34,607 nt of DNA, taken from the NCBI GenBank assembly GCA_905478995.1, contig CAJQKT010000014.1:1-34607 (forward strand), written 5' to 3'. A program made the translations under genes and the position numbers. Shown here piece after piece: positions 1-34,607 of this stretch. Under the pieces are notes generated by a model. It saw only the letters and a list, made by a program, of their open reading frames with translations. It did no database searches and was not told where the DNA came from. The number at the start of each line of letters is the position of its first letter. Within the stretch, counting starts at the first letter, position 1. The DNA comes from an uncultured Pseudomonadales bacterium. GTDB lineage: Bacteria; Pseudomonadota; Gammaproteobacteria; Pseudomonadales; UBA7434.

Positions 1-783
1 GCGCTTTAACTGAATATTGCGTAGCGAGCCCATTTTAGAAATGCCGCCGCTGGCAAATAAAGCGTTAGTCATGGTAGATAGCGAATTAACGGTGTAAGAA
101 CCCGGCAGCTTGGCCTCACCTAAAATGAAAATACGAATAGAACGCAACGCGCCCATGGTGACAGAGGCCTTAACCCCAATCATTTGCTCACCCACCGTGG
201 TGTTAATTAAGGCTTTCACATCGGTAAAGCTCAGGCCGGCTACCACCAGCGGCCCTAAGTGAGGAAATTGAATTTCACCTTCACGGTTAATGGTAAGAGC
301 ATGACTTTCATTTTCTTTACCGTAGAGCTGCACAATAATGTTATCGCCCGGGCCCATCACATACTCAGATGGAATAGGAATATCGGTAGCTGGCATAAAG
401 CTGCCCGATGGGCCGTTAAATAGCTCGTAACCAAACTGCTTGAGTTTTTGGCCGGTGACTTTTTGCTCTTTGACTTCACGTAGGTCAATGGCGTCAGTCG
501 CTTCACCGGCATTTTGCGCAACCGCTGCCCCGCCCATAGAACGCATGGCGCGGCGAGCATCACTGCTAGCAGCCTGACCCAAATTGGGCTGGGCATTACT
601 GCCTTGGCCTAGGGCATTTAAGTCAACCCCATACTGCTGAGCCAGCGCTTGCTGCTGTGCAGCCGGTAAACGTTTAAATTGTTCAATTTGAGCAGCGGTA
701 GGGGTTTGTGCCACGCTAAATGTACTGGCTAATAAAAGCAGCGCGCCGCACATTAGATAAGCAGTGTTTAGTTGAATAGGCAT
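1..783 (-). CDS. Polysaccharide export outer-membrane protein (Wza/SLBB type), C-terminus outside window
   Basis: The frame is open from the ATG at 783 to the left edge (261 codons, no stop), so the gene is cut by the window. A signal peptide (about residues 1-24, ending near SVAQ) is followed by a Gln/Ala-rich spacer and then a polysaccharide-export domain at about 120-190, recognisable from YVMGPGDNIIVQLYG, where the GPGD turn is typical of Wza-type proteins. An SLBB-like segment follows (IFILGEAKLPGSYTV, then TNALFASGGIS). Proteins of this family form the outer-membrane channel for capsule or exopolysaccharide export. The Wzi-like gene lies 147 bases upstream on the same strand, so the two probably share a transcript and a surface-polysaccharide role. 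The remaining synthesis and export genes would be expected beyond the left edge. The polymer cannot be deduced. Confidence 0.88.
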   Translation of the reverse strand, partial: MPIQLNTAYLMCGALLLLASTFSVAQTPTAAQIEQFKRLPAAQQQALAQQYGVDLNALGQGSNAQPNLGQAASSDARRAMRSMGGAAVAQNAGEATDAIDLREVKEQKVTGQKLKQFGYELFNGPSGSFMPATDIPIPSEYVMGPGDNIIVQLYGKENESHALTINREGEIQFPHLGPLVVAGLSFTDVKALINTTVGEQMIGVKASVTMGALRSIRIFILGEAKLPGSYTVNSLSTMTNALFASGGISKMGSLRNIQLKR

Positions 784-930
784 AAATGAATAACCGTTAT
801 TTTTGATTCAATGTTGAGCCGCCCAGCAGGAGCAGACCATTAGTTATCGCGGGGGGATTCAGCTAGCGGCTGAGCAATAGAGTTTTATCCAATATCAATA
901 TCCGTATCCGCATCAATAGCAATCGCAATA

Positions 931-2457
931 TCAATACCTAAAGTCGAGCGTTAATGAGCCCCCGCTGTCGAGAACCTCGTTGTTAAAGACAATGGAATCT
1001 GAGGCGAAGTGTAAGCCAAATGAGGCCTGCCAGTGATGACTAATTGGCAAGGAATATTCCATGTTTACCATTTTGGTGCGGCCGCCTACACCAAACACGC
1101 TGCCGCCAGGAGCCGCTGCATTGGTGCCGTCGGTATTTAAATCTATTTTGCTCAACGACCAAGAAAATTGCTGGCCGCTGGATAAATAATGATCGGCTGC
1201 GAATGTCAATAAACGGCTGTCGTTATCCACACTGGCACCGATTGGCCGGCCTTTATAGCGATAGCCACTGCGATAAATACCATGCTCATACGCGTAGTTG
1301 GGGCGCTCATCGCTATAGCTTTCGGAGGTGGTGTCGCTGAGCTCAAGCACAAAACGATGCTGCATATTGCGATAGAAAAAACTACTTTCTAAACCCAGCT
1401 GCACAATACCACGCGAGGGCAAACCGCCGGCTTCATCTTCAGCAGTAAATTGAAAATACAGCGCATTATTTGCCAGCCCTGTCGCAAAGCTATAGCGCGC
1501 ATCCAAGCTGGCCTGCTGGTTGCCCGGCTCGTTGCTGCCATCGAGGGCAATGCCATCATCACCACGATTATCATTACCAATGATCAAGTCTTTTAACGAG
1601 TTCCAGCTTTGCGGCCTACCCTCGCCACCCCACTGTGCCGTGCGACTAATGGCAAGCTCTAAACTGCTAAACGGCTTAAAGCTGAAGCGTGCGCCCAACA
1701 AATACGCCTCGGGCACCTGCCTGTCGGACTCAAGCTGGCTGGCCATGCTAGTGAATTGCCATGGGCCGAGCCACGACAGCCAGCGGGTACCAAAAGCATC
1801 AGAACTTCTGCGCTGTAAACTTAAACTCGGTATGGGGCGAGCATTATTAGACACGGTAAGACTGGAATGCCAACCCGGCCCCCACCAGCGATCGATGGCG
1901 CCAGCAGTAAACGCCCAGTTACCCAAGGCATAACTAATATAAGAACCGTCGGCTCGCCATTTTTCGCCATCGGTGGGCTGATCGGCATAGCCTGCTGCCA
2001 GATGAACGGCCAGCGTATCGCTCATCCAATCGACACTGGCTTTGGTTTCGGATTTTTCACGGCGGCTGTCACTAAAATCGCGAATAGCTTGGCTGTCTTC
2101 GCCCGCCGATAGTTGACCGGTAAAGCGCAAAGCGCCCTCAGTTTGGCGGGTAAACGCGTGCTTCACATAACGCAGCGACCACAGCGACGCTTCGTCTAGC
2201 TGCGCATAGTCTGCGCGGTTTACATCATGAATAATGCCAGCCCACATCAGGGGCCACGTGGTCACCGGTACCGTGATGATGTTGTTATCGGCCAAGAGCA
2301 CGATGTGATGACGCAGACGCTGGTCACCGCTATCAATCCACGGGCCAGAAGATGCCGTGCTGGAGAGATTGAAAAACAAAAAGACCGTTAAAAACGCTTT
2401 AAAAGCCCACGGAACGCCAGCTCTAGGTATGGCTTTGGTATTTTTCATAATGTCCAT
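931..2457 (-). CDS. Capsule assembly Wzi family outer-membrane protein
   Basis: This 508-residue protein has an N-terminal signal peptide (a basic start, then a hydrophobic stretch ending near SSTASSG at about residue 38). The start of the mature part (GDQRLRHHIVLLADNNII, then WPLMW) and the long run of alternating aromatic and polar strands ending in LTLDFRY match the Wzi family. Wzi is an outer-membrane beta-barrel lectin that anchors capsule to the cell surface; similar proteins also occur beside exopolysaccharide loci in marine gammaproteobacteria. The C-terminal Tyr after a beta strand suits BAM-dependent insertion. The start could be 2457 or the ATG at 2448; an AAGG lies 11 bases before 2457. 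It is followed by the Wza-like gene and divergently preceded by a response regulator. Confidence 0.82.
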   Translation of the reverse strand: MDIMKNTKAIPRAGVPWAFKAFLTVFLFFNLSSTASSGPWIDSGDQRLRHHIVLLADNNIITVPVTTWPLMWAGIIHDVNRADYAQLDEASLWSLRYVKHAFTRQTEGALRFTGQLSAGEDSQAIRDFSDSRREKSETKASVDWMSDTLAVHLAAGYADQPTDGEKWRADGSYISYALGNWAFTAGAIDRWWGPGWHSSLTVSNNARPIPSLSLQRRSSDAFGTRWLSWLGPWQFTSMASQLESDRQVPEAYLLGARFSFKPFSSLELAISRTAQWGGEGRPQSWNSLKDLIIGNDNRGDDGIALDGSNEPGNQQASLDARYSFATGLANNALYFQFTAEDEAGGLPSRGIVQLGLESSFFYRNMQHRFVLELSDTTSESYSDERPNYAYEHGIYRSGYRYKGRPIGASVDNDSRLLTFAADHYLSSGQQFSWSLSKIDLNTDGTNAAAPGGSVFGVGGRTKMVNMEYSLPISHHWQASFGLHFASDSIVFNNEVLDSGGSLTLDFRY

Positions 2458-2845
2458 ATTCGATAAAACCTTAACGCCGTTATGCTAAAGCATTAGGGCC
2501 TCTTTAGCTATTTTGACTATCCCGTGTGGCGGGCCTATTTTGGTAAAAATGATGCCAGAAAAGCTGGAGGCACTCGCAATTTCAACACCAGCGGCCCCAG
2601 CGCCACCCGTAAAATAGAACAAACCGGAATTATTTACGGCTATGTAGTAACAGGATACTACCTCCTATAGTTTTTTAATTGATATGATGCATCGTAGCAT
2701 GCAAGTCAGGTTGGAAAAAATTATACCCATAAGTCAAACCTGTTGACGTGCCATAGCGCCTTCGCAAATTCTCCATGAACGAGAGATCTGCGCACAAAAG
2801 CTGCCGCCAATCCTTACACCGCCAAGTTTGAGAAAACGTACACCC
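2458..2845. other. Intergenic region between divergent wzi-like and response-regulator genes
   Basis: These 388 bases separate two divergent genes and should hold both promoters. I find no convincing ORF: the open frame on the minus strand overlaps the receiver gene and resembles no protein. A perfect inverted repeat GTAGTA-ACAGGA-TACTAC sits near 2645-2662 and could be an operator half-site pair, though 6-bp arms are weak evidence. No clear sigma-70 boxes or terminator could be assigned. Confidence 0.4.
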
Positions 2846-4048
2846 ATGGTTATTGACGAGAATCCGACTGACAACAAAGTTGCCGTTGTTGCTGAAACAG
2901 ACGAACTTTTGACCGAAGTGCTGCACCATCTGAAAGAGTGTTTTGAGACGATTGAGCCAATCCTTATTGATAGAAATGCCGTCTCAAAGCTGGAAGAGTT
3001 CCAGCCTCACATCATCATCTTCTTCTGCCATAAAGTGAGCGCAGCCGAAGCATTTTATCTAACCCTGCATCGCACCTGCAATGGACTTTCCAGCTGGATG
3101 CATGAAAGTATTATTTTATGTGCGCGAGAAGAAGCTAAAAAATGCTACCAGCTTTGCATTGATAACGTTTTTAATGACTTTTGTTTATTCAAGCCCGTCT
3201 ATGAACCCTTCAGCCTTCGACTAACTGTGACCCAAGCAATAGAGCGAAGAAACATTCATTTAGAGAAGGCCGGACGACGAAATGAATTAAAAAGTATCGA
3301 TAGAGAATTCAAAAGTATCGAAAGCGAGCTCGATAAAACCGTCAATAAAATCGAGTCTATAGGTAAAGGAGATGGGCAGATCGCCCCATTTTTTGCACAG
3401 TTTATCCATCAAAAAGTTGATGCATTCCAGCAATCAATCATTAGCGACCCTCAGGAAAACGGCCTCGATATTTTAGATGAAAATAAGGTTAGGGATTCAT
3501 TTGGCCGATTAAAGAAGGACGTAGCCGAAACCGATACAATCAAAACTGAGGAAGAGATACAAAATGACGCCGTACTGGCCGTACAAAATGAGCTAGCAAA
3601 AATAGTTGCTGACATATCGACCCAACGTCGCCAGTTGGGAGAAACGTCAACCAGCTTGAAAGAAGCTTGCGAGCTGGATAAAACCCATATCCTACTCATT
3701 GATAATGACATCAAAAGCATAAAAATGATTCGTGAAGCTCTCAAGTCAGATAATTACGTGGTAACAATCGTACCAGGGCCTCAGCAGGGCCGTGACGTTT
3801 TAGACAAATTGAGTATCGATGTGATTTTGGTCGACACCCAGCCGAGCGATATGCAGGGGGCCAAGTTTCTGCAAGATATACAAAGCAGCAAGCTACATGG
3901 CCACATACCTATTGTTATAATCAGTAGAGCCAATGGTAGACAATCCGTACAGCACGGGCTAAGACTAGGCGCCTCAGACTACATAATAAAACCTTTCGAA
4001 AAACAACTCATAGAAAAACGAATTAGTCGTCTTTTAGAAGCGTCCTAA
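2846..4048 (+). CDS. Two-receiver response regulator with coiled-coil linker and degenerate N-terminal receiver
   Basis: The protein has 400 residues from the ATG at 2846 (a TTG at 2828 would add six; neither start has a strong ribosome binding site). Residues 10-130 resemble a receiver fold (KVAVVAETDE, then IIIFF, then LFKP), but the phosphoacceptor position is Phe/Cys instead of Asp, so this half is probably a pseudo-receiver. Residues 135-175 and 225-275 are charged, heptad-like and likely coiled coil. Residues 281-398 form a canonical receiver with acidic D286 and D288, phosphoacceptor D330, Ser360 and Lys382 in the KPF motif. There is no DNA-binding or enzymatic output domain, so it probably signals through protein contacts. 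Its position beside the polysaccharide export genes suggests, but does not prove, a link to surface polymer or attachment. Confidence 0.78.
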   Translation: MVIDENPTDNKVAVVAETDELLTEVLHHLKECFETIEPILIDRNAVSKLEEFQPHIIIFFCHKVSAAEAFYLTLHRTCNGLSSWMHESIILCAREEAKKCYQLCIDNVFNDFCLFKPVYEPFSLRLTVTQAIERRNIHLEKAGRRNELKSIDREFKSIESELDKTVNKIESIGKGDGQIAPFFAQFIHQKVDAFQQSIISDPQENGLDILDENKVRDSFGRLKKDVAETDTIKTEEEIQNDAVLAVQNELAKIVADISTQRRQLGETSTSLKEACELDKTHILLIDNDIKSIKMIREALKSDNYVVTIVPGPQQGRDVLDKLSIDVILVDTQPSDMQGAKFLQDIQSSKLHGHIPIVIISRANGRQSVQHGLRLGASDYIIKPFEKQLIEKRISRLLEAS

Positions 4049-4071
4049 AATCTAACGGCAAATCTAACGGC
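4048..4071. repeat. Two tandem copies of a 12-bp unit after the receiver gene
   Basis: AAATCTAACGGC occurs twice head to tail, the first copy starting on the last base of the receiver gene's stop codon. It lies in the short convergent gap before the monooxygenase gene. No T-tract or hairpin accompanies it, so it is best read as a local duplication. Confidence 0.6.
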
Positions 4072-4198
4072 AAAACTAGGGCCTAACAAACCGCTAATCT
4101 CGTTTTGAACCTATATTTGTATGAAGGCCAGTGCCTATTAAAGCCATAAAGTTTATAGGCGCTGCACACCCATAAAAACCCCTGCTAAAACAACCTGA

Positions 4199-5650
4199 TT
4201 ACGTAATATTAAGTATGCCGTCATTGATTGAATGATGAAGCATAATATCCCTGTCGACCTTATAGTCATCCAAAACGATCCACGGCTGCTTGCTTCCTTG
4301 GCGCGGCAAGCGCTCACTCGCGCGTTCAATATAACCTGAACCCAAAGAACTCATTACCGTTGTGTCAAGCGCACATCCCTGCTCATCGCGAGCAACGGCT
4401 ACCGTGGCGTTGTGCTGCTCCATATAATTGAGTAGCCGACACGCATAGCTTGCCGAGAGATCCGCTTTCAATGTCCATGGAGCGTTGGTGTACCCAAACA
4501 TAAAGACCATATTGGGGATATTTTGAACCATGGCTCCTTTATAAGTTAATAACTCGCTGAGCACGGGTGCGGCCTCATCAACTTTCAAATCGATGCCACC
4601 TAACAACTGGATATCAAGGCCGGTTGCCGTCACTATAATGTCGGCCTCAAGCTCTTGGCCTGACATCAGCCGCAGCCCTGTAGCAGTAAAAGATTCAATT
4701 TGATCGGTAACAATTGAGGCCTCTCCCGATTTAAGCACTTTGAATAAATCTGCATCGGGCACCGCACACAGGCGCTCATCCCACGGCTTGTAGCGCGGGG
4801 AGAAGTGACTGATATCAAAATCCTTACCAAGATGCTTTTGCGCGCGCGAAATAAAAAAACGCCGCATAAAATTAGGCCAGCGCTTAGTCATCTTAAACAT
4901 AATGCGCTGCAAAACAATGTTGCGTTTTCTGGCAAAGCTATAAACCCATGGGTCAGGCAATATTTTTCGCAAAGCGGCAGAAACCGCGTCGTAGGCGGGC
5001 ATAGAAAAAACATACGAGGGCGAGCGCTGTAGCATCGTCACGTGCGCGGCTTTTTCGGCCATAGCGGGAACCAATGTCACGGCGGTTGCACCACTACCAA
5101 TAACGACAATCTTTTTTCCCGTATAGTCCAGATCTGCAGGCCATTTTTGCGGATGAATACACAGCCCTTTAAATTCGTCTGCGCCCTTAAAGTTGGGCAG
5201 ATACCCCGCATCGTAGTTGTAGTATCCGGTACCCGTTATTAAAAATGCGCATTCGTACTGGCTTTTCTCACCGGTTGCTTCATCCAGCGTGAGAACCGTC
5301 CAGCGTTTTTTTTGACTACTCCAATTGGCTGCCTGTACTTTTAAGCCAAAATTTATTTTTTTATCAATGCCGTAGGCTTTTGCCGTATCGCTAATGTAAT
5401 TTCTTATTGATGTGCCATCGGCCAAAACATTGAGACTGCGCCACGGACGAAATTGATAGCCAAATGTGAGCATATCGGAGTCGGAGCGAACACCTGGATA
5501 ACGAAACAGATCCCAAGTACCGCCAATAGCGCGGCGACGCTCTAAAACGGTAAAGGTTTTACTAGGGCAAGACTGGCTCAAGTGACAGGCCGCACCAATG
5601 CCCGACAGGCCGGCACCAATAATCAGCACGTCAAAATACGTCGAACTCAT
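4199..5650 (-). CDS. Flavin-dependent Baeyer-Villiger monooxygenase, EthA-like
   Basis: This 483-residue FAD/NADPH enzyme would insert an oxygen atom next to a ketone, or oxidise sulfur in thioamides or sulfides. The FAD Rossmann motif GAGLSG is at residues 12-17. The Baeyer-Villiger fingerprint FxGxxxHxxxWP is complete at 160-171 (F160, G162, H166, W170, P171), and the NADPH motif GSGATA is at 185-190. Blocks such as GGTWDLFRYPGVRSDSDM, SGATAVTLVPA and YTNAPWTLKADL closely follow mycobacterial EthA as I remember it (about 489 residues). It has no signal peptide, so it is cytosolic. It is monocistronic or weakly linked to its neighbours: the pilin gene lies 214 bases upstream on the same strand and the receiver gene converges on it. 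The physiological substrate is unknown. Confidence 0.9.
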   Translation of the reverse strand: MSSTYFDVLIIGAGLSGIGAACHLSQSCPSKTFTVLERRRAIGGTWDLFRYPGVRSDSDMLTFGYQFRPWRSLNVLADGTSIRNYISDTAKAYGIDKKINFGLKVQAANWSSQKKRWTVLTLDEATGEKSQYECAFLITGTGYYNYDAGYLPNFKGADEFKGLCIHPQKWPADLDYTGKKIVVIGSGATAVTLVPAMAEKAAHVTMLQRSPSYVFSMPAYDAVSAALRKILPDPWVYSFARKRNIVLQRIMFKMTKRWPNFMRRFFISRAQKHLGKDFDISHFSPRYKPWDERLCAVPDADLFKVLKSGEASIVTDQIESFTATGLRLMSGQELEADIIVTATGLDIQLLGGIDLKVDEAAPVLSELLTYKGAMVQNIPNMVFMFGYTNAPWTLKADLSASYACRLLNYMEQHNATVAVARDEQGCALDTTVMSSLGSGYIERASERLPRQGSKQPWIVLDDYKVDRDIMLHHSINDGILNIT

Positions 5651-5864
5651 AGCTACACTCTTGTTATAGACGCGTTGAATAATGCACTTTGCAATTCCTT
5701 CATTTCACTTAATGAAGAATCTCAAGCGTAGCGCCACCAAGAAAGGCGTGGCTGTGTAAAGACTAGACGCTGCAGGTGTTTGAATGCCCTACACCCCCCC
5801 CCGCCGTGTTTTTCTGAGCTTTTAGCAATTAGCCAAAAACGCATTAAGCCGCTACAAAACGGCA

Positions 5865-6365
5865 CTAACAGCCAGTATCAACCATGGTTAGCGTAGGCTT
5901 TGCTCCCGGAGTGTTGACCACCTGAGTATACTCTACATAGCAGTTGGTTCTATCGGGAATTGACCACCTCACCGTAGTGTGGCTTGTTGACGACAAAATA
6001 AAATCTGGCGCATCGACTAGATCATCTATTTCATCACTGCGATTGGGATCTCCACCATCCGGGTAGCCATTCAACATGCGAACATGTTTATTCACTGCAG
6101 GAATATAGACTATCGCACCCCACGCGGCATCCACGCAATCTGGCGTTAATTGACAACCGATATTGACCATCGTTATGGTTGAGCGAAGCGTGCCCATTAA
6201 GTTTTGCAACGTTGCAGAATGGGCATCTGCACTTAAATTGATCAACCTGGGTAGAGCCATTATCGAAAGAATGCCTAGCAACACAATGACGCCCACTAGC
6301 TCTACCAGCGTGAAGCCACGCTGTTGAAAGCCGTCTTGTAGAAATGCCTGTCTCTTCGAGCTCAT
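5865..6365 (-). CDS. Type IV prepilin-like protein, MSHA pilin-like
   Basis: The protein is 166 residues from the ATG at 6365; an upstream TTG at 6407 would add 14 residues but has no ribosome binding site. A 17-residue leader ends in RG, followed by FTLVEL, the prepilin peptidase site, with Glu at +5 of the mature protein. The next 25 hydrophobic residues form the assembly helix. The text after it (ALPRLINLSADAHSATLQNLMGTLRSTITMVN) resembles MshA pilins. The C-terminal region has two Cys pairs (GCQLTPDC, and NCYVEY with a terminal GC), compatible with disulfide loops. No pilus assembly genes are nearby, so it would depend on MSHA, type IV or type II machinery encoded elsewhere. It could instead be a minor pseudopilin. 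Confidence 0.82.
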   Translation of the reverse strand: MSSKRQAFLQDGFQQRGFTLVELVGVIVLLGILSIMALPRLINLSADAHSATLQNLMGTLRSTITMVNIGCQLTPDCVDAAWGAIVYIPAVNKHVRMLNGYPDGGDPNRSDEIDDLVDAPDFILSSTSHTTVRWSIPDRTNCYVEYTQVVNTPGAKPTLTMVDTGC

Positions 6366-6426
6366 GCTATATCTGCCGCTGAAAGAATCCCACGATATTT
6401 TATACAATACTTTCTAATGACGAAAG

Positions 6427-8802
6427 CTACAAACCCGTGAGCTCAAAACTCCTGCGCTCAAGCTGCTCAGAGCCGCCCCCAACAAAAACATCAAAAGCGC
6501 CGGGCTCGACCCGATAGTCGCCCTGACTGTTATAAAAACCTAACGTTTTTTCATCCAGCGTAAAACTCACCTGTTGAGATTCACCGGCTTTCAGCGCAAC
6601 TCGCGCAAAGCCTTTGAGCTCCTTGATAGGCCGAGTCACACTGCCAATACGATCGCGGATATAAAGCTGTACAATTTCTACGCCATCACGCTTACCGCTA
6701 TTGGTGACGATCACCGAAACCTCTAACGATTCATCAACTGCCACTGAGGTAGCACTGAGCTCAATCGCTGAATAATCAAACTGGGTGTAACTCAAACCGT
6801 AACCAAAGGGGTACAAAGGCGTGTTGGGGGAGTCGGTATAGTGAGTCCAAAACACATCGTCTTCTGAGCTGGGTCGGCCGGTATTTTTTTGGCTGTAATA
6901 CAGGGGTAATTGCCCGGTATTGCGAGGAAAGCTCATAGGCAATTTACCGGATGGGTTGTAGGCGCCAAATAACACATCGGCTATGCCATGCCCCGCTTGG
7001 GAGCCAGCGTGCCATGCTTCTACAATAGCCGTTGCTTTGTCAGCAATGGTACTGATTGCCAGCGGCCTACCATTCATTAACACCACCACAATTTGATCGT
7101 TCACTGCGCTCACCGCATCAAATAACGCTTGCTGTACGCCAGCCAGTTCTATACTCACCTGACTGCGCGCCTCACCACTTTGATAAGCATCTTCGCCAAT
7201 AGCCATCACCACCACGTCGGCCTGGCGAGCCACCGCCAGCGCCTGCTCGAAACCCGAAGTATCCTCTGTGTTGATGGTGATTTCACTGTGAAAAGCACGC
7301 CCTGCAGTGGCTAACGGCGCTCCTTGTGCATACGTTATCAAGGCAGTATCAACCACAGCAGCGTTCACGCCCTCTAACAGTGATACCGCAGAGTTGGCCA
7401 CAGCTTTAGCGCGCCAATTACCCAAAGGATTGTCTTTATCATCAGCTAAGGGTCCTATCACTGCAATGCGCTGCCCCGACGTTGCCAACGGCAAAATATC
7501 ATTGTCATTTTTTAGCAGCACTATCGACTTACGCGCCGCATCGCGCGCCGCAACTATATGCTCTGCACGACCCAGATCACTTTGCTCTCTTGACGCCGAT
7601 GCATAGCGATAAGGATCCTCGAATAATCCCAATCGGTATTTAAGTGCCAAAACTCGGCGCACGGCATTATCGACCACAGTTTCCGCAACTTCGCCACTTT
7701 TCACCAAGCCTGCTAGATGACCAATATAGGCCGCCGATTCCATATCGATATCGTTACCTGCATTCATCGCCTGTGCTGCGGCTTGCGATAGGTCAGCACT
7801 GTAACCATGTTCTTGCATTTCACCAATGGAGTCCCAGTCTGAAACGACTAAACCACGATAGTCCCACCCCCCCTTCAGCAATGTGTTTTGCAAATAGGCG
7901 TCAGCGGTTGCGGGAACCCCATCTAACTCGCTAAATGAGTTCATGAAGGTGGCTACACCCGCCTCTGCGGCCGCCTTGAACGGTGGCAAAATAGTATTGT
8001 GCAAAGTGGTGTTACTCACATCGACCGTGTTGTAGTCACGGCCAGCTTCGGCAAACGCATAGCCGGCAAAGTGTTTAGCACAAGCTGCAATGGTATCGGG
8101 CCGGCTCAAATCATCGCCTTGAAAACCCTTAATACGCGCCACCGCCATTTGTGCACCAAAGTAAGGGTCTTCGCCGGCACCCTCCATAACCCGACCAAAA
8201 CGCGCATCACGACCCACATCCACCATCGGCGCAAAAGTCCAATGCAAACCGGCGGCTGATGCCTCGACCGCGGCAATGCGCGAATTTTTTTCAACCAAAT
8301 CCAAATCCCAGCTAGCTGCCTCGCCAAGCGGTATAGGAAACATGGTTTGAAATCCGTGAATGACGTCAAAGGCAAACAACAATGGAATACCTAAGCGCGT
8401 CTCTTCAACCGCTATGCGCTGAGCTTCGGTAGTGGCCGCAACTGATACAACGTTTAACATAGAGCCTACACCTCCAGAGCGTAAGTCCGACAAGCGCTGT
8501 TCGTTATAGTCGTCACCCGATGCGACAGGGCCGGTTACGTCCCAACTGCCGCTATATTGATTTAATTGCCCCACCTTTTCAGCCAGCGTCATCCTCTCAA
8601 GTAACGCTTCTATCTTTATATCGATATCCAAATTTCCAGAGCTGTAAACCGCTCCACTACTGGGCTTAACGACACTGCAGGCATTGAGTGTCATCAACAC
8701 CGCAGCCATGATGCCAGTGATCAATACACTCATAACGGTTGGCTTAACCAAAAGAACAGAATAATGGGCTAGCGAAGGCGTTTTTTTCATTAAAAAACTC
8801 AT
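6427..8802 (-). CDS. bglX: Glycoside hydrolase family 3 beta-glucosidase lipoprotein, BglX-like
   Basis: This 791-residue protein has a lipoprotein signal with lipobox LNAC (Cys42), placing it in the periplasm or on the outer membrane. The GH3 barrel spans about 60-390. KHFAGYAFAEAGRDYN (KH at 243-244) and the nucleophile Asp322 in SDWD are intact. The second alpha/beta domain at about 420-650 includes SEDD-type and PLYPFGYGLSYT segments, and a C-terminal fibronectin III-like domain covers about 690-785. BglX enzymes release glucose from beta-linked oligosaccharides; this one may process algal laminarin or cellodextrins, but no polysaccharide-utilisation partners are adjacent. An ATG at 8790 is an alternative start. 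Four 12-bp direct repeats lie 21-68 bases upstream of the start, which may bear on regulation. Confidence 0.93.
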   Translation of the reverse strand: MSFLMKKTPSLAHYSVLLVKPTVMSVLITGIMAAVLMTLNACSVVKPSSGAVYSSGNLDIDIKIEALLERMTLAEKVGQLNQYSGSWDVTGPVASGDDYNEQRLSDLRSGGVGSMLNVVSVAATTEAQRIAVEETRLGIPLLFAFDVIHGFQTMFPIPLGEAASWDLDLVEKNSRIAAVEASAAGLHWTFAPMVDVGRDARFGRVMEGAGEDPYFGAQMAVARIKGFQGDDLSRPDTIAACAKHFAGYAFAEAGRDYNTVDVSNTTLHNTILPPFKAAAEAGVATFMNSFSELDGVPATADAYLQNTLLKGGWDYRGLVVSDWDSIGEMQEHGYSADLSQAAAQAMNAGNDIDMESAAYIGHLAGLVKSGEVAETVVDNAVRRVLALKYRLGLFEDPYRYASASREQSDLGRAEHIVAARDAARKSIVLLKNDNDILPLATSGQRIAVIGPLADDKDNPLGNWRAKAVANSAVSLLEGVNAAVVDTALITYAQGAPLATAGRAFHSEITINTEDTSGFEQALAVARQADVVVMAIGEDAYQSGEARSQVSIELAGVQQALFDAVSAVNDQIVVVLMNGRPLAISTIADKATAIVEAWHAGSQAGHGIADVLFGAYNPSGKLPMSFPRNTGQLPLYYSQKNTGRPSSEDDVFWTHYTDSPNTPLYPFGYGLSYTQFDYSAIELSATSVAVDESLEVSVIVTNSGKRDGVEIVQLYIRDRIGSVTRPIKELKGFARVALKAGESQQVSFTLDEKTLGFYNSQGDYRVEPGAFDVFVGGGSEQLERRSFELTGL

Positions 8803-8822
8803 GATTAAGTGTTATTGGCGGC

Positions 8823-8870
8823 GTTACCAATCTAGTTACCAAACTAATTACCAAACTACTTACCAAACTA
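8823..8870. repeat. Four tandem 12-bp repeats upstream of the GH3 gene
   Basis: Four contiguous units of consensus NTTACCAAACTA: GTTACCAATCTA, GTTACCAAACTA, ATTACCAAACTA and CTTACCAAACTA. They differ only at the first base, plus one change (T for A) in the first copy. They end 21 bases before the GH3 start codon, on its 5' side, in the gap shared with the divergent bestrophin-like gene. They could be iterated regulator sites or a slipped-strand repeat. Confidence 0.9.
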
Positions 8871-9051
8871 CGTGCCTAGGTCAGCGACTCAATACAACTT
8901 TAACAATATTTGATGGACTTATCACATAAGTAATTTTTGAGTTTGGAGACTCGCTGGAAATGCTGAATAATATCAGCATCAAAAGCGCTTTGGCGAGGCA
9001 CAGCAACATCACTCACGAAGCCCCTACTCTCAAACATTCACCCTCACACTT

Positions 9052-9831
9052 ATGTCGCGATTCTCACTTATACTCAACTGGCGTACCGTTTTACTCGCGC
9101 TTGCCTCGGTCGGCACTACTGCTGTATGCATCCACTATCAAATTACTGCCGACTTCCCCATGGCCATCATTGTAACGGCCATTGTTTTCCCCATTGCCTT
9201 TTCCATTAACAGCGCCTATGAACGCCGCGAAACAGCGCTAGCACACTATGCCTCGTTAAAAACGGATAGCCGATCTATTTACTATGCATCGCGCGATTGG
9301 TTGGCCGCTGCAAACCCACAATCTTTAGAGCAGCTGCATACACTATTGCGCGCAGTGCTCGAACACACCGTTGCATTACTCACTGACCAACGCACTAATC
9401 TTGAACGCAACGAAGCGCACGTGTATGCCGATTTTTCAGCGCTCAGCCACTTCATTCGCACTGAGCAACGCGATAGAGGCATGGCTGCCACCGAAGTGTC
9501 ACGCGTGAACAACTTTTTTAATTCTATGATGGGCTCTTTTGAAGGGCTTAAACACATTTACCAATACCGCACGCCCAGAACCCTCAAAACATTTAGCAAC
9601 GTGTTTGTTGTTATCATTCCACCCCTGTATGGGCCACACTTTGCTAATTTAGCGCTCGATCACTCGCTGGTCTATGGCTTGCAGTATGCTATGCCCATTC
9701 TTTTTGCCGTATTATTGTCTTCTTTGGCTAACATACAAAGCCAATTAGAAAATCCATTTGATCAGTATGGTGAAGATGATTTGATTTTTAATGTTGATAA
9801 ATTTATTAGTAGCATAAAGACAAACACTTAA
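9052..9831 (+). CDS. Bestrophin-like membrane protein, possible anion channel
   Basis: This 259-residue protein has likely transmembrane helices at about 10-28, 36-54, 182-203 and 208-228, with a long cytoplasmic helical region between the second and third. The segment YRTPRTLKTFSNVF (171-184), the Pro-rich helix entry IIPPLYGP and, above all, ENPFDQYGEDDL (233-244) just after the last helix resemble bestrophins, whose calcium-clasp region carries an ENPF motif followed by acidic residues. Bestrophins form pentameric chloride or anion channels. The match is from memory and partial, so 'uncharacterised membrane protein' is the cautious name. No clear ribosome binding site precedes the ATG. The DUF1456 gene follows 61 bases later and may be co-transcribed. 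Confidence 0.6.
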   Translation: MSRFSLILNWRTVLLALASVGTTAVCIHYQITADFPMAIIVTAIVFPIAFSINSAYERRETALAHYASLKTDSRSIYYASRDWLAAANPQSLEQLHTLLRAVLEHTVALLTDQRTNLERNEAHVYADFSALSHFIRTEQRDRGMAATEVSRVNNFFNSMMGSFEGLKHIYQYRTPRTLKTFSNVFVVIIPPLYGPHFANLALDHSLVYGLQYAMPILFAVLLSSLANIQSQLENPFDQYGEDDLIFNVDKFISSIKTNT

Positions 9832-9892
9832 TGCGTAGAGCCTAGTCCTTTAGGATGCATGCTCAAAAAATTAATTTGGTAGGAATAACAGC

Positions 9893-10351
9893 ATGATTAA
9901 CAATGATGTCTTGCGCCGACTTCGCTTTATTTTGGATCTTAATGATTCAACGATGATCGCTATATTTAGCCAAGCTGATCTTGACGTTACGCGAGAGCAA
10001 GTCAGCGCCTGGCTTAAACGCGATGATGACCCCGATTTTGTAAAGTGCAACGACCGGCAGTTAGCCACTTTTTTAAATGGCTTTATTAATCACCAGCGCG
10101 GTAAAAAAGAGGGCGAGCAACCTGAGCCTGAAAAAACGCTTAGCAACAATATTATTCTAAGGAAATTAAAAATTGCTTTTGATCTTAAGAGCGACGATAT
10201 GATTGAAGTTCTTGCCCTAGCTGACCTCCGCTTGAGTAAGCATGAGCTTAGCGCATTTTTTAGAAAACCGGCACACAAACATTATCGCGAATGCAAAGAT
10301 CAAGTGTTACGTAATTTTCTGCATGGCTTGCAGGCTCAGCATCGTCCGTAA
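9893..10351 (+). CDS. yehS: DUF1456 family protein, YehS-like
   Basis: The 152-residue cytosolic protein is built of two copies of one roughly 65-residue helical unit. Compare NNDVLRRLRFILDLND with NNIILRKLKIAFDLKS, and later FLNGF with FLHGL. The copies lie at about 2-67 and 84-148, joined by a charged linker rich in Lys, Glu and Pro. This arrangement is that of E. coli YehS (DUF1456), whose function is unknown. An AGGAA ribosome binding site lies about 8 bases before the ATG. It sits between the bestrophin-like gene and an SDR gene, all on the plus strand; the gaps are wide enough that separate promoters are possible. Confidence 0.88.
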   Translation: MINNDVLRRLRFILDLNDSTMIAIFSQADLDVTREQVSAWLKRDDDPDFVKCNDRQLATFLNGFINHQRGKKEGEQPEPEKTLSNNIILRKLKIAFDLKSDDMIEVLALADLRLSKHELSAFFRKPAHKHYRECKDQVLRNFLHGLQAQHRP

Positions 10352-10464
10352 AGCGGCATTATTTCATTCAACCACAAGCATTACCTTAATTAAAAAAAGC
10401 GTATTTTTAGCTAACGCGATAGCAGGTAATGGCTCATTCGCCATTCATATAGGAGATTATTAGC

Positions 10465-11235
10465 ATGAGTAACAGTCAGTTTTCCTTACACGGAAAAATA
10501 GCTTTGATTACCGGCGCATCTTCCGGCATCGGTCATACAGTTGCAAAAGGTTTAGCTAAAAATGGTGCAACGGTAATAGTCGCAGCACGTCGTATAGCGA
10601 AGCTCCAGGACTTAGTCGCCTGCATAAAAGCGGCCGGAGGCAGCGCTATCCCCGTAGAAATGGATGTCACTGACCGCAACAGTGTCAATAGTGGTTTTGC
10701 TGAAGCTGAAGAGCAAGTCGGTGTAGTTGACGTTATCGTCAATAACGCAGGTGTCGCCGATTCAAAAGGTTTCCTTAAAGTCGACGAGCGTAGCCGCGAC
10801 TTTGTTATGAACACCAACTTTAATGGTGTTTGGAATGTAGCCCAAGAGGGTGCAAAGCGTCTTGTTGATGCAGAGAAACCCGGCTCCATTATTAATATTT
10901 CATCGGTGCTGGGCATGGGCGTGCAGCCCGGCCAGTCGGCTTACTGTGCATCAAAGGGAGCAGTAATACAGTTAACGCGCTCACTCGCGGTAGATTTAAT
11001 GAGGCACCGGATTCGCGTTAATGCAATTGCCCCAGGGTGGTTTCAGACGGAAATCAATCACGATTATTTTGAGTCGGCGGCGGGCAAAGCTTATGTGCAA
11101 AAAATGCCTGCTAGGCGCCTAGGCAATGTAGAAGAGCTGGTAGGGCCTATCATTATGCTGGCCAGTGATGCCGGCTCGTTTATTAACGGTGCCGTACTTC
11201 CTGTGGACGGCGCTATTAGCGCCGTTATCACATAG
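10465..11235 (+). CDS. Short-chain dehydrogenase/reductase
   Basis: This 256-residue classical SDR oxidises or reduces an alcohol/ketone substrate with NAD(P)H. The nucleotide motif TGASSGIG is at 16-23, and the pair of Arg after the second strand (AARR, 39-42) suggests NADP preference. NNAG is at 92-95. The catalytic triad Ser146, Tyr159 and Lys163 is intact within SSVLGMGVQPGQSAYCASKG. The sequence RVNAIAPGWFQTEI and the C-terminal GAVLPVDGA are typical of the FabG-like branch. An AGGAG ribosome binding site lies 9 bases before the ATG at 10465. The substrate cannot be read from sequence; FabG-type labels would be over-specific because no fatty acid genes are adjacent. Confidence 0.9.
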   Translation: MSNSQFSLHGKIALITGASSGIGHTVAKGLAKNGATVIVAARRIAKLQDLVACIKAAGGSAIPVEMDVTDRNSVNSGFAEAEEQVGVVDVIVNNAGVADSKGFLKVDERSRDFVMNTNFNGVWNVAQEGAKRLVDAEKPGSIINISSVLGMGVQPGQSAYCASKGAVIQLTRSLAVDLMRHRIRVNAIAPGWFQTEINHDYFESAAGKAYVQKMPARRLGNVEELVGPIIMLASDAGSFINGAVLPVDGAISAVIT

Positions 11236-11587
11236 TTTTAATATACCGCTTTGAACGATGACAGAAAATAAGCGTAGCTTTGTTCGAAAAATTTATTCGA
11301 CAATTCATACCGCAGTCTAGCCATTCGTTTAAATGATCCTGCCACCCCAAAACTGCTCAAAAACCAATCAGGCTGCAGAAAAGAATTGGTTAATCTGCCC
11401 TATTTACTGATTTCGTCGAAAGCACTGAGCTACAATTGAAGCTCTAAGTTGTTTGGTTTTTTCCATTTGAACCATGTTGTCTTCTATAGAGTATATAAAG
11501 GGACCTTTGTAAATCGCCGAGTAACATTGTGTATTCGCAGTCATTGAAACCTCGGTATAAGAAAAAATAACTTTTTTGGAGATAGAT
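11236..11587. other. Intergenic region upstream of proteorhodopsin
   Basis: These 352 bases contain no ORF that looks real. They must hold the proteorhodopsin promoter, unless transcription reads through from the SDR gene. A candidate is TTGAAC at 11467-11472 with TATATA at 11492-11497, but the 19-base spacer is long, so this is only a guess. No SDR terminator with a clear T-tract was seen. Confidence 0.4.
11578..11581 (+). promoter_or_regulatory. Ribosome binding site deciding the proteorhodopsin start
   Basis: GGAG lies 6 bases before the ATG at 11588. A TTG at 11576 is in frame but overlaps this site, so the ATG is the likely start. Confidence 0.8.
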
Positions 11588-12283
11588 ATGCAATTTTTAG
11601 CAGACGGAGACTTCGTAGGAGTCTCATTTTGGATTGTGTCGGTGGCGATGATCGCCTCAACGGTGTTCTTTCTTTATGAAGGAATGAACGTTAAGCGAGA
11701 ATGGCGACTGTCCTTGTTGATTGCCGGCTTGGTCACACTGGTCGCAGGCGTTCATTACGCGTATATGCGTGACTATTGGGTGATTAATCAAGCCACCCCT
11801 ATCGTTTATCGCTATATCGATTGGCTGATCACCGTACCCCTACTGATGATCGAATTTTACATCATCTTGAAAGCGGTCGGCGCGTCGGTTAGTAGTGGCT
11901 CATTCATGCGACTCCTTGGCGGCACACTGGTTATGCTGATTTTTGGCTACCTGGGTGAAGCGGGTGTGATGAACAGCACTATCGCATTTTGGCTAGGTAT
12001 GGTTGGTTGGGCCATTATCATCTACGAAATTTTTGCAGGTGAAGCCTCCAAGGCAGCGGCGGCCAACGAAAGTGTCAAGTCAGCATTCAACTACATGAGG
12101 TTAATTGTTCTTGTAGGCTGGGCGATTTACCCGGTTGGCTATGTCATGGGCTACATGATGGGCGGCGTTGACGAAGGCTCACTCAACCTGGTCTATAACC
12201 TTGCCGATTTCGTGAATAAGATTCTCTTTGGTCTTATTATTTGGAATCTAGCTTATAACGATTCTGCCGAAGGCAAACATTAA
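11588..12283 (+). CDS. Proteorhodopsin, green-tuned light-driven proton pump
   Basis: This 231-residue seven-helix retinal protein pumps protons outward across the inner membrane in light. In the numbering from ATG 11588, the proton acceptor Asp78, Thr82 and donor Glu89 form the D-T-E motif in RYIDWLITVPLLMIEF, matching D97, T101 and E108 of green proteorhodopsin. His56 matches H75, and Lys211 in DFVNKILFG is the retinal Schiff-base lysine. The spectral switch position (L105 in the reference) is Leu86, which predicts green absorption. There is no long cleavable signal. The gene ends in a strong terminator and is monocistronic. Genes for beta-carotene cleavage (blh) or carotenoid synthesis are not in this window, so retinal must come from elsewhere in the genome or from outside. 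Confidence 0.97.
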   Translation: MQFLADGDFVGVSFWIVSVAMIASTVFFLYEGMNVKREWRLSLLIAGLVTLVAGVHYAYMRDYWVINQATPIVYRYIDWLITVPLLMIEFYIILKAVGASVSSGSFMRLLGGTLVMLIFGYLGEAGVMNSTIAFWLGMVGWAIIIYEIFAGEASKAAAANESVKSAFNYMRLIVLVGWAIYPVGYVMGYMMGGVDEGSLNLVYNLADFVNKILFGLIIWNLAYNDSAEGKH

Positions 12284-12303
12284 GTTGTAAGTTCATTCGT
12301 TAC

Positions 12304-12335
12304 AAAAAAAGCCCCGCTGATGCGGGGCTTTTTTT
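12304..12335 (+). terminator. Rho-independent terminator after proteorhodopsin, probably bidirectional
   Basis: A perfect 7-bp stem GCCCCGC/GCGGGGC (12311-12317 and 12322-12328) with loop TGAT is followed by seven T's at 12329-12335. Seven A's at 12304-12310 give a T-tract on the other strand too, so it can also stop leftward transcription from the converging TonB receptor gene, which ends at 12392. Confidence 0.95.
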
Positions 12336-12391
12336 ATGGCAGTGTAAAACTACTAAACCAAAGCCATTGAGTAAACTGGCCCCTGATTAGC

Positions 12392-14380
12392 TTAAAAAAC
12401 TAATCGAAAACCGATATCAACAGCTCTGCCCGGCGCTGGAGCAACCGACTTAATGAATGAGGTATGCGCACGCTGCTCATCGTTAGTGAGGTTTTTACCT
12501 CGCACAAAGCCAGTTAATGACGTTGTTGCCGATAGTGGTTGCGTAAACTCTGCATAAGCTCCCAGATCATTATATGCATCGGTAGCAAATTCAAAATCAG
12601 CGGTGTCTTGCTGCTGCTTAACGCGTAAATAATCTAGCGAAGCACTAAAGCGCCCCCAACTAGTTTCAAGCCCCAGACCATAACGAGCCGGCGGTATGCG
12701 AGGCAAATTCTGATTACCACTGACATCCAACTCGGCATCAACGAAATCATAAAGCGCTTTTAACTGCACGATATTATCCGCATCTTCAATGAGATTAACG
12801 GCTACTTCCACATCAGCCCCCACAAATGTTGCATCTTGTTGTTGGTAGATAAAAACGGGCAAATCATCTAGCTCACTACCATCGGCCTGTTGATAAATAA
12901 AATTAGAGAATTCAGTTTGGTAGGCAGTAACCGCAGCAGACCAGCGATCATTTTGATACTGTAATGTGGCAGAAACGTTGATGGCTGATTCATTTTTTAA
13001 TGTGACATCGCCTATCTCATAAGTGTTGGTCGTTAAATGCGGCCCATCAGAATAGAGCTCTTCTGCCACTGGTGCGCGCGAAGAGTAGTCAACAATAGCA
13101 TTGAGCTGCCAATTAGCATCGAGCGGTATAACAGCACCCAGCGACCCGCTCACGTTTGAAAAGTCTTTACTCACAGCGGCGCTAGGGCTATGCCTTACCT
13201 CACCAACCCGCAGCCCTGCCTCAACGTTCACAGTATTAATACTGCGCTCGCCCAACCAAAAAATGCCGCTTTCTGCCGTATCAACTGGCTGGATAAATGC
13301 CTCTTCACCCAACGCAGAAAAGTCTCGTTGGCTGTGCTGCAAACCTAGCGCATGTGTCCATTCGCCAGTTTCAACAATGAACTCGGCGCGAGCTTCCCAC
13401 GCCTTATTAGAAAATCGTGTAGCCACCTCGCCATCGGGCTCAATTTCTTGATGCTCATAATCATTCACGCCAAGCCTGAGGTTAATACTGCGAATCACAT
13501 CCGATATTTTGTCCAGACCCAACTCAAAATCGGTTCGCGTTTGCGCCAACTCTAAAGTGGGTGTTGCACCACCCTCAGCATGCCCCGGCAAACCATAATC
13601 AGCATCGGTATCACTCACAGAGATACCTACAAAGCCCCAGTCTTTGATGTAGCTTGCACCGATTGCTGCCGACTCAAAGGTAAACGCACTACCCAGCAAC
13701 GTACCGCTTATATGCTCCTCACCAGGCTCTAATGCACGCAATTCGGCTGACTCGGCGAAGCCCGGAATGTCGTAATTATTCGCGTCTTTACGCGTGCCAT
13801 CAACATGCCAGGCAACATTGCCTTCGCTGCCGTTGAGTTTTAGCGAGGTTGTATTGCCATCTGAGTTCAAATTATGGCGTGTTTCAAAACCACCCGACAA
13901 GGGCTTATCAGATAAATAATGAGGAATGCGGCCGGTGTGAATATCTACCACCCCGCCAATGGCGCCCGAACCATAGAGTAAAATGCCCGCGCCCTTGAGC
14001 ACTTCAATACGCTCAGCAATAAAAGGCTCAACACTCACCGCATGATCACCACTAGTGACTGAAACATCTAGTGTATCGATACGATCTTCCATTATTTTTA
14101 CCCGAGGCCCGCCAAGCCCATGAATAACGGGCCGCCCTACGGCACTGCCAAACGACGCAGAATGGATGCCCGGTTGCTTCGATAAAGTGGTGCCTATATT
14201 GGTCGACAGCTTGCGCTCTAATTCTGCACCTTCTAAAACATCAACGGCTTGCGACAAACCTTCACCTGATAACGGGTGGGCCACAACCATGACATCTTCA
14301 ATCATTCTTTCAGCTATAGCCGTGCCAGTAATACTGAATAGGCAGGCAGCCCAAAAAGCTCTCATTAATAAAATGTACAT
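12392..14380 (-). CDS. TonB-dependent outer-membrane receptor, ZnuD-like (putative zinc uptake)
   Basis: The 662-residue receptor has a signal peptide cleaved near residue 23 (TAIAE), a TonB-box-like segment DVMVVA at 29-34, a plug at about 40-155 and a beta-barrel ending in FRLVF. Plug blocks GRPVIHGLGGPRVKIMEDRI, SGDHAVSVEPF, ERIEVLKGAGILLYGSGAIGGVV and the barrel segment YGLPGH are those I associate with the ZnuD zinc receptor family. The His-rich loop that follows YGLPGH in Neisseria ZnuD is not seen here: the next residues are AEGGATPTLE. The ATG at 14380 has AGGAG six bases upstream. The preceding small His/Cys-rich gene supports a metal role. Copper or another metal, or a siderophore, remains possible. 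Confidence 0.85.
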   Translation of the reverse strand: MYILLMRAFWAACLFSITGTAIAERMIEDVMVVAHPLSGEGLSQAVDVLEGAELERKLSTNIGTTLSKQPGIHSASFGSAVGRPVIHGLGGPRVKIMEDRIDTLDVSVTSGDHAVSVEPFIAERIEVLKGAGILLYGSGAIGGVVDIHTGRIPHYLSDKPLSGGFETRHNLNSDGNTTSLKLNGSEGNVAWHVDGTRKDANNYDIPGFAESAELRALEPGEEHISGTLLGSAFTFESAAIGASYIKDWGFVGISVSDTDADYGLPGHAEGGATPTLELAQTRTDFELGLDKISDVIRSINLRLGVNDYEHQEIEPDGEVATRFSNKAWEARAEFIVETGEWTHALGLQHSQRDFSALGEEAFIQPVDTAESGIFWLGERSINTVNVEAGLRVGEVRHSPSAAVSKDFSNVSGSLGAVIPLDANWQLNAIVDYSSRAPVAEELYSDGPHLTTNTYEIGDVTLKNESAINVSATLQYQNDRWSAAVTAYQTEFSNFIYQQADGSELDDLPVFIYQQQDATFVGADVEVAVNLIEDADNIVQLKALYDFVDAELDVSGNQNLPRIPPARYGLGLETSWGRFSASLDYLRVKQQQDTADFEFATDAYNDLGAYAEFTQPLSATTSLTGFVRGKNLTNDEQRAHTSFIKSVAPAPGRAVDIGFRLVF

Positions 14381-14387
14381 AGATTTC

Positions 14388-14444
14388 TCCTAACGAATGG
14401 ATTTTTTGCCGGCGTTGGCAAACGTAGCTATAAATTCGTTAGGA
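14388..14444 (-). promoter_or_regulatory. Intercistronic hairpin holding the upstream stop codon and the receptor's ribosome binding site
   Basis: On the minus strand, TCCTAACGAAT (14444-14434) and ATTCGTTAGGA (14398-14388) are perfectly complementary over 11 bp, with a 35-base loop. The loop contains a second perfect stem, TTTGCC/GGCAAA (14422-14417 with 14410-14405). The TAA in the first arm is the stop codon of the His-rich gene. AGGA in the second arm belongs to AGGAG, the ribosome binding site of the ZnuD-like gene. Folded RNA would hide that site until a ribosome finishing the first gene opens the stem, so translational coupling is the natural reading. Confidence 0.72.
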
Positions 14445-14753
14445 TTGCGGCGGAGCGCGCGTTAGGTAACATTGAGCGGAGGTTGCTTGCACCCGGCGTT
14501 GTTGCGGCGCAGGATAAACATGATGATGAATGCCTGCACGAGAGGCAATAGAGAACTGATTGGCAGGCGGCGCCTGATGTTGTGCATGAATGCAAACGAT
14601 ACACGCTGCATCGGCATGGCTATCGATATCAATGTGTAAATGATTAGATGCCAGTACCTGCCCGCTGATGAAAAAAAACATCACGGCCAACAGGCTCAGG
14701 CGACACAACTTGCTGCCTAATGGTTTTTGCATAATTTGCATCAAATGAAACAC
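14439..14753 (-). CDS. Small exported His/Cys-rich protein, putative periplasmic zinc chaperone
   Basis: This 104-residue protein has a signal peptide (hydrophobic stretch LSLLAVMFFFISGQVLA, cleavage about residue 36). The mature part is short and carries metal-ligand-like residues: HLHIDIDSH, then CIVC, IH, QH, HHH and one more Cys near the end. It resembles small proteins annotated as zinc chaperones next to ZnuD-like receptors or Zn ABC transporters; this is recalled, not searched. The start taken is GTG at 14753, with GAGG five bases upstream; ATGs at 14741 and 14732 lack a good site. Its stop codon lies in the hairpin leading into the receptor gene, 58 bases before the receptor start, which supports a shared operon. 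Confidence 0.72.
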   Translation of the reverse strand: MFHLMQIMQKPLGSKLCRLSLLAVMFFFISGQVLASNHLHIDIDSHADAACIVCIHAQHQAPPANQFSIASRAGIHHHVYPAPQQRRVQATSAQCYLTRAPPQS

Positions 14754-14764
14754 TCAGGCCTCAA

Positions 14765-14923
14765 TTAGCTTACCCTATGTACCCGGCGGCACACAGCAAA
14801 CACTTTTTTGGTAGCTTCGTCTACTTCTTCGGGTGTTATTAGCACCGTCGTTTTGTAGCTCACCGAACCGGTGGCACTCACCGCAAGCCACAACGCGCGG
14901 AGTATAAACCAAGTCTCAACCAT
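14765..14923 (-). CDS. Possible small protein of 52 residues leading the metal-uptake operon
   Basis: An open frame runs from ATG 14923 to TAA 14765, ending 11 bases before the GTG of the His-rich gene. The product begins with a hydrophobic stretch (WFILRALWLAVSA), followed by a Ser/Thr-rich part and an amphipathic helix-like end (TPEEVDEATKKVFAVCRRVHRV). Composition and operon-like spacing look genuine, but the ATG has no recognisable ribosome binding site and an in-frame TAG stands immediately before it. I do not recognise the family. It could be an unrecognised small membrane or exported protein, a leader peptide, or chance. Confidence 0.4.
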   Translation of the reverse strand: MVETWFILRALWLAVSATGSVSYKTTVLITPEEVDEATKKVFAVCRRVHRVS

Positions 14924-14926
14924 CTA

Positions 14927-14941
14927 GTTAATATAAGTAAC
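14927..14941. promoter_or_regulatory. Imperfect palindrome in front of the metal-uptake genes
   Basis: GTTAATATAAGTAAC has perfect GTTA/TAAC outer arms around an AT-rich 7-base centre. Zur boxes of gammaproteobacteria are AT-rich palindromes with GTTA/TAAC arms, but their spacing is tighter, so this is only a weak candidate operator. It lies 3 bases upstream of the 52-residue ORF. Confidence 0.22.
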
Positions 14942-15017
14942 AACCAAAAGAACTAAAATTGACAGATGAAGGGCTGGCGCCATCAAATGTAAGACCTCAG
15001 CGGATAAAACTTCAGCC

Positions 15018-17684
15018 TCAACTGCGCGCCCGCCCATATCGCTGAGCTACACCTGTCAACAACAATGCCGCAAATCCTAGCAGTCCAAAAAGCGGCGCAA
15101 CAAGAGGCACGTCTATGGGGCTTTGCCCCACCAGCAACATTGCACTGGTGGGCGAAACGTTACCGGCAGCATCAACCGACTCAACTCGATACTCGGCTGT
15201 GTCACCCAGCGCTAAGCCAGTGTCGCTCCATTCGTTGCCGCTAGTCGTCGCAATGAGCACACCGTTGCGATAAATTCGATACCTAATCACACCAATAGCC
15301 GCTTCGGCGGGCGTCCAGCGCAGCACCACTTCTAACGGGTTTACAACAGGTGCTACTAACAGTGTGGGCGGCTGCGGCGGTGTGGTATTACAACTGCTTT
15401 GCAACGATTCAGCTTGGCTGAAAGCTCGATCCCAGGTAAAGGAATTCCCGTCAGAAAAATAATAGTAAACAACGCCCCCCGCCGTGATTGCTACGGTGAT
15501 ACCGCCATAGCCAGACAAGTAAGGAACCATCGTTGAGCAACCTGCCTCGGCTGTTTTATCTTGCCCCCAAAAACTGGTGTTGTAGTTACCCAACTCCGAC
15601 CACGGCAAACCTAGGTCGCTGGGGTCGGCAAACTTGGCCGCGGCCAGCGCCTCGGGGGCCAACACCTGCAGCCCATTTATGCGGCCATGATCCACACCCA
15701 GAAAAACCGCCAGCTTCGCTACGTCATCACGCACGTAAGAAAGCCCATAACCGCCAAAAGGCTGCTTCACTGGGTCGTAGGTGCGCCTCGTTGTTTTGCT
15801 CCCTACATCCAACCCAAGTGGTGTCCACATGTCACCAACCACTACGTCGTCAAACACATCGGCACACCACCCTTCTTGCTCACGCAAAAAGCGCTGGGCT
15901 GCCGTTGTTGCAAGATAAGTATCGGTTGTGTGGTAGTGCATTTGCGTACCCGGTGTAGCGCTGCGCGGGTAACGACTCACTGAATAATCAAGCTTTTCGG
16001 CATGGGTCTCTGGCAAAAAGAAATCGTTAGTAGATACAGAGCTTTCATCGGCAATATAACCGGACAATCGAAAGTTACCGGTGGCCATATCCAGCGCATG
16101 CTCAACGCTCACGCCACTCCAATCACTTTGTGGGTCGGCCGCCGCCGCAGGAATCCAGTCAACAAGACTCTCAGACAAAAATCCGGGATAACGATACTCA
16201 AGGCGCATTGAAGCGGCGCCCGCAAAGGTTGTTTTAGCAGTAGAGTACGATGGCAAGCGCAGTGAATCACAGTAGGGGTGCGCCCCAGCACGCGTTGCAC
16301 AGCCTGCCACGTAATGCACCCCGCCAAACACCACGCCATAAACTGTCATATCGTTGGCGGCAACCTCCGATGAGTGCCCAAACTCATCAGGGTCGATACT
16401 GGGATAATCAACGGCCAGTGCCGCTATAGGTTTTTGCGGCATGCGCCCTGCCAGCTGCTCTTGGTGGGAGCCTTTCAGGGAGAGCGCATTGACAACAGTA
16501 CTGGGCGTGTACTGCGCGTCGAGCAAACCCCACATATTAAATTGATAATACGCGCAGGTTTCAGACGCAATTTGATAAGCGACCTTCGACACTTGCGAGC
16601 CGTCAAACAGGAATGTGAGCAAGCCATTATGCACGCAATTAGAGTTGCGCTGCTGTAATGAAAATGGCATGGCTATGCGACTCCAGCCATTATCACCCAC
16701 CTCTGACCAGATGCGCCCCGGCTCTAAAATAAACTCCCAATAAGGATGCGATGCCAGCACAATGCCCCGCTGTACAGGGATAATGTGCGAACCCGTTTGC
16801 ACAAACTCACTATTGAATTCAGGCAGATGCTTGCGTGGGTCATCACCGTTACCGGTATAAGCGAAGTCATCGAGTAATTCACTAAAAGACCCCGAGCTAG
16901 CCTCGGCAAACAGTTCAAGCCGCCCCTCAAACTGATGCAAAGGTGGAGCCGCATCGGCCGGCATAGCAAATGCTGAACTGGCTACCAGCGACGAAGGCGC
17001 GGGGCCTGAATTGAGTACTGTTGACGTCAGTTGCGTGCGCGCAGCAAGTCCCAAGCCATTTAACGGATCGAAATTAACGACATACTGGTCGTAATTATTC
17101 TGGCCGCCGCTGTTTGGCACGGTTGCCGCATCACACGCAGGCAAGCCAATAGCAAAGCCGCTTACAGCGACATCCTCGGCGTAACAATTATCGGAAAGTG
17201 CGTTACTGGCATTGCGGTAACGGAGTATCAGGTTTGGGTTATTAGCATAAGCAGGAAGCGCTTGCTCAACCCAGCGAAAATCACCGTCATCATCACCGTC
17301 ACTAAGATTGATGAGCGATGAATAACTCGCACCGCCGTCGGTAGAGACTTCAAACAAACAGCTGTCGGTCGTTTCGAGCAGACGCGCGGCCAAAAAACCA
17401 CTCACACTCACTGAATCGTAGCCGAGCGTTGAAATAGCACGGGTGATTGAGCCTGGCCCCCGCAAACGAACCGAGTTGGCAACGAGCACATGAAGGTCGT
17501 CAGCAACCACGTTGCCACTGACCGACCAATCCGCATAGCCAGCATCAAAGTTATCAAACAAAAGAGGGTCGGCAAACACCAAGCGTGCCTGCATTACCAT
17601 CAGAGCGAATGCAACAGCACATGGGCCTAGGCACACACGAAAAAAAAGAGCAAAATCTCTAAGCGAAACACGCGTGTCATGCAT
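15018..17684 (-). CDS. Large exported SxxK serine hydrolase (beta-lactamase/esterase-like) with FnIII and sorting-like C-terminus
   Basis: The 888-residue protein has a signal peptide ending near residue 39 (VFADP). Residues 40-178 form a beta-rich domain like lectin or MAM modules (LFDNFDAGYADW to YAEDVAVSGF). The catalytic-looking region at about 290-760 has Ser481-Thr-Ala-Lys484 (SxxK), Tyr584-His-Thr (YxN-like) in PGTQMHYHTTDTYLA, and GYGG (725-728) at the place of the third motif. This set suits class C beta-lactamase-fold esterases or peptidases, not true antibiotic resistance. A fibronectin III-like domain spans about 771-852. The tail (860-888) is a hydrophobic helix followed by QRYGRARS, resembling exosortase or rhombosortase sorting signals. 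It lies 48 bases after the haloperoxidase-like gene, so the two are probably one operon. The substrate is unknown. Confidence 0.75.
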   Translation of the reverse strand: MHDTRVSLRDFALFFRVCLGPCAVAFALMVMQARLVFADPLLFDNFDAGYADWSVSGNVVADDLHVLVANSVRLRGPGSITRAISTLGYDSVSVSGFLAARLLETTDSCLFEVSTDGGASYSSLINLSDGDDDGDFRWVEQALPAYANNPNLILRYRNASNALSDNCYAEDVAVSGFAIGLPACDAATVPNSGGQNNYDQYVVNFDPLNGLGLAARTQLTSTVLNSGPAPSSLVASSAFAMPADAAPPLHQFEGRLELFAEASSGSFSELLDDFAYTGNGDDPRKHLPEFNSEFVQTGSHIIPVQRGIVLASHPYWEFILEPGRIWSEVGDNGWSRIAMPFSLQQRNSNCVHNGLLTFLFDGSQVSKVAYQIASETCAYYQFNMWGLLDAQYTPSTVVNALSLKGSHQEQLAGRMPQKPIAALAVDYPSIDPDEFGHSSEVAANDMTVYGVVFGGVHYVAGCATRAGAHPYCDSLRLPSYSTAKTTFAGAASMRLEYRYPGFLSESLVDWIPAAAADPQSDWSGVSVEHALDMATGNFRLSGYIADESSVSTNDFFLPETHAEKLDYSVSRYPRSATPGTQMHYHTTDTYLATTAAQRFLREQEGWCADVFDDVVVGDMWTPLGLDVGSKTTRRTYDPVKQPFGGYGLSYVRDDVAKLAVFLGVDHGRINGLQVLAPEALAAAKFADPSDLGLPWSELGNYNTSFWGQDKTAEAGCSTMVPYLSGYGGITVAITAGGVVYYYFSDGNSFTWDRAFSQAESLQSSCNTTPPQPPTLLVAPVVNPLEVVLRWTPAEAAIGVIRYRIYRNGVLIATTSGNEWSDTGLALGDTAEYRVESVDAAGNVSPTSAMLLVGQSPIDVPLVAPLFGLLGFAALLLTGVAQRYGRARS

Positions 17685-17732
17685 TGACAGCCCTGCTAAT
17701 TTTTAATGCCTCAAATTTAAAGGCTCTAGCGC

Positions 17733-20360
17733 TTATAAAGTCTCTATCGTTAGTTGCTCTAATGGCCAATGGCCATCGATAGAAACCACCCGCTTTTTAC
17801 CCAACTTTAGCAGCGTCTTAGGCCCGGCTACAAACTTAACCGATAAAGGCTTGCCAATGGCGCTATTCCAAGCACCGCGGCCAATGGTTATTGTCTCGCC
17901 TAGCTCGTAATCGCGAATTTTAAGCCGAGCATCGCCACTTAGCACAAACGTATCCTGGCCGTATCCACCAAACAACTCTACCGATTTCACCCGCGAGCTT
18001 GTGCCGGAGTTTAAGGTGTCGTCGCCATAGAACCCATAGACCTCTGCGTGACGACGAGTAACGTTATGCGCCGAAAGCTCATCGGCACTCATCGTACCGA
18101 ATAAAAGTTTGGGCGACTTTTCAAACCAAACGGCTGAAAAGTCAGGAGTGCTTACTGCATTACCACGCATCAGTGCCTTAACTTTTGCCAGTGATGCGTG
18201 GCCAATCTCAATACCAAATTTCAAGCCGATCCAATTACCCTCTTGCATATGGATACCGCCATACAAACGCGACATGCCCGCTTCTTCAGCGGCGAGCGAT
18301 AAATATTCCCAAGACAAATCGGTAAACTCGTTACCATTGGAAGGATCGCCATCAAAGCCATCATCCAGATCAAAACGTGAATTGAATGAATGCGATTGAT
18401 AACCAAAATAATTAGATGCGAACGTTTCCTTTAACACGGTACTTGCGGCATAACTAAAAGAGGAGTGACCCGAGGGAATATCGGGGAACGGCGGTGTAAA
18501 GTTTCGGCGTAGCTGGTAGGGAAACCAAACGTCGCGATCATCGGTGCCGGCCAATACTTCACCCCTAAATGACGGGACATTACTACCAAAAAACAATTGG
18601 TTGATTACCGTAAATGGCCGAACGCTGTCAAAATGAAACTTCGAATCCCATGATGCAATACCGGCATCAAAAACAGCTTGGCTCAAACTCATGGTAATAG
18701 TGAGCGCCGTTTTCAAATCAGTATCGGCTTGCTCAATGAGGTCAATGGATGCATCGAGCCACCAGCCTGGCGGGTACTGCGTGTTATCGCCTAGCTCCCA
18801 GTATTCAGACTGCGCTCGTTGAATGTCTCCACCCTCAACGCCGTCAACCATTTTTGCAGCAAACTGCGTAACTTGAATCGTCTCTTCTACAAACTTTTCA
18901 TCCAGCTCGCCATTTGCATTGTAGGGCGTCAAGATACTTGATGGCCTCAAATAGCTGCCTTGCGGAAGCGCAAAGGGCACCACACTACCCCAATGTGACG
19001 TTAGCGGCACTTGAGTGCCACCATCGTTAGCGCCTGGGAAAATACCCCATTCGCTTAATGACTGCCAGGCACCTGAGAGTTTAATGGCGCCACTGGCGAC
19101 GGCCGGATTCACAACCATTGTTTCAGGTGATGCCACGGCTAATACACCATTCGCATCCCATGAAGCGCCTACAGACTGTGCTGCAGTTACCGGGTCAAAT
19201 TCTGGAAACGTATACTTTGGGTATAGTACCCCGTCACTATCGGTGTATTCGGTTTGATTGTAAAAATTGATTTTATTTCTTTGCTCTCGCTCAGGCCTCG
19301 GCAGCGCCCAAGGAGTGGGTTCAAATATAACCTGCGAGTCGGCATAGTCATTAGCTACCTGAGAACCGTCAGAGAAAGCAAAGGCCAGTAGCTGTTGAGC
19401 TAATTCTTTGGCTTCCGCTCTGACGCTGGCTAACTGCGCTACTGCATTTTCATCGATAAGACGGCTGGCGGCTTTTTCTGCCGACCTATTTAGCAACGCA
19501 TCGGCCTGTGCAGTCATTTCTGCTCTTAATACCTCAGCATCTTCTCCGGTATCAATTTCTAAATACTTTTGCCTGAGCATAGTAGTGTCGCCTGCAGCAA
19601 ATTCGTAAAAAACGTCGTAAGCTGCGCTTGCCATTGCATATTCTTGCAAAGTGGCTCGGGTGTTTCCTCTTGGGTAATCGTCCACAAGATCTGCATTGAC
19701 CAGCCAACCCAGAGCTTGCTTATCAAAGGCAGCCCAAGCGCTATACAGCGCAGTATTCATGTAGGCTGTGAATCGACCCGATATAGTAGGCCCCCGCTCA
19801 GACCGCTTAATCAACTCCAAAGCCAGGGCGTTCCAATCGCGGACAACCGTCGCGTCGATAACTGGATTGACTTGGATGCTGACTGTGTCGGTGACTTTTA
19901 CGTACTTCTTGTCTTTTTTATCTTTTTTATGCTTAACGACCAGCTTAAATACCAGTGTTTGTGGGCTAGTGACCTGCGGTGCCATAAACCATGCGTTGCG
20001 GCGGTTTAACTTCTTCAGGTCAACAGGCTCACCAGAAACCTGCTTCCACTTAATGGATTTTTTACCTCCGCCCGTTACAGTGCCTTTGAGTACGACAGCT
20101 TTGTCCGCCAAAACAGACTGATCGTTTCCTGCACAAACAAGAGGTGGGGATTTATCCGATGAAGTTGAACCTTTGCTGCTTTTTTTAGATTGAGCCGCTT
20201 CCTTAGAGTTGCTGTCTTTAATTTCATCGCATCGAGAATCGGTTTCGGTAACGGCCACATCACCCTGTTTGTATTCGCTTAACGAACTGTTGTTGGCATA
20301 CGCTTGGTTTGAACTAACGAAAACAAACAGGCAGGCAAAGCAGGTGACTAGTAGCTTCAT
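17733..20360 (-). CDS. Exported vanadium-dependent haloperoxidase-like protein with Ig/PKD-like and RTX-like regions
   Basis: The 875-residue protein has a signal peptide (cleavage about 22, AYANN), a Ser/Lys-rich linker (45-71) and an Ig/PKD-like domain (72-167), then a large helical domain. All vanadate-site residues of haloperoxidases are present with the right spacing: Lys574 and Arg581 (KxxxxxxRP), Ser630-Gly631-His632 (PSGH), and Arg698 and His704 (SRxxxGxH). The spacings between K353/R360, S402/G403/H404 and R490/H496 of the reference chloroperoxidase are matched. Such enzymes oxidise halides with hydrogen peroxide to hypohalous acid; a phosphatase activity of the shared PAP2 fold is the alternative. 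Residues 773-812 carry two RTX-like turns (YGDDTLNSG, GGYGQDTF), suggesting calcium binding and possibly type I export, although a Sec signal is present. The serine hydrolase gene follows. Confidence 0.88.
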   Translation of the reverse strand: MKLLVTCFACLFVFVSSNQAYANNSSLSEYKQGDVAVTETDSRCDEIKDSNSKEAAQSKKSSKGSTSSDKSPPLVCAGNDQSVLADKAVVLKGTVTGGGKKSIKWKQVSGEPVDLKKLNRRNAWFMAPQVTSPQTLVFKLVVKHKKDKKDKKYVKVTDTVSIQVNPVIDATVVRDWNALALELIKRSERGPTISGRFTAYMNTALYSAWAAFDKQALGWLVNADLVDDYPRGNTRATLQEYAMASAAYDVFYEFAAGDTTMLRQKYLEIDTGEDAEVLRAEMTAQADALLNRSAEKAASRLIDENAVAQLASVRAEAKELAQQLLAFAFSDGSQVANDYADSQVIFEPTPWALPRPEREQRNKINFYNQTEYTDSDGVLYPKYTFPEFDPVTAAQSVGASWDANGVLAVASPETMVVNPAVASGAIKLSGAWQSLSEWGIFPGANDGGTQVPLTSHWGSVVPFALPQGSYLRPSSILTPYNANGELDEKFVEETIQVTQFAAKMVDGVEGGDIQRAQSEYWELGDNTQYPPGWWLDASIDLIEQADTDLKTALTITMSLSQAVFDAGIASWDSKFHFDSVRPFTVINQLFFGSNVPSFRGEVLAGTDDRDVWFPYQLRRNFTPPFPDIPSGHSSFSYAASTVLKETFASNYFGYQSHSFNSRFDLDDGFDGDPSNGNEFTDLSWEYLSLAAEEAGMSRLYGGIHMQEGNWIGLKFGIEIGHASLAKVKALMRGNAVSTPDFSAVWFEKSPKLLFGTMSADELSAHNVTRRHAEVYGFYGDDTLNSGTSSRVKSVELFGGYGQDTFVLSGDARLKIRDYELGETITIGRGAWNSAIGKPLSVKFVAGPKTLLKLGKKRVVSIDGHWPLEQLTIETL

Positions 20361-20634
20361 GATCTCTCCAGGTTGATTTTGACTTTATATGCACCGACTT
20401 CTAACGAGTTAGCTACATTTTGATCAAGTTTATGCGGAGAAAACAATTAACGAAAGACCGGGGCGCCAAAAGTATTGAAAAATGCCACATTCATTTTTAT
20501 GAAATTTATTATTATTTAATCAAGATGGATAAATAACACACCAATGCAGTACATAAAAAATACAAGGCAGCCCATTTTTTAAACGATATTCATTAGGCGG
20601 GCAGAGAAAGAGCGTATTGCATACAAATGAGTAA

Positions 20635-21504
20635 TCAAGGCTTCCCGGCGTGCGCGGCGGCAACGCGCGCATACTCAATTTTTCCGGAAGGTGACTGCGC
20701 AGCCTCTAACGGATCGGCAGAGCTTGCAGTCACGACAAACAAGGTTTTACCATCATCGCCACCCAACATACAGGCAAAACACAGCTGGCTAGTTTGCACG
20801 CGCTCTACAATGGCTCCACCCTCCGCCACCAGCAGTGCCTCAGGAGCAACCGCGTTAGCTACCCACACACGGTTATTCTCATCTAAACAAATTCCATCGG
20901 GAAAGACACCGTCTAACGATGCCCACACGCGGCGATGCGTGAGCGTCTTATCGGCGGCAATGGTGAAGGCGGTTAGGCAATTGCCGAGCGTTTCGGCAAC
21001 AATTAACGTGGATCCGTCGGCTGTAATGACACTGCCATTAGGAAAGTGCAGGTCTTTAGCCGCCAAATGCACCGAGCCATCTGCATCAACGCGCACCAAA
21101 TTGGCTGTTGGATGATCCAGCAGCGCACTAGGACCCTGCGCTCTTAGCTTGGTATCTAAATCAAAACCAAAGTTACCCACCCAGGCACTACCTTGCCCAT
21201 CAACGACCATATCGTTGCACAAATACACGGTGAGTTCGCTAATATCGGCATGCAGCGCAAGTCCAGCTGGGTCTAAACGCTTGACGGCGCGCTCGCGCAT
21301 GGCCACGACCAGCAAGCGGCCATCGGGCAGCCAACCCAGACCTGAAGGCTGATCGTCTAGTTGAAGTTCGGTGCGCAAATTGCCACCCGTATCGACAGAG
21401 TGAACGGCATGACCATAAAAATCACTAAACCATAAGCGCCCTTCATGCCATCGAGGACCCTCACCAAAATAGATACCGTCTATTAGGGTTTTCGTAACCA
21501 TCAC
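20635..21504 (-). CDS. SMP-30/gluconolactonase/LRE-like family protein
   Basis: This 289-residue protein should be a six-bladed propeller lactonase that opens sugar or other lactones using a divalent metal. The family signs are the opening FGEGPRWHEGRLWFSDF, with the metal-binding Glu in GEGP, then LCNDMVVDGQGSAWVGNFG with its Asn, and the late block FPDGICLDENNRVWVAN with the metal-binding Asp. It has no signal peptide and is cytosolic. The start could be the first or second Met (ATG 21504 or 21501). It follows the semialdehyde dehydrogenase gene by 45 bases on the same strand, so the two probably share a transcript. The substrate lactone is not predictable. Confidence 0.87.
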   Translation of the reverse strand: MMVTKTLIDGIYFGEGPRWHEGRLWFSDFYGHAVHSVDTGGNLRTELQLDDQPSGLGWLPDGRLLVVAMRERAVKRLDPAGLALHADISELTVYLCNDMVVDGQGSAWVGNFGFDLDTKLRAQGPSALLDHPTANLVRVDADGSVHLAAKDLHFPNGSVITADGSTLIVAETLGNCLTAFTIAADKTLTHRRVWASLDGVFPDGICLDENNRVWVANAVAPEALLVAEGGAIVERVQTSQLCFACMLGGDDGKTLFVVTASSADPLEAAQSPSGKIEYARVAAAHAGKP

Positions 21505-21549
21505 AATCTCACAATACTCCGCACTGCACGCTGCCGATCTTTAACCTGA

Positions 21550-23049
21550 TTAATCCATCGCCTTAAAATTAAACTCACCACCTTGCTTAATACCTGAAGG
21601 CCAGCGTGAAGTAATGGTTTTCGTGCGCGTGTAAAACTTAAAAGCATCGGGGCCATGCTGGTTTAAATCACCAAACACTGATTTTTTCCAACCCCCAAAC
21701 GTGTGATAAGCCAACGGAACTGGGATAGGCACATTAATGCCTACCATACCCACATTAATTCGATGCGCGAAGTCGCGCGCTGCATCGCCATCGCGGGTAA
21801 AAATTGCCGTGCCGTTGCCGTATTCATGATCCATGGCCAAGCCTAAGGCCTCTTCATAGCTCGCAGCCCGGACAACGCTCAGTACAGGGCCAAAAATTTC
21901 TTTTTGATAAATATCCATTTTAGGTGTGACATGGTCGAATAAATGCGGGCCAACGAAAAAGCCCTCATCATGCCCAGGCAAATTAAAATCGCGGCCATCA
22001 ATCACCAACTCGGCACCCTGCTCAATACCACTTTCAACGAGTTTGAGAATATTTTGCTTGGCTGCAGCCGTCACCACCGGACCATAATCAACGCTACTAC
22101 CGCCGGTGTAGGGCCCTACGGTTAATTGTTGAACCCTCGGAATGAGTTTTGCAATTAAGCGATCAGCCGTTTCTTGGCCAACCGGTACAGCCACCGAAAT
22201 AGCCATACAGCGCTCACCCGCCGCGCCATATCCAGCGCCCACCAAGGCATCGGCCACTTGATCCATGTCGGCATCAGGCATAATAATCATATGGTTTTTA
22301 GCGCCGCCAAAGCACTGCACGCGCTTACCTTTGCTACAGCCGCGACCATAAATGTATTCGGCAATGGGCGTAGAACCCACAAAACCGATCGATTGAATAA
22401 CCGGATGATCAAGAATGGCATCGACAGCGGCTTTATCGCCATTAACCACTTGCAAAATACCTTGAGGCAAACCCGCCTCTTCAATCAGTTCGGCTAACAT
22501 CAATGGCACAGTGGGGTCACGCTCAGAGGGCTTTAGAATAAACGCATTGCCGCAGGCAATAGCTGGCGCGAACATCCACATGGGAATCATCGCCGGAAAA
22601 TTAAAGGGCGTAATGCCCGCGCTAACGCCCAGCGCTTGGCGCATGGAATACATATCAATACCCGGGCCTGCGCTGTCGGTGAACTCACCTTTCAACAGTT
22701 GCGGCGCACCAATGCAGTACTCAATGACTTCGAGCCCACGCTGAATATCGCCTTTGGCATCGGGCAGTGTTTTACCGTGCTCACGGCTCAGTGCTTCAGC
22801 CAGTTTGTCCATATCGCGATTAATTAAATCAACCAACTTCATCATAACGCGTGCTCGGCGCTGCGGGTTGACCGCCCCCCAAGCCACTTGCGCTTGAGCC
22901 GCTATGGCAACGGCTTGCTCGACTTCTTCAGTCGACGCTAGAGGCACTTTAGCTTGCACTTCACCGGTTGCAGGATTGAACACATCGGCAAAACGACCAG
23001 ACGTCCCTTTAACATGAGCGCCGTTAATATAGTGCGTGAGTTCTTGCAT
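21550..23049 (-). CDS. mmsA: CoA-acylating methylmalonate-semialdehyde dehydrogenase
   Basis: The enzyme converts methylmalonate semialdehyde to propionyl-CoA, or malonate semialdehyde to acetyl-CoA, with NAD and CoA. It serves valine, pyrimidine and, in some bacteria, inositol breakdown. From ATG 23049 it has 499 residues, the usual family length; ATG 23094 would add 15 atypical residues and neither start shows a strong ribosome binding site. The start MQELTHYINGAHVKGTSGR is characteristic. GITPFNFPAMIPMWM marks the cofactor fold and GERCMA contains the catalytic cysteine (Cys281). The C-terminal region has the FGGWKKSVFGDLNQHGPD block of MmsA. The lactonase-like gene follows. No mmsB or iol genes are adjacent, so the pathway is not settled. 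Confidence 0.93.
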   Translation of the reverse strand: MQELTHYINGAHVKGTSGRFADVFNPATGEVQAKVPLASTEEVEQAVAIAAQAQVAWGAVNPQRRARVMMKLVDLINRDMDKLAEALSREHGKTLPDAKGDIQRGLEVIEYCIGAPQLLKGEFTDSAGPGIDMYSMRQALGVSAGITPFNFPAMIPMWMFAPAIACGNAFILKPSERDPTVPLMLAELIEEAGLPQGILQVVNGDKAAVDAILDHPVIQSIGFVGSTPIAEYIYGRGCSKGKRVQCFGGAKNHMIIMPDADMDQVADALVGAGYGAAGERCMAISVAVPVGQETADRLIAKLIPRVQQLTVGPYTGGSSVDYGPVVTAAAKQNILKLVESGIEQGAELVIDGRDFNLPGHDEGFFVGPHLFDHVTPKMDIYQKEIFGPVLSVVRAASYEEALGLAMDHEYGNGTAIFTRDGDAARDFAHRINVGMVGINVPIPVPLAYHTFGGWKKSVFGDLNQHGPDAFKFYTRTKTITSRWPSGIKQGGEFNFKAMD

Positions 23050-23329
23050 AGGCTGTGTCAAAATAAATATCTCGGCTGTTTGATGAGGTAACATAGATTG
23101 TGACTGTTCCGCCTAGTGAGCACATTAGCGTGTCAGTAACCTATGCAGGTAACTAACACTCAAGTCTGGGCTGCGGCGCGGAGCGAGTATAACACCTTGC
23201 AGGCGGCGCTTTTCTCTGACTGAACAACGCAAGATTAAAACATTGTCATCATCGCCCTATGTATGGCTGGGAACGGTAAGCGCAATTTGCCTAAGGTGAG
23301 TGCGCCACTTATTTATTTGAGGAGAATTT

Positions 23330-24004
23330 ATGGATTTTTCATCGTTTGCACAATCACGAAAAAGTGTTCGGGGCTTTCAAAAAAAACCCATACCAAAGGC
23401 CATCGTTGATGAAATTATCAACGTCGCAAAATGGGCACCCTCTTCTTACAATACGCAAACTTGGCGTGTACATGCAGTCACGGGCGAGGCTCTAGATAAA
23501 ATTCGCGAGGGCAACACCAACAACACCCTGGCAGGCAAACCGCATCAACGCGACTTTCCCTATAAAGAAGACTATGAAGGCGAACACCGGCGGCGGCAAA
23601 TTGATGTTGCCATACAGTTGTTCGAGGCCATGGGTATTGCGCGCGATGATAAAGAGAAACGCATGGATTGGATGTTACGTGGCTTTCGGCAATTCGATGC
23701 ACCCGTATCACTAGTGCTCACCTACGACAAGCATCTTGAACCGGCGGCGATCAGCCAATTTAGTTTAGGCTCGCTAGCCTACGGCATTGTGTTGGCAGCC
23801 TGGGAGCGCGGCATTGGTTGCGTAATTAACGGTCAAGGCATTATGCAATCGGATGTAGTGCACGAGCATGCCAATATTCCCGATGATGAAAGCATCATGA
23901 TATGTATTGCAATGGGCTATCCCGATGACAGCTTCGCGGCTAATGATGTGCGCTCAACGCGTGCCGACAACCAAGATTTTGTGCGTTACGTAGGATTTGA
24001 ATAA
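23330..24004 (+). CDS. Nitroreductase family protein
   Basis: This 224-residue FMN flavoprotein belongs to the family reducing nitroaromatics, quinones or enones with NAD(P)H. The N-terminal FMN phosphate-binding text SRKSVRGFQKKPI and the WAPSSYNTQTWRV block, with its Ser and Asn-Thr-Gln contact residues, are typical. The later LGSLAYGIVLAAWERGIGCVINGQG block is the dimer and FMN region, and ICIAMGYPDD ends the core. GAGGAG lies 6-7 bases before the ATG. The stop codon is one base from the convergent rhodanese gene's stop, so the two transcripts face each other. The natural substrate is unknown. Confidence 0.92.
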   Translation: MDFSSFAQSRKSVRGFQKKPIPKAIVDEIINVAKWAPSSYNTQTWRVHAVTGEALDKIREGNTNNTLAGKPHQRDFPYKEDYEGEHRRRQIDVAIQLFEAMGIARDDKEKRMDWMLRGFRQFDAPVSLVLTYDKHLEPAAISQFSLGSLAYGIVLAAWERGIGCVINGQGIMQSDVVHEHANIPDDESIMICIAMGYPDDSFAANDVRSTRADNQDFVRYVGFE

Positions 24005-24005
24005 A

Positions 24006-24347
24006 CTATAGGGGTTGTTCAGTCAGGCCGCGAGCACTGCGCGCATCATCAATACCACCCATGTTAAACACATGGGTGTACCCCGCTTCTTGCAATGCCG
24101 TCATCGCCTTACCCGCTCGGCCACCACTGCGACAATACAGGCGAATCTCGGTACTCTTATCGGGAAACAACGCGTCGGCCTTTGCAACAATCTCGTCATA
24201 GGAAATGCGCACATCGCCATCAATGCGGTCAATCATATGCTCGGCTGAGCTGCGCACATCAATCCACACCGCATCGGCTTGCGCGCCCAAGCAAAAGCCC
24301 AGAGCAACGAATACTAAAAAAAACCTTCTGCATTGTTTGGCAAGCAT
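24006..24347 (-). CDS. Periplasmic rhodanese-domain sulfurtransferase, PspE-like
   Basis: The 113-residue protein starts at ATG 24347, which has GAGG eight bases upstream; a GTG at 24356 lies nearer and overlaps that site. The signal peptide ends about residue 25 (LGAQADA). One rhodanese domain follows: WIDVRSSAEH at the start, and the active-site loop CRSGGRAG with Cys72 as the sulfur-accepting residue. PspE-type proteins are single-domain periplasmic thiosulfate:cyanide sulfurtransferases. The length and export signal fit that group better than cytosolic GlpE. It is probably monocistronic; a leftward terminator 130 bases upstream (24477-24506) insulates it from anything further right. Confidence 0.88.
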   Translation of the reverse strand: MLAKQCRRFFLVFVALGFCLGAQADAVWIDVRSSAEHMIDRIDGDVRISYDEIVAKADALFPDKSTEIRLYCRSGGRAGKAMTALQEAGYTHVFNMGGIDDARSARGLTEQPL

Positions 24348-24915
24348 GGTAATCACCTCATTATTTACAGCGTTAATTATTTAGCGCGTAAGAATAGCCC
24401 GCTCCGACTTATTGGCCTTCTGTTAAGTTAACAGAGCATTTACCTGAATCAATTAATACCGTTGCTGTATTGAAGCAAAAAAAAACGGCGCCTAAAACAG
24501 ACGCCGCAAGGAAATCAGACCTGGAGGACTGAAATTTCGTGTCGGAGATACACAACCTTAAAATATCAAGCAGCAATGAGCGGGTCAATACGTATCATTA
24601 CTTAAGGCAAACCCATTTTCCGCATTAAAAACAAACGGTTAGCATGTTTTTTGCTCGATAATAGACTGCTTGCCAATGTTTTCTCTGTTGACAACAGGCC
24701 ACATGTCGACGCAGGCAGTAAAAGCCGGTCCAAATTAAACGATAACGGTCACTGCCCCGCTTTAAACGAGCCTTGTCACCCATCAGCACACCGAGCTCAA
24801 CCAGTAAAATGCACAAAAGTGGCTGCTTTGGGCAAGTATTCAGCAGCTAACAAAAAGTTATATATACTATAAAAATCAACTATCTATAACCGCGCTCAAA
24901 CACCGAAGTCACTTA
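24348..24915. other. 568-base intergenic region with an orphan leftward terminator
   Basis: No frame here looks like a recognised protein. Small open frames at 24625-24816 (minus) and 24651-24872 (plus) are Cys- and Arg-rich or low in structure and lack good ribosome binding sites. A clear leftward terminator at 24477-24506 implies that something between about 24510 and 24900 is transcribed leftward, perhaps a small RNA. The segment 24857-24890 is very AT-rich (TATATATACTATAAAAA) and probably carries the promoter of the gene at 24916, and possibly a divergent one. Confidence 0.5.
24477..24506 (-). terminator. Rho-independent terminator on the minus strand
   Basis: Read leftward, the RNA forms CGGCGUC-UGUUUUA-GGCGCCG, a 7-bp stem (24506-24500 with 24492-24486) containing one G-U pair, followed by nine U's (24485-24477). 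On the plus strand the same position would be a C-A mismatch and there is no T-tract, so the signal is directional. No recognised gene feeds it. Confidence 0.85.
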
Positions 24916-26325
24916 ATGCTAAAACCCGATACCGAAGGCACCCTCACCGCTCGACAAAAAGCGCTAGATATCAACCTAGACCCGAGTTGTTACGGCACTA
25001 TTGTCGAAATCGGCGCCGGCCAAGAAGTGGCCGGGCAATTTTTTCGCGCAGGTGCCGCCGCGGGCACTGTAGCCAAAACCATGTCGGCCTACGACATGGA
25101 GTTTAGCGATCAGATATATGGCAAGGTGGGCCGCTATGTTAGTCGTGACCGTTTAGACCAAATGCTTGCGCATGAATATGCCCTGCTATGCAGCAGACTC
25201 AGCGAATCACGCGGCGAGTCCAGTACTTTTTTTACCTATGCAGCAACTGTAGCGGCCAAAAGTTATGACCAAGATAATTTCTGCCATGCTCACGCGGGCA
25301 TCCGCTTTCAGCGCGAAGCCAACAGTGATTACAGCAACATCATTATTCATGCTCGCATGCACGACGGCGGCAGCGAAAAGCAAGCACAAGCGTTAGGTAT
25401 TTTAGGCGTTAATATGATTCATGGGGCATTTCGCCTCAATCATAGTCCGCGTGAATTCATCGAGCATTTGCTCGATGATTTGAGCTCGGAACGCATTGAA
25501 GTCGATTTTATTGAATTTAACGGCGAAGCTTTTCCGGACGTGGAAAACCGCTTAATGAATTTACAACTCATTAGAAGCTGGTGCACTCGCGCAGTAGTAT
25601 TCGATGCAAAAGGCCACTCTCAAGTACCAGCTAACATATTGCGCAAAAGCCCCATCATGGTTATTCGCGGTTCGTTCATGCCGCCAACTAAAGTACATGC
25701 TGACATGTTTGAGGCGGGGCGGAGTGCTTTTGGCACGCTCAAGTCGATTGATGAAAAAAACATTATCAGTTTGGCTGAAATCACCATGGCGGAACTTGAT
25801 AAAGACACCACGACCGCAGACGCTGATTTTTTGGCGCGTGTTGATCTATTAAACTCGCAGGGACACAGCGTATTAATTTCAGATTACTTTCGATTTTTTA
25901 GTTTACGCCACTGGTTACGTAACTATACCCATGAGCCCCTTGCCATTACTTTGAGCGTACTCGATTTTGATCACTTGTTTGACCCAGCTTATTATCAGGG
26001 GCTTGAAGGCGGCATTCTCGAGGCTATGGGTAAGCTGTTTCCTGATAATACCCATGTATTTGTATACCCAACAAAAATTGACGGTGATCTCGTAACACTC
26101 AACAACGTGCGGGTAGAGCCCTCGCAAAAGTTCTTATTGAAATATCTAGTTGATAATGAGTTGTTGCTCGATTGCGCTGTTAAAAACGAAGACAACTTAC
26201 ACATCTCGGCAGCTACCACTTATCAAATGATTGCTAAAGAACAACCCGGCTGGGAGGTCAATGTTGATGGCGACATTGCAGCACTCATCAAACAGAGAAA
26301 GTTCTTTAAAGCGACAGCGCCCTAA
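24916..26325 (+). CDS. Conserved uncharacterised protein with nucleotidyltransferase-like motif
   Basis: This 469-residue soluble protein belongs to a family I recall from many bacteria, sometimes labelled nicotinate-nucleotide adenylyltransferase without evidence. Very conserved-looking text lies at the N-terminus: YGTIVEIGAGQEVAGQFFR (26-44), GTVAKTMSAYDMEFSD (50-65) and GRYVSRDRLDQMLAHEYALL (72-91). The middle has LGILGVNMIHGAF (160-172). Residues 248-261 (MVIRGSFMPPTKVH) resemble the GxFxPxxxxH nucleotide-binding loop of adenylyltransferases, which may explain the label. No signal peptide, membrane helix or DNA-binding motif is visible. An AT-rich promoter-like stretch lies upstream; the next gene converges. 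The function is not known. Confidence 0.75.
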   Translation: MLKPDTEGTLTARQKALDINLDPSCYGTIVEIGAGQEVAGQFFRAGAAAGTVAKTMSAYDMEFSDQIYGKVGRYVSRDRLDQMLAHEYALLCSRLSESRGESSTFFTYAATVAAKSYDQDNFCHAHAGIRFQREANSDYSNIIIHARMHDGGSEKQAQALGILGVNMIHGAFRLNHSPREFIEHLLDDLSSERIEVDFIEFNGEAFPDVENRLMNLQLIRSWCTRAVVFDAKGHSQVPANILRKSPIMVIRGSFMPPTKVHADMFEAGRSAFGTLKSIDEKNIISLAEITMAELDKDTTTADADFLARVDLLNSQGHSVLISDYFRFFSLRHWLRNYTHEPLAITLSVLDFDHLFDPAYYQGLEGGILEAMGKLFPDNTHVFVYPTKIDGDLVTLNNVRVEPSQKFLLKYLVDNELLLDCAVKNEDNLHISAATTYQMIAKEQPGWEVNVDGDIAALIKQRKFFKATAP

Positions 26326-26369
26326 ACTGCGCCAACACAGTCTATAGCGCATTAGCCTGTAAGAGAAAA

Positions 26370-26999
26370 TCAGTTAGGCAAGTCTTTCATTGCCATCATC
26401 AAGAACCCAGAAAAAGCAGCATTTGAAGGCGACAAACTGCTGTCGACCTGCTGTTTAGCTGTGTTGATCAAATCACGATAGCCCAAATAAAAGGCCCAAG
26501 TTGGCAGAGGTTTATACTCCAACTGATCGACGTCGAAATTTTTTATCACGCCCTTAGCTGTAGTGGGCTTTACAAAAACTTCGGTAGTTGGGGCGTAGTA
26601 AGCCGGAATAACACTAACCAGGCTCCACTTGGCAATTTTTTCAGTTTGCAATAAGTCAACTAACCCTTCAAAACCTGCTTGTTGTTTGCCGTGTAATAAC
26701 CGCTTTAGTGCATTAGCCAAAAAGTGCTTTTCGTTCATATCGAGCCTTTGCACGAAGTCGCGAAACTTGGGTTTTTCGAACATCGACACCATAGATGAGC
26801 GACTTACCAGTTTAATCATGTCTTCCGCTATTTTTTCCGCATCGTTAAAGCGTCGTTTAGCAAAGCTTTGATGAGCAAATTCAATCAATTTATCCATATT
26901 ATGTTTTTTACGAACGGCCGCCATTTGAGGAGAGCTAAATCCACCCGGGTATTGAGCAAGAAACATGGCCTCGGCTATTTTTAATTTTTGCAGGTTCAT
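26370..26999 (-). CDS. Uncharacterised conserved-looking protein
   Basis: The 209-residue protein has no signal peptide or membrane helix, is rich in Lys and Phe, and is mostly helical in appearance. I do not recognise a family. Features that can be seen: an N-terminal helix with AEAMFLAQYPGGF, a charged central region (FVQRLDMNEKHFLANALKRLLHGK), and a segment with KWSLVSVIPAYYAPTTEVFVKPTT that reads like a folded core. It converges on the gene at 24916 with a 44-base gap and is divergent from the glyoxalase gene. No strong ribosome binding site precedes ATG 26999. It is called real because the frame is long and amino-acid use is ordinary. Confidence 0.7.
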   Translation of the reverse strand: MNLQKLKIAEAMFLAQYPGGFSSPQMAAVRKKHNMDKLIEFAHQSFAKRRFNDAEKIAEDMIKLVSRSSMVSMFEKPKFRDFVQRLDMNEKHFLANALKRLLHGKQQAGFEGLVDLLQTEKIAKWSLVSVIPAYYAPTTEVFVKPTTAKGVIKNFDVDQLEYKPLPTWAFYLGYRDLINTAKQQVDSSLSPSNAAFSGFLMMAMKDLPN

Positions 27000-27172
27000 A
27001 AAATTTAGGCCAGTGTAAATGGGCTGTGCATCTTAACGACTAGCTACCAGTATTTCGAGGGGCCAATGGACTTAAGATCATTATTTTAGTGGCATTGTCA
27101 TGCCCGCAGTCAAACGGTAGACTCACTGACATACCATTGCAAAAATCCCCGTTCATTCTGGAAATGACTATT

Positions 27173-27613
27173 ATGCACTACCTTCACACAATGATCCGCG
27201 TTGGCGATTTAGACGCGGCGCTAGACTTTTTTTGCCACAAATTCGGCCTGATTGAGGTCAATCGCTACGATAATGAAGCGGCCCGCTTTTCGCTAATTTT
27301 TTTAGCAGCCCCAGGAGACGTTGAGCGCGCAGCCGAACAACAGGCACCATTGGTGGAACTGACACATAACTGGGACGAAACCCAGTACGAAGGCGGGCGC
27401 AATTTTGGCCACCTAGCCTATGCTGTCGACGATATATATGCGATCTGCCAGCAATTACTCGACAAGGGTGTCATTATCAATCGTCCACCGCGCGATGGCC
27501 ACATGGCTTTTATTCGCTCTCCTGATGGTATCTCAATTGAGCTACTGCAAAAAGGCGAGCGCCTCCCTGCCCAAGAGCCGTGGGCATCGATGGCAAACAC
27601 CGGCTCTTGGTAA
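27173..27613 (+). CDS. gloA: Lactoylglutathione lyase (glyoxalase I)
   Basis: The enzyme turns the hemithioacetal of methylglyoxal and glutathione into lactoylglutathione in the cytosol. From ATG 27173 it has 146 residues and begins MHYLHTMIRVGDLDAALDFF, the standard family start; an upstream in-frame start would add 28 unrelated residues. The four metal ligands are present: His5, Glu62 (VELTHNWD), His80 (FGHLAYAVDD) and Glu123 (SIELLQ). The Cys at 21 and the EGGRNFGH loop are ordinary for the family. A GGAA lies about 8 bases before the ATG. The msrA gene follows within about 70 bases and may be co-transcribed, giving a small electrophile and oxidative damage repair unit. Confidence 0.95.
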   Translation: MHYLHTMIRVGDLDAALDFFCHKFGLIEVNRYDNEAARFSLIFLAAPGDVERAAEQQAPLVELTHNWDETQYEGGRNFGHLAYAVDDIYAICQQLLDKGVIINRPPRDGHMAFIRSPDGISIELLQKGERLPAQEPWASMANTGSW

Positions 27614-27682
27614 GCGGGAACTTCTGTGAGCCTTGATGCTCTGAGTCATTCAATCTTAACAACCATAAGCGCCAGTCAAACT

Positions 27683-28396
27683 ATGCCTAGCACATCATTC
27701 AATCGTTTCTCTAACCGATGCACGTCAATCTTGTCGCTTACCTTACCGGCGCTCATCACCCTGCTAGTTTCACTTTCTGGCGCGGGACAGATCACCGCCG
27801 CTGAAGTGAGGCCACTGGCTCCCGCAGGCAATCAGGAGGTGATAACGACCACCACATCCGCTAAGGCTACCTTCGCTGGCGGCTGCTTTTGGTGTATGGA
27901 GGCTGTGTATCAAAAACTGGAGGGCGTTAGCGATGTCGTTTCAGGATTTACCGGCGGCACCAGCACTAATCCCACCTACAAAGGAGACCATAGCGGACAC
28001 TACGAAGCTATAGAAGTGACTTACGATCCGAGCATTATCAGCTACACACAGCTGCTCGAAAAATTCTGGGTCAATGTCGATCCGTTTGATGCCGGCGGAC
28101 AATTTTGTGATAGAGGCCCAAGCTATTTAAGTGCTATTTTTGTTGCCAATGATGAACAAAAAATCGCTGCTGAGCAAAGTCGCGCCGCTATTACTGAAAG
28201 CTTTGCCAACTCATCTCAAAATCAAACCGCAGCAGCGACTGCAAAAATAGTCACGCCTGTGCTGGCTGCCTCTGCCTTTTATCCGGTGGAAGAATACCAT
28301 CAAGATTATTTTTTAAAAAAACCGCTACGTTACAAATTTTATCGTTCACGATGTGGGCGCGACGCACGACTGACCGAGCTCTGGGGCGATCGCTAA
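27683..28396 (+). CDS. msrA: Exported peptide-methionine (S)-S-oxide reductase
   Basis: MsrA reduces methionine-S-sulfoxide in proteins. The catalytic motif GCFWC is at residues 67-71 (Cys68 catalytic), followed by EAVYQKLEGVSDVVSGFTGG, HYEAIEVTYDP, DAGGQFCDRGPSYLSAIF and EEYHQDYF, all family blocks. From ATG 27683 the protein has 237 residues, with a signal peptide (LTLPALITLLVSLSGAGQITAA, cleavage about 40), so it acts in the periplasm. A GTG at 27626, behind a GGGA, would place 19 residues before this signal. One Cys remains near the C-terminus (RSRCGRD), a possible resolving residue. It lies just after gloA on the same strand. Confidence 0.94.
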   Translation: MPSTSFNRFSNRCTSILSLTLPALITLLVSLSGAGQITAAEVRPLAPAGNQEVITTTTSAKATFAGGCFWCMEAVYQKLEGVSDVVSGFTGGTSTNPTYKGDHSGHYEAIEVTYDPSIISYTQLLEKFWVNVDPFDAGGQFCDRGPSYLSAIFVANDEQKIAAEQSRAAITESFANSSQNQTAAATAKIVTPVLAASAFYPVEEYHQDYFLKKPLRYKFYRSRCGRDARLTELWGDR

Positions 28397-28642
28397 GCAA
28401 CATTTCGGTTGAATCCAGTACCAATGGTTTCATCAGCAGCTTCGATACTATAGCTAGCCCTTTTAAAAGATTACGTCAACAAACCTAAGTAAAACTACGC
28501 AGTTGTGTCCGCAAATAAAAACTAAAAAAAACGGGACCAGCGCTACTCAAGAAATCCCATAAAGCGCACCAGAAATGCGCGCAGAAGAAGTCACATCTAC
28601 TTTAAAAATTCACCCTACTTAACCCGCAGGGCAACTAACGCA

Positions 28643-30058
28643 TTAGGATTCCCAGTCACCACCTAGAGCTAGGTATAGGTCGATGCGTTGCTGTAATTGT
28701 AAACGCTGAATCGTCGCCAACGAGCTGTTAGCTGCATTGACACGACGCTGAATCGTTAAAGTATCTAATAGCTCGGCCTCTCCCTCTTTGTAACGCAACT
28801 GACTAATGCGAAAGGCTTCGGCTGATTCGGTAGCCACTTCTGCTAGTTCAACGTTTCGATTTGCCAAAACGGTTCCTTGATCAAGAGCAGATTCAACCTC
28901 AGAAAAAGCGGTTTGAGCCGTAGCACCATAGGCCGCCAAGGCCTGCTCTTGTTCAGCCGTCGCCACTTTTACCTCTTGCTTACGAGCCCCACCATCAAAA
29001 ATGGGGACCAGCAAACTAGTGCCGGCCTGCCAAGCTAAATTGGCCGGATCCAGCAAGCTAGACAACGCATCAGATGAACCGCCAAAAGAACCCGTCAAGC
29101 CCAGCGATGGCAACCTTGCCGCTTTAGCTTGTTCGGTGTTATTAAAGGCAGCGGCCACTCGACGATCGGCGGCCACTACATCAGGGCGACGCTCCAGCAA
29201 CTCTGAAGGCAAACCCACTGGCGGAGCAGCCGGCAATGCAGGCAGGGTTTCAGGTAGCTCAGTTTCAGCACTGGGATAGCGGCCTAACAAAATTTCTAGC
29301 GCTCTAACCGAGTCGCGGTAAGACCCCTCTATTGTAATTAACGATTCACGCGCTGAAGCAAGATCCGACTTACTCAACGCTACGTCTTGTGCGTCTCCCA
29401 TGCCATTGTCATAACGGACCTGAACAATACGCAGTGTTTCGGTTAGTATCGAAACGCTATCTTTGGCAACAGCTGCCTGAAGCTTTGCCTCAATTGAAGT
29501 GATATAGGCGCTCGTTGTTGCCGCAGCCAATGAGTCTTGCGCGTACTGATAGTCGGCCTGCACCGCACGAAATGATTCTGTTGCACTGCGCTCTCCAGCA
29601 CTCAAACGGCCCCATAAATCTGCCTCCCACGACACCTGCAAGCCCACCGATTGGCCTGATGCGCTTGCAACGTCCGAACTCGGGCTACCCGAGCGCTGAT
29701 CGCCGGCCACAAAATTAGCCGTAGGTGACAAAGCAGCGCCAGCCTGTGCAGCCAAGGCCTGCGCCCGATTAACATTGGCTGCTGCTGCAGCCAAATTTTT
29801 ATTATTTGCCTGCGCCTCCAACACTAACGCCTTTAATGTATCGTCATGAAACTCATCCACCCAGCCCACGGGTATCGCTGCTGCCTGCGCTGCCGCCTCG
29901 CCAAAAGCTTCAGGCACATCGTTGATTTGCTGTGCAACAGCCTCGGCAACCTCGCTCTCTACTTGCTGCCCCGTGGTACCACAACCACTTAACATCGCTA
30001 ACACTGCCAGACTACTCGCAGTAAAAACATTGCGCACAATAGATCTATCAAGCTTCAT
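28643..30058 (-). CDS. RND efflux outer-membrane factor lipoprotein (OprM/NodT family)
   Basis: This 471-residue TolC-like channel starts at ATG 30058, which has GAGGAAG about 6 bases upstream and overlaps the end of the pump gene by 11 bases; a longer frame to 30112 is unlikely. The lipoprotein signal has lipobox LSGC (Cys26). Two repeats of long coiled helices follow, with markers such as VSWEADLWGRL, LLERRPDVVAADRRVAAA and LRYKEGEAELLDTLTIQRR. The protein forms the outer-membrane and periplasmic tunnel for the pump encoded upstream. The overlap points to translational coupling with the pump. The exported substrate is not predictable. Confidence 0.94.
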   Translation of the reverse strand: MKLDRSIVRNVFTASSLAVLAMLSGCGTTGQQVESEVAEAVAQQINDVPEAFGEAAAQAAAIPVGWVDEFHDDTLKALVLEAQANNKNLAAAAANVNRAQALAAQAGAALSPTANFVAGDQRSGSPSSDVASASGQSVGLQVSWEADLWGRLSAGERSATESFRAVQADYQYAQDSLAAATTSAYITSIEAKLQAAVAKDSVSILTETLRIVQVRYDNGMGDAQDVALSKSDLASARESLITIEGSYRDSVRALEILLGRYPSAETELPETLPALPAAPPVGLPSELLERRPDVVAADRRVAAAFNNTEQAKAARLPSLGLTGSFGGSSDALSSLLDPANLAWQAGTSLLVPIFDGGARKQEVKVATAEQEQALAAYGATAQTAFSEVESALDQGTVLANRNVELAEVATESAEAFRISQLRYKEGEAELLDTLTIQRRVNAANSSLATIQRLQLQQRIDLYLALGGDWES

Positions 30059-33000
30059 GCTGAACTTCCTCAGAACCAATGTTAAAAAATATAGCGTATA
30101 AAACTGGCACAATAACCAGCGTTAATAGCGTAGCGAAGGTCAAACCAAACACCAATACAATAGACATCGACTTAAAAAACGCGTCAAAGAATAATGGCAT
30201 GACACCTAACACCGTGGTTATAGCGCCCATCATGACCGGCCTTACGCGACTGACTGATGCATCTAACAAGGCATCGTAACGCGGCTTGCCAGAAGCTATA
30301 TCGGCATCGATTTGGTCGACTAAAACGATGGCATTTTTAATCAGCAGGCCAGATAGCGAGAGCAAGCCGAGAATCGCCATAAATTCCATTGGCACATCCA
30401 TAATGAGCAAACCAGCCACTACACCTATCAGTGCTAATGGCACTACCAACCAAATAATCACCGGTTGCCGAACACTGCCAAATAAAATAAACACCACCAA
30501 CACCATCGCTAACAAACCAAATGGCAAGGTAGAGGCTAATTGCTCATTAGATTCTTTGGAATCACCGTATTCGCCATCCCAGGTAAGTGAGTAGCCGTCG
30601 GGCCGCTCAATCGCTTCAATAGCGGGCATGAGTCGAGTCAATAAATTTGACGCCAGCTCGCCTGGCTTAGGATCCGACTGCGCCTTTATACTCCAAATAC
30701 GATCTTCTCGCTTTAGCAAACCATCGCGCCAGATCGTTCTAAAGCCGTCGGTCACCTGCGCTATAGGAACCGTTTTCCCGGTAATAGAACTTAAAATTTG
30801 CACATTCTCTATATCGCTAATATCTTGCCGCTCATTGGCCGGCGCGCGACTAATGATAGGCAGCAAGTCGTTACCTTCGCGGTAAACACCCACGTTAGTG
30901 CCGGTAAAGTTGTAGGTGAGCGAAGCGGCCAAATCTTCGCGCGAAATGCCGGCTCGTAAACCTTTGTTGTCTGAATACAACGGCTCAATAACGGCCACCC
31001 GCTGGCGCCAACTGTCTTGAATCGACAACGCGCCACCGTCAGCGATCATAATAGCCTTTGCCTGATTGGCTAAATCACGCAGCACATCTGGATCAGGCCC
31101 AGAAAAGTTAGCCTCGATTTTAGATCCACCACCAGGGCCGGTTACAAATCGCCAGACCTTGGCCTGAGCATTTACGAAGTTTTCATCGATATGCTCTTGA
31201 ATCGTAGGCATCAGATCATCGATAAGGTTGTAGTCGTCCACTCGCGCCAGCAACTGCCCATACGATGAGTTGTTAGATTCAGGGCTGTACACCAGCATGT
31301 AACGAAGGCCACCTGCCCCTACCGAAGTCTGCACGGTGTTAACGCCCGGCAGCGACCTCACAAAATCTTCTACCTGACGAACATCTTGCTCAGTGCGTGC
31401 GATATCGGTTCCTTGCGGTAACCAATAATCGATAACAATCTGAGGTGTCGTTGAGGCGGGGAAAAAACCTGACTTCACGAACTGAAAACCCCAAAGAGAA
31501 ACAGCAAGCATAGCCACGCTCACAGCAACAACCAAAATGCGCAGGCTCAACGCTTTACGCATTAGACTTTTGTATGCGCCTAACATCTTGCTTTCTGACT
31601 TTGGTGCTTGCGGCTCTGCCGTCGATCCTTGCGCATCAGCGTCGAACAACAAGTAGCAGAACATGGGCGTTAACGTTACCGCAAATATCCAGCTAAACAT
31701 CAGAGAAATAAGAACCACCCAAAACAGGTCGCCGGTAAATTCGGCGGTATTGCCGGGCGCAAAACCAATGGGACCAAAGGCGATAATACCCACCAAGGTG
31801 CCACCTAAAAGTGGCCATTTGGTACCATCGACAATTTCTTTGACGATCTCCATTTTCTTACGGCCGCTTTGTATACCTACTAAGATACCCTCGGTCACCA
31901 CTATCGCATTGTCGACCATCATCCCTAACGCGATGATGAGTGCGCCGAGTGAAATGCGATGCATAGGAATACCTCCTATATCCATCGTGGCTAGCGTTGC
32001 GCCAATGGTGAGCAATAAAATTGCGCCGATAATTAGCGCTGATTGCAAACCCATAAAAAGGAACAGCGTGACAATGACAATAACCAATGCGGCAATAACA
32101 TTGGCAACAAAGTTTTTCACTGAGGCATCGACAATATCGCCCTGATGATAATACTGCTGAACCTCAATGCCCAAGGGCCGACGGCTCTCGCTCTCTGCCA
32201 ACTTGGCGTCAATTTCTTTGCCAATTTTTACGATGTTCCCGCCCGATATTCCGGCCACACCCAAACCCATGGCCGGTTCATTGTTGTAGCGATAAATACT
32301 ATCAGGCGGTGTTTTATAGCCACGCCACACATGTGCAACATCTTTTAAATAAACTAAACGACCCTCTTTAGAGGTAGTGACCAGTAAGTTTTCAATCGAC
32401 TCAACTGAGTCGATTGCACCCGACGGATCAATAACAATGCGCTTCTCGCCAATAACCACATCGCCTGCAGCCACTACTGCATTTTGCTGACCCAGTATGT
32501 CGTATAAATTGGCAATCGATACACCGAGTGCGGCTGCACTAGCGCGCGATATCTCAACAAAAATAGCTTCTTTTAAATCGCCAATGTAGGAAACCTTAGA
32601 AACGCCATCGACTTGCAGTAAATCGCTGCGTAAATCTTTTGTGTACTCACGCAACTCGGCAGGCGTGTAGCCCGGCCCGGTGATAAAATAATAGATGCCA
32701 TAAACATCACCAAACTCATCGTAAACGATTGGCTCGCTAGCACCCGGCGGCAAACTACGCGTTACGTCTTTAACTTTGTTTCTAAGCTTGGTCCAAATTA
32801 ATTGCAGATCAGCTTTCGACTTCGAAAACTCATATTTTATTTCAACCTGAATTTCCGACTTACCAGCAGAAGACGTAGACTCTAACGACTCAACTTCTTG
32901 CATTTGCTGCAAGGCACGTTCAATCGGTTCGGTGACCTCTTCAGCCACCTCAAATGGACTCGCCCCCGGATAAAACGTAATGACCGGTGCAACACGAATA

Positions 33001-33122
33001 GTAAATTCAGGATCTTCAAAGCGCGGCATATTCTCATACGCCGACCAGCCACCGCCGATTGTTAATAAAATAACAATAACGCTCAGCACACGATTTTTTA
33101 TAGTAAATTCAGCAATATTCAT
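30048..33122 (-). CDS. RND efflux pump permease, HAE1 family
   Basis: The 1024-residue inner-membrane proton antiporter has the two-fold RND layout: a first transmembrane helix at about 12-28, a periplasmic loop to about 335, helices at about 336-500, a second helix near 535, a second loop to about 860, and terminal helices to 1015. The proton-relay region is visible as MMVDNAIVVTE (Asp404; a single Asp where AcrB has two) and as IKNAIVLVDQ with Lys in the later helix. The N-terminal RFEDPEFTIRVAPVITFYPGA is typical of the MexF/TriC/VexF-like side of the family. It lies between the adaptor and outer-membrane factor genes. Substrates may be organic solvents, detergents or biocides, but this is inference. 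Confidence 0.95.
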   Translation of the reverse strand: MNIAEFTIKNRVLSVIVILLTIGGGWSAYENMPRFEDPEFTIRVAPVITFYPGASPFEVAEEVTEPIERALQQMQEVESLESTSSAGKSEIQVEIKYEFSKSKADLQLIWTKLRNKVKDVTRSLPPGASEPIVYDEFGDVYGIYYFITGPGYTPAELREYTKDLRSDLLQVDGVSKVSYIGDLKEAIFVEISRASAAALGVSIANLYDILGQQNAVVAAGDVVIGEKRIVIDPSGAIDSVESIENLLVTTSKEGRLVYLKDVAHVWRGYKTPPDSIYRYNNEPAMGLGVAGISGGNIVKIGKEIDAKLAESESRRPLGIEVQQYYHQGDIVDASVKNFVANVIAALVIVIVTLFLFMGLQSALIIGAILLLTIGATLATMDIGGIPMHRISLGALIIALGMMVDNAIVVTEGILVGIQSGRKKMEIVKEIVDGTKWPLLGGTLVGIIAFGPIGFAPGNTAEFTGDLFWVVLISLMFSWIFAVTLTPMFCYLLFDADAQGSTAEPQAPKSESKMLGAYKSLMRKALSLRILVVAVSVAMLAVSLWGFQFVKSGFFPASTTPQIVIDYWLPQGTDIARTEQDVRQVEDFVRSLPGVNTVQTSVGAGGLRYMLVYSPESNNSSYGQLLARVDDYNLIDDLMPTIQEHIDENFVNAQAKVWRFVTGPGGGSKIEANFSGPDPDVLRDLANQAKAIMIADGGALSIQDSWRQRVAVIEPLYSDNKGLRAGISREDLAASLTYNFTGTNVGVYREGNDLLPIISRAPANERQDISDIENVQILSSITGKTVPIAQVTDGFRTIWRDGLLKREDRIWSIKAQSDPKPGELASNLLTRLMPAIEAIERPDGYSLTWDGEYGDSKESNEQLASTLPFGLLAMVLVVFILFGSVRQPVIIWLVVPLALIGVVAGLLIMDVPMEFMAILGLLSLSGLLIKNAIVLVDQIDADIASGKPRYDALLDASVSRVRPVMMGAITTVLGVMPLFFDAFFKSMSIVLVFGLTFATLLTLVIVPVLYAIFFNIGSEEVQHEA

Positions 33123-33205
33123 AATTGGGTAACTTTGAGGCTAGCAACTAATTGGATTGAACAAAGGCTTTTGGCAACATACAAACTCACCAACGCATGG
33201 TCGAA

Positions 33206-34315
33206 CTATTTTTGTGACTCCCACGCGCGAACCTTCATGCCCTCTGCAAGATAATCAGCTCCGGCTATAACAATTGTATCGCCGGTATTTAAACCGTCGG
33301 TTACAAAAAGATATTCACCAATACCCTCTTCGACTTCAACCACACGCTGAGAAACGGTCATTGCTTGGGGCTCAACTATCCACACAATTTTCTCATCGGC
33401 ATTACTAACAAAGGCGCTCAAGGGCACATCTACGCGGGTTTTAGGAACCGCACCCTCTTGGTCGTCACGCCCCACCGCAACCTCAACGGTAGCGCTCATG
33501 CCCGGCAAGATGATGCGATCGGCAGGCGGTACAAAAGTTAGCGTGATGGCATAGGTTTGCGATGTAGCATCGGCGATTAAGCCGGCCTCCTTAAATTTTG
33601 CTGGAAACCTCTGATCGGGAAAAGCTTCTAAAACGACAAAGTTATCTTTGTTTCTATCTTTTACCTGCGAAATAATGCGGGCAGGCAAATTAAACTCCAC
33701 ATCCATTTCTGTGCCATCGATTAACGTAGCAATTAACTCACCTGCCTGCACACGTTGCAGCGCCTGAACTGGGATTTTTGCAATCGCGCCCGAAAACGGC
33801 GCAACAATAATGCTATCTTGCACCGCTTTTTGTGCCGACTCGAGAGCTGCCAAAGCGACATCGCGTGCTGACTTACGCTGAGCAACCACGTTGCGTGCAA
33901 TCGCGTCTTCTTTTAACAAGCGCTCACCGGTTTGGTAGTCCTCTTCAGCAACGTCATACTTAGCCTTAGCAGAGGCCAGCGAACTGTCGAGATCTTGCGC
34001 GTCCAACTTAGCAAGCACATCGCCCTGCTGCACCATTTGCGCTTCCTTAATGTTAAGTTCAGCAATTTTTCCGCCTACCTGAAAACTCAAATCAGACGAC
34101 CGACTGGCATCAAGGGTGGCTGGATAGCGATTGACTTTTTGACTAGCTGTATGGTCGATGGTTAACAGCTTAACCGGCCTAACAGCAGGCTCCTTAGCCA
34201 CTTCATCGGGCTTACTACAAGCCGCCAAGAAGGCGCAAAAGCTCACCAATGCAGCCCCGATTAAATAAGAACGAACTAGAGAGTAACCAGACAATTGCTG
34301 ACGTGCGTCGGACAT
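33206..34315 (-). CDS. RND efflux periplasmic adaptor lipoprotein (membrane fusion protein)
   Basis: This protein of about 369 residues has lipobox LAAC (Cys33 from ATG 34315), so it is anchored to the inner membrane. The order is that of AcrA-type adaptors: a first half-lipoyl segment (FQVGGKIAELNIKEAQMVQQGDVLAKLD), a helical hairpin (LDSSLASAKAKYDVAEEDY to ALESAQKAV), a second half-lipoyl (IIVAPFSGAIAKIPVQ), a beta-barrel and a membrane-proximal domain ending near VRAWESQK. ATG 34315 has GGGG nine bases upstream; ATGs at 34321 and 34330 are alternatives. It is the first gene of the adaptor-pump-channel operon, with an 83-base gap to the pump gene. Confidence 0.93.
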   Translation of the reverse strand: MSDARQQLSGYSLVRSYLIGAALVSFCAFLAACSKPDEVAKEPAVRPVKLLTIDHTASQKVNRYPATLDASRSSDLSFQVGGKIAELNIKEAQMVQQGDVLAKLDAQDLDSSLASAKAKYDVAEEDYQTGERLLKEDAIARNVVAQRKSARDVALAALESAQKAVQDSIIVAPFSGAIAKIPVQALQRVQAGELIATLIDGTEMDVEFNLPARIISQVKDRNKDNFVVLEAFPDQRFPAKFKEAGLIADATSQTYAITLTFVPPADRIILPGMSATVEVAVGRDDQEGAVPKTRVDVPLSAFVSNADEKIVWIVEPQAMTVSQRVVEVEEGIGEYLFVTDGLNTGDTIVIAGADYLAEGMKVRAWESQK

Positions 34316-34421
34316 ATTCATTAACCCCATGGCATAATTTTTAATGGTGCTTGCAAAGAACTATCGCTAGCTTGAGCCCATAGCAGGCGAACTCCATGCA
34401 AAATACATAACTACTGAATTG

Positions 34422-34443
34422 AAAAAGACCACTTTGCAGTGGT
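34422..34443 (-). terminator. Probable weak terminator on the minus strand, upstream of the efflux operon
   Basis: Read leftward, ACCACT-GCAA-AGTGGT (34443-34428) is a perfect 6-bp stem with a GNRA tetraloop, followed by C and five T's (34426-34422). It would end a transcript arriving from beyond the right edge before the efflux operon begins. Confidence 0.55.
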
Positions 34444-34572
34444 ATCGACCGACCTTTACTGCTTATTATTTACTCAGTCGCCAGATTGATTCAGCCAAAT
34501 GAGCAGATTTTGAACCTTAATATAATTGGCATGGCAGTCTAACCTAACGCGCTTCGTTTGTCTGGTCAGCTC

Positions 34573-34607
34573 AACTGGCAACTGGCAACTGGCAACTGGC
34601 AACTGGC
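34573..34607. repeat. Heptanucleotide tandem repeat at the window edge
   Basis: Five perfect copies of AACTGGC run to the last base of the window, so the array may continue. The neighbouring sequence to the left is not coding in any frame I can follow. The unit length is not a multiple of three. Confidence 0.9.

Follow-up and report, generated by a model that had tools for sequence, protein, structure and literature searches.

Our analysis revealed a hairpin that masks the Shine-Dalgarno (SD) sequence of a ZnuD-like receptor gene in an uncultured Pseudomonadales bacterium, an upstream leader ending in RAPP, a near-constant spacing between sensor and stall site, the position of the anti-SD bases relative to that site, and an association of such leaders with zinc-uptake genes. 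We consider it quite probable that leader and hairpin together form a translational switch in which the RAPP end of the leader open reading frame (ORF) acts as an arrest sequence, with zinc as the most likely ligand. We infer the arrest itself, zinc as its ligand, the sign of the response and the export of the leader. The leader would combine an export-signal-like start, a metal site of the form HxH...CxxC and the RAPP arrest end. Under shortage of the metal, most likely zinc, a ribosome would stall with the two RAPP prolines in its P and A sites and would cover the anti-SD, which would leave the receptor SD exposed for synthesis of the ZnuD-like receptor. Zinc binding to the nascent chain, at a site about 44 residues from the stall point, would relieve the arrest, perhaps by pulling force; the ribosome would then finish and depart, the hairpin would close, and receptor synthesis would drop to the low level of ordinary coupling. 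Coordinates are collected in Table 1 and refer to the window, that is the whole stretch of 34,607 nucleotides that was analysed.

Table 1. Features of the leader-receptor locus, in window coordinates.
Feature	Position	Strand	Basis
Perfect inverted repeat of 14 bp with runs of A and T, likely to terminate the two-gene unit	12304-12335		repeat scan
ZnuD-like TonB-dependent outer-membrane receptor, 662 aa	12392-14380	minus	Pfam plug and barrel, NCBIfam, solved relative
Receptor SD AGGAG, AGGA part inside the 3′ arm	14387-14391	minus	sequence
3′ arm of the stem, carries AGGA of the receptor SD	14388-14398	minus	repeat scan, fold
Nested inner hairpin in the loop, 6-bp stem 14405-14410 / 14417-14422	14405-14422	minus	predicted fold
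5′ arm (anti-SD arm), contains TAA stop 14439-14441	14434-14444	minus	repeat scan, fold
Leader ORF, 104 codons, GTG start, small His/Cys-rich protein ending RAPPQS	14439-14753	minus	ORF list, translation, relatives
RAPP codons; a stall is predicted here, with the P-site on the first Pro (14451-14453) and the A-site on the second (14448-14450)	14448-14459	minus	sequence, CruR toeprint placement
Predicted metal-binding motif HxH...CxxC, CxxC ending 44 residues before R of RAPP	14592-14642	minus	sequence, alignment A1
Hydrophobic signal-peptide-like stretch	14646-14711	minus	by eye, translation, alignment A1

The initial annotation had described two perfectly complementary 11-bp arms, one holding the TAA stop of the small His-rich gene and the other four of the five AGGAG bases, with the receptor ATG (14378-14380) six bases after AGGAG, and all of this was borne out by the sequence and by an inverted-repeat scan of the window (minimum repeat length 11 nt, no more than 80 nt between copies). 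The arms are 100% complementary over 11 nt, enclose 35 nt and span 57 bp, and they are one of the three perfect repeats among the 11 that the scan listed across the whole window. Leader and receptor genes both lie on the minus strand with a gap of 58 nt between them. A minus-strand stretch of 61 nt reached a predicted folding energy of -19.3 kcal/mol (z = -4.49; none of 200 shuffles reached it), and the 6-bp stem that had been reported as nested in the loop is present in the predicted fold; a longer stretch of 111 nt folded as the plus strand was unremarkable (z = -0.39). No Rfam family matched the window at the gathering threshold and the three weak matches around the locus were far below their gathering scores, so that no known riboswitch was found.

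The translated leader contains the motifs HLH and CIVC and the C-terminal RAPPQS. Judged from its sequence, the RAPP at the leader end is a known ribosome-arrest motif, which the initial annotation had missed, and we propose that the leader is a metal-sensing arrest peptide. The placement of P- and A-sites was borrowed from the toeprint of the copper leader CruR (excerpts of PMC12992588). Against the Pfam family DUF2946 (PF11162) the leader scored 8.4 bits, below the cut-off of 23.7; weak matches (E up to 10) came from 12 of 27 leaders of relatives, the strongest at E 0.0027, and a DUF2946 search of the own genome returned no match at E <= 0.001. The 264 nt upstream of the leader (14754-15017) contained neither an Rfam match at the gathering score nor, judged by consensus, a sigma-70-like promoter, and most of this region, up to 14915, folded no better than shuffles.

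Relatives were gathered by receptor similarity from the genus, the order and a genome collection. Removal of duplicates (L001, L073, L032, L013, L004, L050, L061) left 42 ZnuD-like loci; L048, whose contig begins inside the receptor, was excluded, and the close relatives L003, L006, L060, L066, L068 and L072 were also removed for the pairing, arm-swap and stall-versus-stop analyses. An upstream ORF ending in RxPP was found at 41 of the 42 loci (33 RAPP, 7 RGPP, 1 RDPP), with the motif beginning 5-13 residues before the leader C-terminus, and L057 was the sole locus that had no such leader. Six examined receptor paralogues of ~30% identity had no RxPP leader ORF upstream. The distance from CxxC to RxPP was 42-45 residues in 35 of the 41 leaders, and the remaining six had a single Cys 44-47 residues before RxPP. 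When 27 of the 41 leaders were aligned (alignment A1), the invariant columns were only one Cys and the R, P and P of RxPP, and the His pair of HxH was nearly invariant. A leader profile matched 70 of 370 sampled genomes of the class and 115 of 381 of the order.

The SD-masking hairpin is real and recurs in many of these relatives. Each locus was folded from the predicted P-site codon to just beyond the receptor start, and pairing was scored when at least three SD bases paired with nucleotides 0-16 after the P-site; expected counts were obtained by shuffling the segment between the Pro codons and the SD, both of which were kept. Start codons in relatives and in ordinary gene pairs were chosen by SD score and some may be wrong, and with this proviso 26 of 35 non-redundant loci paired in the first sample (9.2 expected), 17 of 28 in the second (6.6 expected; 16 of 27 without L082, a duplicate of L033 in the first set) and 24 of 36 in the third (7.9 expected), leaving 9, 11 and 12 loci that did not. 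By the same measure only 3 of 37 pairs of ordinary adjacent genes, taken with rough gene calls from the window and the fetched stretches, were paired. The second sample was selected by leader profile and not by receptor (29 loci, of which 28 were usable and one had no downstream gene), and the third comprised the profile matches of the class and order searches ranked below the top 30 (4 of 40 unusable, three for lack of a motif-matching leader and one for lack of a downstream gene). The samples are partly dependent, as L151 is 87% identical to L067, and similarity of 87-94% exists within the groups L107, L111 and L166; L155 and L162; and L173 and L177. In the order-level half of the third sample 19 of 20 loci paired (5.6 expected) and in the class-level half 5 of 16 (2.3 expected), the latter weak result meaning either that the geometry is weak in distant members or that start codons were picked wrongly there. 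At L045, L059 and L067 the SD was unpaired with the stall segment, and at L038 and L040 pairing lay further downstream.

Covariation of the two arms, which had been named as a check on the hairpin, gave a mostly positive answer. On average, the arms of one locus paired more strongly with each other than arms exchanged between loci did (mean -12.58 vs -8.47 kcal/mol over 35 loci, 0 of 20,000 permutations as good), but the own arm was the single best partner of 35 in only 8 loci. Column by column the signal was modest: in a fixed register on 12 loci 72.7% of cells were paired compared to 69.1% in letter shuffles (29 of 500 as high), and the covariation score was reached by 65 of 500 letter shuffles; sliding the register lowered pairing to 27-45%. 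Compared to shuffled 5′ segments, duplex energy was individually significant (p < 0.05) in 13 of 31 short-gap loci, which as a group, near-identical loci included, gave a Fisher p of about 9e-10, and the 10 long-gap loci as a group were not significant (p = 0.20). Paired changes included, in three loci, a TGA in place of the TAA stop together with C for U in the SD arm, and a replacement of G-C by A-U three bases on. An inner hairpin is general too: in 24 of 27 short-gap loci the loop segment was more stable than its shuffles (z < -1).

The receptor scored 359.8 bits against the NCBIfam ZnuD model NF038289, the best among the 25 families listed yet short of the cut-off of 950 bits, and among solved structures ZnuD is the closest to it (4rdr, E 4.1e-54); we therefore refer to it as ZnuD-like. 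Convergent with the receptor gene lies a bacteriorhodopsin-family gene, probably a proteorhodopsin (11576-12283), and the terminator-like repeat sits between the two. Downstream of the leaders of the third sample we found a ZnuD-like receptor in 22 of 36 cases, an outer-membrane barrel in 11 and no reference match in three. Pfam scans of two downstream operons detected ZnuA and ABC-3 after the barrel at L112, which L113 and L114 resemble by eye, and ABC and FtsX genes after ZrgA at L115. The barrel, located between the RAPP leader and ZnuA-like and ABC-3-like genes (L112 592-1785, L113 599-1921, L114 3148-4398), is possibly an uncharacterised zinc channel; it was BBP2-like, below cut-off, in the two scanned examples L085 and L097, and several barrels end in GAHGAHxF. 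The RAPP leader of L163 is followed by an ORF of 427 aa, lipoprotein-like and very rich in His and Glu, that matched none of the reference proteins used.

Zur-box-like sites were sought with a pattern extended around the core GTTA-N5-TAAC, allowing up to 4 mismatches in 18. Such sites occurred upstream of 7 of the 42 loci vs 0.10 expected (one of the seven being the leaderless L057), at 1 of 29 loci in the second sample (L104) and, in a count made without shuffle control, at 4 of 36 in the third (L153, L168, L169 and L181, the last one exact). The site upstream of L057 is an exact GTTA-N5-TAAC, which looks like an exchange of one control for the other. This core is the Zur consensus given in excerpts of PMC4176598. 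No Zur box was detected upstream of the leader in the window or in own-genus loci. In the own genome the core palindrome TGTTATANTATAACA has no match with one mismatch or fewer, and sites with at most three mismatches numbered 49 vs 132 for the reversed control pattern. On another contig of this genome (C4, locus L081) a Zur-like FUR-family gene (5774-6241) is found near a second ZnuD-like receptor (about 9807-11948), which is about 33% identical and has no RAPP leader. This second receptor follows an ORF that looks beta-helix-like by eye.

Parts of the proposed device are already known. CruR, encoded by Bordetella pertussis bp2923 upstream of bfrG and belonging to the DUF2946 family, is described in excerpts of PMC9426467 as a copper-responsive leader acting through Rho-dependent termination, with a gap of 162 bp to the next gene and 45 residues between CxxC and RAPP; copper control was kept when this spacing was altered by one or two residues and was strongly reduced by five extra. 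Arrest at RAPP was demonstrated for CruR in vitro (excerpts of PMC12992588). The window locus shares with CruR a small predicted-exported leader ahead of a TonB-dependent transporter, the CxxC and the C-terminal RAPP (as far as described in excerpts of PMC9426467), but it differs in its gap of 58 nt, in the hairpin that masks the SD, in the receptor, which is ZnuD-like, and in the leader score, which falls below the DUF2946 cut-off. In CutF of Rhodobacter capsulatus (cutFOG) copper raises oxidase production, and the protein has a CxxxC and a proline-rich tail which contained no strong stalling sequence in a LepB-SecM-type test; like the locus described here, the system appears in excerpts of PMC9973294 as an exported nascent metal sensor with a stem-loop hiding the SD of the next gene, whereas the window leader has CxxC and RAPP in place of CxxxC and the proline-rich C-terminus. 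A C-terminal arrest sequence that opens a stem-loop over the SD of the next gene has likewise been described for SecM-SecA and tested for a SecDF2 leader (excerpts of PMC10987492), but both monitor protein export and not metal. CutF already pairs a nascent copper sensor with an SD-masking stem-loop, and a genome survey of RAPP/RGPP-containing ORFs lists TonB-dependent receptors and copper-related genes downstream of them (excerpts of PMC12992588). Within the main texts, the words hairpin, Shine and zinc have no occurrence in the CruR paper (PMC9426467), zinc has none in the CutF paper (PMC9973294), and zinc, stem-loop, hairpin, secondary structure and Shine-Dalgarno have none in the RAPP survey (PMC12992588). 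Among the open-licence PMC papers listed, judged by titles and the starts of abstracts, none describes a zinc-responsive arrest leader, and we found no paper there combining zinc uptake with an arrest peptide. What appears to be new, in our best reading of the comparison, is that a sensor and arrest of the CruR type are joined to SD gating of the SecM type in a zinc-uptake setting.

The anti-SD follows the stall site and not the stop codon. Across the 54 loci with pairing in reach its centre lay 10.3 nt after the P-site (standard deviation 5.7 nt), with a spread of 5.7 nt around the P-site vs 8.2 nt around the stop and a Spearman correlation with stop position of 0.04, a result that is somewhat favoured by the search window of 0-28 nt, which was itself set from the P-site. 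At the window locus the partners of AGGA stand 9-12 nt beyond the first nucleotide of the P-site, inside the ribosome footprint of 15-16 nt, and in the predicted fold this would place the anti-SD of the masking stem-loop under the stalled ribosome, as in SecM-type gating. The initial annotation had read the layout as one that would make receptor synthesis depend on translation of the small metal-binding protein. Part of that reading is supported, namely the sequestered SD, an opening that would need a ribosome on the small gene, and genes that look like a metal-uptake pair, but the stop codon as the functional element gives way to the RAPP stall site. Plain termination-dependent coupling, where any ribosome finishing the small gene would melt the hairpin and no stall is programmed, agrees with the position of the stop in the 5′ arm of the window locus, as a terminating ribosome would cover the same arm. 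It leaves unexplained, however, why RxPP is kept at nearly all loci when the leader protein shows little conservation elsewhere and why the distance between CxxC and RxPP is near-constant, and 15 of the 54 loci have a stop 20 nt or more beyond the P-site, the anti-SD being centred upstream of the stop in every one of them; we regard it as quite unlikely. Since a terminating ribosome would also open the stem briefly, such coupling is probably the basal state of the device. Rho-dependent termination between the two genes with the hairpin being secondary, as reported for CruR with the same leader architecture (excerpts of PMC9426467), is unlikely in our view, given the much shorter gap here (58 nt vs 162 bp in cruR-bfrG) and the recurrence of the SD-masking geometry in relatives. 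It is extremely improbable that the inverted repeat is a DNA element, such as an integron attC-like site, a mobile repeat or an operator, and not an RNA switch. The attC simple site has the consensus ends RYYYAAC / GTTRRRY, which the ends of the repeat resemble in outline over a span of 57 bp, but the terminal bases TCCTAAC / GTTAGGA do not fit this consensus, the own genome has a single match to the repeat at E <= 0.001, and arm sequence and spacing change between relatives while SD pairing persists. The varying arm spacing likewise led us to reject an operator for a DNA-binding protein. An intrinsic terminator in the loop is not general; among the output listed, L005 has, by eye, a run of U behind its inner stem.

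The remaining alternative accepts the arrest-gated switch and differs in its ligand alone, which would be copper, as in CruR, or some other metal. We consider it rather unlikely, although the spacing of CxxC and RAPP is as in the copper leader and neither the window nor the own-genus loci have a Zur box, and although the separate ZnuD-like receptor near the Zur-like gene, which is leaderless, means that the ligand in the own genome could be another metal. On the other side, the receptor is closest to ZnuD among solved structures, and related leaders precede ZnuD-like, ZrgA and ZnuA/ABC-3 genes, some of them with Zur-box-like sites, which makes zinc the likely ligand. As far as sequence comparison can indicate, zinc is thus likely for the leader family and less certain for the own-genome copy. 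For the arrest-gated zinc switch we consider it moderately probable that the class contains widespread nascent-chain zinc sensors, exported leader peptides with HxH...CxxC at a near-constant distance from RAPP and the anti-SD under the stalled ribosome, at the head of at least three kinds of zinc-uptake operons (ZnuD-like receptors; outer-membrane barrel with ZnuA and ABC-3; ZrgA with ABC), some beside Zur and some, this genus among them, with no detectable Zur box.

Bacterial zinc homeostasis is described mainly via transcription factors such as Zur. The leader family would add a translational and possibly periplasm-facing zinc sensor, and it would unite metal sensing of the CruR type with SD gating of the SecM type in one compact device. 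Its geometry, with the sensor about 44 residues before the stall and the anti-SD mostly 0-16 nt after the P-site, makes the device directly testable in vitro. The cell can probably switch on the uptake of metal, likely zinc, via translation itself.
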